Made by a program: the position numbers and the translations under genes. This document shows positions 1-64,000 of a stretch of 64,000 nucleotides of DNA, one piece after another. The notes below the pieces were generated by a model. It saw only the letters and a program-made list of their open reading frames with translations. It did not search any database and had not been told where the DNA came from. Within the stretch, counting starts at the first letter, position 1. The number at the start of each line of letters is the position of its first letter. The stretch is from Microvirga soli (GTDB lineage Bacteria; Pseudomonadota; Alphaproteobacteria; Rhizobiales; Beijerinckiaceae). Location: NCBI RefSeq assembly GCF_016734765.1, contig NZ_JAERQE010000023.1, positions 1-64,000 of the forward strand, written 5' to 3'.

Positions 1-117
1 GGGGAGACCACCTCGGCGGCCTCTCAGGTGCTGGGGGCGGCCCAGGAGCTGTCGCGCCACTCCAACGATCTCTCCCGAGAGGTCACAGACTTCCTCCAAG
101 GCGTGAAGGCCGCCTAA
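1..117 (+). CDS. Methyl-accepting chemotaxis protein, C-terminal fragment
   Basis: The window opens inside a gene whose last 38 codons are read in frame 1 and end in TAA at 115-117. The peptide contains SQVLGAAQELSRHSNDLS and ends FLQGVKAA. This is the typical tail of alphaproteobacterial methyl-accepting chemotaxis proteins: a final heptad-repeat helix with small residues and Ser/Gln, then a short F-L-x-x-V-(K/R)-A-A end. Only the end of the signalling helix is visible, so ligand and membrane topology are unknown. A terminator hairpin follows. The family call rests on a short tail and is an inference. Confidence 0.6.
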   Translation, partial: GETTSAASQVLGAAQELSRHSNDLSREVTDFLQGVKAA

Positions 118-194
118 GGACTGGGAGCTTTCCAAGCCGCATGCGGGCCAGCCCCACGCAGCTTGTATCCTCTTAACGGGAAATCTTCTCAAGC

Positions 195-228
195 AGGAGC
201 CGCTGGAAACAGCGGCTCCTTTGCTTTT
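195..228 (+). terminator. Rho-independent terminator after the chemotaxis receptor gene
   Basis: A perfect 10-bp stem (195-204 with 211-220) closes a 6-nt loop and is followed by a T-rich stretch. It lies between the plus-strand receptor tail and the convergent minus-strand MotB-like gene, so it may serve both. Confidence 0.8.
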
Positions 229-242
229 GCTGCCTGTGCAGA

Positions 243-1271
243 TCAGCGCTCAGTCAGCTTCAGTTCGATACGCCGGTTGCGGGCATAGGCCTCTTCGGTC
301 GTGCCGTTGTCGAGAGGCTGGAACTCGCCGAAACCGGTGGCGGCGAGGTGCTTGGGCTGGACGCCGCGGGCGACGAGGGCCTGCACCATTGCGATGGCGC
401 GGGATGACGACAGGGCCCAGTTCGAGGGGAATTGCGGGGTGTTGATGGGGCGCTGGTCGGTGTGGCCGTCGACCCGGATCACCCACGGAATATCGGGCGG
501 AACCTGCTTCTCGAGTTCGATCAGAGCGCTGGCGATACGGTCGATCTCGCCGGAGGCTTCGGGCCGAAGGAAGGCTTGGCCGGCCGGGAACAGCACCTCG
601 GACTGGAATACGAAACGGTCACCGACGATGCGCACATCCGGGCGATTGCCGAGGATCTGGCGCAGGCGGCCGAAGAAGTCGGAGCGGTAGCGGGCGAGTT
701 CCTGAACGCGCTGGGCCAGCGCCACATTGAGGCGGCTGCCGAGATCGGCAATGCGGGCCTGGCTTTCCTTGTCGCGGTTCTCAGAAGCGGAAAGCGCCTC
801 TTCCAGGGCCGCGAGCTGGCGGCGCATGGCGGCGATCTGCTGGTTGAGGATTTCGACCTGGCTCAGCGCCCGGCCCGTCGTCTGGCGCTCGGTCTCGAGC
901 TGCGTGTTCAGCTGATCGGCCTGGACTTGCGCAGCGCCGCCGCTGTCGAGGAGGCTCTGCAGGCGTGCCCGCTCGGCCTCGTTGGCCCGAAGGGTGGTCT
1001 GGAGCGAGGTGACCGTCTCCTCGATGGTGCGCCGACCCGAGCGTTCGAGGGAAAGAAGATCGGTGAGCTCTGCGATCTGGCGGTTCAAACGGTCGAGCAC
1101 CGTGTCGCGGCCCGACAACTCGCGGGACAGGAAGAACTGGCCGACGGTAAAAACCGAGATCAGGAAGATGATGGCGAGCAGCAGCGTGGACAGGGCATCG
1201 ACGAAGCCCGGCCAGTAATTGATCTGGCTGCTGCGCCCGCGCCGCCGTCCGCCTGCGCTCGAGACCGGCAT
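243..1271 (-). CDS. MotB/OmpA-like peptidoglycan-binding inner-membrane protein
   Basis: A 342-residue protein. A short basic N-terminus is followed by one membrane helix (about residues 24-48) beginning FVDALSTLLLA; the Asp near residue 25 sits where MotB-type proteins carry their proton-binding Asp. Residues about 50-185 are coiled coil. The C-terminal OmpA domain has DGHTDQRPIN and GFGEFQPLDN, which resemble the peptidoglycan-binding core. The start codon overlaps the stop of the upstream MotA/ExbB-like gene (ATGA at about 1270), so the two form one ion-driven stator-like complex. The pair probably couples proton flow to an envelope function; a dedicated flagellar role is not shown, because no other flagellar genes are visible. 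Confidence 0.85.
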   Translation of the reverse strand: MPVSSAGGRRRGRSSQINYWPGFVDALSTLLLAIIFLISVFTVGQFFLSRELSGRDTVLDRLNRQIAELTDLLSLERSGRRTIEETVTSLQTTLRANEAERARLQSLLDSGGAAQVQADQLNTQLETERQTTGRALSQVEILNQQIAAMRRQLAALEEALSASENRDKESQARIADLGSRLNVALAQRVQELARYRSDFFGRLRQILGNRPDVRIVGDRFVFQSEVLFPAGQAFLRPEASGEIDRIASALIELEKQVPPDIPWVIRVDGHTDQRPINTPQFPSNWALSSSRAIAMVQALVARGVQPKHLAATGFGEFQPLDNGTTEEAYARNRRIELKLTER

Positions 1272-2236
1272 CAGGGCAGCCTTTCACGGGAGAGGCGGTC
1301 GAGCACCTGCTTCAGCTCCTTCTCGCGGGCGGCTTGCGCCTCCACCCAGTCGCGGATCATCTGCTGCTCGGCCCGCATGTGCTGCACGAGGCCCTGCACG
1401 CCCTCGGCGAGGTTCGCCATGGCCTGTGTGGCAGCCCGTCCGCCTCCGCCGTCATTGACGGCGGCGGTGAGCCGGTTGAGGGCGAGCGTCAGGTCCGGCG
1501 CGGTGCTGCCGGCGCGCAGGGAGGGCTCCGCCGGCGTATCCATGGTGGAGGTGGCGAGCCAGTCCTCCAGCTCTGTGTAGAAGCGGTTCTGAGCCTGGCC
1601 GGCCTGGAGATCGAGGAAGCCGAGGACGAGCGAGCCTGCAAGGCCGAACAGGGAGGCCGAGAAGGACAGGCCCATGCCCTGGAGCGGGCCAGCAAGCGAG
1701 TTCTTGAGTTCGTCGAAGAGAACCGCCGAGTCCTGCCCTGTCCGCAGCGAGGAGATGATGCGGCCAACCGACCCCACCGTGTCGATAAGGCCCCAGAAGG
1801 TGCCGAGCAGGCCCAGAAAGACCAGGAGGCCGGCGAGATAGCGCAGGATCTCCCGGCTCTCATCCAGGCGAGCCCCGATGGAATCGAGCACGGAGCGGGT
1901 TGCCGCGACCGAGAAGCCGGATTGGCCGGGCCGGTTGCCCAGGAGGGCAGCCAGGGGGGCCAGCAGGGCCGGCTGCTCGGGAGCCACCAGCCCTTCCTCG
2001 GTTCGCTGGAGTGTATTGACCCAGCGCACCTCGGGCCTGAGGCGCCACACCTGACGAATGGCCAGCAGGATACCGATGCCCATGATGCCCAGAATCAGGG
2101 CGTTGAGGCCGGGATTGGCCTGGAAGGCCTCCCAGATCTGCCGATAGAGGATGAAAGCGACAAACCCTGCCAGGATAAGGAAGACCGCCATGCGGATCAG
2201 ATAGATCCGCGGTGGGGTAAGGGGTTGATCCGCCAT
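1271..2236 (-). CDS. MotA/TolQ/ExbB-family proton channel protein
   Basis: A 321-residue membrane protein. Two N-terminal helices are at about residues 12-30 and 45-62. A second pair contains LVFLGLLGTFWGLIDTVGSV and a Gly/Ala-rich GLAGSLVLGFLDLQ segment, the hallmark of MotA/TolQ/ExbB channel subunits. The C-terminal third is hydrophilic and probably helical. The start at 2236 is preferred over an in-frame start 57 nt upstream because the family sequence begins there (MADQPLTPP). It is the first gene of a two-gene operon with the MotB/OmpA-like partner. The motor or envelope machine it drives is unknown. Confidence 0.8.
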   Translation of the reverse strand: MADQPLTPPRIYLIRMAVFLILAGFVAFILYRQIWEAFQANPGLNALILGIMGIGILLAIRQVWRLRPEVRWVNTLQRTEEGLVAPEQPALLAPLAALLGNRPGQSGFSVAATRSVLDSIGARLDESREILRYLAGLLVFLGLLGTFWGLIDTVGSVGRIISSLRTGQDSAVLFDELKNSLAGPLQGMGLSFSASLFGLAGSLVLGFLDLQAGQAQNRFYTELEDWLATSTMDTPAEPSLRAGSTAPDLTLALNRLTAAVNDGGGGRAATQAMANLAEGVQGLVQHMRAEQQMIRDWVEAQAAREKELKQVLDRLSRERLP

Positions 2237-2350
2237 CGTTATCCTGTGCGTTCTGGCTTCGGGGCCGCACCAATGTGACCGCGCCCGTCTCAAGGATCAA
2301 GCGCGACCATCGGTTCCTTCGCCTGCACGAACAGAAATATCAGCCGGAAG

Positions 2351-3145
2351 CTAGCCTTTGGCCTTCTTCAGGAGCTTCAGGAGCTCGCGCTGCATGAACT
2401 CGTTACCGCAGGCAATGGACCCCTTGGCCATCGGGTCACTGCCGCCGTCGGCGTCGGACACGAAGCCACCCGCCTCGCGGACCATGAGGATGCCGGCGGC
2501 GATGTCCCAGGTGTTCAGGCCGCGCTCCCAATAGGCATCGAAGCGCCCGCAGGCCACATAGGCGAGGTCGAGGGCTGCCGCGCCCCAGCGGCGCATGCCG
2601 CCCACATTGCCCATGATGGCGGCTTCTTCACGAAGATAAAGGCCGTGATCACCCTTGCCGATGTGAGGCAGACCACAGGCGAAGACTGCATCGGCGAGGT
2701 CGCCGCGGCCCGCCACGCGGATGCGGCGGTTGTTGAGATAGGCGCCCTTGCCGCGTTCGGCGATGAAGAGCTCGTCCTTGGCCGGATCGTAGATCACGCC
2801 GGCAACGATCTGGCCGTCACGCTCCAGGCCGACCGAGATGGCGAACTGGGGCAGGCCGTGCAGGAAGTTCGTGGTGCCGTCGAGCGGGTCGATGTGCCAG
2901 CGGTGGCTGGTATCGGTGCCGACGATGACGCCTTCCTCCTCCATGACGAAGCCGTAGCCGGGGCGGGACTTCTCGAGCGACTCGCGCAGGATCTTTTCCG
3001 CCTTGCGGTCGGCCGCGGACACGAAGTCGCCCGGGCCCTTGCGCGAGACCTGCAGGTTCTCGACCTCGCCGAAATCGCGCTTGAGCGAGCGTGATGCCTT
3101 CATCACGGCATCGGTCATAACGGTCATGAGGGGCGAGCGGATCAT
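2351..3145 (-). CDS. suhB: Inositol monophosphatase family protein (SuhB-like)
   Basis: A 264-residue cytosolic Mg-dependent phosphatase of the IMPase fold. The metal site motif DPLDGTTNF is present, with an upstream FVMEEEG motif supplying a metal-binding Glu and a downstream W-D-I-A-A-G motif (NTWDIAAGILMVREAGG), which is the second family signature. Length is normal for SuhB/CysQ relatives. Substrates of the family include inositol-1-phosphate, and some members act on PAP or fructose-1,6-bisphosphate; the sequence alone does not choose. An AGGA-like site lies upstream of the ATG at 3145. It is separated from the next minus-strand gene by a repeat element. Confidence 0.88.
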   Translation of the reverse strand: MIRSPLMTVMTDAVMKASRSLKRDFGEVENLQVSRKGPGDFVSAADRKAEKILRESLEKSRPGYGFVMEEEGVIVGTDTSHRWHIDPLDGTTNFLHGLPQFAISVGLERDGQIVAGVIYDPAKDELFIAERGKGAYLNNRRIRVAGRGDLADAVFACGLPHIGKGDHGLYLREEAAIMGNVGGMRRWGAAALDLAYVACGRFDAYWERGLNTWDIAAGILMVREAGGFVSDADGGSDPMAKGSIACGNEFMQRELLKLLKKAKG

Positions 3146-3274
3146 CGTGCAGGTCCTGACAAAGAGCGGTTTTCAAAGAGGAACGTGGTCGATGGACCAC
3201 GGCGGGAGGAACGTCAAGCGAAGGATCAACCGGGCAAGGGCTCGAAATGATCCCGCGCCTCGTGATTTTGTGCT

Positions 3275-3386
3275 GGTGTCATCCCCGGCGAGCGTCAGCG
3301 AGGGAAGGGGATCCACGATCACGCCCGACGCGATGGATTCCCTTCCCCCTGCGATGGCTGCGCCATCTCCGGCCGGGAAGGACACT
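3275..3386 (+). repeat. Intergenic palindromic repeat, family A copy 1
   Basis: An imperfect palindrome starts with a GTCATCCCCGGCG end and finishes with a GGCCGGGAAGGACAC end. Its arms carry GGGAAGGGGATCCA and TGGATTCCCTTCCCC. Related copies lie at about 16949, 31638 and 42618. It sits between two minus-strand genes. Confidence 0.8.
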
Positions 3387-3393
3387 TGAGCGA

Positions 3394-4293
3394 TTACCGC
3401 ATCCCCAGGCGCTCGGCCGCCAGCTTCTCGGACCGGGTGCGCTCGTCACTGGTGAGGTTCTTGAGCGCATTGTCGAGCCAGGGATCCGCCAGCCCCTGGG
3501 CCGCCGCCAGGATATGCCAGGCTGCCGCGTCGACCTTGTTGGCCGGCACGCCCCGGCCGGCCACGAGAAGGCGGGCGAGGCGGTTCTGGGCAATGGCGTT
3601 GCCCTTGGCGGCCGCACGGCGGAAGTAGCGGGCGGCCTGGGATTCGCTTGCCGCGACGCCGTCGCCATTGAAGAGCAGGATTGCGTATTCCACCTCGCCG
3701 ACCGAGCTGCCGTTGCGGGCAGCGCGCTCGAACAGGCGCGCGGCCTCACTGGCGTTGCGCTCGACGCCCCGGCCCTTGAGGTAGAGCACGCCCAGGGCAT
3801 GCTGTGCATCCGGGATCTCCGCCTCGGACGCCCTTCTCAGGAGCCCCACAGCCTTCTGCAGGTCGGCGTTCGCCTCGCTGGTGAGCAGGAGCAGGGCGAG
3901 GTTGTGGCTGGCAACCGCGTTGCCCTTGGCGGCCGCTTCCTCGAGCCAGGTGCGGCCCTGCACGGCATTCTTCGGCATGCCGCGCCCGTCGAGGGCCATC
4001 AGGCCCAAAGCGGCCAGTGCATGGGCGTCGCCGCGCTGGGCCGCGAGGCGGTACCACTCGGACGCCTTCTTGGGATCCACCGTGACGCCGAGGCCCTGGT
4101 TGTAGAGCTCGCCCAGCAGGGTCATGGCGGCAGCGTCGTTGTTGTTCTTCTCCAGCCGCAGGTTCGCCTCGCGGAAGGCCGTCTGGTAGAGGCCGCGCTG
4201 ATAGGCGCCGTAGGCTAGATCTGGCTGAGCGGCCGCGCCTGCGGTGGCGGATGCCAGCAGAAGCGAGCCGCCGATGATCCAGGAGAGACGCAT
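3394..4293 (-). CDS. Sel1-repeat (TPR-like) secreted or periplasmic protein
   Basis: A 299-residue protein with an N-terminal signal peptide (hydrophobic stretch at residues 4-20, then GAAAQPD). It is followed by five to six Sel1-like repeats of about 36 residues. Repeat motifs such as A-x-x-x-L-G-x-x-Y/M-x-x-G-x-G-V are visible, for example LGVLYLKGRGVERN and LARLLVAGRGVPAN. Sel1 proteins are helical scaffolds for protein-protein contacts. The gene overlaps the end of the upstream ThiE-like gene by an ATGA at 4293, so the two are co-transcribed. The partner and process are unknown. Confidence 0.85.
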   Translation of the reverse strand: MRLSWIIGGSLLLASATAGAAAQPDLAYGAYQRGLYQTAFREANLRLEKNNNDAAAMTLLGELYNQGLGVTVDPKKASEWYRLAAQRGDAHALAALGLMALDGRGMPKNAVQGRTWLEEAAAKGNAVASHNLALLLLTSEANADLQKAVGLLRRASEAEIPDAQHALGVLYLKGRGVERNASEAARLFERAARNGSSVGEVEYAILLFNGDGVAASESQAARYFRRAAAKGNAIAQNRLARLLVAGRGVPANKVDAAAWHILAAAQGLADPWLDNALKNLTSDERTRSEKLAAERLGMR

Positions 4294-4946
4294 CAGCGCG
4301 ATGCCTCCTGACGCTCCAGGATCGCGGCTGCCGCCTTCACCGCGGCGGCAGGCCCGTCCGGATGCGACCAGACCGCGTCACCGAGCGCTACGAACTCGGC
4401 ATTCGTGGCGGCGAGCGTCTCGACCGCGTCCAAGCTCGGGGCATAGGCCGCGCAAGGCGTCTCGAAGATCTCGGCCCACCAGGAGGCCCGCTCGACCACG
4501 CTCTCGAGGGAGGGGAGGGACCCGTCCGGGCGTGGCTCGCCGAAAAGCAGATAGTCGACCCCGGCTTCGCCGAAGGTCATGGCATCGTCCTTAGTGCGGA
4601 TGGCCCCGACGCCCAGCGCCCGCTCGGATTTCAGCCGGTCGCGCATTTCCCGGACGAGGGCAGGGTCGGCGCCGTTCACGTGCACCCCGTCGGCCCCGCC
4701 GCGGGCCGCGACGGTGGCGAGGTCGACCTTGGCCTCCGAGGCGACGATCACGGCGGCCTCGTGCTCCTGCGCGGCGGGAGCCAGCGCCTTCACCTGGTTG
4801 GTCAGGGTGCGTTCGTCGGCGAGCGCCAGCCGCAGCAGCACGGCGGCCACGGCTCCGGTCGCGCAGGCCTCGGAAAGCTGCGGCGCGAAGGAGGAATCCT
4901 CCAGAACGGGGGTGATGAGGTAGAGGCGGGCGGCGGTATCGGCCAT
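4293..4946 (-). CDS. ThiE-like (thiamine phosphate synthase family) protein, possibly non-canonical
   Basis: A 217-residue TIM-barrel protein resembling thiamine phosphate synthase: it begins RLYLITPV and has VDLATVAARGGADGVHVNG, matching the family's phosphate-side strands. The last conserved block is degenerate. Where ThiE normally has a G-P-x-F-x-T-x-T-K loop after a GADY strand, this protein reads VDYLLFGEPRPDGS. It may therefore not make thiamine phosphate, or may do so with an altered pyrophosphate site. It lies downstream of fba and overlaps the Sel1-repeat gene, with no other thi genes nearby. Confidence 0.7.
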   Translation of the reverse strand: MADTAARLYLITPVLEDSSFAPQLSEACATGAVAAVLLRLALADERTLTNQVKALAPAAQEHEAAVIVASEAKVDLATVAARGGADGVHVNGADPALVREMRDRLKSERALGVGAIRTKDDAMTFGEAGVDYLLFGEPRPDGSLPSLESVVERASWWAEIFETPCAAYAPSLDAVETLAATNAEFVALGDAVWSHPDGPAAAVKAAAAILERQEASR

Positions 4947-5052
4947 GGGTCACGAAGGTTGAGAAAACAAAAGACACCGTTCCCATAACGAAAACGGGGC
5001 CATCTTGCGAGGCCCCGCTTGTCGATCATGATTAAGGCGAAAGCCCGGTCGC

Positions 5053-6141
5053 TTATTCGGCCGCCTGACGGTTGGCGCCGAAGGTCGGGTCGAGCTCGCC
5101 GGAGGCGTAGCGCTTTGCCATCTCGGCCAGGGTGAACACGCGCTTGATCTTCGAGGCCTGGCCGGCGGTATTGAACTCCTGCAGGCGCTGCTTGCAGAGC
5201 TTCGTCATCGCGTCCATGGCGGGCTTCAGATACTTACGGGGGTCGAACTCGCCCGGGTTCTCGGTGAGAACCTTACGGATTTGGCCGGTCATGGCCATGC
5301 GGTTGTCGGTGTCGATGTTGATCTTGCGCACGCCGTGCTTGATGCCGCGCTGGATCTCCTCCACCGGCACGCCCCAGGTCGGCTTCATCTGGCCGCCGTA
5401 CTGGTTGATGATGTCCTGCAGGTCCTGCGGCACCGAGGACGAGCCGTGCATCACCAGATGGGTGTTCGGCAGCTTCTGGTGGATCTCCTCGATGATGTGC
5501 ATCGCGAGGATCGCGCCGTCGGGCTTGCGGGTGAACTTGTAGGCGCCGTGCGAGGTGCCCATGGCAATGGCGAGCGCGTCGACCTTGGTCTCGGCCACGA
5601 ACTTCACGGCCTCGTCGGGGTTCGTCAGCAGCTGGTCGTGGGAGAGCTTGCCCTCGGCGCCGTGGCCGTCCTCGGCCTCGCCTTCACCGGTCTCAAGCGA
5701 GCCGAGCACGCCGAGCTCGCCTTCCACCGAGATGCCGCCGAGATGGGCCATCTCGACCACCTTCCTGGTGACGCCTACGTTGTAGTCCCAGTCGCCCGGG
5801 GTCTTGCCGTCGGCCTTGAGCGAGCCGTCCATCATCACCGAGGTGAAGCCGGCCTGGATCGCCGTCATGCAGGTGGCAGGCTCGTTGCCGTGGTCGAGAT
5901 GCACGCAGACCGGGATATGCGGGTAGATTTCGGTGACCGCGTCCATCATGTGCTTGAGCATGACGTCGTTGGCATAGGAGCGCGCGCCGCGGCTCGCCTG
6001 GATGATCACCGGGGCATCGACCTCGCTGGCCGCCGCCATGATCGCCAGCGCCTGCTCCATGTTGTTGATGTTGAAGGCAGGCACGCCATAGCCTTGCTCG
6101 GCTGCGTGATCCAGAAGCTGCCTCATCGTGATGCGGGCCAT
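5053..6141 (-). CDS. fba: Fructose-bisphosphate aldolase, class II, Calvin-cycle subtype
   Basis: A 362-residue Zn-dependent aldolase for the reversible cleavage of fructose-1,6-bisphosphate (or sedoheptulose-1,7-bisphosphate) into triose phosphates. Metal and catalytic motifs seen are [18 protein letters not shown] and [10 protein letters not shown]. The Lys/Gly-rich phosphate loop also matches class II, and the length fits the CbbA-like subtype. A GGAGG ribosome site precedes the ATG at 6141. It is the fourth gene of a tkt-gap-pgk-fba block but is separated from pgk by 130 bp holding two palindromes, which suggests separate control. Confidence 0.95.
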
Positions 6142-6180
6142 TTGGTCCTCCGTATTGATTTTGGTTTTAAACAGCGCAGA

Positions 6181-6214
6181 AGCTGAACCTCAGCTTAAGC
6201 CATCTGGTTAAGCT
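6181..6214. promoter_or_regulatory. Operator-like nested palindromes upstream of fba
   Basis: AGCTTAA and TTAAGCT arms (6192-6198 and 6208-6214) flank 9 bp. A second small inverted repeat, AGCTGA/TCAGCT, is at 6181-6186/6190-6195. The site lies 50-70 bp upstream of the fba start on the minus strand, where a regulator of carbon metabolism would bind. No regulator is identified from sequence. Confidence 0.4.
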
Positions 6215-6232
6215 ATTTAGGCCACATTTTTG

Positions 6233-6263
6233 CTTGGCAAAGTGGGTTAACCACTTTGCCAAG
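6233..6263. terminator. Perfect 13-bp inverted repeat between pgk and fba
   Basis: A perfect 13-bp inverted repeat with a 5-nt spacer (6233-6245 and 6251-6263) begins 9 bp past the pgk stop on the minus strand. It would fold into a strong hairpin but is not followed by a clear U-tract on either strand. It may be a weak terminator, an mRNA-stabilising hairpin, or an operator. Confidence 0.45.
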
Positions 6264-6271
6264 GCATGGCC

Positions 6272-7462
6272 TCAAGCCCGCAGGGCTTCCACGCCGGGGA
6301 GCGACTTGCCTTCGAGCCATTCGAGGAAGGCGCCGCCGGCCGTCGACACATAGGTGAAGCTGTCCGCGACACCGGCATGGTTGAGGGCCGCCACCGTGTC
6401 GCCGCCGCCGGCGACCGACACGAGCTTGCCGTCCTTGGTGCGCTGGGCGGCATGGCGTGCCGCCGCGACCGTGCCCTGGTCGAAGGGGGCGATCTCGAAG
6501 GCGCCGAGCGGGCCGTTCCAGACCAAGGTCGCCGCGTCGTTGATGGCGGAATTGACACGCTCGACCGACTGCGAGCCCACGTCGAGGATCATCTGATCCT
6601 CGGGGATCGCGTCGATGCCGTAGGTGTGGTTGTGCGCGCCCGCCTTGAACTCGTAGGCGCAGACGCCGTCGACCGGCAGGATGATGGCGCAGTTGGCTTC
6701 CCGTGCCTTCTCGATGATGCGCATCGCGGTGGCGGCGAGATCCTTCTCGGCGAGCGACTTGCCGATGCCGAGACCTGTCGCGTGCACGAAGGTGTTGGCC
6801 ATGCCGCCGCCGATCACCAGGGCATCGACCTTGGTGACGAGGTTTTCGAGCAGGTCGATCTTGGTCGAGACCTTGGCGCCGCCGACAATGGCGACGACCG
6901 GGCGCTTGGGCGCTTCCAGACCCTTGGTCAGGGCGTCGAGCTCCGCCTGCATGGTGCGGCCGGCATAACCCGGCAGCGCGCGGGCCAAGCCCTCGGTGGA
7001 GGCATGCGCCCGGTGAGCCGCCGAGAAGGCATCGTTGACATAAAGGTCGCCGAGCTTGGCCAGTTCCTGAACGAAGGCCGGGTCGTTCTTCTCCTCGCCC
7101 GCATGGAAGCGGGTGTTCTCAAGAAGAAGCACGTCGCCGTCCTTCATGGCATTCACGGCGTTGCTGGCAGCCTCGCCGATGCAATCATCGGCGAAGGCCA
7201 CAGGCTTACCGAGGTGCTGCGAGACCGCTTCCGCAACCGGCTTCAGGGATTCCTTCGGGTCGCGCCCCTTCGGACGTCCGAAATGGGCGAGAAGGATGAC
7301 CTTCCCGCCCTTGTCGGCGATTTCCCGGATGGTGGGCAGGACGCGCTCGATGCGCGTCGCGTCCGTGATCCGGCCGTTCTCCATCGGGACGTTGAGATCT
7401 ACCCGGACGAGAACGCGTTTTCCCTTGACGTCGGCCTGGTCGAGCGTGCGGAAGGCGGTCAT
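6272..7462 (-). CDS. pgk: Phosphoglycerate kinase
   Basis: A 396-residue glycolytic/gluconeogenic enzyme interconverting 1,3-bisphosphoglycerate + ADP and 3-phosphoglycerate + ATP. Family motifs are visible: [10 protein letters not shown] near the N-terminus, [11 protein letters not shown], the [16 protein letters not shown] nucleotide-domain segment, and the C-terminal [12 protein letters not shown] loop. Length is standard. It lies 12 bp downstream of gap and is co-transcribed with it. Confidence 0.97.
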
Positions 7463-7474
7463 GAGCAGCCTCCC

Positions 7475-8482
7475 TTAGATGAGCTTCGCCATGGCGATGG
7501 CGGTGTCCGCCATGCGGTTCGAGAAGCCCCACTCGTTGTCGTACCAGGACAGCACGCGCACGAAGTTGCCTTCCATGACCTTGGTCTGATCCATGTGGAA
7601 CACGGAGGAGTGCGGGTCGTGGTTGAAGTCCGACGAGACGTTCGGGGCGTTCGTGTAGCCGAGGATGCCCTTGAGCGGGCCGTCGGCGGCTGCCTTGATC
7701 GCCGCGTTGATCTCTTCCTTCGTGGTGTTCTTCTTGGCCACGAATTTGAAGTCGACCACGGACACGTTCGGGGTCGGCACGCGGATCGACGAGCCATCGA
7801 GCTTGCCGTTGAGATCGGGCAGCACGAGGCCCACGGCCTTGGCGGCACCGGTCGAGGTCGGGATCATGTTCAAGGCCGCCGCGCGGGCGCGGTAGAGGTC
7901 CTTGTGCATCTGATCGAGGGTCGGCTGGTCGTTGGTGTACGAGTGGATCGTGGTCATGAAGCCCTTCTCGATCCCGACCGCATCGTGAAGCACCTTCGCC
8001 ACCGGGGCGAGGCAGTTCGTGGTGCAGGAGGCGTTCGAGATGACCACGTGGTCCTTGGTCAGCTTGTCGTGGTTGACGCCGTAGACGACCGTCAGGTCGG
8101 CGCCGTCGGCGGGGGCCGACACGATGACGCGCTTGGCGCCAGCGGTCAGATGGGCCGAGGCCTTCTCCTTCGAGGTGAAGATGCCGGTGCATTCCATGGC
8201 GATGTCGACGCCGAGCTCCCGGTGCGGCAGGGTCGCCGGGTCCTTGATCGCCGTGACGCGGATCTTCTGGCCGTTGATGACGAGGAACTCGCCATCGACC
8301 TGCACGTCCGCCGGAAAGCGGCCATGAACGGAGTCGAAGCGGAGAAGGTGAGCGTTCGTCTCGACCGGGCCGAGATCGTTGATGGCAACCACCTCGATGT
8401 CCTTGCGGCCGCTTTCCACGATGCCACGGAGGATGTTGCGTCCGATGCGACCGAATCCGTTGATCGCGACCTTCACCGTCAT
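7475..8482 (-). CDS. gap: Glyceraldehyde-3-phosphate dehydrogenase, type I
   Basis: A 335-residue NAD(P)-dependent dehydrogenase. The Rossmann start [10 protein letters not shown] and the AINDLG strand (Asp favouring NAD) are present. The catalytic Cys motif [12 protein letters not shown] and the [10 protein letters not shown] segment with its phosphate-site residues are intact. The C-terminal [13 protein letters not shown] motif is complete. Gene order tkt-gap-pgk-fba is typical of alphaproteobacteria. Confidence 0.97.
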
Positions 8483-8527
8483 AGCTTTAGCTCCCTTGTG
8501 TGTTGAGGCCCTGTCTCTTCTCGGGCC

Positions 8528-10531
8528 TCAAAGATTATGTGTCCGGAGAACCTTCTCCGCGATGGCCTCGGCGGTGATGCCGAAGTGCTTGTAAAGGTCC
8601 TTGTAGGGCGCGCTGGCGCCAAACCCATGCATGCCGACGAAAATTCCGTCCGGGCCGATGACCGAATCCCAGCCGAAGCGCACCGCCGCTTCCACCGCAA
8701 CCTTGATCGGCGCATCCCCGATGATCTGGGCGCGGACCTTCTCAGGCTGGGCGAGGAACAGGTCGAGCGAGGGCACCGACACAACGCGAACGGCGAAGCT
8801 TTGTTCATCCAGAAGCTTCTGGGCAGCCAGCGCGATCTCCACCTCGGAGCCCGAGGCGAAGAGGGTGGCGCGGGCCTTTCCGTTGGCGGGCGACAGCTCG
8901 TAGGCGCCTGCGGACGAGAGGTTCTCAGCCCCGCCTACTTTCCGAACCTGCGGCAGGTTCTGGCGGGTCAGCGCCAGGGTCGACGGGCCGTCCGTGCGCT
9001 CGAGCGCCATCTGCCAGCACTCGGCGGTCTCGATGGCGTCGGCCGGGCGGAACACCCGCATCTTCGGCATGGAGCGAAGTGCTGCCAGATGCTCCACCGG
9101 CTGGTGGGTCGGGCCGTCCTCGCCGAGGCCGATGGAGTCGTGGGTCATCACATAGACGGCCGGAATGCCGGCAAGCGCCGCGATGCGCATGGCCGGGCGG
9201 GCATAGTCGGTGAAGACCAGGAAGGTCGCGCCCGCCGGCACATAGCCGCCATGGAGCGCGATGCCATTCATGGCTGCCGCCATGCCGTGCTCGCGGATGC
9301 CGTAATGGATATAGCGACCGGCATAATTGCCCGGCGAGATGGCATTGAGGTTCTTGGTCTTGGTGTTGTTGGAGGGCGTCAGGTCCGCCGAGCCCAGCAC
9401 CAGCTCCGGCACGGCCTCGGTGATCACCTCGAGGGCGATCTCGCTGGCCTTGCGGGTGGCAACAGTCTGCGGCTCGGCGATGAGCCGATCCTTCAGCTTG
9501 GCGACGGCGTCGGCTAGTCCTTCAGGGCGCACGCCCTTCACGCGGCGCTCGAACTCGGCGCGCTTCTCTTGCGGCAATGCCTTCAGGCGCTCGGTCCAAG
9601 CCTTGCGCTGGCGGCTGCCCTTCTTGCCGGCCTTGGCCCAGGCGCTGCGGATGTTATCCGGGATCTCGAACGGCGCGTGGCTCCAGCCGTAGGAGGCCTT
9701 GGCGCCAGCCAGTTCCTCGGCGCCGAGCGGCTCGCCGTGGGCCTTGGAGGTGCCGGCCTTTTTTGGGGCGCCGTAGCCGATGGTGGTCTTGCAGGCGATG
9801 AGGGTCGGGCGGTCCGACTTCTGAGCGCGGGAGATCGCGCGCTGAATCGCCTTCTCGTCATGGCCGTCCACGCGCACCGCGTTCCAGCCGCAGGCCTGGA
9901 AGCGCTTCACCTGATCGACGGAGTCGGAGAGCGACAGGGGCCCGTCGATGGAGATCTCGTTGTCGTCCCACAGGACGATCATGCGGTTGAGCTTCAGGTG
10001 GCCGGCAAGCGCGATGGCCTCGTGGCTGATGCCTTCCATCAGGTCGCCGTCGGAGGCGAGCACATAGGTGAAGTGGTCGACGAGGTCGTTGCCGTACTCG
10101 GCGTTGAGCATGCGCTCGGCCAGCGCGAAGCCGACCGCCGTGGCGATGCCCTGGCCGAGCGGCCCGGTGGTGGTCTCGACGCCCGGCGTCATGAAGTTTT
10201 CTGGGTGTCCCGGGGTCTTGGAATCGAGCTTGCGGAAGTTCTTCAGCTCCTCGACCGTCATGCCCTTCACGCCCGTGAGGTGCAGGAGCGAGTAGAGCAG
10301 CATCGAGCCGTGGCCGGCCGACAGGATGAACCGGTCGCGGTCGGGCCAAGTCGGGTCGGTGGCATCGTATTTCAGGAACTTGGTGAACAGCACCGTGGCG
10401 ATGTCGGCGGCGCCCATGGGCAGGCCCGGGTGGCCGGATTTGGCAGTTTCGACGGCGTCCATGGCGAGGACGCGCACGGCGTTCGCCAGATCGGAATGGG
10501 TGACGCGATCGGCGGAGACGGTATCTTGCAC
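8528..10531 (-). CDS. tkt: Transketolase
   Basis: About 667 residues. A ThDP- and Mg-dependent enzyme moving two-carbon units between sugar phosphates in the pentose phosphate and Calvin pathways. Seen are [27 protein letters not shown], the ThDP motif GDGDLMEG-like stretch ([13 protein letters not shown]) and [12 protein letters not shown] in the pyrimidine domain. A longer reading frame runs to 10714, but the extra N-terminal sequence is proline- and arginine-rich and unlike the family. The GTG at 10531, which starts V-Q-D-T-V-S-A-D-R, is therefore chosen; the exact start is uncertain. It is first in the tkt-gap-pgk block. Confidence 0.93.
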
Positions 10532-10747
10532 GGCGAGATCCACAAATCTTGAGGGCCCCGCAACGGGGCGGTCTGTCTGGGAAAGGTGCGGGCTCCTTAA
10601 CACGGGGCAGGGGGGAGTCAAAGGCTCGAAGGGGCGTAATCCCCTTCCGGACCATTGCCCCTCCTCGAATGAACACGCGGTTCTTCGCGCAAAACCGGGT
10701 CCACTTTTGCGCACGATGCGCTAGTCTCGTGCCCGAATCCCGGAGGC

Positions 10748-11047
10748 ATGATGGCGGCGCCCACACTCGACGAAGCGATGAAACGGCTGGACAGAGCTTT
10801 GGGGCTTCTTGAGGCGTCCGTCTCCCGGCGCCTGGAGGCCGACAGGCGGCGCGGCGGCCTGGAAACCGAGCTTCAGCTCATGCAGGACGATCGCTCCCGC
10901 CTGGCGGTGGAGCTCGACGGGGCTCTCACCCGACTGCATCGCTTCGAGGCTGCCACCGACGACGTGAGCCGGCGCGTCCGCCAGGCGATCGGGGCCGTCG
11001 AGACCGTTCTGGCGCAGGCCGGACAGCTCGAACCCGAGGAAGGCTGA
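10748..11047 (+). CDS. DUF4164 family small coiled-coil protein
   Basis: A 99-residue, strongly helical protein with heptad-like leucines (LDRALGLLEASV and ELQLMQDDRSRLAVELD). It sits directly upstream of zapA with a 4-bp gap, an arrangement seen in Rhizobiales. The family has no settled function; position and coiled-coil character suggest a cell-division accessory role. Confidence 0.8.
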   Translation: MMAAPTLDEAMKRLDRALGLLEASVSRRLEADRRRGGLETELQLMQDDRSRLAVELDGALTRLHRFEAATDDVSRRVRQAIGAVETVLAQAGQLEPEEG

Positions 11048-11051
11048 AGCC

Positions 11052-11435
11052 ATGTCCCAGGTGACGGTGACCATTGCCGGCAGAACCTACCGGATCGCCT
11101 GCGCCGAGGGCGAGGAGCGGCACCTCGAAGGGCTGGCGGCCTCCTACAATGCCCGGATCGAGGAGATGCGCGCCACCTTCGGGCAGGTCGACGATCTGCG
11201 CCTCCACGTCATGGCGGCGATTGCCCAGGCCGATGAGCTGCATGAGACGAGGAAGCAGATCACGGCGCTGACCGAGGAAGTGGCGATGCTCAACAGCGTC
11301 CATATCTATCGGGACGAGCGGCTTGAACAGATCGAGGCGAGGCTCGCCAGCGGCATCCAGCAGGCAGCCGAGCGCATCGAGGAGCTGGCCCGAAGCCTCA
11401 ACGGCGCAGGGCAGGTTGAGGCGGGTCCCAGGTGA
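11052..11435 (+). CDS. zapA: Cell division protein ZapA
   Basis: A 127-residue protein that cross-links FtsZ protofilaments. The N-terminal globular domain starts MSQVTVTIAGRTYRIAC, followed by EERHLEGLAASYNARI and a VMAAIAQADEL helix. A long C-terminal coiled coil (about residues 55-120) follows. Neighbours DUF4164, 6S RNA and 5-FCL are the usual ones for alphaproteobacterial zapA, although a GNAT gene intervenes here before the 6S RNA. Confidence 0.92.
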   Translation: MSQVTVTIAGRTYRIACAEGEERHLEGLAASYNARIEEMRATFGQVDDLRLHVMAAIAQADELHETRKQITALTEEVAMLNSVHIYRDERLEQIEARLASGIQQAAERIEELARSLNGAGQVEAGPR

Positions 11436-11475
11436 TCCTGTTGCGATTGCGCAGGCGTTCTGCTCTCATCCGAAA

Positions 11476-12249
11476 ATGAATTTTCTCTCAGATACTCACT
11501 TGGCCAATCGGGTCGAAGAGGCGTGCCTGAACGGCTGGCCGGCTTTGCGCGAAGCGGTCTTCGACGGCTGGCTAATCCGTCTGGCGGATGGCTACACGCG
11601 GCGGACGAACTCCGTGAACTTGCTCTCAGCCGGCACTTTGCCGCTCGATCATAAGGTTCGGTATTGCGAGGCGGTTTATGCTGCTCAAGGGCAACCGACG
11701 ATCTTCTGCATTCCCACCCATGCCGATCCAGCCTTGAGCCGGAATCTCGATCAGAGGGGTTACTGTCCGCCCGAGGATGAAAGCTGCGTCCTGTACAAGG
11801 ACTTCGCCGAGGCAGTGCCTGAGGCGGCCGGCGATGTCGTTCTGGAGGAGGGATTTCCGGGGGAAGATTGGCTGAACGCCTTGGCGCGCCTCCATGGGCA
11901 GAGTGAAGCTGCGCGGAGCACCCATTGCAAGATCCTGAAGAGCCTGTCGGTTCCGGCCGTCTTCGCAGCCGTTCGAGGCAACGATGGTCGCCTGGGCGCT
12001 TTGGCCTACGGGGCGGTTCACGATGGGCTCGTCTGCGTGAACTCCGTCGTGACCGACCCCACCTGCAGAAGACAAGGCTTGGCGCGAAAGGCTGTCGTCG
12101 CCGTTCTCGGGTGGGCGCAGGAACGCTGCCGGGCCACCGGAGCCTGCTTGGCGGTGGTTGCCGACAGCGCTCCCGCGAGAGCCTTGTATCGGGACTTGGG
12201 CTTCAACCGCGAGGTCTATCGCTATCATTACCGACGCCGGGAGGTCTGA
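11476..12249 (+). CDS. GNAT-family N-acetyltransferase
   Basis: A 257-residue protein with a C-terminal GNAT fold (about residues 120-255). The acetyl-CoA loop is CVNSVVTDPTCRRQGLARKA, which fits the Q/R-x-x-G-x-G/A motif, and the last strand is APARALYRDLGFNREVYRYHY. The N-terminal half is a less conserved extension. The start at 11476 (MNFLSD) is preferred over in-frame upstream codons that overlap zapA. It sits inside the normally tight zapA-6S RNA-5-FCL interval, and its somewhat lower GC suggests a later insertion. The acceptor substrate is unknown. Confidence 0.8.
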   Translation: MNFLSDTHLANRVEEACLNGWPALREAVFDGWLIRLADGYTRRTNSVNLLSAGTLPLDHKVRYCEAVYAAQGQPTIFCIPTHADPALSRNLDQRGYCPPEDESCVLYKDFAEAVPEAAGDVVLEEGFPGEDWLNALARLHGQSEAARSTHCKILKSLSVPAVFAAVRGNDGRLGALAYGAVHDGLVCVNSVVTDPTCRRQGLARKAVVAVLGWAQERCRATGACLAVVADSAPARALYRDLGFNREVYRYHYRRREV

Positions 12250-12270
12250 GAGTGCTGGTCGTTCCTTGCC

Positions 12271-12451
12271 GATTTCCCGAACTTTCCCCTTTCCCCGGCG
12301 CCTCCTAATCCCTACATAGGAAAGGCGGGGCTGCGGGGCGCGTTAGGAGTTCATATTCCCCGGGGCCTTATCGATCCCAACGGGAGCTGTCCCTGCCCGG
12401 TCCGTGGACCGGAACACACGGCGCCCACCTACTTTGTAGGTTCCCGGGATC
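12271..12451 (+). ncRNA. ssrS: 6S RNA (alphaproteobacterial type)
   Basis: The interval between the GNAT gene and 5-FCL holds a structured region. Its ends pair as an imperfect closing stem (12271-12282 with 12440-12451). The 3' half contains the GGCGCCCACCTACTTTGTAGG segment that I recall from Rhizobiales 6S RNAs, and GGTCCGTGGACC forms an internal hairpin. 6S RNA binds sigma-70 RNA polymerase in stationary phase. Location next to zapA and the 5-FCL gene is the classical 6S context. Ends are approximate, and a covariance-model search was not possible. Confidence 0.8.
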
Positions 12452-12484
12452 GCTTCTCCGACGGTTTCTGTGGCTCCGCACCTG

Positions 12485-13069
12485 ATGACATCTCCTCTCC
12501 CTCCCGAGTTGAAAGAGCGCCTCCGCAGTGACGGCTTTGCCCGGCGCGACGGGCTCGATAAGGAGTTCCGCCACAAGGCGGCGGAACGGATCGCGGCCAA
12601 GGCTCTCCAATTTTCCGATCTTCAGGACGTGACGCCGGTGGGCGGCTACTGGCCGATCCGCACCGAGGTCGATCCGCGTCCCCTTATGGAAGCGCTGCTG
12701 GAGCGCGGGCAGGACGTGGCTCTTTCGCAGATCCTCCATCCTCATTTGAGCTGGCGCCTGTGGCAGCCGGGCGACGTGCTGGTCAAAGGCGGCTTCGGCG
12801 TGCGCGAGCCGGGTCCCGACGCGCCAGAGGTTTTCCCCAAGGCGCTGCTCGTGCCGCTGGTGGCCTTCGACCGCCGGGGAGGGCGCATCGGCTACGGCAA
12901 GGGGCATTTCGACCGGGCCATCGCAGCGCTGGAAGAGCAGCATCCCGTCTTGACCATCGGCCTCGCTTATGCGGTTCAGGAGATCGACGAGGTTCCGGTC
13001 GAACCCCATGACCGGCCTCTCGACATTATCATCACCGAGACCGAACTCATTCGGACGAAATCCGCTTAA
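12485..13069 (+). CDS. 5-formyltetrahydrofolate cyclo-ligase
   Basis: A 194-residue enzyme (5-FCL, YgfA/Fau) converting 5-formyl-THF + ATP into 5,10-methenyl-THF. Typical features are the GGYWPIRTEVDPRPL segment, LVPLVAFDRRGGRIGYGKGHFD (the ATP/folate loop, here split by me), and the final PHDRPLDIIITET. An in-frame GTG lies 15 nt upstream; the ATG at 12485 is chosen. It is immediately downstream of 6S RNA, matching the widespread ssrS-ygfA link, and 9 bp upstream of the metallophosphoesterase gene. Confidence 0.92.
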   Translation: MTSPLPPELKERLRSDGFARRDGLDKEFRHKAAERIAAKALQFSDLQDVTPVGGYWPIRTEVDPRPLMEALLERGQDVALSQILHPHLSWRLWQPGDVLVKGGFGVREPGPDAPEVFPKALLVPLVAFDRRGGRIGYGKGHFDRAIAALEEQHPVLTIGLAYAVQEIDEVPVEPHDRPLDIIITETELIRTKSA

Positions 13070-13078
13070 GGATCCATC

Positions 13079-13900
13079 ATGCGTCTTCTCTTCCTCGGCG
13101 ACATCGTTGGGCGGCCCGGCCGCAATGCGGTGACCGAGCGCCTGCCAGGCCTTCGCGACCGCTGGCAACTCGATTGCGTGGTCATCAACGGCGAGAACTC
13201 CGCCGGAGGCTTCGGCATCAACGAGGCGATCTGCGACGAGATCCTGGCCGCCGGGGCCGATGCGATCACGCTCGGCAACCATTCCTGGGATCAGCGCGAG
13301 ACGCTTGTGTTCATCGAACGCCAGCCGCGTCTCTTGCGGCCCGTGAACTACCCGCAGGGAACGCCGGGCCGCGGCGCCAACCTCATCGATACCCGCTCTG
13401 GCCACCGGGTTCTTGTGGTCAACGTCATGGGCCGCCTGTACATGGACCCGCTGGACGATCCGTTCGCTGCCGTCGAGCGGGAGCTCGAGACCTGCCCGAT
13501 GGGTCAGGTGGCCGATGCCGTCATCATCGACGTGCATGCGGAGGCCACCAGCGAGAAGGAGGCCATGGGCCATTATTTCGACGGACGGGCAAGCTTGGTT
13601 GTGGGCACCCACACCCATGTGCCCACCGCCGATCACCGGGTGCTGTCCGGCGGCACGGCCTACATGTCGGATGCCGGAATGTGCGGCGACTACGATTCCG
13701 TGCTCGGCATGCAGAAGGAGGAATCGATCCGCCGCTTCATCCAGAAGACTCCTGGCGCCCGCATGGAGCCGGCTCTGGGCGAGGGCACGCTCTCGGGCAT
13801 CGCGGTCGAGACCGACGACCGCACCGGCTTGGCCAAGCGCGTGGCGGCGGTTCGCCTCGGGCCGAACCTGGAAGAGACCTGGCCCCGCTTCTGGGATTAG
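13079..13900 (+). CDS. YmdB/TIGR00282-family metallophosphoesterase
   Basis: A 273-residue calcineurin-like phosphoesterase. Metal-site motifs in order are LFLGDIVGRPGR, VVINGENSAGG, ITLGNHSWDQ, IDVHAEATSEKEAMG and VVGTHTHVPTADH. The Bacillus YmdB relative is a cyclic-nucleotide phosphodiesterase; substrate here is not established. Length and motif spacing fit the family. It follows the 5-FCL gene closely and is probably co-transcribed with it. Confidence 0.9.
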   Translation: MRLLFLGDIVGRPGRNAVTERLPGLRDRWQLDCVVINGENSAGGFGINEAICDEILAAGADAITLGNHSWDQRETLVFIERQPRLLRPVNYPQGTPGRGANLIDTRSGHRVLVVNVMGRLYMDPLDDPFAAVERELETCPMGQVADAVIIDVHAEATSEKEAMGHYFDGRASLVVGTHTHVPTADHRVLSGGTAYMSDAGMCGDYDSVLGMQKEESIRRFIQKTPGARMEPALGEGTLSGIAVETDDRTGLAKRVAAVRLGPNLEETWPRFWD

Positions 13901-13908
13901 GCCCAGTT

Positions 13909-13945
13909 TTTCCCTCTCCCGCTAAAGGGGAGAGGGCCACGCTCC
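13909..13945 (+). repeat. Short inverted-repeat fragment of GGGGAGGG type (family C-like)
   Basis: CCCTCTCCCGC and GGGGAGAGGG arms form a small hairpin just after the metallophosphoesterase stop. It resembles one end of the longer family C elements at 18196, 35081 and 37926. Confidence 0.5.
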
Positions 13946-13995
13946 CTTGGCGTAGAGCGTTGCCGTTCCCATCTCTCCTGCCACGGAGGTGATCG

Positions 13996-14691
13996 GTGGA
14001 CGCAGACGCAAAGACGACCAGGAACGGCAGGATCAACGTCTATCGCCAGGAGAGCGAGTTCCACCGGGCGCACGAGCACCAGAGCGCCTCGGCCGTTTTG
14101 CGTGCTGTGATCGATGAGGCCAAGGGCGAGACGATCTCGATCCGTGAGATCATCGAGGCTTTCGGCGAGCGCGCCTTCGGCTTCGTGCTGATCCTGTTCT
14201 CCCTGCCGAACTGCGTCCCCAACGTGCCGGGCATTGCCGGCATCGTCGGCACCCCCGTGCTCATCTTCGGCATCCAGATGATGCTGGGCCATAAGCGCCC
14301 GTGGCTGCCGGGCTTCATCCTGCGCCAGACAGTGTCCGTTGCGAAGTTCAAGCGCCTCATCGATATCGCCGAGCCCAGGCTCCAGAAGTTGGAGAGCTAC
14401 TGCAAGCCCCGGCTGCTCCCGCTCTTCGGTCCCATCGGTGATCGGGTGGTCGGGCTCTTCGCCTTTTTGGTTGCCGTATCGGTCCTGATCCCGTTTCCCG
14501 GCACCAACTTCCCGCCCTCCATCGCCCTCGTCATCGCGTCCATCGCCGTGATGGAGGAGGACGGCTATCTCCTGCTTGTCGGTTATCTCATCGGCTTGGC
14601 GGGGCTCGCCTATACGGTGACGATCCTGGGCGCCTCCTACCACCTCATCCTGGCGGCCATTCAGAACCTGCCGGGCTGGCTCGGGTTTTAG
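13996..14691 (+). CDS. exoD: ExoD-family membrane protein
   Basis: A 231-residue protein starting at a GTG. It matches ExoD (exopolysaccharide synthesis) proteins, with ISIREIIEAFGERAFGFVLI, an SLPNCVPNVPG loop and three to four hydrophobic segments towards the C-terminus (about residues 60-95, 155-175, 190-225). ExoD was first described in Sinorhizobium as affecting exopolysaccharide production and alkali tolerance; its molecular role is not known. No exopolysaccharide genes are adjacent. Confidence 0.85.
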   Translation: MDADAKTTRNGRINVYRQESEFHRAHEHQSASAVLRAVIDEAKGETISIREIIEAFGERAFGFVLILFSLPNCVPNVPGIAGIVGTPVLIFGIQMMLGHKRPWLPGFILRQTVSVAKFKRLIDIAEPRLQKLESYCKPRLLPLFGPIGDRVVGLFAFLVAVSVLIPFPGTNFPPSIALVIASIAVMEEDGYLLLVGYLIGLAGLAYTVTILGASYHLILAAIQNLPGWLGF

Positions 14692-14823
14692 TTTTTCCGG
14701 ACCTGCGCAAGGGGGCTTTGCCTGAACCCCTTCGCCGCCTTATAAGCGGGCCATCGTCAACTTCTCCGGCCTGACGGGCGCTTTCCATGGAAGCGGCTCT
14801 CGGCCGGCAATCCGGAGGCCCCG

Positions 14824-15570
14824 ATGGCCGGGCATTCACAGTTCAAGAATATCATGCACCGCAAGGGCAAGGTGGACGCGGTGCGGTCCAAGGTGTTTTC
14901 CAAGCTCGCCCGCGAAATCACCGTGGCGGCCAAGATGGGCATGCCCGACCCCGCCATGAACCCGCGCCTGCGCGCCGCGATCCTCGCCGCGCGCGCCGAG
15001 AACATGCCCAAGGACAACATCCAGCGGGCCATCAACAAAGCCTCGGGCGGCGATGCGGAGAACTACGACGAGATCCGCTACGAGGGCTACGGCCCCGGGG
15101 GCGCGGCCATCATTGTCGAGGCCATGACCGACAACCGCAACCGCACGGCCTCCGACATCCGCTCCTACTTCACCAAGAGCGGCGGCAACCTGGCTGAGAC
15201 CGGCGCGGTCTCCTTCATGTTCGACCGGGTCGGCTACATCGAGTTCGGCCCGGATGTGGCCGATGCCGACGCTATGCTGGAAGCCGCCATCGATGCCGGC
15301 GCCGACGATGTGGCTTCTGGCGAGAACGGCCATGAGGTCTATTGCGACCAGGGCAATCTCAACGAGGTGACCAAGGCGCTCGAAGACAAGTTCGGCGAGC
15401 CCAAGGCCTCTAAGCTGGTCTGGAAGCCCCAGACCCCCGTGGCGGTCGACGACGAGACCGGTGAGAAGCTGATGAAGCTGATGGAATCCCTCGAGGAGCA
15501 CGACGACGTTCAGAACGTCTACGGCAACTTCGAGCTGTCCGAGGCCCTCATGCAGAAGATGGCTGAGTGA
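14824..15570 (+). CDS. YebC/PmpR (TACO1) family protein
   Basis: A 248-residue protein with the family's near-invariant start [15 protein letters not shown]. Other conserved blocks are [25 protein letters not shown] and [14 protein letters not shown]. YebC members were annotated as transcription factors; recent work on relatives points to a role in translation of difficult peptide motifs. It sits directly upstream of ruvC, the common bacterial order yebC-ruvC-ruvA-ruvB. Confidence 0.95.
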
Positions 15571-15585
15571 TTTTGCCTGTGCGTC

Positions 15586-15608
15586 ATGCCCGGGCTTGTC
15601 CCGGGCAT
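15586..15608 (+). repeat. Small palindrome (ATGCCCGGG / CCCGGGCAT)
   Basis: A 9-bp perfect stem with a 5-nt loop lies 16 bp after the yebC stop. It belongs to the widespread Rhizobiales intergenic palindrome type whose translation gives false peptides such as M-D-A-R-D-K-P-G-H-D on the opposite strand. There is no U-tract. Confidence 0.7.
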
Positions 15609-15678
15609 CCACGTCTTCTTAACCGTTGATGGCGTGGATGGCCGTCAGCCAAGGCGGCTATGACGGTGGAGAACAACA

Positions 15679-16182
15679 GTGACTGAGCGCGTCCGCATCC
15701 TCGGCCTCGATCCCGGCCTGCGCAACACCGGCTGGGGCGTCATCACGGTCGAGGGGACGAAGCTCTCGTACGTCGCCTGCGGGGTCGTGACCTCCGACGG
15801 CGATCTCGACCTGGCGCTTCGCCTCAAGCAACTCTACGACCGGCTGACGGAGGTGATCCGGACCTGGACGCCCGACGAGGTGTCCGTGGAGGAAACCTTC
15901 GTCAACAAGGACGCCCAGGCGACCCTCAAGCTCGGCCAGGCCCGCGCCATGTCCCTGCTGGTCCCGGCCCTCCATGGGCTGCCGGTGGCGGAATACGGGG
16001 CCAACCAGGTGAAGAAGACCGTGGTGGGCGTCGGTCATGCCGATAAGAACCAGGTGCAGGCCATGATCAGGATCCTGCTGCCCAAGGCCGACTTCAAGAA
16101 GGCGGATGCGGCCGACGCGCTCGCCATCGCCATCGCCCACGCCCACCAACGCAAGGCCCGGGCTTTGGCGGCGATGTATTAG
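15679..16182 (+). CDS. ruvC: Crossover junction endodeoxyribonuclease RuvC
   Basis: A 167-residue Holliday junction resolvase starting at GTG. The acidic catalytic residues are in place: [13 protein letters not shown] (Asp), VSVEETFVN (Glu) and the C-terminal [17 protein letters not shown] (two Asp). It works with the RuvAB branch-migration complex encoded next. Length is standard. Confidence 0.96.
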
Positions 16183-16200
16183 GGTGTTACAACGCAACGA

Positions 16201-16305
16201 CTGTCATTCCGGGGCGGCGGAGCCGAGCCCGGAATCCATAAACACCGGCATCGCAGAATGGAGCGCCGTCAGCGTTTATGGATCCCCGCCTTCGTGGGGA
16301 TGACC
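16201..16305 (+). repeat. Intergenic palindromic repeat, family B copy 1
   Basis: It begins CTGTCATTCCGGGGCGGC, has a central CCCGGAATCCATAA ... TTTATGGATCCC pair of arms, and ends near GGGGATGACCC. A second copy lies at 40620-40761. It separates ruvC from ruvA, and its 3' end supplies the false N-terminal peptide M-D-P-R-L-R-G-D-D in frame with ruvA. Confidence 0.8.
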
Positions 16306-16322
16306 CTGGAGGGGACAAGAAC

Positions 16323-16940
16323 GTGATCGGCAAACTCAAAGGCGTGGTGGATTCCTACGGCGAGGATTTCGTGATCCTCGACGTGCACGGAGTCGGCTAT
16401 GTGGTCCACTGCTCCTCCCGCACTCTCCAGAATCTGCCGCCCACCGGCGAGGCGGCGGTGCTCTCCATCGAGACCCACGTGCGCGAGGACATGATCCGCC
16501 TCTTCGGCTTCCGGTCGGATTCCGAGCGCGAGTGGTTCCGCATGCTCCAATCTGTCCAGGGCGTGGGCTCGAAGGTGGCGCTCGGCATCCTGTCGGTGCT
16601 GGATCCCGGCACTCTCGCGACTGCCATCGCCACCGGCGACAAGGCCTCGGTTGCCCGCGGCCCCGGCGTTGGCCCGAAGCTTGCCCAGCGCATCGTGTCG
16701 GAACTCAAGGACAAGGCCCCAGCCTTCGCGGCCGTCGATCCGGCCCTCATCCGCCTCACCGGAGCCGTCGAGGACAACAGCGCTCCACGTCCCGTGGCGG
16801 ATGCCATCTCGGCGCTGGTCAATCTCGGCTATCCCCAGGTCCAGGCCTCGGCCGCCGTGGCGGCCGCTATGAAGCAGGCAGGCGACGAGGCCGAGGCCAA
16901 GACGCTCATTCGGCTGGGTTTGCGGGAGCTTGCGCGGTGA
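16323..16940 (+). CDS. ruvA: Holliday junction DNA helicase subunit RuvA
   Basis: A 205-residue junction-binding subunit. Domain I starts [13 protein letters not shown] (GTG start). Helix-hairpin-helix motifs are [18 protein letters not shown] and [17 protein letters not shown] in domain II. Domain III (about residues 155-205) contacts RuvB. An in-frame ATG at 16278 would add repeat-derived residues and is rejected. It forms an operon with ruvC and ruvB, although a repeat lies on each side. Confidence 0.95.
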
Positions 16941-16948
16941 GTGTCTCT

Positions 16949-17046
16949 TGTCATCGCCGGCGGCCGAAGGCCGGGAAGGGGATCCATGGCGCTTAGCGTG
17001 TGAGTGGGTTCCCTGCCCTCCGCTACGCGCCGGCCGGGAATGACAC
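16949..17046 (+). repeat. Intergenic palindromic repeat, family A copy 2
   Basis: TGTCATCGCCGGCGGCC at one end and GGCCGGGAATGACA at the other, with GGGAAGGGGATCCA in the left arm. It lies between ruvA and ruvB and matches copies at 3275, 31638 and 42618. Confidence 0.8.
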
Positions 17047-17134
17047 AGGAGTTGGACGTTCCTGTTTTGATCCTGTTAAAGATGGCGTATTACACTGGAA
17101 ACGCCTATATGAAGCCTTTGGAAGGTAAGCCTCT

Positions 17135-18181
17135 TTGACCGATTCCCGCCGCCTGATCAGCCCGGAAAAGCGCGAGGACGATGTTGATGCGTCGATCCGG
17201 CCGCTCTCGCTCGACGATTTCACGGGCCAGAAGGCCGCGCGGGCCAATCTCCAGATCTTCATCAATGCCGCCAAGGCGCGGGGTGATGCCCTTGACCATG
17301 TGCTCTTCGTCGGCCCGCCGGGGCTGGGCAAGACCACGCTGGCGCAGATCGTCGCCCGCGAGCTCGGAGTCAATTTCCGCTCGACCTCAGGCCCGGTGAT
17401 CGCCAAGGCGGGCGATCTAGCAGCCCAGCTCACCAACCTGGAAGAGCGCGACGTGCTCTTCATCGACGAGATCCACCGCCTCAACCCGGCGGTCGAGGAA
17501 ATCCTCTATCCGGCCATGGAGGATTACCAGCTCGACCTGATCATCGGCGAGGGCCCGGCGGCCCGCTCGGTGAAGATCGAGCTGCCGAAATTCACGCTGG
17601 TGGGCGCCACCACCCGGGCGGGCCTGCTCACCACCCCCTTGCGCGACCGCTTCGGCATTCCGATCCGGCTCGAGTTCTACACCGTCGACGAGCTTGAGCT
17701 GATCGTGCGCCGCGGCGCCCGGGTGCTGGGTCTCGGCATGAGCGAGGAGGGGGCCAACGAGATCGCCCGCCGGTCCCGCGGCACGCCGCGCATCGCCGGC
17801 CGCCTCCTGCGCCGCGTGCGGGACTTCGCCATCGTGGAAGGTGTGCAGACCGTCAGCCGCGACCTCGCCGACAAGTCCTTGCGCCTCCTCGACGTGGACC
17901 CCATCGGCCTCGACCTCATGGACCGCAAGTACCTGACCCTGGTGGCCAATTCCTTCGGCGGCGGCCCGGTGGGCATTGAGACGATTGCGGCGGCCCTGTC
18001 CGAGCCGCGCGATGCCATCGAGGACATCATCGAGCCGTATCTCATCCAGAAGGGCTTCGTTCAGCGCACCCCGCGTGGGCGCGTTCTCACCCCCCACGCC
18101 TTCAAGCACCTCGGCATCCCCGAGCCGACCCGCGAGACGGTGGCGCAGTTCGGGCTGTTCGGCGGGGATGCGGATGAGTGA
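17135..18181 (+). CDS. ruvB: Holliday junction branch migration ATPase RuvB
   Basis: A 348-residue AAA+ motor. Walker A is [11 protein letters not shown], Walker B is [10 protein letters not shown], and the sensor GATTRAG and arginine-finger region [12 protein letters not shown] are present. A C-terminal winged-helix domain includes [17 protein letters not shown]. Translation starts at a TTG (17135) 8-10 bp after a GGAAGG ribosome site. It pairs with RuvA on Holliday junctions. Confidence 0.96.
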
Positions 18182-18195
18182 GGAGCGCAGATCTT

Positions 18196-18320
18196 CCACC
18201 TCCCCCTTGAGGGGGGAGGTCGCGCCGGAGGCGCGGGAGGGGGTGGAAACACGACCTTCGTCGGCGCTGCCACCCCACCCCAGCCTGATGGCTGACCCTC
18301 CCCCTCAAGGGGAGGGTGGA
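18196..18320 (+). repeat. Intergenic palindromic repeat, family C copy 1
   Basis: Long inverted repeat with CCTCCCCCTTGAGGGGGGAGG at the left and CCCTCCCCCTCAAGGGGAGGG at the right (each arm is itself a palindrome), and GGGGTGG/CCACCCC inside. It is placed between ruvB and ybgC. Copies occur at 35081 and 37926, again between co-directional genes. Confidence 0.8.
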
Positions 18321-18344
18321 GGCTATCCTCATCTCTCCGGCTTC

Positions 18345-18752
18345 ATGCGGGACGGCGCCCATATCCTACCCATCCGCGTCTATTACGAGGACACGGATTT
18401 TTCCGCCCGCGTGTATCACGCAAGCTATCTCCGCTTCATGGAGCGCGGGCGCACGGAGCTGCTGCGGGCCGTCGAGGTGGCGCAGTCGGACCTTCACGCA
18501 AGCATGGACGGCCTCGCCTTCGTGGTGCGCAAGATGAACATCGACTTCCTCGGCGGCGCCGTCATGGATGACGTGCTCACCATCGTGACCCGCTCCAAGG
18601 AGATGCGCGGCGCCTCGATGACGCTGGCCCAGGAGGTCCGGCGCGGCGACGAGGTGCTGGTGACGGCCGACGTCATGGTCGCGGCCGTTCGCGGCGGGCG
18701 GGCCGTGCGGATCCCGGACGAGCTGCGGGCCGCGTTGAGCACGGGCCGGTAA
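18345..18752 (+). CDS. ybgC: Tol-Pal associated acyl-CoA thioesterase YbgC
   Basis: A 135-residue hotdog-fold thioesterase. The family signature YYEDTDFSARVYHASYLRF contains the catalytic Asp (Y-x-D-T-D). ERGRTELLR and MNIDFLGGA are also typical. It heads the tol-pal cluster, as in most proteobacteria, and probably acts on acyl-CoA or acyl-ACP at the inner membrane. The ATG at 18345 is chosen because upstream in-frame codons are repeat-derived. Confidence 0.92.
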   Translation: MRDGAHILPIRVYYEDTDFSARVYHASYLRFMERGRTELLRAVEVAQSDLHASMDGLAFVVRKMNIDFLGGAVMDDVLTIVTRSKEMRGASMTLAQEVRRGDEVLVTADVMVAAVRGGRAVRIPDELRAALSTGR

Positions 18753-19054
18753 GCCCGTGATCCTGCCTATCGGCAGGCGTCAGGACAGCCTTGCCTCAAA
18801 AGCATAGCGGCCAGGATTTCATATCAATTTCAAATCATTCCGCTCTGCGGCGGCCGTACTTAAACCAGACCTTAACCTTACTCTGTGCCTAACAGGTAAC
18901 GGTCAGGGATGATCTGCGTCTTATGCGCCGCCGCCCTTATTTTCGACAGATTCGGGGGCGAACCAGCTGTGATACAGAAACAGATATTCCTAAAACCAAT
19001 CTGCGGCGAGCCCTGGGGCAACCCAAGGCTGTTCGAAGAGCGAGGACGAGATTC
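18753..19054 (+). other. Intergenic region upstream of tolQ, no gene
   Basis: About 300 bp without a supported gene. The first part is AT-richer than its surroundings (around 18800-18900) and would fit a promoter for tolQRAB. I see no convincing terminator, repeat or RNA structure. Confidence 0.5.
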
Positions 19055-19795
19055 ATGAATCCGGCTGATGTGGCCCAGGCCGCTCCTGTGGCCCACGACC
19101 TGTCCTTCTTTGGCCTGTTCTGGCAGGCCCACTTCATCGTCAAGCTCGTGATGATCGGCCTGCTGGCGGCCTCGGTCTGGTGCTGGGCCATCATTGTCGA
19201 CAAGACGTTGCTCTACAGCCGCACCAAGCGCGCCATGGACCGGTTCGAGGACGTGTTCTGGTCCGGCCAGTCCCTGGAGGAGCTCTACCGCAATCTCCAG
19301 GGCCGCCCGGCCACGGGCCTGGCTGCCGTGTTCGTTGCCGCCATGCGCGAGTGGAAGCGCTCCTTCGAGGGCTCGGGGCGCTCGTTCCAGACACTGCCGC
19401 AGCGCATCGACAAGGTGCTCGACGTGACCATCCAGCGCGAGGTGGAGCGCCTCAATGCCCGCCTGACGGTGCTGGCCTCCATCGGCTCCGCTGGCCCCTA
19501 TATCGGGCTCTTCGGCACGGTGGTGGGCATTATGAATTCCTTCACGTCGATTGCCGCCTCCAAGAACACCAGCCTTGCGGTCGTGGCTCCCGGCATCGCC
19601 GAAGCGCTGTTTGCCACTGCCATCGGCCTGTTCGCGGCCATTCCGGCGGTGCTGGCCTACAACAAGCTGAATTCGGAAGTGGGCAAGCTGCAGTCGCGGC
19701 TCGAGGGCTTCGCCGACGAGTTCTCGGCCATCCTGTCCCGTCAGGTGGACGAGCGCATCGGCCATGCCGGCCGGCCTCCGGCCAATGCGGCTTAA
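19055..19795 (+). CDS. tolQ: Tol-Pal system proton channel subunit TolQ
   Basis: A 246-residue inner-membrane protein. TM1 is at about residues 27-47 (IVKLVMIGLLAASVWCWAII). TM2 and TM3 are in the C-terminal half, with SAGPYIGLFGTVVGIMNSF and ALFATAIGLFAAIPAVLAYN, typical of TolQ/ExbB. It forms the proton-driven motor with TolR that energises TolA during envelope constriction. The ATG at 19055 is chosen; upstream in-frame codons give an arginine-rich unrelated peptide. Confidence 0.96.
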   Translation: MNPADVAQAAPVAHDLSFFGLFWQAHFIVKLVMIGLLAASVWCWAIIVDKTLLYSRTKRAMDRFEDVFWSGQSLEELYRNLQGRPATGLAAVFVAAMREWKRSFEGSGRSFQTLPQRIDKVLDVTIQREVERLNARLTVLASIGSAGPYIGLFGTVVGIMNSFTSIAASKNTSLAVVAPGIAEALFATAIGLFAAIPAVLAYNKLNSEVGKLQSRLEGFADEFSAILSRQVDERIGHAGRPPANAA

Positions 19796-19807
19796 GGGAG
19801 AGTCCCG

Positions 19808-20251
19808 ATGGCCATGATGGCAGGATCGGCAGGAGGCGGACGCCGCCGCAGGCGCTCCCGGCAGTCCGGTGTGATCAACGAGATCAACATGACGCCGTTC
19901 ATCGACGTCATGTTGGTGCTGCTCATCATCTTCATGGTGGCGGCGCCCATGATGACGGCGGGCGTGCCGCTCGATCTGCCGCAGACCAAGGCCGCTCCGC
20001 TCAATTCCGACGCGACGCCAGTGACCCTGTCGATCAAGGCCAACGGTCAGGTCTTCCTCGGCGAAGCGGAGCTGACGGACGAAGCCATCGTCGGCAAGCT
20101 CGCGGAAGTGTCGAAGGCGGGCTTCGACGAGCGGGTCTTCGTGCGCGGCGACAAGAAGGTGGATTATGGACGCGTCGCCCAGGTGATGTCGATCGTGACC
20201 ACGGCCGGCTACAAGCGCGTCGCCCTCGTGACCGAGATCGACCAGCGCTGA
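19808..20251 (+). CDS. tolR: Tol-Pal system protein TolR
   Basis: A 147-residue ExbD/TolR protein. A basic N-terminus precedes one membrane helix with the conserved channel Asp in MTPFIDVMLVLLIIF. The periplasmic domain follows (VPLDLPQTKA to the end). It is 12 bp downstream of tolQ and is translated as part of the tol operon. Confidence 0.95.
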   Translation: MAMMAGSAGGGRRRRRSRQSGVINEINMTPFIDVMLVLLIIFMVAAPMMTAGVPLDLPQTKAAPLNSDATPVTLSIKANGQVFLGEAELTDEAIVGKLAEVSKAGFDERVFVRGDKKVDYGRVAQVMSIVTTAGYKRVALVTEIDQR

Positions 20252-20279
20252 GCCGATTGAGAGCAAGGGGCAACCACAC

Positions 20280-21407
20280 GTGGCATTGAAGCTGAAATTC
20301 AGCACTTCTGAGCCAGGCTTCTGGGTCTCGGGCGTCGCGCATGCGGCGCTGCTGACGGCTGCCATGATCGGCCTGTCTTCTGTCGCCGAATTTCCCGAAG
20401 CGCAGGAAGGCATCGCGGTCGAGATCATCACCGACAGCCAGCTTTCCCAGATTACCAAGGGCGAAGCCAACGCCAAGGCGCCGCAGCCCAAGCCTCGGGC
20501 CGAGCGCGTCGCCGACAAGACGGAATTGAAGGAGCCCGGCGAGGACAAACGCGATGCGCCGGCACCGCCGAAGCGCCCGGCCGAAATGAAGGTCGCCGAG
20601 AAGGAAGAGCCGGTCGCCGCCCAACCTCCGCCGCCTGCGCCACCGACCCGCTCGCAGGAAGACAAGGCCGCCGAGGCCAAGGCCTTGGAGGAAAAGAAGC
20701 TGATCGAGAAGGCCGAAGCCGAGGCCATCGAGAAGGCGAAGGCTGCCGAGCAGGCGAAGATCGAGGCCGAAGCGCAGGCGAAGACTGAGGCGGAAGCAAA
20801 AGCCAAGGCGGACGCCGAAGCCAAGAAGGTCGCCGAAGCGAAAGCCAAGGCGAAGGCCGAGGCCGACGCGAAGGCCAAGGCGGACGCCGAGGCGAAGAAG
20901 ATTGCGGAAGCCAAGGCCAAGGAAGAGGCCGAGGCCAAGGCGCGCAAGGAAGCTCAGCTCGCCAAGAAGCTCGACATGGGCGACTTGAAGCAATTCCTCG
21001 ACAGCAAGGACAAGAGCCAGTCCACCGGCGCGACCGGCGCGGAGGTCCAGAAGACCGCCTCGCTCGGCACCGCGACGGGATCGGCCGCAAAGCTCTCGCC
21101 CAGCCTGCGTGATGCCCTCATCGGCATTCTCGTGTCGCAGATCGAGCGCTGCTACAGCGCGCCGATTGCGGCGTCCGGTGGTCAGGTCACGGCACCGATC
21201 CTTGACATTCGCCTGAACCAGGACGGCTCGCTCACCACCGAACCGCGAGTCCTGCAGGCCGGAAGCTCATCGACTGATCGCGCGGTGGCCGATGCGGCCG
21301 TCAGGGCCATTCGCAAGTGCCGCCAGTTCGAGATCCCGGCGAAATTCGTCCCCTATTACGCGGATTGGAAGGTCCTGAACGTCCAGTTCGATCCTCCTCT
21401 CTCTTAA
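20280..21407 (+). CDS. tolA: Tol-Pal system envelope-spanning protein TolA
   Basis: A 375-residue protein starting at GTG. An N-terminal membrane helix (about residues 14-36, including GVAHAALLTAAMIGLSS) is followed by a Pro-rich stretch. Residues about 125-235 form a long Ala/Lys/Glu coiled coil with repeating A-E-A-K units. The C-terminal domain has one Cys pair region (QIERCYSAP and IRKCRQF) and a TonB-like fold. It links TolQR to TolB and Pal across the periplasm. The low-complexity DNA encoding the coiled coil explains several spurious antisense frames. Confidence 0.93.
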   Translation: MALKLKFSTSEPGFWVSGVAHAALLTAAMIGLSSVAEFPEAQEGIAVEIITDSQLSQITKGEANAKAPQPKPRAERVADKTELKEPGEDKRDAPAPPKRPAEMKVAEKEEPVAAQPPPPAPPTRSQEDKAAEAKALEEKKLIEKAEAEAIEKAKAAEQAKIEAEAQAKTEAEAKAKADAEAKKVAEAKAKAKAEADAKAKADAEAKKIAEAKAKEEAEAKARKEAQLAKKLDMGDLKQFLDSKDKSQSTGATGAEVQKTASLGTATGSAAKLSPSLRDALIGILVSQIERCYSAPIAASGGQVTAPILDIRLNQDGSLTTEPRVLQAGSSSTDRAVADAAVRAIRKCRQFEIPAKFVPYYADWKVLNVQFDPPLS

Positions 21408-21434
21408 AGCCCTTCAAGCTTGAGATAGCATCCC

Positions 21435-22769
21435 ATGATCAATCGCATTGTTACCCGTCTTCTCATCGCGTTGGCTGTTGTCCTGCCGATAGCCGCGCTC
21501 GCACCCGCAGCGCAGGCTCAGCTCTCGTTCCGTGTCGGACCCGGCGGGCAGTTCCAGCCCATGCCGATCGCCGTTGCCGATTTCTCCGGCGAGGGCGACA
21601 TGGGGCAGCGGGTGTCCGGCATCATCAGCAACAACCTGCAACGCTCGGGTTATTTCGCACCGCTCGACAAGTCGCGCTTCCCGGAGCGTCCGTCGTTCGA
21701 TGCCGCGCCGCGTTTTGACGCCTGGAAGATGGCGGGCGCCCAGGCGCTCGTCACCGGCCGCGTCACGCGCGACCCGTCGGGACGGCTTCGCGCCGAGTTC
21801 CGCCTGTGGGACATCGAAACGGGCCAGCAGCTCGCCGGTCAGCAATACGTGACGGACGCCAATTTCTGGCGTCGCGTCGGCCACATCATCTCGGATGCGG
21901 TCTACACCAAGATCACGGGCTTTGGCGGCTTCTTCGACACGCGCATGGTGTTCGTCGATGAATCGGGCCCGAAGGAGAACCGCCGCAAGCGCCTCGCCAT
22001 CATGGATCAGGACGGCGCGAACGTGCGCTACCTGACACAAGGCGACACCTCCGTCGTGGCGCCGCGCTATTCGCCGGCCACCCAGGACATCACCTATATG
22101 TCCCAGGTCGAAGGCCAGCAGCCGCGCGTTCAGGTCATCAACCTCGAGAGCGGCTCGCGCCAGGTGCTCGGCAACTTCCCCGACATGGCCTCCTCGCCGC
22201 GCTTCGGACCCGAAGGCAACCGCATCGTCATGAGCCTGCAGCAGGGCGGCAACGCCAACATCTTCATGATGAACCTGGGCTCCCAGGCCACCACGCGCCT
22301 GACCTCGACCGCTGCCATCGACACCTCGCCGTCTTTCTCGCCGGACGGCAAGCAGATCGTGTTCGAGAGCGACCGCGGCGGCAAGCAGCAGATCTATTCC
22401 ATGAACGTGGACGGATCGGACCAGCGCCGCATCTCCTTCGGCGACGGCTCCTACTCGCAGCCAGCCTGGTCGCCGCGCGGAGACTACATCGCCTTCACCA
22501 AGCAGCGCGCGGGCGGCTTTGCCATCGGCATCATGAAGCCGGATGGTTCCGGCGAGCGCATCCTCACGGAAGGCTTCCACAACGAGAGCCCGACCTGGGC
22601 GCCCAACGGCCAGTACATCCTGTTCTTCCGCGATCCGGGCGGGCAGGCCGGCGGCAAGCTCTACATGGTCGACATCACCGGCCGCGTCGAGCAGCCGGTC
22701 CCGACCCCGTCCTTCGCGTCCGACCCGACCTGGTCGCCGCTGTTGAGCGAGAGCCGGCAGAGCAACTGA
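21435..22769 (+). CDS. tolB: Tol-Pal system beta-propeller protein TolB
   Basis: A 444-residue periplasmic protein. The signal peptide (residues 1-28) ends at a PAAQAQ cleavage region. An N-terminal domain is followed by a six-bladed WD40-like propeller with repeats of the form P-x-x-S-P-D-G ([25 protein letters not shown]). It binds Pal and TolA. It is the last gene before a strong bidirectional terminator, so the tol operon ends here and pal is expressed separately. Confidence 0.96.
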
Positions 22770-22780
22770 TCGAGAGACAA

Positions 22781-22808
22781 AAGGGCGCTTCGAGCGCCCT
22801 TTTCATTT
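22781..22808. terminator. Bidirectional terminator between tolB and the HdeD-like gene
   Basis: A 9-bp stem (22781-22789 with 22793-22801) with a 3-nt loop, flanked by A-rich sequence on one side and TTTTCATTTT on the other. It serves plus-strand tolB and the convergent minus-strand gene. Confidence 0.88.
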
Positions 22809-23422
22809 TAGGCCCTCATCGGAGCCGCCCCGACGGTATCGTCCTTGTGGCCCTTAAGCTTGAAGGCGAGGGCGATCAGGGAGATGCCGAACACGAGGGC
22901 ATAGGCTCCCAGCCACCAGGTCAGCACCACGGCGCCGACGATCGGACCCAGCAGCAGCGCGATACCGAACAAAACCGAGACGATGCCACTGAAGATCAGC
23001 CAGCCACGGCCATAGGTCGGGTTCAGCTTGAAGGCGGCCACGATCGTCAGAATGCCGGTGATCAGCGACCACACCGCCATCAGGGTGACGAAGAACAGGA
23101 CCGTCAGGCCCGGCATGACGAAGGCAATGATGCCGACCAGGATGTTCAGGATGCCTCCGAGGATCAGGAGGCCCCAACGCTGGTTGTTGGAGGCTGCCCG
23201 AATGCCGGACACGATGCCGAAGACCCCGTCGACCAGCATATAGGCCGCAAAGACCCAGACCAGGGACAGGAGCGTGGCTCCGGGCATGAAGAAAGCAGTG
23301 AGCGCGAAGATGATGGCGAAGACGCCACGGAGCGCCAAGGCCCACCAGTTCTGAGCCAGAAGGGCGCTCATCGCGTGAGTGCGATCAAGGGTATCGAAAG
23401 AGCCGGTCGTACCTGCTGTCAT
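22808..23422 (-). CDS. HdeD-family membrane protein (DUF308)
   Basis: A 204-residue protein with six predicted membrane helices in DUF308 repeats (LRGVFAIIFALTAFFMPGAT, ILGGILNILVGIIAF, WLIFSGIVSVLFGIALLLGP). HdeD was named for acid resistance in Escherichia coli; its mechanism is unknown. A strong AGGAGGA site lies upstream of the ATG at 23422. It is inserted in reverse orientation between tolB and pal. Confidence 0.85.
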   Translation of the reverse strand: MTAGTTGSFDTLDRTHAMSALLAQNWWALALRGVFAIIFALTAFFMPGATLLSLVWVFAAYMLVDGVFGIVSGIRAASNNQRWGLLILGGILNILVGIIAFVMPGLTVLFFVTLMAVWSLITGILTIVAAFKLNPTYGRGWLIFSGIVSVLFGIALLLGPIVGAVVLTWWLGAYALVFGISLIALAFKLKGHKDDTVGAAPMRA

Positions 23423-23509
23423 AGGAGTCCTCCTCGGAAAGGAATGCACTGCCTTGCACAAGATCTACGCCAAGCTTGACCGTTGGTTTCGTTTTGCTCT
23501 TCTCGGGTC

Positions 23510-25021
23510 CTACTCTCCTGGCGAAGCCTCGCCGTCCCTGATCTTCGTCAATTTCCGCCGAAGTGCAAGCTTGCGGCGCCTCAGGCGCACGCGCCGCTTC
23601 AAACGGAAAGCCCGGATGAGGAGGGCGAGGCCCAGCCATACGAGGGCGATCACCACGGGCGAGATGATGAAGACCGGGAAGAAGGTGATGAGCACGGCGA
23701 GCGCCAGCAGAGCGAAACCGATGATGGCAACGCTGCTCGCTTCGGTGGCGGTGAGCGACCGCGAATGCACCGACTTGCCGAGGGTGGTCGACAGGGCCAG
23801 GGCGCCGGCCGCCAGCCTGCGCACGCCACCCTTCGTATAGCGGTGCCCGCGGCGGGAGCGCATCTTCTTCGCCTGACGGCGGCGGGACTGCCAGCCGGGA
23901 ACGATCTCCGTCGCGTTGGCGAGGTCCTCGAGATACATCGCCTCCATGGCCTCCGCGAACTGAGTATCCTCGACGACGACATCGAGCTCCCAGTTGGTGG
24001 CCCAGCTCGCGAGATTCAGGTTGGTGGAGCCGACACGGGACCAGCGCCCGTCCGCAACGGCGGTCTTGGCGTGGAGCATCGAACCGTTCCATTCGTAGAC
24101 GCGAATGCCCGCCTCGATGAGGGAACGATAGCCGGCCCGTACCAGGGGTTGGAGTGCGAGAACGTCGCTCGATCCCGGCACCAGGATGCGCACGTCCACC
24201 CCGTCCCGCGCCGCTTCGCCCAAAGCTTGCACATAGGAGGTGGTGGCGACGAAATAGGCGTCGGTCAGCCACAGGTTCCGCTGTGCGGTGGCCGCGATGA
24301 ACTGATCGACCCGGTACGTGCGCAGCATTCCCGGCTCGCCGCTGATGACACGGGCGGCCATCGTGCCAGCCGGCGAAACCAGGTCTGGATGGGGCAGTTC
24401 GGATTTCGGGATGGCCTGCATGCCGGCGAGCCGCCAGGTCTCTGCGAAGGCCGCATCGAGATCGGCCACCACAGGGCCTTCCAGGCATATCCCGGTGTCG
24501 CGCCAAGGCGCATGGCCCTCCCGGCCGACCCAGTTGTCCGAGATGCACAGGCCCGACACGAATCCGATGCGCCCATCGACGGTGATCACCTTGCGATGGT
24601 CGCGACGAACCCAGAACGGGTCGGTCAGCCGGGGTGGGTTGAACACCTTGGCTTCGACCCCGGCTTCGCGCAGGCGCCTCCAATAGCCGGGCAGGGCCCG
24701 GAACGATGAGCCGAGCCAATCGTAGAGCACCCGCACTTTTACGCCCGCGCGGGCCCGCTCCATCAGGGCATCGGCAAATTCGCGGCCGCTCTCATCATCG
24801 GCGATGATGAAGTTCTCGAAATGGATGACGGCTTTCGCCGAACGGATCGCCTCGAGCCAGGCCGGATAGTTCTCCCGCGAATCCTTCAGCAGCGCCACCG
24901 CATTGCCGTGCCGCAGGTCGCTGTCGGCAATACGCGCGAAAGCTCGCTCCAGACGAAGGTCGTCGAGGGCCTTGCGGTAGGGCTGGCCGAGGGTGCCGGG
25001 CGGGGTCGTCACGATATTCAT
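23510..25021 (-). CDS. Phospholipase D-like / cardiolipin-synthase-family protein
   Basis: A 503-residue protein with two PLD half-sites: HRKVITVDGRIGFVSG (H-x-K-x4-D) at about residues 141-156 and HAKTAVADGRWSRVGSTN at about 305-322. The N-terminal part FENFIIADDESGREF is typical of cardiolipin synthases. Unusually, a C-terminal extension carries an Arg-rich linker, one or two membrane helices (IIGFALLALAVLITFFPVF) and a very basic tail. It may condense phosphatidylglycerols or exchange head groups at the membrane; substrate is not proven. The HdeD-like gene lies 87 bp downstream on the same strand. Confidence 0.85.
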   Translation of the reverse strand: MNIVTTPPGTLGQPYRKALDDLRLERAFARIADSDLRHGNAVALLKDSRENYPAWLEAIRSAKAVIHFENFIIADDESGREFADALMERARAGVKVRVLYDWLGSSFRALPGYWRRLREAGVEAKVFNPPRLTDPFWVRRDHRKVITVDGRIGFVSGLCISDNWVGREGHAPWRDTGICLEGPVVADLDAAFAETWRLAGMQAIPKSELPHPDLVSPAGTMAARVISGEPGMLRTYRVDQFIAATAQRNLWLTDAYFVATTSYVQALGEAARDGVDVRILVPGSSDVLALQPLVRAGYRSLIEAGIRVYEWNGSMLHAKTAVADGRWSRVGSTNLNLASWATNWELDVVVEDTQFAEAMEAMYLEDLANATEIVPGWQSRRRQAKKMRSRRGHRYTKGGVRRLAAGALALSTTLGKSVHSRSLTATEASSVAIIGFALLALAVLITFFPVFIISPVVIALVWLGLALLIRAFRLKRRVRLRRRKLALRRKLTKIRDGEASPGE

Positions 25022-25269
25022 GACCTCTCAACGCTTGAGACGGACAATCGGCAGCAGCCTAGCTTCGCAAGGCGCCTTCAGTGTTAGATATGGCGCAGCC
25101 ATCCGGAATTCATTCACAGTTGATTTACCATGACGTCAAGTTCCACAACTTGGCCATAATTCACCTTAATCCGAAGCCTCTCCTCAAGGTTGACGGAACC
25201 CTCCCTTAACCATCCTCCCGATATGAAAGACACAACGTTCGGCAAACGTATGTGTAAGGAGTATTGCCC

Positions 25270-25770
25270 ATGATGACGTTGCGCGCCGTCAAGTTCGCCG
25301 CTGCCCTCGTCCTCGCCCTCGGGGCGGCGGCGTGTTCGTCCAACAAAGATGAGATGGCTGGAGGAGCCGGCGGCTTCGGGGCCGGTGGCGCCGCCACCCC
25401 GGGCAGCGCCCAGGACTTCGTCGTCAACGTGGGCGACCGCGTGTTCTTCGAGACCGACTCGACGGACCTGACCCCCACGGCGGTGGCCACCCTCGACAAG
25501 CAGGCCCAGTGGCTGCAGCGCTACCCGCAATACACCTTCATCCTCGAAGGCCATGCGGACGAGCGCGGCACCCGCGAGTATAACTTCTCGCTCTCCGCCC
25601 GCCGCTCCCAGGTCGTTCGCGACTATCTGATCTCCCGCGGTATCCCGGGCAACCGCTTCCGCACCGTGTCCTACGGCAAGGAGCGCCCGGTGGCTGTCTG
25701 CAACGACATCTCCTGCTGGTCGCAGAACCGGCGCGCGGTGACGGTGCTCGGCAACGGCGCCGGGGCATAA
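25270..25770 (+). CDS. pal: Peptidoglycan-associated lipoprotein Pal
   Basis: A 166-residue outer-membrane lipoprotein. The signal peptide ends in a lipobox LGAAAC, with the lipidated Cys at about residue 24. The OmpA-like domain holds VFFETDSTDLTP, ILEGHADERGTREYN and the peptidoglycan-contact segment NRRAV. An AAGGAG site precedes the ATG at 25270. It acts with TolB and TolA but is separated from tolQRAB by two reverse-strand genes and therefore needs its own promoter, probably in the AT-rich 25080-25250 stretch. Confidence 0.95.
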   Translation: MMTLRAVKFAAALVLALGAAACSSNKDEMAGGAGGFGAGGAATPGSAQDFVVNVGDRVFFETDSTDLTPTAVATLDKQAQWLQRYPQYTFILEGHADERGTREYNFSLSARRSQVVRDYLISRGIPGNRFRTVSYGKERPVAVCNDISCWSQNRRAVTVLGNGAGA

Positions 25771-25882
25771 GGCCTCACTGGCTTCAAGTCTCGTGAAATC
25801 GCAGAGCGCCGCCACATTCTCGCCGTGGCGGCGCTTTTGTGTTATCGGCCCCTCCGTCGAGGATCCCAACGGTATTTCCAGC

Positions 25883-26854
25883 ATGTTCCGACGCCTGTTT
25901 GTCTTTTTCGCCTTTGCCCTGGCTCTTGCCAGTCCCGTTGCCGCCCAGGATGCGGCCGACGCGATCGTGCGCCTGAACCGGCTCGAGAGCCAGTTCCGGC
26001 AGATGTCCGGCCAGATGGAGCAGCTCCAGTACGAGAACCGCCAGCTGAAGGAACAGCTGCGCAAGTTCCAGGAGGACGTGGAGTTCCGCTTCCAGGAGGG
26101 GCGTGGCGGCTCCAAGCCCGCTCCCGCCCCGTCCACCGCGACGCCTTCGCGGCCTGCCCCGTCACAGCCGGCGCCGGCCCAGTCGCAGCCCCAGCGCCGC
26201 AGCGACGTATTCGACCCGTCGGAGGCGCCCAGCGCCCCCGGCGCGCCCCGTCCGCTCGGCTCGACCCCGCCGTCCGCGCCGCTCGCCGAGGCTGATGCCG
26301 GCCGTCCGATGCCGCTTCCGGGTGGTCAGTTGGCCGGGATCGGGGAACTGATCGAGCAGGATGACGCCGAGGGCGCCCCGCTCGACCAGCACGCCGATGT
26401 GCAGACAGCGTTGCCGCAGGGCGCCATCATCGAGCGTTCCAATCCCAGCGTGGCAGCCGCTAGCGCCGCCAGTCCCCGGTCGGATTTCGATACGGCCTAC
26501 GCTTCCTTCACCTCGAAGCAGTACGACCAGGCCGAGATGAGCTTTCGCCGCTTCCTGCAATCCAACCCCCGCGACAAGCTGGTGCCGGAAGCCACCTTCT
26601 GGCTCGGCGAGACCTATCTCGTGCGCAGCCGGTATCGCGAGGCAGCGGAGCAGTTCCTGAACGTCTCGGCCGAGCATCCGGACACACCCAAGGCGCCCGA
26701 TGCCCTGCTGCGGCTCGGCATCTCCCTGAACGGCCTCGGGGCCAAGGATCGCGCCTGCGCGGTCTTCGCCGAACTCGACCGCAAGTACCCGCAGGCCTCC
26801 GCGCCCGTCCGCCAGGCCTCCGAGCGCGAGCAGAAGCGGATCAAGTGCAGCTGA
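25883..26854 (+). CDS. cpoB: Tol-Pal accessory protein CpoB (YbgF)
   Basis: A 323-residue periplasmic protein. The signal peptide (residues 1-21, ending VAAQ) is followed by an N-terminal coiled coil (LNRLESQFRQMSGQMEQLQ to about residue 65). A proline-rich linker of about 130 residues comes next, and a C-terminal TPR domain holds the YbgF motifs DFDTAYASFTSKQYDQAEMSF and ATFWLGETYLVRSRY. CpoB coordinates peptidoglycan synthesis with Tol-driven outer-membrane constriction. It lies just after pal. The linker is much longer than in Escherichia coli. Confidence 0.92.
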   Translation: MFRRLFVFFAFALALASPVAAQDAADAIVRLNRLESQFRQMSGQMEQLQYENRQLKEQLRKFQEDVEFRFQEGRGGSKPAPAPSTATPSRPAPSQPAPAQSQPQRRSDVFDPSEAPSAPGAPRPLGSTPPSAPLAEADAGRPMPLPGGQLAGIGELIEQDDAEGAPLDQHADVQTALPQGAIIERSNPSVAAASAASPRSDFDTAYASFTSKQYDQAEMSFRRFLQSNPRDKLVPEATFWLGETYLVRSRYREAAEQFLNVSAEHPDTPKAPDALLRLGISLNGLGAKDRACAVFAELDRKYPQASAPVRQASEREQKRIKCS

Positions 26855-26883
26855 TCCGCTGACCTTTCTGAAGGCCCCACGCC

Positions 26884-27909
26884 GTGGCCCCCGTCTCGCC
26901 CCCCGATGATCCGCTCTCGGATGAAGGGCTCGAGCGTCTTTTTTCTTCTCTGAACAATGCCTCGGGCATCCTTGCGGCCGTGTCGGGCGGGCCGGATTCG
27001 ATAGCCCTCATGCATGGCCTCGCCCGCTGGGCTGCGATTGGCCAACACCCTCCCATTTACGTCGCCACCGTCGATCATGGCCTTCGGCCCGAGGCCGCCG
27101 AGGAGGCTGCCTTAGTGGCGCGCGAAGCCGCTCTGTTGAATCTGCCGCACCGGACGCTGACCTGGGCCGGGCAAAAGCCCGTGACCGGAATTCAGGAGGC
27201 TGCCCGCGAAGCGCGCTACCGCCTCCTCGTCGAGCATGCCCGAGAGGCAGGAGCCTCCCATCTCGTCACGGCCCACACCCTCGACGACCAGGCCGAAACG
27301 GTGATGATGCGCCTGTCGCGCGGCTCCGGGTTGTCGGGCCTTGCCGGCATGCGCCGGGACACCGATCGGCAAGGCATCCGGCATTTGCGGCCGCTTCTCG
27401 GCTTGCCCAAGTCACATCTTCTCGATCTGTGCCGGCGGAACGGCTGGCGCTTCGTCACCGATCCGTCGAACGCGGACGAGCGCTATGCCCGGGTCCGCTG
27501 GCGCGGGCTGATGCCGCTCCTTGCCGCCGAGGGGCTCACCGCCGAGCGCCTCGCCCGCTTTGCCGAAAGAGCCGCCCGGGCGGACGAGGCACTCGACCTT
27601 AAAGCGCGGGAGGCCCTGGATCGCGGTGAGCCGATTCTCGAAGTGGGCACCCTTTCGTTTCAGGCGAAGATCCTGACGGAGGAGCCTTTCGACATCGCCC
27701 TGCGGGTGCTGGAGCAGGCCCTGACGCGGGCCGGCCTGGATCTGGACAACAGCCGTCTTCATCGGCTCGAATCCTGCACGGAGCGCCTGCGGCAGGCTGC
27801 CGGGGCCGGGGAGGCGTTGAGCCTCACCGTCGCGGGCGCCCATCTGCGCCTTACCCCTGGCGGACGGGTCTTTGTCGGGCCGGAACCGCCACGCCATCGG
27901 GGCCGTTAG
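26884..27909 (+). CDS. tilS: tRNA(Ile)-lysidine synthase
   Basis: A 341-residue PP-loop enzyme that converts C34 of tRNA-Ile(CAU) to lysidine using ATP and lysine. The PP-loop is AAVSGGPDSIALMHGL, followed by VDHGLRPEA, HTLDDQAETVMMRL and RGSGLSGLAGM. Translation starts at a GTG. It sits between cpoB and ftsH, a common proteobacterial order (pal-ybgF-tilS-ftsH). The C-terminal domain is shorter than in E. coli TilS. Confidence 0.94.
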   Translation: MAPVSPPDDPLSDEGLERLFSSLNNASGILAAVSGGPDSIALMHGLARWAAIGQHPPIYVATVDHGLRPEAAEEAALVAREAALLNLPHRTLTWAGQKPVTGIQEAAREARYRLLVEHAREAGASHLVTAHTLDDQAETVMMRLSRGSGLSGLAGMRRDTDRQGIRHLRPLLGLPKSHLLDLCRRNGWRFVTDPSNADERYARVRWRGLMPLLAAEGLTAERLARFAERAARADEALDLKAREALDRGEPILEVGTLSFQAKILTEEPFDIALRVLEQALTRAGLDLDNSRLHRLESCTERLRQAAGAGEALSLTVAGAHLRLTPGGRVFVGPEPPRHRGR

Positions 27910-28053
27910 CCGAATCTCCTGGCTCAGGTTATCGGAAGGCGCCGCATAGGTGCCGCATTCCCTTGGCAAGGCGGGACGGTACGCCTACATTGAGTTTAGC
28001 CGCGCGCGGAGACCTCCTCGTGCTTTTCTCCCTCTGGGGCAGAACCTGATCAG

Positions 28054-29973
28054 ATGAATTCAAATTTCCGCAACTTCGCCCTGTGGGTGGTGATCTTCCT
28101 CCTTGTGCTGGCGCTCGTGACACTCTTCCAGAGCCCCGGCCAGCGAGGCGGCGGCAGCGATATCGCCTATAGCCAGCTTCTCAGCGAGGCCGATGCCGGG
28201 CGCATCACCAGCGTGGTCATCTCCGGCCCCGAGATCAGCGGCACCTATACGGATGGCCGCACCTTCACGACCTATGCGCCGAACGATCCAGCGCTGGTCA
28301 CGAAGCTGCAGCAGAAGGGCGTCTCGATCACGGCCCGTCCGCAGTCGGATTCGACCCCCTGGTTCATCGCGGTGCTTATGAACATCCTGCCCATCGCGCT
28401 CTTCATCGGCGCCTGGGTGTTCCTCTCGCGCCAGATGCAGAGCGGCGCCGGCCGGGCCATGGGCTTCGGCAAGTCGAAGGCGAAGCTCCTGACGGAGGCC
28501 CATGGCCGCGTGACCTTTGACGACGTCGCCGGCATCGATGAGGCGAAGGAGGATCTGCAGGAGGTCGTGGAGTTCCTGCGCGATCCGCAGAAGTTCCAGC
28601 GCCTCGGCGGGCGCATTCCCCGCGGCGTGCTGCTGGTCGGCCCTCCCGGCACCGGCAAGACCCTCACCGCCCGGGCCGTCGCCGGCGAGGCCAACGTGCC
28701 GTTCTTCACCATCTCGGGCTCCGACTTCGTCGAGATGTTCGTGGGTGTGGGCGCCTCCCGCGTGCGCGACATGTTCGAGCAGGCCAAGAAGAACGCGCCC
28801 TGCATCATCTTCATCGACGAGATAGACGCCGTCGGCCGCCATCGTGGCGCCGGCTTGGGCGGCGGCAACGACGAGCGCGAGCAGACCCTCAACCAGCTGC
28901 TGGTGGAGATGGACGGGTTCGAGGCCAACGAGGGCGTGATCATTATTGCTGCCACCAACCGGCCCGACGTGCTCGACCCGGCGCTGCTGCGCCCGGGCCG
29001 CTTCGACCGCCAGATCGTGGTGCCCAATCCGGACGTGGTCGGCCGCGAGAAGATCCTGCGCGTGCACGTGCGCAAGGTGCCGCTGGCGCCTGACGTGGAC
29101 CTGAAGGTGATCGCCCGCGGCACCCCCGGCTTCTCGGGCGCCGATCTGATGAACCTGGTCAACGAGGCGGCGCTGCTGGCGGCGCGGCGCGGCAAGCGCA
29201 TCGTGACCATGAAGGAGTTCGAGGACGCCAAGGACAAGGTGATGATGGGCGCCGAGCGCCGCACCCTGGTGATGACCGACGACGAGAAGCGGCTGACCGC
29301 CTACCATGAGGCGGGCCATGCGGTGGTGGCGCTCAACGTGCCGGCCACCGACCCGGTGCACAAGGCGACCATCATCCCGCGCGGGCGGGCGCTGGGCATG
29401 GTGATGCAGCTGCCGGAGCGGGACAAGCTGTCCATGTCGTACGAGCAGATGACCTCGCGTCTGGCGATCATGATGGGCGGGCGCATTGCCGAGGAGATGA
29501 TCTTCGGCAAGGACAAGGTGACGTCGGGCGCCCAGAGCGACATTGAGCAGGCCACAAGGCTGGCGCGCATGATGGTGACCAAGTGGGGCTTCTCGCCTGA
29601 GCTTGGCACGGTGGCCTATGGCGAGAACCAGGACGAGGTGTTCCTCGGTATGTCCATGGGGCGCCAGCAGAACATCTCCGAGGCGACGTCGCAGAAAATC
29701 GACTCCGAGGTGCGGCGTCTGGTGGAGGACGGGCTGAACGACGCCCGTCGCATTCTGACCGAGAAGCAGCACGAGCTTGAGGCGCTGGCCCGGGGGTTGC
29801 TGGAGTACGAGACGCTGTCGGGCGAGGAGATCCGCCACCTGCTCGACGGGCAGCCGCCGGTGCGCGACACCGGGGATGCGGCCACCCCCAGCCGCGGCTC
29901 CGCCGTGCCCACAACACGGCCCAACCGCCCAAGAGAAAACGACGGGGGCATGGAGCCCCAGCCGCAGGCTTAA
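28054..29973 (+). CDS. ftsH: ATP-dependent zinc metalloprotease FtsH
   Basis: A 639-residue membrane protease. TM1 (about residues 6-24) and TM2 (about 105-125) flank a small periplasmic domain. The AAA+ domain has [21 protein letters not shown] and the second region of homology [17 protein letters not shown]. The zinc site is [12 protein letters not shown], and the third ligand Asp is in the [14 protein letters not shown] region. It degrades misassembled membrane proteins and regulators such as RpoH, which is also encoded in this window. A strong terminator follows. Confidence 0.97.
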
Positions 29974-29995
29974 AACGTCAGTCTTTGTGAAATCC

Positions 29996-30030
29996 AAGAA
30001 CGCCCGCTCCCCAGCGGGCGTTCTTTTTTG
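29996..30030 (+). terminator. Rho-independent terminator after ftsH
   Basis: A 12-bp stem (29997-30008 with 30013-30024) with a CCCC loop, followed by a run of T residues. Confidence 0.95.
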
Positions 30031-30197
30031 TTTACCTCAAAGTACTAATACTACACATGAGCCAGGCGTAAGGTTTGTAACAATCGCTTATCACTTGTGA
30101 TGCGCGGATCGGCCTCCATGCCTTGACCGAAGTGGGGGAGGTTGCTTTGAAAAAGCAAAGGCGCGGATCAGCGCAACGGAATGCGGAGACCAAGCAC

Positions 30198-31553
30198 GTG
30201 CGGAAATACTTCGGGACCGACGGAATTCGGGGCCGCGCCAACGGCATCATCACACCGGACCTCGCCCTCAGGGTCGGGCAGGCCGCCGGCCTCATGTTCC
30301 AGCAGCGGGGCGATTACCGGCACCGGGTCGTGATCGGCAAGGACACGCGGCTGTCCGGCTACATGATCGAGTCGGCCCTTCAGGCGGGCTTCACCTCGGT
30401 GGGCATGGACGTCCTCCTTCTCGGGCCGATCCCGACGCCTGCGGTGGCCATGCTGACCCGCTCCATGCGCTGCGACCTCGGCGTCATGATCTCGGCCTCG
30501 CACAACCCCTACGAGGATAACGGCATCAAGCTGTTCGGCCCGGACGGGTTCAAGCTCAGCGACGACATGGAGCTTCAGATCGAGGCCCTGATCGATTCCG
30601 ACCTGACCAGCCGCCTGTCCGGCTCCGCCACCCTCGGCCGCGCCAAGCGCATCGAGAGCGTTCAGGCCCGCTATATCGAATTCGCCAAGCGCACCCTGCC
30701 GCGGCAGGTCGATCTCGAAGGCATGCGGGTCGTGATCGATTGCGCCAACGGCGCCGGCTACAAGGTGGCCCCGGAAGCCCTGTGGGAGCTGGGCGCCGAG
30801 GTGATGTCGATCGGCGTCGAGCCGAACGGCTTCAACATCAACCACGATGTCGGCTCCACCGCGCCCGATGCCCTGATCCAGAAGGTCCGGGAGTTGCGAG
30901 CCGATGTGGGCATTGCCCTCGACGGCGATGCCGACCGGGTGCTGATCGTCGACGAGAAGGGCCACAAGGTAGACGGCGACCAGCTCATGGCCGTGGTCGC
31001 ACGCTCCTGGAAGGACGACGGACGCCTGTCGCAGCCCGGCATCGTCGCGACGATCATGTCGAATCTCGGCCTGGAGCGCTTCCTGGGCGGCATGGGCCTT
31101 GGCCTCGTGCGCACGGCGGTCGGCGACCGCTACGTGCTCGAGCACATGCGGGCCCACGGCTTCAACCTCGGCGGCGAGCAGTCCGGGCACATCATCATGT
31201 CCGACTACACCACCACGGGCGACGGCCTCGTGGCGGCGCTGCAGCTACTCGCGGTGGTCAAGAGCCTCGGCAAGCCGGTCTCGGAGGTCTGCCACTGCTT
31301 CGAGCCCCTGCCGCAGGTGCTCAAGAACGTGCGCTACAAGGCCGGCAAGCCCCTGCAGGACGCCTCGGTCATCAAGGCCATCGAGTCAGGGCGCGAGACC
31401 CTCGGTCAAGCGGGCCGTCTCGTGATCCGCCCCTCCGGCACCGAGCCGGTCATCCGTGTGATGGGCGAGGGCGACAACGAGGATATCGTCAACCGCGTGG
31501 TGGACGACGTGGTGGCTGCCGTCACCCAGGCGGCTTCCAAGGTCGCCGCGTAA
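30198..31553 (+). CDS. glmM: Phosphoglucosamine mutase
   Basis: A 451-residue enzyme converting glucosamine-6-phosphate to glucosamine-1-phosphate for UDP-GlcNAc synthesis. The active-site phosphoserine loop is [13 protein letters not shown], the metal loop is ALDGDADRV, and the sugar loop is GEQSGH. The phosphate-binding end is [12 protein letters not shown]. The family usually starts shortly before [10 protein letters not shown], so the GTG at 30198 is chosen. TTG codons at 30123 and 30147, the latter after a GGGGAGG site, would add a basic extension and remain possible. Confidence 0.94.
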
Positions 31554-31570
31554 GGCACATCTCCCGTTTC

Positions 31571-31616
31571 AAAACAAAAGCCCCGGCGAGTGGATCGCCG
31601 GGGCTTTTGTTTTGTT
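31571..31616 (+). terminator. Strong rho-independent terminator after glmM
   Basis: A perfect 19-bp stem (31571-31589 with 31595-31613) with a 5-nt loop. The A-tract and T-tract form the stem ends, so it could act in both directions. Confidence 0.95.
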
Positions 31617-31637
31617 CTTGTGGGGAGTGGGGCACTG

Positions 31638-31735
31638 GTGTCATCCCCGGCGAGCGAAGCGAGGGAAGGGGATCCATAGCGCTGAGCGTGTGTGGATTCC
31701 CTTCCCCTCCGCTGCGCTCCGGCCGGGAATGACAC
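31638..31735 (+). repeat. Intergenic palindromic repeat, family A copy 3
   Basis: The cleanest copy of family A: GTGTCATCCCCGGCGAGCG at one end and CGGCCGGGAATGACAC at the other, with GGGAAGGGGATCCA and TGGATTCCCTTCCCC arms. It sits in the 310-bp gap between convergent glmM and the RND permease gene; the rest of that gap, apart from the glmM terminator, holds nothing I can support. Confidence 0.85.
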
Positions 31736-31863
31736 CCCTGGGTCATGGTCGAGCCCGTCTCCGCCATCCCGCTTCTGTGAAGTGCGGCGCTTATCCTAAT
31801 TGAGATCACCGGCACAAAGTCGGTGATGACGAGAGGAAAGTGTCGAAAGTGCTATGCTGCCGA

Positions 31864-34800
31864 TCACTCCGCCGGATGGGCGGGAGGCTGATGCGGCGCA
31901 TGAGGCTTGATGTCTTCCCCGTGAGGCCGCAGGCCGGTCTGCGCCCGCAGGCGGTCGATCATGTCGCCCACATAGGTGGATGGCTTGGTGAAGCCGCCGA
32001 TGAGCAGATAGATCGACGGTACCACCAGCATGGTCAGCAGGGTGGAGACCGTCACGCCGCCCACGATCACCGTGCCGATGGCATTGCGGGCCTCGGCGCC
32101 GGCGCCCGTGGACCAAGCGAGAGGAATGGCGCCGCCGATCATGGCGATCGAGGTCATCAGGATCGGCCGCAGGCGCATGACCGATGCTTCGAGAACCGCA
32201 TCTCGCACCGAGTATCCGCGTTCGCGCAGCTGGTTCGAGAACTCGACGATCAGGATGCCGTTCTTCGTCATGAGGCCGATGAGCAGGATCATGCCGATCT
32301 GGCTGTAGATGTTGAGCGTCTGCCCCGTGACAAACAATGCCAGCAGACCGCCCGTGACCGCGAGCGGCACGGTGAGCATGATGATGAACGGGTTGATCCA
32401 GCTCTCGAACTGCGCCGCCAGCACCAGGAACACCACGAGCAGCGCCATGGCGAAGGTCACGTAGATCGCACCGGTCGAGTCCAGGAAGTCCTTGGACTGG
32501 CCATTGTAGCCGATACGCACCTCCGCCGGCAGGTTGTCGCGCACGATCTGCTGAAGGATTTCCAGACCTTCGCCGATGGAAACGCCCGGCGTCAGCGAGG
32601 ATTGAATCGTGATCGAACGCAGGCGGTCGAACCGGTTCAGGGCCTGGGGAGCCGCCGATTCCGTCAGGGTCACGAAGGACGACAGAGGCACCAGCTCGCT
32701 GTTGGCGGCACGGATGAAGGTGTTGGTGAGATCGCTCGGCGTCGCGCGATCCTGGGCGCGGGCCCGCATGATCACCGGATACTCGTCGCCACGGCTGACG
32801 AAGGTCGAGACTTCGGTCTCACCGAACATCAGCTGGAGCGTACGGCCGATATCCTCAACCGAGACGCCAAGATCGGCGGCGCGCTGACGGTCGATCTGCA
32901 CGCGAATGTCCGGCTGCGACTCGCGGTAGTTGGAGTCCATGTTGACGAACTTGCCCGTCTCCTGGGCCTTCTGCATGACGATGTCGCGCCAGCCTCGGAT
33001 GGTCTCATAATCGGGACCGCCGAGCACGAACTGGATCGGCTGGCCGAAGCCGCCTGCGCCGCCGAAGGCCGGTGGGTTGACCACCGATACGCGCGCGCCG
33101 GGGAAGTTCGACACCTTCGGCGTCAGCTGGCGCACGATGTCCTGCTGGCTTTCTGTCCGCTCCTCCCAGGGCACGAGACGCACGATCACGATGCCTTCGT
33201 TGACCGGGGAGGGACGGGCGAAGCCCGGCGCGACCTGGCTCAGCATGGACCCGATGACGCCCTGTTCCTGCAGGGGCAGGATGGCCTTCTCGACCTCCTT
33301 CACCCGGTCGCGGGTGTAGTCGAGGCTCGCGCCTTCCGGCGCCTGCAGCCTGACGATGATGGCGCCGCGATCCTCCTGCGGGGCGAATTCCTTCGGCAGG
33401 GACTGGAACAAGCCGTAGGCCGAGAGCGACACGAGGAAGCCGACGAAAAGGATGACGACCGGAATCCTCAGGGCGCGGGAGAGCAGCCAGCGATAGCCGT
33501 TGTTCATCTTCTCGAAGACCGGTTCGGTCATGCGCTGGATGCGGCCGTGGGCCGGAACCATCAGCTTGGAGCACATCATCGGCGTGAGGGTTCTGGCCAC
33601 GACGCCCGAGAAGAAGATGGCGGCCGCGAGCGTGATGCCGAATTCGCGGAAGAGCTTGCCGGTGTTGCCCGTCATGAAGGCGAGCGGCACGAACACCGCC
33701 ATCAGGGTGGCGGTCGTCGCGATCACCGCGAAGCCGATCTCGCGCGCACCGTCGAAGGAAGCGAGCAGCGGCGGCTGCCCTTCCTCGATGCGCCGGTGCA
33801 CGTTCTCGATCTCCACGATGGCGTCATCCACCACAATGCCGATGGCGAGCACGATGGCGAGCAGGGTCAGCACGTTGATGGACGCGCCGAAGAACGCCAT
33901 CACCATGAAGGCCGCCGTGATGGAGACCGGGATCGCCACCATGGCCACGATGGTCGAGCGCCAGTCGCGCAGGAAGACCAGGATCACGAGGATCACCAGC
34001 GCCACGCCTTCGAGAAGTGTCTTCAGCACGCCGTCGATGGAGGCGCGGATGAACTGGCTCTCGTCATAGGCCACTTCCGCCACGGTGCCGGGCGGCAGCG
34101 ACGTCTTGAGCTCCTCCAGTTCCTTGCGCACGCCTTCGACGACGGAGAGCGTGTTGGCGGTCGATTGGCGCACGACGCCCAGGCCGATGGCGGTCTCGCC
34201 CGACTGGTAGAATTCGAAGCGCGTGTCCTCCGGGCCGACTTCGACCTGAGCGACCTCGCCGAGCCGAACCAGATAGCCGTTCTTGTTGGTGACGATCACT
34301 TGGGAGAATTCCTCAGGAGTCGCGAGGCGGGAATCCGTCTTGACGGTGAATTCACGCTGCGCGGACTCGATCCGGCCGCCGGGCAGTTCCACGTTCTGGC
34401 GCTTGATGGCGGTCTCCAGATCCTGCACCGTCAGGCCGCGGGCGGCCAGTGCCGGGCGGTCGACCCAGACCCGCATGGCAAAGCGTCGCTCGCCGCTCAG
34501 GTTCACATTGGCGACGCCCGGAACGGTCGACAGGCGATCGACATAGACGCGCTTGAGGAAGTCGCTGAGCTCGAGGGCATCGAGGCTCGTGGAGGTGACG
34601 CCGACCCACAGAATGGCCGAGGCGTTCGCATCGACTTTTCGCACCACCGGCGTGTCGGCCCCGTCCGGCAGGCGCCCGGTCACGCGGGAGACGGCGTCGC
34701 GCACGTCCGATGTCGCGGCTTCCGGCTCGCGGGACACCTCGAATTCGATGGACACGGAGGAACGGTCGTTCTGGCTTTGCGAGGTAATCTGGCGGATGCC

Positions 34801-35025
34801 TTCGATGCCGGCGACCGCGCCCTCGATGATTTCCGTCACCCGGCTCTCGATCACCTCGTTCGAGGCGCCACGATAGACGGTGGAGACCGAAACGACCGGA
34901 CGGTCGACCTGCGGGTATTCGCGAACCGGCAGGTTCATGAGCGCCGCCAGGCCACCCACGATCAGCAGCAGGCTGACCACGACGGCGAAGACGGGGCGGC
35001 GGATGAAGAGGTCTGAAACCTGCAT
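31864..35025 (-). CDS. RND-family efflux permease (AcrB/MexB-like)
   Basis: A 1053-residue inner-membrane transporter of the resistance-nodulation-division type. It starts MQVSDLFIRRPVFAVV (family N-terminus and TM1). Two large periplasmic domains follow TM1 and TM7. The TM4 proton-relay region is LAIGIVVDDAIVEIENVHR with the paired acidic residues, and TM10-11 include GLMTKNGILIVEF with the conserved Lys. It would export hydrophobic compounds with the adaptor encoded upstream. No outer-membrane channel gene or local regulator is seen. The C-terminus ends in a His/Pro-rich tail. Confidence 0.93.
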   Translation of the reverse strand: MQVSDLFIRRPVFAVVVSLLLIVGGLAALMNLPVREYPQVDRPVVSVSTVYRGASNEVIESRVTEIIEGAVAGIEGIRQITSQSQNDRSSVSIEFEVSREPEAATSDVRDAVSRVTGRLPDGADTPVVRKVDANASAILWVGVTSTSLDALELSDFLKRVYVDRLSTVPGVANVNLSGERRFAMRVWVDRPALAARGLTVQDLETAIKRQNVELPGGRIESAQREFTVKTDSRLATPEEFSQVIVTNKNGYLVRLGEVAQVEVGPEDTRFEFYQSGETAIGLGVVRQSTANTLSVVEGVRKELEELKTSLPPGTVAEVAYDESQFIRASIDGVLKTLLEGVALVILVILVFLRDWRSTIVAMVAIPVSITAAFMVMAFFGASINVLTLLAIVLAIGIVVDDAIVEIENVHRRIEEGQPPLLASFDGAREIGFAVIATTATLMAVFVPLAFMTGNTGKLFREFGITLAAAIFFSGVVARTLTPMMCSKLMVPAHGRIQRMTEPVFEKMNNGYRWLLSRALRIPVVILFVGFLVSLSAYGLFQSLPKEFAPQEDRGAIIVRLQAPEGASLDYTRDRVKEVEKAILPLQEQGVIGSMLSQVAPGFARPSPVNEGIVIVRLVPWEERTESQQDIVRQLTPKVSNFPGARVSVVNPPAFGGAGGFGQPIQFVLGGPDYETIRGWRDIVMQKAQETGKFVNMDSNYRESQPDIRVQIDRQRAADLGVSVEDIGRTLQLMFGETEVSTFVSRGDEYPVIMRARAQDRATPSDLTNTFIRAANSELVPLSSFVTLTESAAPQALNRFDRLRSITIQSSLTPGVSIGEGLEILQQIVRDNLPAEVRIGYNGQSKDFLDSTGAIYVTFAMALLVVFLVLAAQFESWINPFIIMLTVPLAVTGGLLALFVTGQTLNIYSQIGMILLIGLMTKNGILIVEFSNQLRERGYSVRDAVLEASVMRLRPILMTSIAMIGGAIPLAWSTGAGAEARNAIGTVIVGGVTVSTLLTMLVVPSIYLLIGGFTKPSTYVGDMIDRLRAQTGLRPHGEDIKPHAPHQPPAHPAE

Positions 35026-35080
35026 GGCTTTAATCGATCCAGATGGCTGCGAGAGGTTCGCAACGAAACTCGACACAACA

Positions 35081-35200
35081 CTCCTCCCCCTTGTGGGGAG
35101 GAGTTGGAGGTGGGGGTGTCAGCGCTTTGCTGGTCAAGTCCAGCGCTCACACCCCCACCCCGGCCGCTGCGCGGCCACCTCTCCCCACAAGGGGGAGGGA
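35081..35200 (+). repeat. Intergenic palindromic repeat, family C copy 2
   Basis: Left end CTCCTCCCCCTTGTGGGGAGG and right end CCTCTCCCCACAAGGGGGAGG form the arms; GGTGGGGGTGT and ACACCCCCACC lie inside. It is placed between the RND permease gene and its upstream adaptor gene, within one operon. Confidence 0.8.
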
Positions 35201-35210
35201 AAGAAGCGCG

Positions 35211-36497
35211 TTACTTCCGCTCGGCCGCCTGGGCGCTGCCGATGGCCTGCGGCACGTTCAGCGAGGAGCGGGAGGGCTGCTCGCGGTTGGCGGCCGGAAC
35301 GGGCGCGGCAGGCGCACCGGAGCCCACCGGGCGGGCGACGACTTCGGCGCCGGGCCGCACGCGCTGGACGCCCAGCACCACGATGGTCTCGCCGGTCTTG
35401 AGCCCGTCCACCACCTCCACCTTGCCGCCTTGACGCTGGCCGATGGTGATGACGCGGCGTTCCACCTTGCTGTCCTTCACCGGATAGACGACGTGACGAA
35501 GGCCTTCGCTGACGACCGCCTCTTCCGGCACCACGACGGCGTCGTCCTTGGTGGAGACCTCCAGGGCGACGGACAGGAACATGCCGGGCTTCAGGGCCTC
35601 GTCGGCGTTCTCGAACTCGGCGGTCAGGCGCGCCGTACGGGTCGTCTGATCGACGCGTGTATCGATGGTCGCGACCGTTCCCTTGAAGGTCCGGCCACGG
35701 TAGGCGGCCGAGACGGCGTTGACCGTCTGGCCCGGCTTGAGGCGACCCAGAAGGTTTTCCGGCACGGCGAAGTCGAGGCGCACCTTCGAGAGGTCGTCCA
35801 GGGACGTGATCCGGGTGCCTGGCGCCACATAGGCACCCAGCGATACGGAGCGCGTGCCGACGCGACCTGCGAACGGCGCGCGGATCGTCAGATCCTCGAG
35901 GCGCGCCTCGGCGGCCTTGCGCTGGGCCTGGGCGGAGGCGATCGAGCCTTCGAGCGACTTCATCTGCGCCGTCAAATCGTCGACCTGGGCGCCGGTGCCG
36001 GCGCCGGTCCGGTTCAAAGCCTGGGCGCGCTCGAGCTTGATGGCGATCTCGTTCCGGAGCGCCGTGGCGCGGCTGGCCTCGGCGACAGCCTGCTCGATGG
36101 CGGCGCGACGCTCGGCGGCATCGAACTGGACCAGCATGTCGCCGGCCTTGACCTTCTGGCCTTCATCGAAGCCGATCTCGCCGATGATGCCTGCCACCTT
36201 GGCGGTCACCATGATCGATTCATAGGCACGCACCGTGCCCACTGACTCCCGCACCTCGACGATGCGCCCGGTCTTCACCGTATCAACCTCGACGGTTGCC
36301 GGGCCGGCGGGACCGCCGCGGCCGCCGGGACCTCCTCCTGGCCCTCTCGGAGCGCCGGCCTGCTGGCCGGCAGGTTGGCTCACATACGCACCGATCACGG
36401 GCACATTGGCCAGATGGCCGCCCTTGTAGGCGTACCAGCCGCCAAAGCCTGCCGCCCCCAGCATGGCTATGACAGCAAGTTGACCGGACACACGCAT
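35211..36497 (-). CDS. RND efflux periplasmic adaptor (membrane fusion protein)
   Basis: A 428-residue adaptor. An N-terminal membrane anchor (residues 5-24) is followed by a Gly/Pro-rich spacer. The first lipoyl half-motif is GEIGFDEGQKVKAGDMLVQ, a helical hairpin spans about residues 130-200, and the second lipoyl half is RAPFAGRVGTRSVSLGAYV. Beta-barrel and membrane-proximal domains follow. It joins the RND permease to an outer-membrane channel. It is first in the operon, and divergent serC starts about 250 bp away. Confidence 0.92.
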   Translation of the reverse strand: MRVSGQLAVIAMLGAAGFGGWYAYKGGHLANVPVIGAYVSQPAGQQAGAPRGPGGGPGGRGGPAGPATVEVDTVKTGRIVEVRESVGTVRAYESIMVTAKVAGIIGEIGFDEGQKVKAGDMLVQFDAAERRAAIEQAVAEASRATALRNEIAIKLERAQALNRTGAGTGAQVDDLTAQMKSLEGSIASAQAQRKAAEARLEDLTIRAPFAGRVGTRSVSLGAYVAPGTRITSLDDLSKVRLDFAVPENLLGRLKPGQTVNAVSAAYRGRTFKGTVATIDTRVDQTTRTARLTAEFENADEALKPGMFLSVALEVSTKDDAVVVPEEAVVSEGLRHVVYPVKDSKVERRVITIGQRQGGKVEVVDGLKTGETIVVLGVQRVRPGAEVVARPVGSGAPAAPVPAANREQPSRSSLNVPQAIGSAQAAERK

Positions 36498-36694
36498 GCT
36501 TGCTCCTTACACGTCAGTCTTTATCGTTCTGAATACCGGAACTCGTCCTAGCACAATATATGCCAATTACCCGGATCGGATCCTTCTAAACACGATGTTT
36601 TGTATTACGATTTCGTAATCTGAGATCCTGCCGCAACGACAGACCCTCCAGCAATCGCCTTGACCATGGCTGACGCGTCCGTCATACCGGTCGG

Positions 36695-36741
36695 CGGGAC
36701 ACCTCTCCCCACCGAGAGGCGCCCATCTGAGAGGATGGATA
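36695..36741 (+). promoter_or_regulatory. serC leader RNA candidate with tandem hairpins
   Basis: Immediately upstream of serC, CCTCTC (36702-36707) pairs with GAGAGG (36714-36719), and CCATC (36723-36727) pairs with GATGG (36734-36738). A second GAGAGG (36729-36734) is the likely ribosome site and overlaps the loop of hairpin 2. The CCTCTC strand can pair with either GAGAGG, so two exclusive folds are possible. A conserved serC leader motif is known upstream of alphaproteobacterial serC-serA operons; this is a likely member, not confirmed by a model search. Confidence 0.6.
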
Positions 36742-36743
36742 CC

Positions 36744-37916
36744 ATGACAAGCCTGCCCGCCGCGCGTCCGCGCGCGCCCTTCTTTTCGTCCGGCCCCTGC
36801 GCGAAGCGCCCCGGATGGTCCTTGCAAAACCTGAAGACTGACAGCCTCGGCCGCTCGCACCGCGCCAAGCTCGGCAAGGCGCGCCTGAAGCTCGCCATCG
36901 ACCTCACCCGCGAGGTGCTGGACGTGCCGGCCGATTACCGCATCGGCATCGTGCCCGCCTCCGACACCGGCGCTGTCGAGATGGTGCTGTGGTCGATGCT
37001 CGGCGCCCGTCCGGTCGACATGCTGGCCTGGGAAAGCTTCGGCGAGGGCTGGGTCACGGATGTGGTCAAGCAGCTCAAGCTCTCCGACGCCCGCGTGATC
37101 AGCGCGCCCTACGGCGAGCTGCCCGACCTGTCCCAAGTCGACACCAAGACCCGCGACGTGGTCTTCACCTGGAACGGCACCACCTCCGGTGTGCGCGTGC
37201 CGAATGCGGATTGGATCGCGGCCGACCGCGAGGGCCTGACTATTTGCGACGCCACCTCGGCGGCCTTCGCGCAGAAGCTCGATTTCGCCAAGCTCGATGT
37301 GGTCACCTTCTCCTGGCAGAAGGTGCTGGGCGGCGAAGCGGCCCACGGCATGCTCATCCTCTCGCCCCGTGCCGTCGAGCGGCTCGAGAGCTACAAGCCT
37401 GCCTGGCCGCTGCCGAAGATCTTCCGCATGACCAAGGGCGGCAAGCTCATCGAGGGCATCTTCGAGGGTGAAACCATCAACACCCCGTCCATGCTGGCCG
37501 TCGAGGATTACATCGACGCGCTCGAATGGGCGAAGTCCATCGGCAGCCTGAATGCGCTCGTCGCGAAAGCCGATGCCAATGCGAAAGTGATCACCGACTG
37601 GGTCGCCAGGACCCCGTGGATCGCCAACCTCGCCAAGGATTCGGCCACCGCTTCCAACACCAGCGTATGCCTCGTGATCGCCGATCCGGACATCGTCGCG
37701 AAAGGCCCTGAGGCCGTGATGCAGGTGGCCAAGGGCATCGTCTCCGCGCTCGAGAAGGAGGGTGTGGCCCTCGACATCGGCGCCTATCGCGATGCCCCTC
37801 CGGGCCTGCGCATCTGGTGCGGCGCCACGGTCGAGCAATCCGATCTCGAAGCCCTGACGCCTTGGCTCGACTGGGCCTTCGCGCAGGAAAAGGCAAAGCT
37901 CGCGAAAGCGGCTTGA
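36744..37916 (+). CDS. serC: Phosphoserine transaminase
   Basis: A 390-residue PLP enzyme making 3-phosphoserine from 3-phosphohydroxypyruvate and glutamate. It starts [19 protein letters not shown]. The PLP-lysine segment is [17 protein letters not shown], preceded by the Asp in CDATSAAF that holds the pyridine nitrogen. The variant is the one common in Rhizobiales. The ATG at 36744 lies 9 nt after a GAGAGG site; the ATG at 36735 abuts that site and is less likely. serA follows, separated by a family C repeat. Confidence 0.95.
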
Positions 37917-37925
37917 ACCGCTGAA

Positions 37926-38091
37926 CCCTCCCCTTGAGGGGGAGGGTCGACGCCCGTCAGGGCGGCGGGGTGGGGTGGAAACACCACATGAGCCGACTGC
38001 CCTCGGATCTAACGTCAATTATTCAAACCGACAGCGCCGTTCACCCCACCCCGGCTCAAAGAGCCGACCCTCCCCCTCAAGGGGAGGGTGT
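37926..38091 (+). repeat. Intergenic palindromic repeat, family C copy 3
   Basis: CCCTCCCCTTGAGGGGGAGGG at the left and CCCTCCCCCTCAAGGGGAGGG at the right, with GGGGTGGGGTGG and CCACCCC inside. It fills most of the gap between serC and serA. Confidence 0.85.
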
Positions 38092-38116
38092 AGGGGCGGC
38101 ACATCAGAGGTGCACC

Positions 38117-39709
38117 ATGCCCGCTCCCCGCGTACTCATTTCCGACGCTCTCTCCCCCGCCGCCGTGCAGATCTTCAAGGATCGCGGCATCGAGGTCGAT
38201 TTCCAACCGGATCTCGGCAAGGACAAGGACAAGCTTAGCCAGATCATCGGTGACTACGATGGCCTCGCCATCCGCTCCGCCACCAAGGTCACGGCAAAGA
38301 TCCTCGAGCAGGCCAAGAACCTGAAGGTGATCGGCCGCGCCGGCATCGGTGTCGACAATGTCGAGATCCCGGCTGCCACGGCGCGCGGCGTGATCGTCAT
38401 GAACACGCCCTTCGGCAATTCCATCACCACAGCCGAGCATGCGATCGCCATGATGTTCGCGCTCGCACGTCAGATCCCGCAGGCCGATGCGTCCACACAG
38501 GCCGGCAAGTGGGAGAAGAACCGCTTCATGGGCGTCGAGCTCACGGGCAAGGTGCTTGGCGTCATCGGCTGCGGCAATATCGGGTCCATCGTGGCCGACC
38601 GCGCCATCGGCCTTCGCATGAAGGTGATCGCCTACGATCCGTTCCTGTCCCCGGAGCGCGCCATTGAGCTCGGCGTCGAGAAGGTGGAACTCGACGACCT
38701 GCTGCGCCGCGCCGACATCATCACCCTGCACGTGCCGATGACCGAGAAGACGAAGAACGTGCTCTCGGCCGAGAATATCGCCAAGACCAGGAAGGGCGTG
38801 CGTATCGTCAACTGCGCCCGCGGCGGTCTCGTCGATGAAGTTGCTCTGCGTGCCGCGCTCGATTCCGGCCATGTGGCGGGTGCGGCCTTCGACGTGTTCG
38901 TGGAAGAGCCTGCAACGTCGAATCCGCTTTTCGGCCACCCCAACGTGGTCTGCACGCCTCACTTAGGCGCCGCAACCACGGAGGCGCAGGAGAACGTGGC
39001 CCTGCAGGTGGCCGAGCAGATGTCGGATTACCTGCTCCAGGGTGCGATCCAGAATGCCGTGAACTTCCCGTCGATCACCGCCGAGGAAGCCCCGCGCCTC
39101 AAGCCATTCGTGGCGCTCGCCGAAAAGCTCGGCTCGTTCCTGGGCCAGCTCACGGAAGCACCGATCAAGGGCATCCGCATCGAGTACGAGGGCAATGTCG
39201 CCGAGATGAACACCCGCGCGCTTACCTCGGCCGCCGTGACCGGCGTGCTGCGTCCCTTCCTGCAGGATATCAACATGGTGTCGGCGCCGCTTGTGGCGCG
39301 CGATCGCGGCATCATGGTGGAAGAGGTCAAGCGCGAGAATGCGGCGCGCGACTACGAGAGCTTCATCCGCATCGTGGTCGACGCAGAGGACATGGCGCGC
39401 CATGCGGGCGGCACCGTGTTCCAGGACGGCAAGCCGCGCGTGGTCGATATCCGCGACATCGCGGTCGATGCCGAGTTCGCGCCGCATATGATCTATGTGC
39501 GCAACGACGACAAGCCCGGCTTCATCGGCCGCTTCGGCACCCTGCTCGGGGAGTCCGGCGTGAACGTCGCGACCTTCGCGCTCGGCCGCGACAAGCCCGG
39601 CGGCGATGCCATCTGCTTCGTCTCGGTGGACGAGCCCGTCTCCGACGAGCTCCTGCGCCGGATCGAGGATATCCCGCAGGTCAAGCGCGCCCGCGCCGTG
39701 CGGTTCTGA
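38117..39709 (+). CDS. serA: D-3-phosphoglycerate dehydrogenase
   Basis: A 530-residue NAD-dependent enzyme opening serine synthesis by oxidising 3-phosphoglycerate. The Rossmann motif is [18 protein letters not shown]. Catalytic residues are in [10 protein letters not shown] (Arg), FDVFVEEP (Glu) and CTPHLGAAT (His). An intervening (ASB) domain and a C-terminal ACT domain (about residues 457-530, including [20 protein letters not shown]) make it the long type I form, which is often serine-responsive. serC is upstream and purU downstream, a serine and one-carbon grouping. Confidence 0.96.
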
Positions 39710-39734
39710 AGCTCAAGGATCAAGAGGACGCATC

Positions 39735-40607
39735 ATGGCAATGAATGTCTCGCAACGCTTCATCCTGACGCTCGCTTGCGCGAACCGTCCCGGTATCGTG
39801 GCGGCTGTCGCGGGACATCTTTCGGATGCGGGCCTCAATATCCTCGACGCGCAGCAATACGACGACACGCAGACGGACCGCTTCTTCATGCGTGTCGTGT
39901 TCAACCCCGTTGAGGGCGAGAGCGCTATCGAGGCGCTCAGAGCAGGCTTCGCGCCCCTGGCCGAGCGCTTCGGCATGACATGGGCGATGAGCGATCAGAC
40001 TCGCAAGCAGCGCGTCATGCTCCTGGTCTCGAAATTCGATCATTGCCTTGCGGATCTCTTGTATCGGTGGCGCATCGATGAGCTCGATTTCGAGCCTGTC
40101 GGGGTCATCGCCAACCATCCGGTCGATACCTACAGCCATGTGGACCTGGGCAGCGTTCCATTCCACTACCTGCCGGTCACGAAGGACACGAAGCTCGAGC
40201 AGGAAGCGCGGGTCTGGGAGATCATCCGCGACTCGAAGGCCGATCTCGTGGTGCTTGCGCGCTACATGCAGGTGCTCTCGGATGGGCTCGCCGCAAAGCT
40301 CTCCGGCCGCTGCATCAACATCCACCACTCGTTCCTGCCCAGCTTCAAAGGTGCGAAACCTTACCATCAGGCCCATGCCCGCGGCGTGAAGCTGATCGGC
40401 GCGACGGCGCATTATGTGACGTCGGACCTCGATGAAGGTCCGATCATCGCGCAGGACGTGGAATCGATCACGCACCGCGACACGGCAGACGACCTCGTGC
40501 GCAAGGGGCGCGACATCGAACGCCGCGTTTTAGCTCGCGCCGTGCGCTATCACCTGGAGGATCGCATCCTGCTCAACGGCCGCAAGACGGTGGTGTTTGC
40601 GGATTAG
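39735..40607 (+). CDS. purU: Formyltetrahydrofolate deformylase
   Basis: A 290-residue enzyme that hydrolyses 10-formyl-THF to THF and formate. An N-terminal ACT domain (residues 5-85) begins [20 protein letters not shown]. The C-terminal formyltransferase-like domain has the catalytic [19 protein letters not shown] and [18 protein letters not shown] motifs. It follows serA with a 25-bp gap. Serine feeds one-carbon units into folate, and PurU returns THF when the formyl pool is high, so the neighbourhood is coherent. Confidence 0.95.
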
Positions 40608-40619
40608 CAAGCCCGTTCA

Positions 40620-40761
40620 CTGTCATTCCGGGGCGGCCATAGGCCAAGCCCGGAATCCATAACCACGACGCCTCAAGAAAGGGCGAGCAGCGTATCGCTT
40701 CTTTCTGCACCGTTAGCGTTTATGGGTTCCGGGTTCCGCTGCGCGGCCCCGGAATGATAGT
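40620..40761 (+). repeat. Intergenic palindromic repeat, family B copy 2
   Basis: CTGTCATTCCGGGGCGGCC at the left and CGGCCCCGGAATGATAGTG at the right, with CCCGGAATCCATAA and TTTATGGGTTCCGGG arms. It lies between convergent purU and the DMT transporter gene. It shares ends and arms with the copy at 16201. Confidence 0.85.
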
Positions 40762-40766
40762 GTAGG

Positions 40767-41672
40767 TTACCGCCGCCGCTCCGCGAGCCAGATGCCGCCG
40801 AGCACCAGCACGAGGCCTCCTGCGTGGTAGAGCGCGAAAGGCTCGCCCAGGAGCGCCACCGCGAGCAGGGCGCCGAAGACCGGCACGAGATTGACGAAGA
40901 GACCGGCCCTGGCCGGGCCGATGAGCTCCACGCCGCGCATGAAGAACACCTGAGAGAGCAGCGACGGCAGCAGGCCCACATAGAGCAGGATCATCCACCC
41001 TTTGGCGGTCGGGAATTGCAGGTTGCCCTGCGCGGCCTCGATCCACAGAAGGGGCAGCGATGTGGCGAAGGCCACCCCTGCCAGCGCGGCGAAGAAGATG
41101 AGGCCCGGAAGCGCCGGGCGATGGCGCAGGCCGAGCGTATAGCCCGCATAGAACACGCAGGCGATCAGCGTCCAGACATCGCCGATGTTGAGTGCGAGCG
41201 TCCGGAGGATCTCGAAATCGGCCTTCACCGAGACCAGGATCACGCCGAGGATCGTGACGATCATGCCGATGATCTGCAGCGGGATCACGCGGGCGTGGAA
41301 GAACAGCACCGTGCCCAGAAGCACGAGCACCGGAATGGAGCCCTGGAAGATGGTGAGGTTCACGGCGGTCGTGTGGTGGGCTGCGGCATAGAACAATGCA
41401 TTGAAGCCGGTGAAGCCGAAGGCTCCCATGAGGATCGTGAAAGCCCAGCGCTCCCTGATCTGCGGCCATGCCGCAATCACCTGCCGGCCGACCAGCGGCG
41501 TCAGCACGACCACGACGATGACCCAACGCAGGCAGGTGAGCATCATGGGGGACACCTCGCCCACGGCGAGCCGCCCGGCGATGGCATTGCCACCCCACAT
41601 CAACGTGGTGAGGGTCAGAAGCACATAGGCCTGCCCCCATGTTCCCTTCCAGAGCGCGTGCAGGATATTCAT
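40767..41672 (-). CDS. EamA-family (DMT superfamily) transporter
   Basis: A 301-residue membrane protein with ten predicted helices in two EamA repeats. Repeat 1 begins LLTLTTLMWGGNAIAGRLA and repeat 2 begins near GDVWTLIACVFYAGYT. The family exports amino acids, metabolites or nucleotides; substrate is not deducible. It is divergent from the amidotransferase gene with 76 bp between starts, so the two may share a control region. There is no strong ribosome site before the ATG at 41672, so the start is less sure. Confidence 0.85.
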   Translation of the reverse strand: MNILHALWKGTWGQAYVLLTLTTLMWGGNAIAGRLAVGEVSPMMLTCLRWVIVVVVLTPLVGRQVIAAWPQIRERWAFTILMGAFGFTGFNALFYAAAHHTTAVNLTIFQGSIPVLVLLGTVLFFHARVIPLQIIGMIVTILGVILVSVKADFEILRTLALNIGDVWTLIACVFYAGYTLGLRHRPALPGLIFFAALAGVAFATSLPLLWIEAAQGNLQFPTAKGWMILLYVGLLPSLLSQVFFMRGVELIGPARAGLFVNLVPVFGALLAVALLGEPFALYHAGGLVLVLGGIWLAERRR

Positions 41673-41748
41673 TGGAGGCCAGACCTTATTGCACTTGCCG
41701 CCATGCGCCGTTCGGCTAAACCGGCATGACAGCAAGCGGGTGACACGC

Positions 41749-42612
41749 ATGGGCTTACGGTTTCTGGTGGTTGAGGGCAATACGCGGGGCGCAAGGCAGG
41801 CCCACAGGGACGCCTATGGACTCACGCTCTCCGAGTCCTATTCGGAGGTGATCCAGGGGATTGCCCAGGATGCGGTCTGCGATATCGCCTTCCCGACGGA
41901 CGAGGGCGCGAACCTGCCGGATGCGGCGGGGCTCGAATCCTACGACGGGATCGTGCTCACAGGCTCCCATCTCAACATCTACGACCGCACGCCTGAGATC
42001 TTGCGTCAGATCGACCTGATGCGGGCGACTTTCGCCTCCCTCACGCCGTCCTTCGGCTCCTGCTGGGGGCTGCAGGTGGCAACGGTCGCGGCCGATGGTG
42101 ATGTGCAAAAGAACCCGCTCGGCCGCGAGGTCGGCATCGCCCGTAAGATTACCGCAACGGATGCGGGCAGGGGACACCCGCTGCTCGATGGCCGCCCGGC
42201 CGCTTACGACGCGCCCGCCATCCATCTCGACATGGTCGGCACCGTGCCGGAGGATTGCACGGTTCTTGCCAGCAACGCGATCTCGCCGGTTCAGGCCGCC
42301 GAGATCCGCCGCGACGGCGGCACGTTCTGGGGCGTGCAATATCACCCGGAATTCTCGCTCAGTGAACTCGCGGCGATCTTAAGCCGCCGCACCGACATCC
42401 TCGTGCGGGAAGGCTTCTGCCGCACGTCCGAGGAGGCGCTCGCCTATGCGGAGGATCTGGCGGCGCTCGACAAGGATCCGGCGCGGTTCGATCTTGCTTG
42501 GCGCCACGGCATCGACGCTGAGGTTCTCGAACCCCACCGCCGCACCCGCGAAATCCGCAACTTCATCGAGCACCGGGTGCGGACTGAGAAGAGCGCACGC
42601 GGACGGGCATGA
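41749..42612 (+). CDS. Class I glutamine amidotransferase-like protein
   Basis: A 287-residue protein with a complete GATase-1 triad: the Cys nucleophile in SFGSCWGLQVA (about residue 106), and His and Glu in GVQYHPEFSLSEL. The C-terminal 80 residues are an extra helical extension. Homologues are annotated as GMP-synthase-type amidotransferases, but no synthetase domain is present. It may act as a stand-alone amidase, as in gamma-glutamyl hydrolases. It is divergent from the DMT transporter gene. Confidence 0.82.
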   Translation: MGLRFLVVEGNTRGARQAHRDAYGLTLSESYSEVIQGIAQDAVCDIAFPTDEGANLPDAAGLESYDGIVLTGSHLNIYDRTPEILRQIDLMRATFASLTPSFGSCWGLQVATVAADGDVQKNPLGREVGIARKITATDAGRGHPLLDGRPAAYDAPAIHLDMVGTVPEDCTVLASNAISPVQAAEIRRDGGTFWGVQYHPEFSLSELAAILSRRTDILVREGFCRTSEEALAYAEDLAALDKDPARFDLAWRHGIDAEVLEPHRRTREIRNFIEHRVRTEKSARGRA

Positions 42613-42617
42613 CAGTG

Positions 42618-42726
42618 AGGGGGCATCCCCGCGGAGCGCAGTGAGGGAAGGGAATCCACTCGCGCGCTTGGTACGATGGATTCCCTTCCGTCCGATGGGT
42701 TCATCATCTCCGACCCGGAGTGACAT
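42618..42726 (+). repeat. Intergenic palindromic repeat, family A copy 4 (diverged)
   Basis: GGCATCCCCGCGGAGCG at one end and CGACCCGGAGTGACA at the other, with GGGAAGGGAATCCA and TGGATTCCCTTCC arms. It is more diverged than copies at 3275, 16949 and 31638. It lies between convergent genes. Confidence 0.75.
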
Positions 42727-42765
42727 AGGCGTACCGTTCCGAGCATCATGCCCGGACAATTCCGC

Positions 42766-43194
42766 TCAGACGGGTTCCTTTTCCGCCACAGCGGGATTGC
42801 GGATCTGCAGGACGGTCAGGCGCTTCAGTTCACCCGTGCGGGTGGTCCAGTTGAGCGATTGACCAAGCGGGAGTCCGATGAGAGCGGTTCCGATCGGGGT
42901 CAATACGGATATCCGCCCCTTCGAAATATCGGCCTCATGCGGGTAAACCAAGGTGACGGTCTGCACGCGTCCTGTGGTGTCATCACGAAAATCGACTTCG
43001 CAACCCATATGGACAGCATCTGCACGTTGCTTCCCCTCACGCAGGATATGAGCCCGGTCAAGCTCATCGGTGAGTTCCCGTGCCACATCCGGCATTGTAT
43101 GCAGGGCGGCCTCGGCAAGCGCCGAGAGCTTTTCATGATCTGCTGCCGTCAAAGTGATGCGTGGTTTCGCATTGCGCATTGTTCTATCGGCCAT
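42766..43194 (-). CDS. rnk: Nucleoside diphosphate kinase regulator (Rnk/GreA-like)
   Basis: A 142-residue protein. The N-terminal coiled-coil-like segment ITLTAADHEKLSALAEAAL is followed by a GreA/B C-terminal fold: VTLVYPHEADISKGRISVLTPIG and ALIGLPLGQSLNW. Rnk relatives bind RNA polymerase but lack the long acidic GreA hairpin. An AGGAGA site precedes the ATG at 43194. In-frame codons further upstream are not supported by the family. Confidence 0.88.
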   Translation of the reverse strand: MADRTMRNAKPRITLTAADHEKLSALAEAALHTMPDVARELTDELDRAHILREGKQRADAVHMGCEVDFRDDTTGRVQTVTLVYPHEADISKGRISVLTPIGTALIGLPLGQSLNWTTRTGELKRLTVLQIRNPAVAEKEPV

Positions 43195-44129
43195 TCGATG
43201 TCTCCTGTTCTTGAAGGTGTGGCGTGTCCCGGAACCGTCCTCGGATTCCGGCAATTGGGGATGGATTGAAACGCTCGGGTTTTGGCTCATCCGGGATGCG
43301 ATCGTTTTGCCGGTGACGGCCATCGGACGCGAAGGAGCGTTGGTGATCTGGCCCTGCACGGGTTCCGGCTGCACGGCACGAACCACAAGGTGGAAGAGGC
43401 GATGAAGCATGCCGCCGTACCGGATGATCCGGCATCAGCCTCATACGATGTCCAGTGGTTCAGATCCTGCGTAGCGCCCCGAGCTCGGAGCGCGGACGCG
43501 CGTTGAGCTCGGGGCTACTTGCCCGCGATGAGGTTGCCTGCCCGATGCAGGCCACGACGGTATCGTAAAAGGCTCAACATGATGAGCCGAGGCTCCTATA
43601 CCCCGCCGTGTTTGTCAAATGGGAGCGAAGCTTTCGCAGGCGAGAACATAGTCAGCCGCTCGAACCAGGGTCATGAATGTTCCCATTTTGTTCTTGACTT
43701 TGGTCCTAAGCTGGGCTATATCGTTGTGCATCCTTTCCCGACGAGGGGCGCGCTCGCGAGGCGTCGCAGATGCGGGGTAAGGAGCGGTCCTGCCGCAGGC
43801 CTCGCACGCCTGTGATCGCAGGGGGCCGATCTGGCATGCCTCCAGGTCCGCTAAAACAAACCGCGCGTGACGAGCAGCCTGGCTCTCACTTCTCACCATC
43901 ACATCGAGCCAGGCTGCCCGTTGCGCCACCCTCGATTGACCTGACGGCTTGAGGCCCCCGGCCTCAGGCCCGAAGGCGCTGGCACTTTCTCAGGTCAATC
44001 AATCATCGCGGACGAATATACAAAACCACATTCCCGCCTTTCCGGTGGTTATGATGCGGGGATGCAGGGCTCATTCCGCCTTGACCTGAGGCGCGTGATC
44101 CACCATGAGGGTTTGCAAGGTTTTTACCC
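43195..44129. other. Gene-poor stretch between rnk and purA
   Basis: About 930 bp with no well-supported gene. It has a strong 11-bp GC-rich hairpin at 43476-43486/43505-43515, a small hairpin near 43571-43588, an 11-bp inverted repeat at 43934-43944/43990-44000, and a possible small minus-strand gene (entered separately). The composition is mixed, with an AT-richer middle (about 43560-43720), suggesting old inserted or decayed DNA. Confidence 0.5.
43615..43929 (-). CDS. Possible small hypothetical protein
   Basis: A frame of up to 104 residues, starting at GTG or a later ATG. The C-terminal part reads like real protein (HNDIAQLRTKVKNKMG, then LVRAADYVLACESFAP). A Cys-x-x-Cys pair (EACEACG) lies mid-way. 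There is no clear ribosome site and no recognised family. It may be a remnant of a longer gene. Confidence 0.3.
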   Translation of the reverse strand: MAQRAAWLDVMVRSESQAARHARFVLADLEACQIGPLRSQACEACGRTAPYPASATPRERAPRRERMHNDIAQLRTKVKNKMGTFMTLVRAADYVLACESFAPI

Positions 44130-44157
44130 AGCCCTGGCCTTGCGCCGGGGCTTTTTC
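44130..44157 (+). terminator. Terminator-like hairpin just upstream of purA
   Basis: AGCCCTGGC (44130-44138) pairs with GCCGGGGCT (44144-44152) with one G-U pair, followed by TTTTT. It ends only about 18 bp before the purA ATG, so it either terminates an upstream transcript or attenuates purA transcription. Confidence 0.65.
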
Positions 44158-44174
44158 ATGTGAGGGTTTGAGCG

Positions 44175-45467
44175 ATGGCGAACGTGGTTGTCGTGGGCGC
44201 CCAGTGGGGCGACGAAGGCAAGGGCAAGATCGTCGACTGGCTGTCCGAACAGGCGGATGTGGTCGTGCGGTTCCAGGGCGGTCACAATGCCGGCCATACC
44301 CTCGTGATCGGCGACAAGGTCTACAAGCTCTCGCTCCTGCCCTCCGGCGTCGTGCGCCCCAACAAGCTCTCGGTGATCGGCAACGGCGTCGTGCTCGACC
44401 CGCATGCCCTGGCCGGCGAGGTGGAGCGCCTGAGTGAGCAAGGCGTCTCGATCAGCCGCGAGAACCTGCGCGTGGCCGAGAATGCCACGCTGATTCTCTC
44501 GATCCACCGCGAGCTCGATGCACTGCGCGAAAGCGGCAGCGCCGGCACCAAGATCGGCACCACCAAGCGCGGCATCGGTCCCGCTTACGAGGACAAGGCC
44601 GGCCGCCGCGCCATCCGCCTCATGGATCTGGCCGACCTGAACACCCTGCCCGAGAAGATCGAGCGGCTGCTGACCCATCACAATGCCCTGCGCCGCGGCT
44701 TCGGCCTCGACGAGTTCGCCCCCAAGGCGATCTTCGAGGAGCTGGCCTCCGTGGCGCCCAAGGTGCTGCCCTACATGGATGCCGTGTGGCGCCTGCTCGA
44801 CGAGGAGCGCCGGGCCGGCAAGCGTATCCTGTTCGAGGGCGCTCAAGGAGCGCTGCTCGATGTCGATCACGGCACCTATCCGTTCGTCACCTCGTCCAAC
44901 ACAGTGGCCGGCCAGGCGGCGACCGGCTCGGGCCTCGGCCCCGGGGCAGTCGGCTATGTGCTCGGCATCGCCAAGGCCTACACCACCCGCGTGGGCGAAG
45001 GACCGTTCCCGACCGAGCTCTTCGACGAGACCGGTGAGCTGATCGGCCAGAAGGGCAAGGAGTTCGGCGTGGTCACGGGGCGCAAGCGCCGCTGCGGCTG
45101 GTTCGATGCGACGCTCGTGCGCCAGACGGTGCGCACCTCGGGCATCGACGGCATCGCGCTCACCAAGCTCGACATCCTCGACGGCTTCGAGACCATCAAG
45201 ATCGGTGTCGGCTACAAGCTCGATGGCGAGACCATCGACTACTTCCCGGCGAGCCAGGGGGCGCAGGCCCGCGTGGAGCCGATCTACGAGGAGTTCGAGG
45301 GCTGGAGCGGCTCGACCGCAGGCGCCCGCTCCTGGGCGGACCTGCCGGCCCAGGCCATCAAGTATGTCCGCCGGGTCGAGGAACTGATCGGCGCGCCGGT
45401 CGCGGTGCTCTCCACCTCGCCGGAGCGTGACGACACAATCCTCATGAAGAACCCCTTTGAGGGTTGA
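44175..45467 (+). CDS. purA: Adenylosuccinate synthetase
   Basis: A 430-residue GTP-dependent enzyme joining IMP and aspartate on the way to AMP. Start and P-loop region: [22 protein letters not shown] and switch loops include [23 protein letters not shown] and [19 protein letters not shown]. The GTP base motif is in the [10 protein letters not shown] region. Length is standard. Its start is preceded by a terminator-like hairpin. Confidence 0.97.
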
Positions 45468-45500
45468 CGGCAAAGCCCCGGCGGGTCATTCCCAAGGCAA

Positions 45501-46691
45501 ATGGCAGATTATTACCCTCTCATCGCCCGAGCCGTCGAAGGCCTGCCCGAGCAGAACCCCGATCAGCGGCACGCTGTCTACGAGCGTGCCCGCACGGCGT
45601 TGATCGCGCAACTGCGTTCGCTCGACCCGCCTCTGTCCGAGGCCGAGATCCTGCAGGAAAGCCGCTCCCTCAATGACGCCATCAACCGGGTCGAGGCGGA
45701 TTATTCGTCGGCCGGGTCCGATGCCGTCTCGCCCATGCCGGCCGACGAGCCGCCGGTCCGTCCGGGACCTGAAGCCTCGCGCGGCGCGGCCTCGGTTCAC
45801 GGATTGCGGGCGCCGGCTCCTCAGCCGGTTCAGGATGACGAGGCCGAGGAGGCCTATGCCGAGCCCGCAATGGCCCGGCCCAAGATCGACAGCCGTCCTC
45901 ATCCTGCCATGCAGAACAAGGGACGCGGCCGCACCATCGTGTTCGGTTCGGTCTTGGCGCTCGTGATCGCGGCCATTGCGGCCTTTGCGTTCCTGTGGCG
46001 CGACAGGCCCGAGGATCTGGCTCCCGAGACCCCGGTCGCCGAGGCCCCAGCGACGCCGCCCGCCGATACCAAGATCGACGAGCGCGTGGGGGGAGGGCAG
46101 GCCCCTCCGCCGGCGGCCGCGGGCAACCCGGCGCCGCGCCAGGATGCCGGTGTTGTGCAGCGCGCGGTCTTCTACGAAGAGGATCCCGCCAATCCGCAGG
46201 CGCCCAAGGCGCAGGTCGGACGCGTGACGTGGCGCCTCGAAGACGTCAATCCAGGCCAGGGCCAACCGCTGGAGAAGGCCGTCATCGCCAATGTGGACAT
46301 TCCGGACGCCGGGGTGACCATGCGGATGGTGCTGCGGCGCAACCTCGACACCACGCTCCCGGCCTCCCATACGGTCGAGCTCACCTTCACGACCCGTGAG
46401 GACGACACGAACCGGGTGATCCGTGACGTGGGCTTGCTGCAGTTCAAGAGCGAGGAGGCTGCTCGCGGCACTCCGGTCGCCGGCCTGCCGGTGCCCGTGC
46501 GCGAGAACCTGTTCCTGATCGGCCTCTCCAACCTCCAGGCCGATATTGCGCGCAACACCCAGCTGTTCGTGCGCCGCAACTGGGTTGATCTGCCGGTGCG
46601 CATGGCCTCGGGCCAGCGCGCCATTCTCAGCTTCGAGAAGGGCGGATCCGGCGAGCAGGTGATCAACGACGCCTTCAGCCAGTGGCAGTAA
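45501..46691 (+). CDS. Conserved Rhizobiales-type single-pass membrane protein of unknown function
   Basis: A 396-residue protein. Residues 1-70 are a helical cytosolic domain (MADYYPLIARAVEGLP ... ALIAQLRSLDPPLSEAEI) common to many Rhizobiales membrane proteins. A Pro/Ala-rich linker is followed by one membrane helix at about residues 149-170 (IVFGSVLALVIAAIAAFAFL). A Pro-rich spacer and a C-terminal beta-rich domain (from about residue 220) lie on the far side. Function is unknown. It follows purA by 33 bp and ends before a bidirectional terminator. Confidence 0.75.
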   Translation: MADYYPLIARAVEGLPEQNPDQRHAVYERARTALIAQLRSLDPPLSEAEILQESRSLNDAINRVEADYSSAGSDAVSPMPADEPPVRPGPEASRGAASVHGLRAPAPQPVQDDEAEEAYAEPAMARPKIDSRPHPAMQNKGRGRTIVFGSVLALVIAAIAAFAFLWRDRPEDLAPETPVAEAPATPPADTKIDERVGGGQAPPPAAAGNPAPRQDAGVVQRAVFYEEDPANPQAPKAQVGRVTWRLEDVNPGQGQPLEKAVIANVDIPDAGVTMRMVLRRNLDTTLPASHTVELTFTTREDDTNRVIRDVGLLQFKSEEAARGTPVAGLPVPVRENLFLIGLSNLQADIARNTQLFVRRNWVDLPVRMASGQRAILSFEKGGSGEQVINDAFSQWQ

Positions 46692-46711
46692 TACACCAAG
46701 CATCGGACATT

Positions 46712-46745
46712 AAAAAAAGCCGCGCTCGATGCGCGGCTTTTTGTT
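46712..46745. terminator. Bidirectional terminator between the membrane-protein gene and rpoH
   Basis: A 12-bp stem (46714-46725 with 46731-46742) with a 5-nt loop, A-tract on the left and T-tract on the right. It serves both converging genes. Confidence 0.93.
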
Positions 46746-46764
46746 GGATTTGTCTTATGAACGC

Positions 46765-47655
46765 TTAAGCCTCGGCCGACGAGGTCTCGATCTGGGTCAG
46801 GTTCTTCCTGACCGCATCCTGGATCTTCTCGAAGGCGCGCACCTCGATCTGGCGTACACGCTCGCGGGAGACGCCGAACTCGGTGGAGAGCTCCTCCAGG
46901 GTGATCGGGTCGTCCGAGAGGCGCCGCGCCTCGAAGATGCGGCGCTCGCGCGGGTTGAGGACAGACAGCGCATTACGCAGGGCCTTGAGCCGGTTCTGGC
47001 CTTCCTCTTCCTCGACGAGAACCTGCTCCTGGCTCTGGCCCTGATCGACGAGCCAGTCCTGCCACTCGCCGCCGCCTTCGCCTTCGTCACGCAGGGGAGC
47101 GTTGAGGGAGGAGTCGCCGCCGAGCCGGCGGTTCATGTCCACCACGTCCTGCTCGGTCACGCCGAGCTGGGTGGCGATCCGCTTGACGTTGTCGGGGTGC
47201 AGGTCGCCTTCCTCGAACGCCGAGATGCGGCCCTTCGCCTTGCGCAGGTTGAAGAACAGCTTCTTCTGGTTCGCCGTGGTGCCCATCTTCACGAGGGACC
47301 AGGACCGCAGGATGTATTCTTGAATCGCCGCCTTGATCCACCACATGGCATAGGTGGCGAGGCGGAAGCCCTTGTCGGGCTCGAAGCGCTTGACGGCCTG
47401 CATCAGGCCGACATTGCCCTCCGACACCACTTCGCCGATCGGCAGGCCATAGCCGCGATAGCCCATGGCGATCTTGGCGACCAGGCGCAGGTGGGATGTA
47501 ACGAGCTTGTGGGCGGCTTCGCGATCTCCATGCTCACGCCAGCTTTTGGCGAGCATGTATTCCTCATGCGGCTCGAGCATGGGGAAGCGACGGATCTCGT
47601 CGAGATAGCGCGAAAGGCCTCCTTCATTGGCAAGCACTGGAAGCGCTGCAGCCAT
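46765..47655 (-). CDS. rpoH: Heat-shock sigma factor RpoH (sigma-32)
   Basis: A 296-residue sigma-70 family factor. Region 2 has VTSHLRLVAKIAMGYRGYGLP and the -10 recognition stretch RLATYAMWWIKAAIQEYIL. The RpoH-specific box is near NQKKLFFNLRKAKGR. Region 4 ends with SRERVRQIEVRAFEKIQ. An AAGGAGGAG site precedes the ATG at 47655. It directs chaperone and protease transcription; FtsH, a known RpoH-degrading protease in E. coli, is encoded in the same window. Confidence 0.95.
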   Translation of the reverse strand: MAAALPVLANEGGLSRYLDEIRRFPMLEPHEEYMLAKSWREHGDREAAHKLVTSHLRLVAKIAMGYRGYGLPIGEVVSEGNVGLMQAVKRFEPDKGFRLATYAMWWIKAAIQEYILRSWSLVKMGTTANQKKLFFNLRKAKGRISAFEEGDLHPDNVKRIATQLGVTEQDVVDMNRRLGGDSSLNAPLRDEGEGGGEWQDWLVDQGQSQEQVLVEEEEGQNRLKALRNALSVLNPRERRIFEARRLSDDPITLEELSTEFGVSRERVRQIEVRAFEKIQDAVRKNLTQIETSSAEA

Positions 47656-47842
47656 GTCTTCTCCTCCTTTGGCTCCCTCACCATGAGGCAAGCCTGAGGC
47701 GGCCCCCTCCATGGCTGGCCGCCTTGATTCACACTATAAGCGGTTCAACCCTGTCAGAATAGAGGCGTCAGGCTTCAAGACGTGGTGAACGCTTCAGGGT
47801 CGCAAGGGTGCCAGCGTGGCTGAATTTTGCGACCCATTGACG

Positions 47843-48838
47843 CTAAATTTCCGCTCGCAGGGCCTCGAGAAGCGCCACCAGATCGGCCGGAAGGGGGCTC
47901 TCGAAGCGCAGGAACTCGCCGCTGCGCGGATGTTCAAAGCCGAGAATCGTCGCGTGCAGGGCCTGCCGGCCCAGCGCCGTGAGCGCCTCCCGCGACTGCT
48001 CCGAAAGGCGGTTCGCCTTCGTCTTGAAGCCCGACCCATAGGTTGCATCGCCCAACAACGGGTGCCCGAGATGGGCCATGTGGACCCGGATCTGGTGCGT
48101 GCGCCCCGTCTCCAGCTCGCACCGGACGAGGCTCGCCAGGGGCTGTGCAGGGGACAGGGCCTCCAGGAGCTCGTAATGGGTGATGGCATAGCGGCCGCGC
48201 TCCTCGCCCACCACGACGATCTTCTCGCGGTTGTGGGTGGAGCGGGCGAGCGCCGCCTCCACGGTTCCGCGCCGACGCTCGGGCACGCCCCAGACGATGG
48301 CCAGATAGGCCCGTTCCAGAGGGCCCGTGCGGCCGTGATCGGCGAACTGCGCCGAGAGGGCCTGATGGGCGACATCGTTCTTGGCCACAACCAGCAGGCC
48401 CGACGTGTCCTTGTCGAGACGGTGCACGATGCCCGGCCGCTTCACCCCGCCGATCCCCGACAGGCTCTCGCCGCAATGGGCGATGAGCGCATTCACCAGG
48501 GTGCCGGAATCGTGTCCCGCTCCCGGATGGACCACGAGGCCGGGCGGCTTGTCGATGACGATCACGTCATCGTCCTCATAGACGATGCTGAGCGCCATCG
48601 CCTCGCCGGCGGGCTCCGCCGGCACGGGCGGCGGCACGGTCAGTCCGATACGCACGCCGCCGGCCACCTTGCGGTTGGAATCCAGCACTGGCGCGCCGTC
48701 GACGGTGACCTGGCCCTCTCGGATCAGCGCCTGGAGCCGACTGCGCGACAGGTTTCCCTGCAGCCGCGCCAACACGCGATCGAGCCGCTCGGGCGCAAGC
48801 CCATCCTCCAACGTCCATTCGTGCCACGTCGCGTCCAC
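47843..48838 (-). CDS. rluD: RluA/RluD-family 23S rRNA pseudouridine synthase
   Basis: A 331-residue protein. An N-terminal S4 RNA-binding domain (LDRVLARLQGNLSRSRLQAL) is followed by the catalytic motif GIVHRLDKDTSGLLVVAKN with the nucleophilic Asp. ETGRTHQIRVHMAHLGHPL is the second conserved block. Family members modify large-subunit rRNA U1911/1915/1917 (RluD) or other sites; orthology to RluD is likely but unproven. It is upstream of rpoH on the same strand, separated by 187 bp. Confidence 0.9.
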   Translation of the reverse strand: MDATWHEWTLEDGLAPERLDRVLARLQGNLSRSRLQALIREGQVTVDGAPVLDSNRKVAGGVRIGLTVPPPVPAEPAGEAMALSIVYEDDDVIVIDKPPGLVVHPGAGHDSGTLVNALIAHCGESLSGIGGVKRPGIVHRLDKDTSGLLVVAKNDVAHQALSAQFADHGRTGPLERAYLAIVWGVPERRRGTVEAALARSTHNREKIVVVGEERGRYAITHYELLEALSPAQPLASLVRCELETGRTHQIRVHMAHLGHPLLGDATYGSGFKTKANRLSEQSREALTALGRQALHATILGFEHPRSGEFLRFESPLPADLVALLEALRAEI

Positions 48839-48932
48839 CGCATCCTCATTTCCGGCTGGCCTTTGCTTTTTTCAGCAAAAGGGCTTGAAGCAAATCAGAA
48901 GGGTGGTTATACGAGCGGCCTCCACCTTGCTA

Positions 48933-49008
48933 GCTCCCTTCGTCTAGCGGTCTAGGACGTCGCCCTCTCACGGCGAAAACAGGGGTTCGAGTCCCCTAGG
49001 GAGCGCCA
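48933..49008 (+). tRNA. tRNA-Glu(CTC)
   Basis: Acceptor stem GCTCCCT (48933-48939) pairs with AGGGAGC (48998-49004). The anticodon arm has a TCGCC/GGCGA stem and a CTCTCAC loop, giving anticodon CTC. The T arm includes GGTTCGAGTCC, and CCA is encoded at 49006-49008. All cloverleaf parts are intact. Confidence 0.96.
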
Positions 49009-49035
49009 CAATCAAGCATTTAGCTCGATTGTGGC
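49005..49035 (+). other. Inverted repeat directly after tRNA-Glu
   Basis: A 9-bp stem (49005-49013 with 49027-49035) overlaps the encoded CCA end. There is no clear U-tract, so it may mark 3'-end processing or weak termination. The following 220 bp up to the tmRNA show no gene. Confidence 0.4.
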
Positions 49036-49261
49036 TCAGGTCGAGAAATATATGTCTCTGAACTCCGCCGGACGAGCGTGGATGCGTCAGTGGGACGGCT
49101 CCCTTTGAAAGTCGTCAGCCCAGCCTGATTTCAGTCATACAACGAGAGACAAGAATACAGGCAACATTGTTGGCCAAAAAGGCTTTATGCCGCCCCGCCA
49201 GATAAGATCTTCTGCTTTGCGACTGGATATTGTGCTTTTGAGTGTCTATATCACAGGTGTC

Positions 49262-49600
49262 AGGTTCGCCTGACTATGATCGTAGAGGCAGAGTGGAATA
49301 GGCGTTTAGGACGCGGGTTCGATTCCCGCCGCCTCCACCACAAGCACACCGGCCGTCTAGGTACCGCAAGACGGGTTTTGAGCGGAATGGCCTTTCGTTG
49401 AGGTCATGCCGCTGCCCCGGTGTGTTTGTGATGGGGGCGACATGGGTTCGACTGGGCGCAATAAAGGCTAGGCTGCGGTTAGGCTGAGCTACGGCCTTGA
49501 CAGTGCAAAACTCATAAATGCCAACGATAACGTTGACATGGGTGCAGTGCGCCTCGCGGCGTAACGATCCGGGGCTCGGGAAAGCCTAGCAACAGAAACG
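49262..49600 (+). ncRNA. ssrA: tmRNA, circularly permuted two-piece form
   Basis: The acceptor piece comes first, ending with a T arm (GCGGG TTCGATT CCCGC) and CCTCCACCA at 49340. A 92-nt spacer with its own stem (near 49343-49352 and 49416-49427) is then excised. The coding piece starts at 49433 with GGGGGCG, which pairs with CGCCTCC of the acceptor piece across the permutation. The resume codon is GCC at 49520 and the tag frame ends with TAA at 49562-49564, giving ANDNVDMGAVRLAA. tmRNA rescues stalled ribosomes and tags products for proteolysis. Outer ends are approximate. Confidence 0.95.
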
Positions 49601-49627
49601 GCACCTTCGGGTGCCGTTCCCATTTCT
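49597..49627 (+). terminator. Terminator of the tmRNA transcript
   Basis: A 9-bp stem (49597-49605 with 49610-49618) capped by a TTCG tetraloop, followed by CCATTTCT. Confidence 0.8.
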
Positions 49628-49680
49628 AACCCTTGGCCTTTTCCACTCACGCTACCCCACAAAAGAGAGACGAAGAACAG

Positions 49681-50421
49681 ATGTCAGAGATGCAGGTGGA
49701 CGGCTACATCCGGGTTCCAAAAGGAACAATGGTCTACCCCAGGGGTAACGGCATCGAGGCCCCATCCACCCGGAACCAAGTCGTGAAGGTCACCGATATC
49801 TTCGACGTAGACGTCAAGAGCGACAACTTCTATCTGCTACTGCCCGACGAGATGCGGCTGCGTTACTTCGAGGCCAGCGGTGGCAAACGCCCCATTGATC
49901 AGGACATTCTGGATTTTACTGATCGCCTCACGAAAGGTGACTATCGAGCGGTGGAGTGGTCGAACAAATGGGCACTGATCGCCGATGTTCAGCCTGCTGA
50001 AGCTCCTGCCCGCGCCAAGACGGCAAAGAAGATCGAGAAGCCGGAGAAGAAGCCGCTCACCAAGCAGCAACAGATGGTGATTGGTTCCGTGTGGCACTTC
50101 ACGCAGGATACGGAGCTTCGCTACAAGGTTCGTAATCCCGCATATGCTGCCATGCGTGACGATATCGAGAGCAGCCTCCGTCAATTGCCATCACACGCTC
50201 GGAAGCAGACTGTCGACGCGAAGCTGAACGAGCTCGGCATGATCGACCATCTTGATGAAGCGTGGGGGTCTGTGATGGCGGGCGAGACCTTCACGGTTCG
50301 CAGCAAGCTCACGTCTGGTTTCGCAGGTGATCAGGACGTGCCGATGCTGTTCCGAGGCGAGAAGTTTACCTTACCCTATTCCAGCCTTGAGCCCTTCATC
50401 GAGCTTGTGGTTGAACGATAA
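49681..50421 (+). CDS. Orphan hypothetical protein
   Basis: A 246-residue protein (MSEMQVDGYIRVPKGT...). A mixed alpha/beta N-terminal domain (about residues 1-110) is joined by a Lys/Pro/Ala linker (ARAKTAKKIEKPEKKPLTKQ) to a second domain containing VWHFTQDTELRYKV and SHARKQTVDAKLNEL. No known family is recognised. Codon use is less GC-biased than in neighbours, consistent with acquired DNA. An in-frame TTG 48 nt upstream would lie next to the tmRNA terminator; the ATG at 49681 with a GAGA-type site is preferred. Confidence 0.65.
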   Translation: MSEMQVDGYIRVPKGTMVYPRGNGIEAPSTRNQVVKVTDIFDVDVKSDNFYLLLPDEMRLRYFEASGGKRPIDQDILDFTDRLTKGDYRAVEWSNKWALIADVQPAEAPARAKTAKKIEKPEKKPLTKQQQMVIGSVWHFTQDTELRYKVRNPAYAAMRDDIESSLRQLPSHARKQTVDAKLNELGMIDHLDEAWGSVMAGETFTVRSKLTSGFAGDQDVPMLFRGEKFTLPYSSLEPFIELVVER

Positions 50422-50629
50422 ACAGCTGCGAGCCGGGTCAGTTGACCGTTACAGCTAATGGGATCATCGACCCGGCGAGACGCACCAGAGATGAGCGCAT
50501 GTTGATAGTGCACATCCAGTAAAGTACACTTAATGCCAAGCTCGATGTAGAACAGAATGCTGTTGTCGCTCATCGATGCTCGACGAGCAGCATCTCCAGC
50601 TAGCAGCGACAACCCTCTAGGACGACCTG

Positions 50630-51106
50630 ATGCCGGACACAATTCAGATTGCTTTGGACGTGCAACGAGCCTGGGCGGCGCCAGATCAGCCGATTGCTAC
50701 TATACAAGCAGCGGGCGAAGCTTTTGCTAAAGCGGTCGGATACCGCCTTTATACCGTAACTCGCATGCTGTCAGATGGTCTTGAAGTGGAGCGAGTATAT
50801 TCCACCAACACAGATGTCTATCCAGTCGGCGGGCGCAAGCCTGTGTTGCCAAATGCTTATACGCAGCGCGTCCGCGGTGACATGCAACCATTTCTTGCCA
50901 AGACTCCGGCGGAGTTTGCCCCCCTCTTTCCTGACCACAAGACGATCACTGACCTCGGCCTCGGGTGTGTGATGAACCTGCCTATTGTCTTCGGAGGGAC
51001 AATGCTTGGTACGGTGAACCTGCTCGATAGAGAAGGTGTTTACGAAGAGAGACACGTTAAAAAGGCTATGCTTATCGCAAGGCAGATTCTGCCCGTACTT
51101 CTATAG
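50630..51106 (+). CDS. GAF-domain protein
   Basis: A 158-residue protein that is one GAF domain. Conserved features are the N-terminal helix LDVQRAWAAPDQP, the central YTVTRMLSDGLEVERVYST strand region, and the core LGLGCVMNLPIVFGGTMLGTVNLLD near the C-terminus. GAF domains bind small ligands or act as redox sensors. No output domain is present, so it may be an enzyme-like or accessory sensor. The GC content is lower than the genome typical. It starts at an ATG 208 bp after the orphan gene. Confidence 0.75.
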   Translation: MPDTIQIALDVQRAWAAPDQPIATIQAAGEAFAKAVGYRLYTVTRMLSDGLEVERVYSTNTDVYPVGGRKPVLPNAYTQRVRGDMQPFLAKTPAEFAPLFPDHKTITDLGLGCVMNLPIVFGGTMLGTVNLLDREGVYEERHVKKAMLIARQILPVLL

Positions 51107-51627
51107 CCAAACACCTGAGACGAGGCGCATCGTGCTATTCGTGCGCAACCAGTCGCATAAAGTAGCCTGAAAGAACTTATTCGGGAGACGGGGCGAGTGG
51201 ACTTTGTCGAAACTAATGGAGCCCGTTAGAGCCGCGGCACCTGGGCGATCGCTCAGGGCAGATTTGAGACGTTTGGCTGAGGACAGCTAACTCAACCAGA
51301 GCGGACGTTCGTAAAGGGCAGGGGACCGGCAGAGGATGACCCATAGTGGAACTTGGATACGGGTTCGGGCGGCCTGCCTCGAAACAATAGCTTACCCCGC
51401 AAGCAGCATCCTTTCCGAGCGTTAAATCAGTGACTTGGTCGGCTCCTCAGGGGAGATAGGCGTTCCTGGTTGGGAAGAACCTCAACGAACCTATGAAGAA
51501 GGCGGGTCTGATCGCTCTGACCCACAGATTCTCCCACAATGAACAGGCTAAGGGCGTAAAGAATGACTTGATCGTCTTGTCTGCCTTCGGCCTATGATGT
51601 CGCTACCCTTGGACGCCGCATCTGTTC
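51107..51627. other. Non-coding gap upstream of the organophosphate locus
   Basis: About 520 bp without a supported gene, terminator or structured RNA. It ends at the first gene of the sensing and uptake module and should contain that operon's promoter. I could not pick one with confidence and saw no sigma-54 type site here. Confidence 0.5.
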
Positions 51628-52998
51628 ATGCTTCGAACCTTTTTCATATGTCTTGCTGCATTGCTCGCTCCCACAGTCTTCATCGGGACTGCCATCGCGG
51701 CTGAAAAGGTGCGCGTTCTCACGTCTTTCCCACCGCAGTTTCTCGAGCCGTTCCAGAGAGCCTTCACAAAGCGCCATCCCGCGATTCTCATTGAGTTCGT
51801 GCAGCGCAAGACGACGACGGCGCTGGCAGACATCGTTGGCGACAGGCACAAAGCGGACATATTCTGGGCGTCGGCGCCGGATGCCTTCGAGATTCTGAAG
51901 AGGGTAGGCCGCCTGACGGAGCTGAAGCCGCGCCCTACGGGCGCTCCGGACCTTATCGCGGGCTATCCGGTAAACGATCCGGACCTGATGTATCTCGGCT
52001 TCGCCCTGTCGGGCTACGGGTTCGTGTACAATCCCGACTATCTCAAGGAGCGGGAACTGCCCGTGCCTAAGGGCTGGAGCGATCTCGCGGCGCCCATCTA
52101 TGCCGGGCACATCGGCATCAGCTCCCCGTCTCGGTCGGGCACGATGCACCTCATGGTCGAGGCCATTCTCCAAGTCTACGGGTGGGACCGTGGGTGGGGC
52201 ATCTGGTCCGAGATTGGCGGCAATCTCGCGACCGTCACGGCGCGAAGCTTCGGCGTTTCGGCGGGTGTTGCCCGAGGGCGTTTCGGGGTCGGGCCCTCAA
52301 TCGACTTTCTAGCAAAGCCCGAAGGCATGCCCGAGGGGGCGACCACCCGCTTCGCCCTCCCCGAAGAGACGCTGTTCGTACCCGCCAGCATCGCAATCCT
52401 GACCGATGCGGCCAATCGGGAGGGTGCCGAACGCTTCATCGATTTCGTATTGTCGCCAGACGGGCAGGCTCTTCTGCTGGACCCTGCGGTCGCGCGGCTG
52501 CCGATCTCTCCCTCTGTCTATCCGACCGATGGGTCGACGGATGGCAACCCCTTCCAACATGACAGTTTGTTTGCCAGGGGGTTGTTCGATGCGGGGCTCT
52601 CGGCCGCCCGCTACGAGCTGGTCAACATCATCTTCGATGAGATGATCACTTTTCGCAGATCGGACTTGGGGCGCATGTGGCGATCCGTGCGGGCGATGGA
52701 AGCGGCCCTGTCGGAGCGCTCCGACACGGATCTGGCAAAGCTGGTGAGCGATGCGCGCGGCGCCCTGACGCGGCCGCCCCTGAATGGCACGGAGGCCATG
52801 GAGCTGGAGCGCTGGAAGGACCTCGTTCGGGTACGGCGTGGGCTTCCCACACCCGAGCCCCAGGCCCGGCTCGAAGCCCACATCAAAGCCCGGATCGATG
52901 AGAACATGCGACGGGCGGCGCAAGCGCTGACCGATGCAGCCGCAAGATTGGGCGCGGCCGAATGGGACGCTCAGGGCCCAGAGGCCTCAAGGCCATGA
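51628..52998 (+). CDS. PgtC-like periplasmic binding protein (signal-sensing subunit)
   Basis: A 456-residue type 2 periplasmic binding protein with a signal peptide (residues 1-24, TAIAAE). Key segments are KADIFWASAPDAFE (about 76-88), PSRSGTMHLMVEAI (about 167-180) and PSIDFL (about 223-228). Residues from about 350 form a helical C-terminal extension. It is followed with an ATGA overlap by a histidine kinase and then a response regulator, the arrangement of the Salmonella PgtC-PgtB-PgtA phosphoglycerate-sensing triad. It most likely presents ligand to the kinase rather than to the permease, because the transporter has its own binding protein. Automated tools would call it iron-binding. 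Confidence 0.8.
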   Translation: MLRTFFICLAALLAPTVFIGTAIAAEKVRVLTSFPPQFLEPFQRAFTKRHPAILIEFVQRKTTTALADIVGDRHKADIFWASAPDAFEILKRVGRLTELKPRPTGAPDLIAGYPVNDPDLMYLGFALSGYGFVYNPDYLKERELPVPKGWSDLAAPIYAGHIGISSPSRSGTMHLMVEAILQVYGWDRGWGIWSEIGGNLATVTARSFGVSAGVARGRFGVGPSIDFLAKPEGMPEGATTRFALPEETLFVPASIAILTDAANREGAERFIDFVLSPDGQALLLDPAVARLPISPSVYPTDGSTDGNPFQHDSLFARGLFDAGLSAARYELVNIIFDEMITFRRSDLGRMWRSVRAMEAALSERSDTDLAKLVSDARGALTRPPLNGTEAMELERWKDLVRVRRGLPTPEPQARLEAHIKARIDENMRRAAQALTDAAARLGAAEWDAQGPEASRP

Positions 52999-54902
52999 TG
53001 ATCCGGCGGATGCGCCTCGGGATCGGCGGACGCCTCATCATCGCCTTCCTCGGAGTGGGCGGGCTCGCGGTCGGCGCATGCATCGTGGGCTGGCTGTCCT
53101 ATGCCCGCCTCAGCGAAGAGCTGAATTCCGTGGCGACAGCTCACCTTCCGGCCCTCGCGTTCTCCGCCCGCCTGGCGGAGGCAGGCGCGAACGTGATCGC
53201 CAGCACGCCCGATCTGGCGGTCGCGGAGCGCCGGGAAGCCTATGACAGAATTCGCAAGACGCTCGTCGAACGTGTGTCCGTGCTCCGCGCCGTCCTCAAC
53301 GAGCGGAACGACGAGCATTCACTTTCGCCTGATCTTCTCGTCGTGACAAATGGCATTGAGGCTAACCTCAATGCCATCGACCGGGTGGCCGACCGGCGCT
53401 TTCCCCTGCATGAACGCGCGCGTGCGATCAGTGAGGAATTGCGATGGCTGCAGGCCGATCTGATTGAAGAGATCGAGCCGCTCATCGACGACGCCCGCTT
53501 CAACATGGAATCGGCTATCGGCAGGGTCGCACCTGGCGAGGCAGCCGAGGCAGGACGAAAGACTCTGTTGGAGGAGAGCCGCAAGAGCGAGTCCCTCTTA
53601 ACCATCAATGCCTATGCCAACCTGATCGTGGGGCTACTGGGCCGGCTTGGAACCGTGCCGACGGTCGAGGACCTTCGGGAAACGAGCAACTTCCTCGGTG
53701 AGATGACGGATCAGTTTGACCTGGAAACCAAGGCGCTCGCCAGCTGGACAGATACGATCACCATCGGCCAGATCGCGACACGCCTCCTGGCCGTCTCCGA
53801 TCCGGCATCCGGGCTCGCTGCCTTGAAGCGGGCAGAACTCGAAGCCATCGCTGATGGGCAGGCGCTTCTTGCCGAGAACAGACGCCTTGTCACCCAGCTC
53901 GGTATACTTGTGTCTCAGGAGGTCAATCGTACGGAAGCGATTGCTCGAAGGGCGGCGGAGCGTTCCGCCGATGCCATCGCGATCGGGCGCAATCTCCTTC
54001 TGGCAATCGCCGTCACGTCACTCGCCATCACGATCGCGATCGGCTGGTTCTATGTCCGAAGGAACCTCGTCGTGCGTCTCCAAGGGCTGACTTTGGCGGC
54101 GACGACCATTGCGAGTGGCCCCACGATGCCGGTCCTGCCGCCTCCAACCGATGACGAACTCGGCGATCTCGCCAAGGCGCTTGCCGTCTTCAGACAAACC
54201 CGGGACGACTTGGTCCAGGCCGCCAAGCTCGCTGCGCTCGGCCAGATGTCTGCAGGCATCAGCCATGAGCTCAATCAACCTCTCGCGGCAATCCGCTCGC
54301 ACGCATACAACGGCGCCGTGCTGCTCCAGCGCGGGCGCCCGGAGGAAGCAGGGGCCAGCTTCGATCGGATCCAGGGACTGACGACCCGGATGGCGGAGCT
54401 GATCAAGCATCTCAAGCGCTTCGCCCGCCGCCCGGCCGCAGCTCTCGAAGCAGTCGATCTGCGCGCCGCCGTCGAGGGCGGCTTAAGCCTATTCGAGCAG
54501 CGTATCGATGCGGAGAAGGTCGCGGTGCGGATGAACTTTCCGGATGCTTCCCTCAAGGTACTGGCTGAGGAGGTCAGGCTGGAGCAGGTGATCGTCAATC
54601 TGATTTCGAATGCGCTCGACGTGGTCGAAGGCCAGACGGACCGTCGCATCGACATTGCCGCCGAAGCCAGGGAAGGTCGTATCCGCCTGGCGGTCACCGA
54701 CAACGGGCGGGGCATCGCAGAGCAGCACCGCAGCGCCATCTTCGACCCGTTCTTCACCACCAAGCCTGCTGGTCTGGGGCTCGGACTCGGACTGTCCATG
54801 TCGTACAACATCGTGAAGGATTTTGGAGGAGACTTGATCTTGGCGACGACAGGACCGACGGGAACGACCTTCGTGATCGATTTGGCGGCGAGCGAGGCAT
54901 GA
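52995..54902 (+). CDS. PgtB-like membrane sensor histidine kinase
   Basis: A 635-residue kinase starting at the ATGA overlap with the binding-protein gene. TM1 is at about residues 13-35 and TM2 at about 333-354. The roughly 300-residue periplasmic domain between them is almost all helical. A HAMP region follows (to about 405). The catalytic core has ISHELNQPLAAI (phospho-His about 424), VNLISNALDVV (N box), VTDNGRGIAEQ, DPFFTTKPAGLGLGLGL and a final beta hairpin. This is the DctB/NtrB-like class. It should phosphorylate the NtrC-type regulator that overlaps its 3' end. Another in-frame ATG at 52962 would overlap the upstream gene by 37 nt. Confidence 0.88.
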   Translation: MMIRRMRLGIGGRLIIAFLGVGGLAVGACIVGWLSYARLSEELNSVATAHLPALAFSARLAEAGANVIASTPDLAVAERREAYDRIRKTLVERVSVLRAVLNERNDEHSLSPDLLVVTNGIEANLNAIDRVADRRFPLHERARAISEELRWLQADLIEEIEPLIDDARFNMESAIGRVAPGEAAEAGRKTLLEESRKSESLLTINAYANLIVGLLGRLGTVPTVEDLRETSNFLGEMTDQFDLETKALASWTDTITIGQIATRLLAVSDPASGLAALKRAELEAIADGQALLAENRRLVTQLGILVSQEVNRTEAIARRAAERSADAIAIGRNLLLAIAVTSLAITIAIGWFYVRRNLVVRLQGLTLAATTIASGPTMPVLPPPTDDELGDLAKALAVFRQTRDDLVQAAKLAALGQMSAGISHELNQPLAAIRSHAYNGAVLLQRGRPEEAGASFDRIQGLTTRMAELIKHLKRFARRPAAALEAVDLRAAVEGGLSLFEQRIDAEKVAVRMNFPDASLKVLAEEVRLEQVIVNLISNALDVVEGQTDRRIDIAAEAREGRIRLAVTDNGRGIAEQHRSAIFDPFFTTKPAGLGLGLGLSMSYNIVKDFGGDLILATTGPTGTTFVIDLAASEA

Positions 54903-56248
54903 GTGCGAAGCCGAAGGTCGTCCTGGTGGACGACGACCAGGAAGTGCTCGACGCCTACCGGCAGACGCTGGAACTCGATGACTTCAACGTCACTGCGGTT
55001 GGCTCTGCCAAGGCAGGCATCGACATCCTGTCGCCGGATCTCCGGGCCGTTGTCGTGAGCGATGTTCGGATGCCTGGGCTCGACGGCTTCGGCCTCCTCG
55101 ACGCCGTCCGCGCAATCGACCCAGAGATCCCGGTGGTCCTCGTGACCGGCCACGGCGATGTGCCGATGGCCATTAAGGCGGTTCGAGCCGGCGCCTGGGA
55201 TTTCATCGAGAAGCCGGCCGATCCCGTGCGGCTCGTCGAGACGGTCAGGCGCGCATTCGCACACCGCAGCCTCATTCTCGAAAACCGGGCTCTCCGGGCA
55301 GGAACCGCGGATCAGGATTCCATCGTCAGCCGGCTCGTCGGGCGCTCCACCGCCATCGAACGGCTGCGGCGCATCCTTGGAACACTCGCGGAGGCCGAGG
55401 CCGACGTGCTTCTTCTCGGCGAGACGGGCACGGGCAAGGAGGTCGCCGCCCGCGCTCTCCATGATTTTGGAAGCCGACGGAAGGGGCGGTTCGTAGCGGT
55501 CAATTGCGGCGCGATGCCGGAAACCATGATCGAGAGCGAACTCTTCGGTCACGAGCCCGGTTCCTTCACCGGAGCCCGCGAGCGGCGGATCGGCAAGATC
55601 GAGCATGCGAGTGGCGGCACGCTCTTTCTCGACGAGATCGAGTCCATGCCTTTGACGGCGCAAATCCGGCTGCTGCGGGTACTCCAGGAACGAACCATCG
55701 AACGCCTTGGGTCGAACAAGGAGATCCCGGTCGACATCCGCGTTATAGCCGCCACCAAGGCGGATCTTACCGAACTGGCAGGCAAGGGCGCATTCCGCGA
55801 GGACTTGGTCTATCGATTGAACGTCGTCACGGTTCGCCTTCCGCCGCTCCGCGAGCGGCGGGATGATGTGCCAGTGCTTTTCAGTCATTTCCTCCATCTC
55901 GCGGCTGCCCGGCAGGCGAGGGCGGCGCCATCGCTCGAACCGTCCTTCCTAGAACGGCTCCAGCAGCAGCAATGGCTTGGAAACGTGCGCGAGCTGCGGA
56001 ACGCTGCCGAGCGATACCTCCTCGGTCTCGATGAGGACGATCTGCCTCAGGTGGGCCTGAGCCCTCCTAGTGCGCTGAGCCTCGAACAGCAGATGGAGGT
56101 CGCCGAACGCCGCGTCATTGAGGAAGCCCTCGTGCGCTTCGCCGGCCGCATCGGCACAACTGCAGAGGCACTCGGGATCACCCGCAAGACCCTTTATCTT
56201 AAAATGAAGAAGTACGATCTCGGTCAGACGGGTGAGATCGAAGTCTGA
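54899..56248 (+). CDS. Sigma-54-dependent response regulator (PgtA/DctD-like)
   Basis: A 449-residue NtrC-class activator. The receiver has the phospho-acceptor Asp55 (VVVSDVRMPG) and a Lys near 105 (IEKP). The AAA+ domain has Walker A GETGTGKE (174-181), a GSFTGA sigma-54 contact loop (221-226, variant of GAFTGA) and Walker B LFLDEIE. A Fis-type helix-turn-helix ends the protein (IGTTAEALGITRKTLYLKMKK). A sigma-54 promoter lies 124 bp downstream of its stop, before the transporter operon, giving an evident target. The gene overlaps the kinase by an ATGA. Confidence 0.92.
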   Translation: MSAKPKVVLVDDDQEVLDAYRQTLELDDFNVTAVGSAKAGIDILSPDLRAVVVSDVRMPGLDGFGLLDAVRAIDPEIPVVLVTGHGDVPMAIKAVRAGAWDFIEKPADPVRLVETVRRAFAHRSLILENRALRAGTADQDSIVSRLVGRSTAIERLRRILGTLAEAEADVLLLGETGTGKEVAARALHDFGSRRKGRFVAVNCGAMPETMIESELFGHEPGSFTGARERRIGKIEHASGGTLFLDEIESMPLTAQIRLLRVLQERTIERLGSNKEIPVDIRVIAATKADLTELAGKGAFREDLVYRLNVVTVRLPPLRERRDDVPVLFSHFLHLAAARQARAAPSLEPSFLERLQQQQWLGNVRELRNAAERYLLGLDEDDLPQVGLSPPSALSLEQQMEVAERRVIEEALVRFAGRIGTTAEALGITRKTLYLKMKKYDLGQTGEIEV

Positions 56249-56371
56249 TGTTACCCATCTGACCCATGGGGCTGGAGGGAGGTTACCGTCCTTTCCCAAA
56301 TCGGCTGCCCGTTCGGGAGTTGCGCCTGGAAATCCTTTCTTAGAACAATGGTACTGTGATTGGGCCAAGTT

Positions 56372-56387
56372 TGGCACGATTGTTGCA
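56372..56387 (+). promoter_or_regulatory. Sigma-54 (-24/-12) promoter
   Basis: TGGCACGATTGTTGCA matches the sigma-54 consensus (TGGCAC-N5-TTGCA) with the invariant GG at 56373-56374 and GC at 56385-56386, exactly 10 bp apart. It lies 63-78 bp upstream of the transporter binding-protein ATG. Predicted transcription start is about 56398. The activator is very probably the NtrC-class regulator encoded just upstream. Confidence 0.88.
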
Positions 56388-56449
56388 TAAGGCTTTACGG
56401 CCGCCCTCGCGCGGACCCAAGTCAAGAGCCAGCAAGTTGGAGGAAACTG

Positions 56450-57772
56450 ATGCTTCGCCATTCCGTCGCCGCGGCGGCATTGATCGGAACCGCCCTGTTT
56501 ACAGGGGCTGCCTTCGCCCAGTCCGGCAAGGTCACCGTCGTAACCTCGTTTTCCAAGGATGTGACCGATCCGTTCAAGCAGGCTTTCGAGAAGGCACACC
56601 CGGGTGTGACCCTGGATGTCCAGAATCGCAACACGAACGCGGGCGTGAAGTTCCTCGAGGAAACGAAAGCCAACAACCAAGTCGATATCTTCTGGGCCTC
56701 TGCCCCGGACGCCTTCGAAGTTCTGAAGAGCAAGAGCCTGCTTCAGAAGCATAAGCCGAAGGCCGAGGGCATTCCGGACAAGATCGGCTCCTATCCGATC
56801 AACGACCCCGAGAATTTGTATTCCGGCTTCGCGGCATCCGGCTACGGCATCATGTGGAACGACCGCTACGCCAAAGCGAACAAGCTGCCTGAACCCAAGG
56901 ATTGGCAGGATCTCGCCAAGCCCGTCTACTTCGATCACGTCGCCATGGCAGCGCCCTCGCGCTCAGGTACGACGCACCTCACCATTGAGACGATTCTGCA
57001 GGGCGAGGGCTGGGAGCAGGGGTGGCGCACGCTCAAGGAAGTGTCCGGAAACTTCCGCCAGATCACGGAGCGTTCCTTCGGCGTGCCGGAGGCGGTCAAT
57101 TCGGGGCAGGTCGGCTTCGGCATCGTGATCGACTTCTTCGCCTTCTCGGCCCAGGCTTCTGGCTTCCCGGTGAAGTTCGTCTATCCGACTGTGACAACAA
57201 TCGTTCCGGCGAATGTCGCTGTGGTTGCCAATGCTCCCAACAAGGCTGGGGCCGAGGCCTTTGTCGACTACCTCGTCTCTCCCGCTGGGCAGGAAGTGCT
57301 GCTCGAGCCAAGCATCCGCCGCTTGCCCGTGAACCCGGCAGTCTACGCCAAGGCTCCGGCGGATTATCCGAACCCCTTCAAGGATCCGTCCCTGGGGTCG
57401 CGGGTGAAGTTCGACGTGGACGTGTCGGAGAAGCGCACGAACGTGGTCGACGTCCTCTACGACCAAACCGTGACGTTCCAACTCGACGCGCTCAAGGCGG
57501 CGACCAAGGCCATCCACGACGCCGAGGCCGCGATTGCCAAGAAGGACAACGCGGATGCCAAGGCTCTGGTGAAGGAGGCTCGTGGCCTCGTAGCCGCCGT
57601 GCCGGTCACCGAGCAGCAGGCTTCATCGCCCGAGGTCGCCGGCGCCTTCACGGGCGGCAAGGAGAAGGGGGCTCGCCAGGCCGAGCTTGAGCAACAATGG
57701 GCCGCGTTCGCCAAGGAGCGTTACCAGCAGGCACAGGCCAAGGCCGAGCAGGCCCTGAAGCTCGCACGCTAA
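56450..57772 (+). CDS. AfuA-like periplasmic binding protein of the organophosphate ABC transporter
   Basis: A 440-residue periplasmic binding protein with a signal peptide cleaved near GAAFAQ (residue 23-24). Motifs shared with the 51628 paralogue are VDIFWASAPDAFE (78-90) and PSRSGTTHLTIETI (169-182). The pair of tyrosines that bind Fe(III) in FbpA is replaced by IDFF (227-230). Residues 345-440 form an Ala/Lys/Glu-rich helical extension. GGAGG precedes the ATG. It is expressed from the sigma-54 promoter upstream and is followed by an intercistronic hairpin and the permease gene. AfuA of Actinobacillus, once called an iron protein, binds sugar phosphates; this one likely binds a phosphorylated metabolite. 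Confidence 0.85.
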   Translation: MLRHSVAAAALIGTALFTGAAFAQSGKVTVVTSFSKDVTDPFKQAFEKAHPGVTLDVQNRNTNAGVKFLEETKANNQVDIFWASAPDAFEVLKSKSLLQKHKPKAEGIPDKIGSYPINDPENLYSGFAASGYGIMWNDRYAKANKLPEPKDWQDLAKPVYFDHVAMAAPSRSGTTHLTIETILQGEGWEQGWRTLKEVSGNFRQITERSFGVPEAVNSGQVGFGIVIDFFAFSAQASGFPVKFVYPTVTTIVPANVAVVANAPNKAGAEAFVDYLVSPAGQEVLLEPSIRRLPVNPAVYAKAPADYPNPFKDPSLGSRVKFDVDVSEKRTNVVDVLYDQTVTFQLDALKAATKAIHDAEAAIAKKDNADAKALVKEARGLVAAVPVTEQQASSPEVAGAFTGGKEKGARQAELEQQWAAFAKERYQQAQAKAEQALKLAR

Positions 57773-57780
57773 TCGTTCCG

Positions 57781-57810
57781 GCGGGCGGCTGGCGTAAGCG
57801 AGCCGCCCGC
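57781..57810 (+). other. Intercistronic hairpin between binding-protein and permease genes
   Basis: A perfect 10-bp GC-rich stem (57781-57790 with 57801-57810) with a 10-nt loop, 8 bp after the stop codon. It lacks an immediate U-tract. Such hairpins after binding-protein genes commonly protect the upstream message and let it be more abundant than the permease mRNA. Confidence 0.7.
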
Positions 57811-57842
57811 ACAAGCCCTTTTCGTATTTTAGGAGAGCGTCC

Positions 57843-59582
57843 ATGGCTGGCGCCACGACCGCCGGGCGAGCGCATGCGCCGTCCGTGTCTTCCAGGTTCA
57901 TGCGATTGTCGGCGACGCCGGGGCAGATCGCCCTCGCACTGGGGATTACTGTCTTCCTCGTACTGTTCCTCATCGTGCCTGTCGGAACGGTGATCTATGT
58001 CGCCTTTACGGAGAAGGGAACGGGCGAGTTCACCCTGGTCAATTTCCTCGACTTCGCCCGAACAGATCTGTTCATCCGCTCGTTCTGGAATTCGGTTTAT
58101 GTATCCGCGATGTCTGTGGTCGTCGCGTCGATTTTCGCTCTTCCACTCGCCTACATCACCACGCGGTTCGAATTTCGCGGCGCAATGCTGATCCAGACAC
58201 TGGGCTTTCTGCCTTTGATCATGCCGCCGTTCGTCGGCGCGGTCGCCATGCTGCTGCTGTTCGGCCGGAACGGCACGGTAAACCTGCTTCTGGATGAGTG
58301 GTTTGGCATCAAAATTCCCTTCATGGAGGGACTGAACGGGGTCATCTTCGTTCAGGCCGTGCATTACTTCCCGTTTATCCTCATCAATCTCTCGACGGCT
58401 CTGCGCAATATCGACCGATCGATGGAAGAGGCGGCGCAGAATCTCGGCAGCTCCGGGTTCCGGCTGTTCCGCCGCATCGTCTTCCCGCTTGCCATGCCGG
58501 GCTATATCGCCGGCGCTTCGCTCGTCTTCGTCAAGGTCTTCGACGATCTCGCGACACCGCTGCTCCTGAACGTCAAGGACATGCTGGCGCCGCAGGCCTA
58601 CCTGCGTGTCACCTCCATCGGCATCGCCGACCCAATGGGATACGTGATCTCCGTCGTGCTGATCTGCATGTCGATCCTGGCCATGTGGATTTCCGCCCGC
58701 GCCATGCGCGGCAAGGATTACGCCACGGTGCAGCGGGGCGGTGGCGGCCTAGCGAAGCGCACGATGCGGCCTTGGGAAAGTGCGCTCGCCTATGCGGCCG
58801 TTCTGCTTATCTTGCTGCTTGTGCTGGCACCCCATATCGGGCTGCTGCTGCTTTCCTTTGCGACCATATGGTCCTTCAGCCCGCTGCCGGATGCCTTCAC
58901 CCTGGCGCATTACGGCCGCGTGTTCGGCGAGAGCTTCGTGTACGTCAAGAACACCCTCCTCTATGCCTCCATCGCGGGTTTGATCGATGTGGTTCTTGGC
59001 ACCGCTATCGCTTATCTGGTCCTGAGAACGAAGCTCATCGGCCGCGAATGGCTCGACTGGGCCGCGACCGCCGCTCTGGCCATACCGGGCGTCGTGCTCG
59101 GCATCGGCTACCTGAGGACCTTTTATGGGGTGCAGCTTCCCGACGGCACCCCGCTCGCTACCCTGTGGATCACGATTGTGCTGGCGCTGGCGATCAGGCG
59201 TCTGCCTTACGCCCTGCGCGCATGCTACGCCGCCCTGCAGCAGATTTCGGTCTCGCTCGAGGAAGCAGCGGAGAATCTCGGCGCTACAAAGATGCGCACG
59301 GTCCGCCGCGTGGTGCTACCGCTCATGGCAGGCGGCATCCTGGCGGGCTTCGTCACAAGCTTCGCAACCGCTGCTGTGGAGCTCTCGGCGACACTGATGC
59401 TTGTCCAGTCAAACGCGGACGCGCCTCTCGCCTATGGCCTCTACGTCTTCATGCAGTCGGCAGCCGGGCGCGGGCCCGGGGCGGCGCTGGGCGTCATCGC
59501 CGTGCTGCTCGTCGCTCTTTGCACCTTCGCGTCCCACATGATCATCGAGAAAAGCCAGAGGGCAAAAGGAGCCAGCCGCTAA
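57843..59582 (+). CDS. ABC transporter permease, fused two-domain (FbpB/AfuB type)
   Basis: A 579-residue inner-membrane protein with about twelve helices in two BPD-transport domains. EAA loops are MEEAAQNLGSSGFRLFRRIV (first half, about residues 196-215) and LEEAAENLGATKMRTVRR (second half, about 474-491). Both halves of the channel are in one polypeptide, as in FbpB and AfuB. AGGAGAG precedes the ATG. It works with the binding protein upstream and the ATPase 28 bp downstream. Confidence 0.93.
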   Translation: MAGATTAGRAHAPSVSSRFMRLSATPGQIALALGITVFLVLFLIVPVGTVIYVAFTEKGTGEFTLVNFLDFARTDLFIRSFWNSVYVSAMSVVVASIFALPLAYITTRFEFRGAMLIQTLGFLPLIMPPFVGAVAMLLLFGRNGTVNLLLDEWFGIKIPFMEGLNGVIFVQAVHYFPFILINLSTALRNIDRSMEEAAQNLGSSGFRLFRRIVFPLAMPGYIAGASLVFVKVFDDLATPLLLNVKDMLAPQAYLRVTSIGIADPMGYVISVVLICMSILAMWISARAMRGKDYATVQRGGGGLAKRTMRPWESALAYAAVLLILLLVLAPHIGLLLLSFATIWSFSPLPDAFTLAHYGRVFGESFVYVKNTLLYASIAGLIDVVLGTAIAYLVLRTKLIGREWLDWAATAALAIPGVVLGIGYLRTFYGVQLPDGTPLATLWITIVLALAIRRLPYALRACYAALQQISVSLEEAAENLGATKMRTVRRVVLPLMAGGILAGFVTSFATAAVELSATLMLVQSNADAPLAYGLYVFMQSAAGRGPGAALGVIAVLLVALCTFASHMIIEKSQRAKGASR

Positions 59583-59610
59583 TTGCGTCTGACCCGAGGA
59601 AACGAAACCC

Positions 59611-60708
59611 ATGAACCAGCCTCTCCCCATTTCCGAACTCGGCACCAACGCCGTCGATGTCGACATCCGCAATGTCGATCTGTCCTACGGCACAAACCAT
59701 GTCCTCAAGGGCATCAACCTGCATATCCGACCCGGCGAGTTCTTCGCCTTCCTCGGTCCGTCCGGATGCGGAAAGACCACTCTGCTGCGCTTGATCGCAG
59801 GGTTCAACCAGACCGATGGCGGCGAGGTTCTGGTCGGTGGCCGGGACGTGTCGCGCTTGCCGCCCTGGAAACGCGACGTGGGCATGGTGTTCCAATCCTA
59901 TGCCCTGTGGCCCCACATGACGGTGAGGCGCAACGTTGCGTTTGGTCTCGAGGAGCGAAAGGTTTCACGGGCCGAGATCGAAAGGCGCGTCGCGGCCGCT
60001 CTGGAACTCGTCGGGCTCGCGCACCTCGCCGACCGGCGTCCGTCGCAGCTCTCAGGTGGCCAGCAGCAGCGTGTCGCGGTAGCCCGTACCATTGCCATCG
60101 AGCCAAAGGTTCTGCTTCTCGATGAGCCCCTGTCGAATCTGGACGCCAAGATGCGCGTTCAGGTGCGGCGGGAACTGCGCGATCTGCAGCAGCGGCTTGG
60201 CCTCACAACGATCTTCGTCACCCATGACCAGGAGGAGGCCAACACGATCTGCGACAGGATCGCCGTTATGAACGACGGAATCGTGCAGCAGGTCGGCACG
60301 CCCATGGAGCTCTATGAAAAACCTGCCAATTTGTTCGTGGCGAACTTCCTTGGCACGGCGAATATCCTGCCGGGCCGCGTGGTGCGCGAGGGCGGTGAGC
60401 GGTTTTTCGACATCGATGGCGGCGTTCGCCTACCGATCCCGGCTCAGGTTGTCGTGCCGGAGGGGGCCAAGCTCGTCTTCCGACCGCAGCATGCATCCCT
60501 GGCTGGGCACGGTGCGGGCGATGTCCTGCTGCCGGGCACCATCGTGCACAGTGAATTCCTTGGCTCCACGCTGCGTTATGTCGTGAGGATCGGTGCCGCG
60601 GAGGTCTCCATCGACACGCCTTTCCATTCGGGAGAGACGCTCCACCAGCCAGGCACCTCCGTGGAGATCAGCCTGTCCCTACGCTCAGCCCTCTGGCTCG
60701 CTGCCTGA
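59611..60708 (+). CDS. ABC transporter ATP-binding protein (FbpC/AfuC type)
   Basis: A 365-residue ATPase. Walker A GPSGCGKT (49-56), signature LSGGQQQR (147-154), Walker B LLLDEPLSNLDA (168-179) and the H-loop Thr-His-Asp are intact. A C-terminal TOBE domain (about 280-360) is typical of sugar, polyamine and iron importers of the CUT1/FbpC class. It powers the permease encoded just upstream. The adjacent phosphatase genes support a phosphorylated substrate. Confidence 0.93.
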   Translation: MNQPLPISELGTNAVDVDIRNVDLSYGTNHVLKGINLHIRPGEFFAFLGPSGCGKTTLLRLIAGFNQTDGGEVLVGGRDVSRLPPWKRDVGMVFQSYALWPHMTVRRNVAFGLEERKVSRAEIERRVAAALELVGLAHLADRRPSQLSGGQQQRVAVARTIAIEPKVLLLDEPLSNLDAKMRVQVRRELRDLQQRLGLTTIFVTHDQEEANTICDRIAVMNDGIVQQVGTPMELYEKPANLFVANFLGTANILPGRVVREGGERFFDIDGGVRLPIPAQVVVPEGAKLVFRPQHASLAGHGAGDVLLPGTIVHSEFLGSTLRYVVRIGAAEVSIDTPFHSGETLHQPGTSVEISLSLRSALWLAA

Positions 60709-60800
60709 GGCGCCCCATCGCACGGCATCGCCCTCAAGCGGAAGAAATGCTCTCCCTTCCGCCGTTGGCACTCCGTTCCGCAAGAGTTAGTACTGACCGC

Positions 60801-61469
60801 ATGCCTTCCCTTAAAGCCATCATCTTCGATCTGGACGGAACCCTCGTCGACAGCGCACGCGACCTCCGGGACGCGGTGAACGTCCTTCTGTCGGAGGAGG
60901 GGCTCCGACAGATCGATCTCGACGAAGTCAAGTCCATGATCGGCGACGGCGCTCCCAAGCTCGTGGAGCGTGCTGTCTCGGCGACGGGAGGGGATCTGTC
61001 GCGCCTTCCTACGCTCGTGGTCCGCTTCCTGCAGATCTACGAGGCCAATGCGTCTCGCCATACCGAGGCCTATCCAGGCGTCGTGGAGACGCTGTCCGGT
61101 CTGCGGGAGCTTGGGATTCCGTTGGCGGTCGTCACCAACAAGCCCTACGCGGCTACCATCGAGATCCTGGAGGCGCTCAACCTGCGGGCCTATTTCGATG
61201 TCATTGTCGGGGGTGACACCCTTCCCGAGCGCAAACCGCATCCGGCTCCGATCCATGCAGCGCTGAAGCGTCTAGGCGTGGCTCCTGAAGCAGCACTCAT
61301 GATCGGCGACAACTACCATGATGTGCAGGCCGCCCGGGCAGCCGGCGTGCGCGCCTTCGCGGTGACCTATGGCTACAGCCACAAGCCTCACGCGGAACTG
61401 GGCGCGGAGCGCCTGATCGACACCATGTCCGAGCTGCTGCCCATCGTGGCGAACGACGCTGCCACGTGA
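60801..61469 (+). CDS. HAD-family phosphatase (phosphoglycolate-phosphatase-like)
   Basis: A 222-residue HAD hydrolase. Motif I is IIFDLDGTLVDS with the nucleophile Asp, motif II is VVTNKPYA, and motifs III-IV are ERKPHPAPIH and MIGDNYHDVQAA. The helical cap (about residues 20-85) is type C1, as in Gph and related phosphatases. It follows the ATPase by 92 bp on the same strand, probably within the same transcript. It would dephosphorylate an imported organophosphate. The exact substrate is unknown. Confidence 0.88.
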   Translation: MPSLKAIIFDLDGTLVDSARDLRDAVNVLLSEEGLRQIDLDEVKSMIGDGAPKLVERAVSATGGDLSRLPTLVVRFLQIYEANASRHTEAYPGVVETLSGLRELGIPLAVVTNKPYAATIEILEALNLRAYFDVIVGGDTLPERKPHPAPIHAALKRLGVAPEAALMIGDNYHDVQAARAAGVRAFAVTYGYSHKPHAELGAERLIDTMSELLPIVANDAAT

Positions 61470-61524
61470 AATACCGAAAAAGGCGCGGTCGAGCGGCAGA
61501 ATTTTCATCCTGGAAACATGATCT

Positions 61525-62154
61525 ATGAGACTCATCCTGATGCGTCACGGCGAGACTGTGTGGAACGCGGAGCGCCGTCTGCAGGGTCATGCAGACGCTC
61601 CCCTGTCGCCACGCGGCATCGAGCAGGCCCGGCGCGCGGCCAAGTTCTTCGAGGACGGGCCGGCCCCTGGTCTCGTCATGTCGTCCGATCTGAGCCGGGC
61701 TCGCCATACGGCTGAGCTTCTCGGTTTTACCGATTTCGCAACCGACGAGCGCCTGCGCGAGATGGATCTCGGCGACTGGACTGGACGATGGATCGAGGAG
61801 ATCGAAGCATCCAACCGGTGCGCCTACCGCGACTGGCGGCTTGGATCCTACACGCCGTCGGGCGGTGAAGGGTGGAAGCCGTTCCGCGAGCGCGTCGGCG
61901 CAGCGATCAATGACGCCGTCAACCGGTCCGAGGGTGACGTGGTCATCGTCGCCCATGAGGGGGTGGTCCGGGCCGCCTGCGACGTGTTGGTAGGTTTAAC
62001 GCCATCCAACCTGTCGCCCATTGCACCAGCGGCCATCACGATCTTCGATATCAATCGCGCGGCGCAATGGCCCGGCGCACGTCTTGTGGCATTCAATATA
62101 ACTCCGTCACCGGACGACTTGAGAACGTCAGGCCTGGATCACGCTCCTGTCTAG
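61525..62154 (+). CDS. Histidine phosphatase family (phosphoglycerate-mutase-like) protein
   Basis: A 209-residue branch 2-like or cofactor-independent phosphatase of the phosphoglycerate mutase superfamily. The RHG motif is MRHGETVWNAERRLQGH with the catalytic His, the Arg in SSDLSRARHTAE follows, and the second His is in IVAHEGVVRA. It lies 55 bp after the HAD gene and completes the module. Members act as broad phosphatases or on sugar and alcohol phosphates. Confidence 0.86.
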   Translation: MRLILMRHGETVWNAERRLQGHADAPLSPRGIEQARRAAKFFEDGPAPGLVMSSDLSRARHTAELLGFTDFATDERLREMDLGDWTGRWIEEIEASNRCAYRDWRLGSYTPSGGEGWKPFRERVGAAINDAVNRSEGDVVIVAHEGVVRAACDVLVGLTPSNLSPIAPAAITIFDINRAAQWPGARLVAFNITPSPDDLRTSGLDHAPV

Positions 62155-62378
62155 CGGACGGTTGCGGGCCAGATGCCGACCCTTGCCTCCTCCGCGTCCG
62201 GATATTTGGACGATCCCATCACCCGGTCTTCGTCCGGGGGTGCCTTGACGTGCGCCACCTCGGCGTCATTGGGTGGACAGCAATTGCCGCTAACCAGCAA
62301 GCCTCCCGGAGTATCGACCAATGTTCGGGTATGGCACTTCCCAGATGTCGGCCGAACATCGGCTTTGAATAGAAACAC
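62151..62378 (-). CDS. Possible small hypothetical protein
   Basis: A 75-residue frame starting at GTG, with an AGGA-like site upstream. It begins MFLFKADVRPTSGKCHT and is hydrophilic. It overlaps the histidine phosphatase stop by a few bases on the opposite strand. No family is recognised; support is weak. Confidence 0.3.
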   Translation of the reverse strand: MFLFKADVRPTSGKCHTRTLVDTPGGLLVSGNCCPPNDAEVAHVKAPPDEDRVMGSSKYPDAEEARVGIWPATVR

Positions 62379-62839
62379 CGGACGTTCCTGTCAGTGAACG
62401 AATTTCCCTGCCTGACCCAGCGCAGGCTTTCCCTCAGCTAATCCCAGCGCCTAGCTAACGCCGAGATCATGTCCGGGAAGTTCACGGCAACGGTGCTTAC
62501 CCGAAGCAGGCAGGGTCGGGCGCTATGTGAGCTGTTCGCCCAGATGCGGCCGGGCCGGGGAGGGAGATGGGTTGCCGGGGATTCTGACAGAGTTCCCCGT
62601 CGCCTGTCGGTGGGGCGGGCCGCGGTTCATCTCTTCGAGGAAACGCTGGCTTTGGTCGGAGCTCATCAGCCATAATGGCGGTCAAGTTGAGCAAAGTGAC
62701 GGCCTAACCCGGAATCCTGCGCAGCGACCCCCGCTTTGGATAGGGCTAATGTCAGTTCGACCGAGTTGCGACCGAGAACGCTGCTCCCTCTACCGGAAAT
62801 GTCGGGTTTGTGAGCAGGATCGTGAAGAAGGAAGTGGAA
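62379..62839. other. Gene-poor gap before the final partial gene
   Basis: About 460 bp (685 bp if the doubtful small gene is not counted). Short frames on both strands show no family features. It may contain decayed mobile-element DNA, but I found no terminal inverted repeats or transposase motif. The promoter of the last gene should lie near 62780-62830. Confidence 0.4.
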
Positions 62840-64000
62840 ATGCAAGAGGCATCGCCGACGGGTCCCGTTCAGTTGGCCAGCGAAGCATGGTGGGCAAACG
62901 TGCTCTTGGAGCATTTTGGCATCGCAGCCTCTCTCACTCCACTGGATGGAGAATACGACTTGAACTTCGCCGTGCACCAGGAGGGGACGAGAACCCATGT
63001 CCTGAAAGTGATGCGGCCCGGATGCGAGAGCTCTCTCATCGAGGTGCAATGCAAAGCCCTGAACCATGTCGCGGCGCACGCTCCGGAGGTCGTTGTTCCA
63101 CGCGTCGTGAAGGCGCATGACGGATCGCACTTCGTATCGGCCCGCGATCAGGATGGTGAGGAGCGGTTGGTCTGGCTCATCACGAACCTGCCCGGCCGGC
63201 TCTACGCGGAGACCAGCCCGCAGCCGCCTTCCCTGTTGCGCGAGATCGGGGCGACCCTGGCAAAGATGGATCGGGCTCTCGAAGACTTCGCTCATCCTGC
63301 TCTCGGACGAAGTATCAAATGGGATCTTCGCCGATCGGGTTGGGTTCGCGATGCGATAGATCTGATTGAGGGTGACGGCAGGCGGGAGATCGTCGAACGG
63401 ATCATCTCCGAATTCGAGGGCGACCTGCTAGGGCGGCTAACCGCACTCCCCACCACCGCGATCCACAACGACATCAACGACTACAATATGCTCGTGGATG
63501 CCAGCACGGGGGAACCGCGGCTCTCGGGCATCATCGACTTCGGTGACATGATCGATTCCCCAGCCGTCGCGGAACTTGCGATCGCCGGCGCGTACGCAGT
63601 TCTCGGCCAGGAACGGCCTATTGCGGCCCTTGCCGCGCTCGTTGCCGGGTACGACAGCGTCCGGCCGTTGAGCGATGAAGAACTCGCCTTGATCTATCCA
63701 CTCGTCCTGACGCGGCTTGCCGTGAGCGTCACGAACTCTGCCATCGTCAAGCGGGAGAAGCCGGACGATCCGTATGTCACGGTTTCCGAGCAGCCGGCCT
63801 GGAGTTTCCTGGAGACGAATTCGAGCCTTCCCCCCGATTGGGTCCTCGCATGCCTTCGCGTCTCGTGCGGACGTCCCGGACATCCCCGTGCCGATGCGGT
63901 GATGGGTTGGATCGCAAGCCATCGGGGTCGGTTCGCCCCTATGTTCGGCCGGGACCTCAACGGAATTCCGGTCATCGACCTCAGCGTCGCCAGTCCCGCA
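62840..64000 (+). CDS. APH/choline-kinase-like domain protein, N-terminal part (probable kinase-aminotransferase fusion)
   Basis: 387 codons are visible and the frame remains open at the window end. The domain has the Brenner motif HNDINDYNMLV (catalytic Asp, about residues 211-221) and the metal site IIDFGDM (about 231-237), so it is an aminoglycoside/hydroxylysine-kinase-like fold. An AAGGA site precedes the ATG at 62840. After about residue 340 a new segment begins. In Rhizobiales, proteins of this start are often followed by a peptidase-like segment and a class III aminotransferase, similar to hydroxylysine kinase plus phospho-lyase; that continuation is outside the window and is inference. 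Confidence 0.72.
   Translation, partial: MQEASPTGPVQLASEAWWANVLLEHFGIAASLTPLDGEYDLNFAVHQEGTRTHVLKVMRPGCESSLIEVQCKALNHVAAHAPEVVVPRVVKAHDGSHFVSARDQDGEERLVWLITNLPGRLYAETSPQPPSLLREIGATLAKMDRALEDFAHPALGRSIKWDLRRSGWVRDAIDLIEGDGRREIVERIISEFEGDLLGRLTALPTTAIHNDINDYNMLVDASTGEPRLSGIIDFGDMIDSPAVAELAIAGAYAVLGQERPIAALAALVAGYDSVRPLSDEELALIYPLVLTRLAVSVTNSAIVKREKPDDPYVTVSEQPAWSFLETNSSLPPDWVLACLRVSCGRPGHPRADAVMGWIASHRGRFAPMFGRDLNGIPVIDLSVASPA

Follow-up and report, generated by a model that had tools for sequence, protein, structure and literature searches.

The Pgt system of Salmonella and Escherichia coli is among the closest described counterparts of the locus analysed here. According to one account, 3-phosphoglycerate (3PG) is sensed by PgtC, PgtB is then triggered, and pgtP is activated by PgtA (PMC11077982); another gives 2- and 3-phosphoglycerate and phosphoenolpyruvate (PEP) as the substrates of PgtP (PMC10715179). 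Among ABC importers, AfuABC has a binding protein, AfuA, in which mutation of the sugar-binding residues H205 and E229 abolished binding, and it was itself once mis-annotated as an iron importer (PMC4546632). In the literature searched, we found no description of a Pgt-type sensor coupled to an ABC importer or to TctCBA. The window studied here is a stretch of 64,000 nucleotides from Microvirga soli, for which a sequence-only reading had claimed a module that senses, imports and dephosphorylates an organophosphate.

Results

Eight collinear plus-strand reading frames, all of them open, lie within 51628-62154, and their domain matches agree with the families proposed from the sequence alone. 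The first three are SBP1, a PgtC-type periplasmic binding protein and putative sensor subunit (51628..52998), a PgtB-type sensor histidine kinase with a predicted TorS-like helical sensor domain (52995..54902), and a PgtA/NtrC-type response regulator (54899..56248), joined, as had been claimed, by ATGA overlaps at 52995-52998 and 54899-54902. They are followed by SBP2, the PgtC-type binding protein of the importer (56450..57772), a fused two-domain ABC permease (57843..59582), an ABC ATPase (59611..60708), a Gph-type (phosphoglycolate phosphatase) HAD phosphatase (60747..61469) and a branch 1 histidine phosphatase (61525..62154; His_Phos_1). We place the start of SBP2 at 56450 rather than at the mechanical ORF start of 56360 because all 10 Microvirga and Chelatococcus copies, window included, align from 56450; the HAD phosphatase may start at either 60747 or 60801. 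The component parts are of kinds already known. Conservation of the full block, proposed earlier as a check, was found in all nine Microvirga and Chelatococcus loci retrieved (six Microvirga, one of them from a metagenome assembly, and three Chelatococcus), and because the order is identical in every one, the block is not a product of chance.

The E. coli and Plesiomonas loci have the same triad order of binding protein, kinase and regulator on one strand. The kinase has HisKA and HATPase_c matches, with HAMP just under its cut-off, and its best NCBIfam model is PgtB (NF047794) at 217 bits, short of the cut-off of 1000; a search with the PgtB model across the phylum at 1e-100 returned none of 398 genomes. 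For the model of its sensor domain (pLDDT 71, built from an alignment of 5), the top PDB matches are the TorS sensor/TorT complex (3o1i, E 4e-6, TMt 0.76), and the Pfam TorS_sensor_domain scores 20 bits, under its cut-off of 27; as modelled, the domain has a TorS-type fold. The regulator scores 326 bits against PgtA (NF047793; cut-off 650), below ntrC and three other models. Its receiver (Response_reg), sigma-54 activator (Sigma54_activat) and Fis HTH (HTH_8) domains, with a GAFTGA-type loop (GSFTGA) and the Walker A and B motifs GETGTGK and GGTLFLDE, are those of a sigma-54-dependent activator, as is the -24/-12 promoter that precedes its presumed target, the importer genes. Gene order, the PgtC residue set described below and the TorS-fold sensor domain all agree with the earlier assignment to a triad of the PgtC-PgtB-PgtA type.

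SBP1 and SBP2 both match SBP_bac_6 in the domain profile search, and alignment reveals a residue set (S-R-S-G/D-T, H, E, W, W, G-N, R-S-F/Y-G, I-D, P) that is common, apart from a few single substitutions, to the PgtC proteins of E. coli and Plesiomonas and to 24 aligned SBP1, SBP2 and other triad proteins. As a set it is absent, in the alignments, from S. meliloti PhnS2, AfuA, P5PA and 8x1a, and from six of the 11 other paralogues of the same genome. The PgtC-like group is split from ten proteins (PhnS2, AfuA, P5PA, 8x1a and six paralogues) at 99% UFBoot, a value that is the split label in the tree file (26 is displayed for the group after rerooting); the SBP2 clade stands at 100% UFBoot, and the C-terminal extension of the E. 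coli and Plesiomonas PgtC is also present in SBP1. By alignment and tree, both binding proteins are PgtC-type.

Both proteins have AfuA and P5PA among their top PDB hits, the SGT phosphate loop is kept (S170-G171-T172 of SBP1, S172-G173-T174 of SBP2), and the importer is built like AfuABC, so one could envision an AfuABC-type importer of hexose or heptose phosphates with its own sensor. We judge this highly unlikely: in phmmer alignments H205 and E229 of AfuA correspond to Ile and Val in both SBP1 and SBP2 (D206 aligns with Asp), extra basic residues occur, and the proteins group apart from AfuA at the 99% split described above. The multiple alignment sets the H205/D206/E229 stretch in a different register, and because the two methods place the AfuA residues differently, single residues at this site are uncertain. 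The pocket of SBP2 was read from alignments because its AlphaFold model, built from 8 close sequences, was unusable (pLDDT 41).

The permease contains BPD_transp_1 twice within one protein, and the ATPase combines ABC_tran with TOBE_2. For both, and for the binding proteins, the nearest NCBIfam models are those of a 2-aminoethylphosphonate importer (PhnS2/PhnU2/PhnT2, AepXVW-like), but every score lies under its cut-off (103 and 125 bits against 393 for the two binding proteins with PhnS2, 174 against 593 for the permease with PhnU2, and 388 against 458 for the ATPase with PhnT2). S. meliloti PhnS2 is without the common pocket residues, and the annotation of the stretches from the eight annotated relatives, whose gene table is incomplete, lists no gene for phosphonate cleavage; a phosphonate importer is thus a very slim prospect. 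Public annotation labels the permeases of relatives 'iron ABC transporter permease', but import of ferric iron is scarcely credible given the Pgt-type pocket and triad and the phosphatase linkage, and AfuABC was a similar mis-annotation (PMC4546632). Where PgtP would stand in a Pgt system, an ABC importer adjoins the triad instead. The earlier description of an AfuABC-like importer, not PgtP, therefore holds for the ABC type and the build but fails for the binding protein; because that protein groups with PgtC, not AfuA, the importer is AfuABC-like in build only.

The importer genes are preceded on the plus strand by a sigma-54 promoter (-24/-12; 56371..56387) that agrees at 13 of 13 consensus positions and is the sole strict match on either strand of the 64-kb window. 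Such promoters are present in 27 of 32 triad relatives versus none of 17 scorable non-triad loci; one genus (g92, three loci) has the triad and the sigma-54 loop and lacks the promoter. No sigma-54 promoter was found on either strand of the E. coli and Plesiomonas regions, whose regulators also lack the sigma-54 loop; where the loop has been lost or altered (E. coli, Plesiomonas and Paracoccus), the promoter appears to be absent as well. A candidate regulator binding site, GTTAC-N5-TGACCCAT (56250..56267, plus strand), lies directly 3' of the regulator stop in all 10 Microvirga and Chelatococcus loci, with the variant TGACCCAA in one, and is the sole perfect match in the 6.2-Mb genome, which has four one-mismatch matches. 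A weaker second copy with the GTTAC half only (56282..56299, plus strand) lies 32 bp downstream of the first, and in one locus (L030) the second copy is complete and lies 34 bp downstream; the candidate sites are roughly 90-120 bp upstream of the promoter. Among 14 other regions screened, the site was present in full in four, and TGACCCA was absent in either direction from six. On E. coli plasmid p542099_1, TGACCCAT occurs once between pgtP and pgtC.

The HAD phosphatase (HAD_2) exceeds the TIGR01449 cut-off (218.9 versus 180 bits), as did a match in only one of 14 control genomes, and the next Gph-type gene of the same genome is 38% identical to it. The histidine phosphatase exceeds the cut-off of no NCBIfam model, and its nearest solved chains are the phosphatase 1ebb/1h2e and CobC 6nru. 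A phosphatase lies downstream of the importer ATPase in 21 of 32 triad loci versus 3 of 19 non-triad loci, and the sets that follow the ATPase (HAD only, histidine phosphatase only, or both) vary across 11 of 18 genus groups. Phosphatases were absent from the four distant loci examined first, which suggested a linkage confined to Microvirga and Chelatococcus; named plasmid relatives and a wider census led us to drop that idea. The sequence-only reading had staked itself on phosphatases being linked in homologous blocks, which they often are, and had counted them as belonging to the module, which stands only in part: comparison of the loci reduces the conserved core to six genes, to which phosphatases are often added. 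Alternatively, the block could be an organophosphate sensor and importer beside which two unrelated phosphatases have been kept by chance, as the 11 of 32 triad loci without a phosphatase and the close HAD homologues in two stretches without the importer (G1026 and G1030) might suggest. We regard this as unlikely because differing phosphatase sets follow the ATPase in so many genus groups, and because three of the five other family-sample genomes with a close HAD homologue have it directly after an ATPase of the importer type (one of the three being the Chelatococcus composti block, already counted).

In two genomes of one genus (g74), the triad and sigma-54 promoter precede TctC, TctB and TctA (TctB was scanned in L033 only), apparently linking a Pgt-type sensor to TctCBA in these relatives. 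Carboxylates are the best-known substrates of the TctCBA family, and because the triad adjoins TctCBA there, the ligand sensed in this genus could be an unphosphorylated acid. By extension, the locus studied here might sense and import an unphosphorylated polyanionic di- or tricarboxylate, its phosphatases being passengers or acting on internal phospho-derivatives, a reading that the phosphatase-free triad loci would also suit. It strikes us as distinctly unlikely, since the pocket has the residues of PgtC, which belongs to a system responsive to 3PG, and since phosphatases recur beside the importer and pyruvate kinase does so once, downstream of the Pseudochrobactrum block. Pyruvate kinase also adjoins the Plesiomonas antiporter and triad.

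Discussion

The architecture, promoter, common pocket residues and linkage are evident from the sequence, and the designation of the cargo as an organophosphate rests on homology and linkage. We consider it reasonably probable that the window encodes a Pgt-type sensing system with an ABC importer for a small phosphorylated acid, from which phosphate is then released; the triad, the ABC importer and the phosphatase linkage support the earlier reading overall, and the cargo is most likely phosphoglycerates, PEP or a close phospho-acid. SBP1 would bind such an acid in the periplasm (3- or 2-phosphoglycerate, PEP, or something closely related, for instance phosphoglycolate) and would dock on the kinase at the TorS-like sensor domain; the kinase would phosphorylate the regulator. 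The regulator would then bind the upstream GTTAC-N5-TGACCCAT sites and open the sigma-54 promoter, SBP2 with the fused permease and ATPase would import the same ligand that SBP1 senses, and the HAD and histidine phosphatases, presumably co-transcribed, would free phosphate and the carbon acid. Counted against this explanation are the phosphatase-free triad loci, TctCBA in genus g74, the missing promoter in g92, the distance of the kinase and regulator from the PgtB and PgtA cut-offs, and the patchy occurrence of the candidate site outside Microvirga and Chelatococcus.

More tentatively, we propose that the block may represent a family of ABC importers not yet described, which would carry phosphorylated C3 acids (phosphoglycerates and PEP) and whose importer and sensor would rely on sister binding proteins sharing a single pocket. 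One exchangeable Pgt-type sensor may also have been coupled to three transporters unrelated to one another: PgtP, which is an antiporter of the OPA family, an ABC importer, and the tripartite TctCBA. If so, Alphaproteobacteria of at least three orders (Hyphomicrobiales, Rhodospirillales and Rhodobacterales) would import phosphorylated three-carbon acids by an energy-coupled route and sense them before import. The 'iron transporter' label would be corrected, surveys of phosphorus and carbon cycling would gain a new marker, and it would become testable whether a conserved binding-protein pocket predicts the ligand despite a transporter swap.

AfuABC resembles the locus studied here in its binding protein, fused permease and ATPase and in the SGT phosphate loop, whereas H205 and E229 are not kept in this locus, whose binding protein is about 100 residues longer and falls in the PgtC group, and whose importer is paired with a sensor triad; a hexose-phosphate identity with AfuA was rejected on pocket residues. 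The pyridoxal phosphate importer P5PAB shares the protein family and phosphate loop but differs in pocket residues, and the available part of its description does not mention a triad. PhnS2-PhnT2-PhnU2 (AepXVW-type) supplies the nearest curated models for the importer, but its pocket is different, and a PhnS2 phosphonate identity was rejected on this and on the sub-cut-off scores. TorT-TorS resembles the locus in the fold of the kinase sensor domain and in having a periplasmic binding protein present the ligand to the kinase, but TorT belongs to a different binding-protein family and TorS is a hybrid kinase that is not known to work with an importer. The E. coli regulator used as reference passes the PgtA cut-off (725 versus 650 bits), and the Plesiomonas antiporter and kinase fall under the PgtP and PgtB cut-offs. 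The PgtCBA-PgtP system of Salmonella and E. coli is like the locus in its C-B-A order, binding-protein residue set and C-terminal extension; where it has an antiporter, the locus has an ABC importer that brings its own, second binding protein of the PgtC type, followed by phosphatases, and both the sigma-54 loop and the promoter that the E. coli and Plesiomonas loci lack.

Results

The eight open reading frames that span 51628 to 62154 on the plus strand form a genuine conserved system. The gene families proposed in the sequence-only reading were confirmed for all eight (binding protein SBP1, histidine kinase and regulator, together a PgtC-PgtB-PgtA-type triad; SBP2, fused permease and ATPase, together an ABC importer; HAD phosphatase; histidine phosphatase), and the two ATGA overlaps it had claimed are genuine; the remaining intergenic gaps are, in order along the block, 201, 70, 28, 38 or 92 (for a HAD start at 60747 or 60801) and 55 bases. 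The same eight-gene order was present in all nine loci returned by a scan of genome contigs (six Microvirga, three Chelatococcus), with identities of 70–98% for SBP1 and 88–98% for SBP2. The window's genome is 6.2 Mb (G000, window at C91); the closest named relatives for the locus are Microvirga, SBP1 being 98% identical in M. splendida.

With the window's own genome included in every count, searches of 297 genomes of the order detected the kinase sensor domain in 9 and the importer permease in 19; at class level the permease turned up in 14 of 385 genomes. A broader sensor profile, which probably reaches other TorS-like kinases as well, matched 44 of 398 genomes of the phylum. The sensor profile has a second, weaker match in the window's genome (G000:C137:14093-15271, 166 bits), and the order and class hold further kinases whose sensor domains are related (loci L041-L062). 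In two genomes of genus group g74, the triad is followed by TctC, TctB and TctA (L033 3644-11819; L034 7859-15847; Pfam assignments, that of TctB from a scan of L033 alone), and between triad and TctCBA lies a predicted sigma-54 promoter matching 12 of 13 and 13 of 13 positions. A dihydroxyacetone kinase gene lies close to this region in L033.

For the kinase, NCBIfam ranks PgtB first (217 bits against a cut-off of 1000) and TorS second (150 bits). A predicted model of the kinase's sensor region (residues 1-396, built from five sequences; pLDDT 71, pTM 0.55) found as its top PDB matches the TorS sensor domain complexed with the binding protein TorT (3o1i, 3o1j and 3o1h; E 4e-6 to 1.3e-5, TM by target 0.73-0.76), and these matches point to the fold of a sensor that reads its ligand via a periplasmic binding protein. 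For comparison, a pgt locus was located on E. coli plasmid p542099_1, whose regulator scores 725 bits, over the PgtA cut-off of 650. The pgtB of this plasmid spans two overlapping open frames rather than one (L081 5782-9092). At a Pgt-type locus in Plesiomonas, the opposite strand encodes an MFS antiporter along with pyruvate kinase; the sensor kinase and regulator of this locus have PgtB and PgtA as top models, both under the cut-offs, and its antiporter is nearest the PgtP subfamily (247 against a cut-off of 408), with UhpC nearly equal at 245.

The strict sigma-54 promoter pattern TGG[CT]A[CT]N5[CT]TGC matches only once across both strands of the 64-kb window, at position 56372 in the gap that separates the regulator from SBP2, and the window's regulator carries the loop GSFTGA. 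When the 260 bases upstream of SBP2 were scored against the 13 consensus positions with 300 shuffles as control, 27 of 32 triad loci had a predicted promoter scoring at least 11, a score equalled by at most 1 of 300 shuffles. By contrast, none of the 17 scorable importer loci lacking a triad in the fetched flank reached 11 (best 9); two more of these 19 were unscorable (L147, at a contig end, and L152), and L111 was counted here although its contig end is too near to exclude a triad. By genus group, with g-coded genera taken as distinct from named ones, the promoter was predicted in 16 of 18 with the triad versus 0 of 12 without, the loci being related and hence not independent trials. The predicted promoter stays beside the importer despite intervening genes in two Azospirillum loci and one Aminobacter locus. 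Between triad and importer, the Azospirillum loci (L069 9760-13101; L077 12386-15727) carry an aspartate-alanine antiporter and aspartate decarboxylase on the other strand, and the Aminobacter locus (L070 9894-17879) an ectoine synthesis/uptake cluster.

Five triad loci are exceptions: two Paracoccus loci, where the regulator's sigma-54 loop is lost or altered (none; GALTEA), and three of genus group g92, where it is retained. The g92 loci (L149, L150, L151) have triad, importer and a GAFTGA loop with no sigma-54 promoter found; downstream lie a 354-residue open reading frame, by eye a LacI-type regulator, and a second ABC set. The sigma-54 loop is also missing from the regulators of E. coli and Plesiomonas, and neither strand of the intergenic regions at those loci holds such a promoter (best 9/13).

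A candidate regulator binding site, GTTAC-N5-TGACCCAT, lies at 56250 and is the sole perfect match in the genome, which has 4 matches with one mismatch and 63 with up to two, compared with 34 for a reversed control. It is present in all ten Microvirga/Chelatococcus loci, as the variant TGACCCAA in L013. Among 14 other regions, the full candidate site occurs in L030 (two copies), L031 (ending CCAA), L070 and L072. In P. denitrificans, E. coli, L033 and L069, TGACCCA stands alone with no GTTAC half, and L034, L035, L036, L073, L077 and Plesiomonas have TGACCCA in neither direction.

The binding proteins were aligned as a set of 2 PgtC, 11 SBP2, 10 SBP1, 3 other triad proteins (two adjoining TctCBA, one close to a contig end) and 2 contrasts, to which three PDB chains and 6 of the 11 other SBP_bac_6 proteins of the genome itself were later added. 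Both PgtC and the triad and importer proteins have in common (SBP2 numbering) S-R-S-G/D-T, H176, E180, W188, W192, G200-N201, R208-S209-F/Y-G, I227-D228 and P253, apart from a few single substitutions: D173 in E. coli, A170 in the L030 SBP2, M170 and Q201 in Paracoccus SBP1 and A200 in Maritalea SBP1. The residue set is absent from S. meliloti PhnS2, AfuA, P5PA, 8x1a and the aligned paralogues; several of these proteins retain the SGT loop. In the tree, a PgtC-like group of 27 proteins separates from the other 10 with 99% UFBoot; it includes Azospirillum L084, on a long branch and with the set retained only in part. The SBP2 clade has 100% support, and the branching order of SBP1, SBP2 and PgtC is without firm support (backbone values 26-65). 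Both window proteins are extended at the C-terminus by some 100 residues (SBP1, 52700-52998; SBP2, 57450-57772), an extension partly common to PgtC and absent in PhnS2.

Pairwise phmmer comparison with AfuA, whose reference residues come from PMC4546632 and PMC8427247, shows the SGT phosphate loop kept, H205 replaced by Ile and E229 by Val, and basic residues at the G36 (Arg/Lys; Thr in Azospirillum SBP1), S147 and S184 positions; the multiple alignment shifts the AfuA register slightly near G36 and H205, so single-residue assignments there are provisional. The extra basic residues would fit a ligand more anionic than hexose phosphate.

A HAD and/or histidine phosphatase follows the ATPase in 21 of 32 triad loci (11 of 18 genus groups, with loci of both kinds in Paracoccus), at a BLAST limit of 1e-7 that may miss weaker matches and with plasmid loci as a sample (10 blocks fetched from listings of 36 and 31 plasmid records). 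Both enzymes are present in seven Microvirga (including the window), four Chelatococcus and two Azospirillum loci; the histidine phosphatase type in Aminobacter, P. denitrificans, Pseudochrobactrum, Ensifer, Shinella and L116; and the HAD type in Maritalea and L146. Neither follows the ATPase in the other 11 (L030, L031, L035, L036, L140, L145, L148, L149-L151 and P. zhejiangensis), the triad being only partly on the contig in L140, L145 and L148. Importer loci without a triad have a HAD in 3 of 19 (L110, L119, L180).

The block HAD is not an ordinary Gph: a Gph-type match turns up in every one of the 60 family-sample genomes, yet matches at 55% identity or more to the block HAD occur in only five besides the window's. 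Such a close HAD directly follows an ATPase of the importer type in G1013 (the Chelatococcus composti L016 block), G1045 and G1009, and not in G1026 or G1030. In another genome of the window's genus, a 79% identical HAD (L177 6727-7374) has no importer within the 18.5 kb fetched. Of the 59 other family-sample genomes, only G1013 encodes a close homologue (68%) of the block histidine phosphatase. Directly upstream of the P. denitrificans triad, behind a second iron-type ABC set, lie inositol monophosphatase and AphA acid phosphatase genes (L071 3042-5528). In Pseudochrobactrum the next gene type after the histidine phosphatase is pyruvate kinase, and in Plesiomonas pyruvate kinase adjoins the antiporter, which agrees with PEP or phosphoglycerate as cargo; none was seen next to the other annotated blocks examined.

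Discussion

We conclude that the block most likely joins Pgt-type sensing to ABC import of a phosphorylated C2–C3 acid, a reading in which we infer ligand, docking, DNA binding and transport, and that in many lineages import is most likely followed by dephosphorylation of that acid. We found no description of a Pgt-type triad paired with an ABC importer in the openly licensed papers searched, which is weak evidence of novelty. PMC11077982 assigns 3PG sensing to PgtC, the kinase role to PgtB and activation of pgtP to PgtA; according to PMC10715179, PgtP imports 2- or 3-phosphoglycerate and PEP and so enables Salmonella to use them as sole phosphorus source. The gene order C-B-A is common to the window and to the E. 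coli p542099_1 and Plesiomonas loci.
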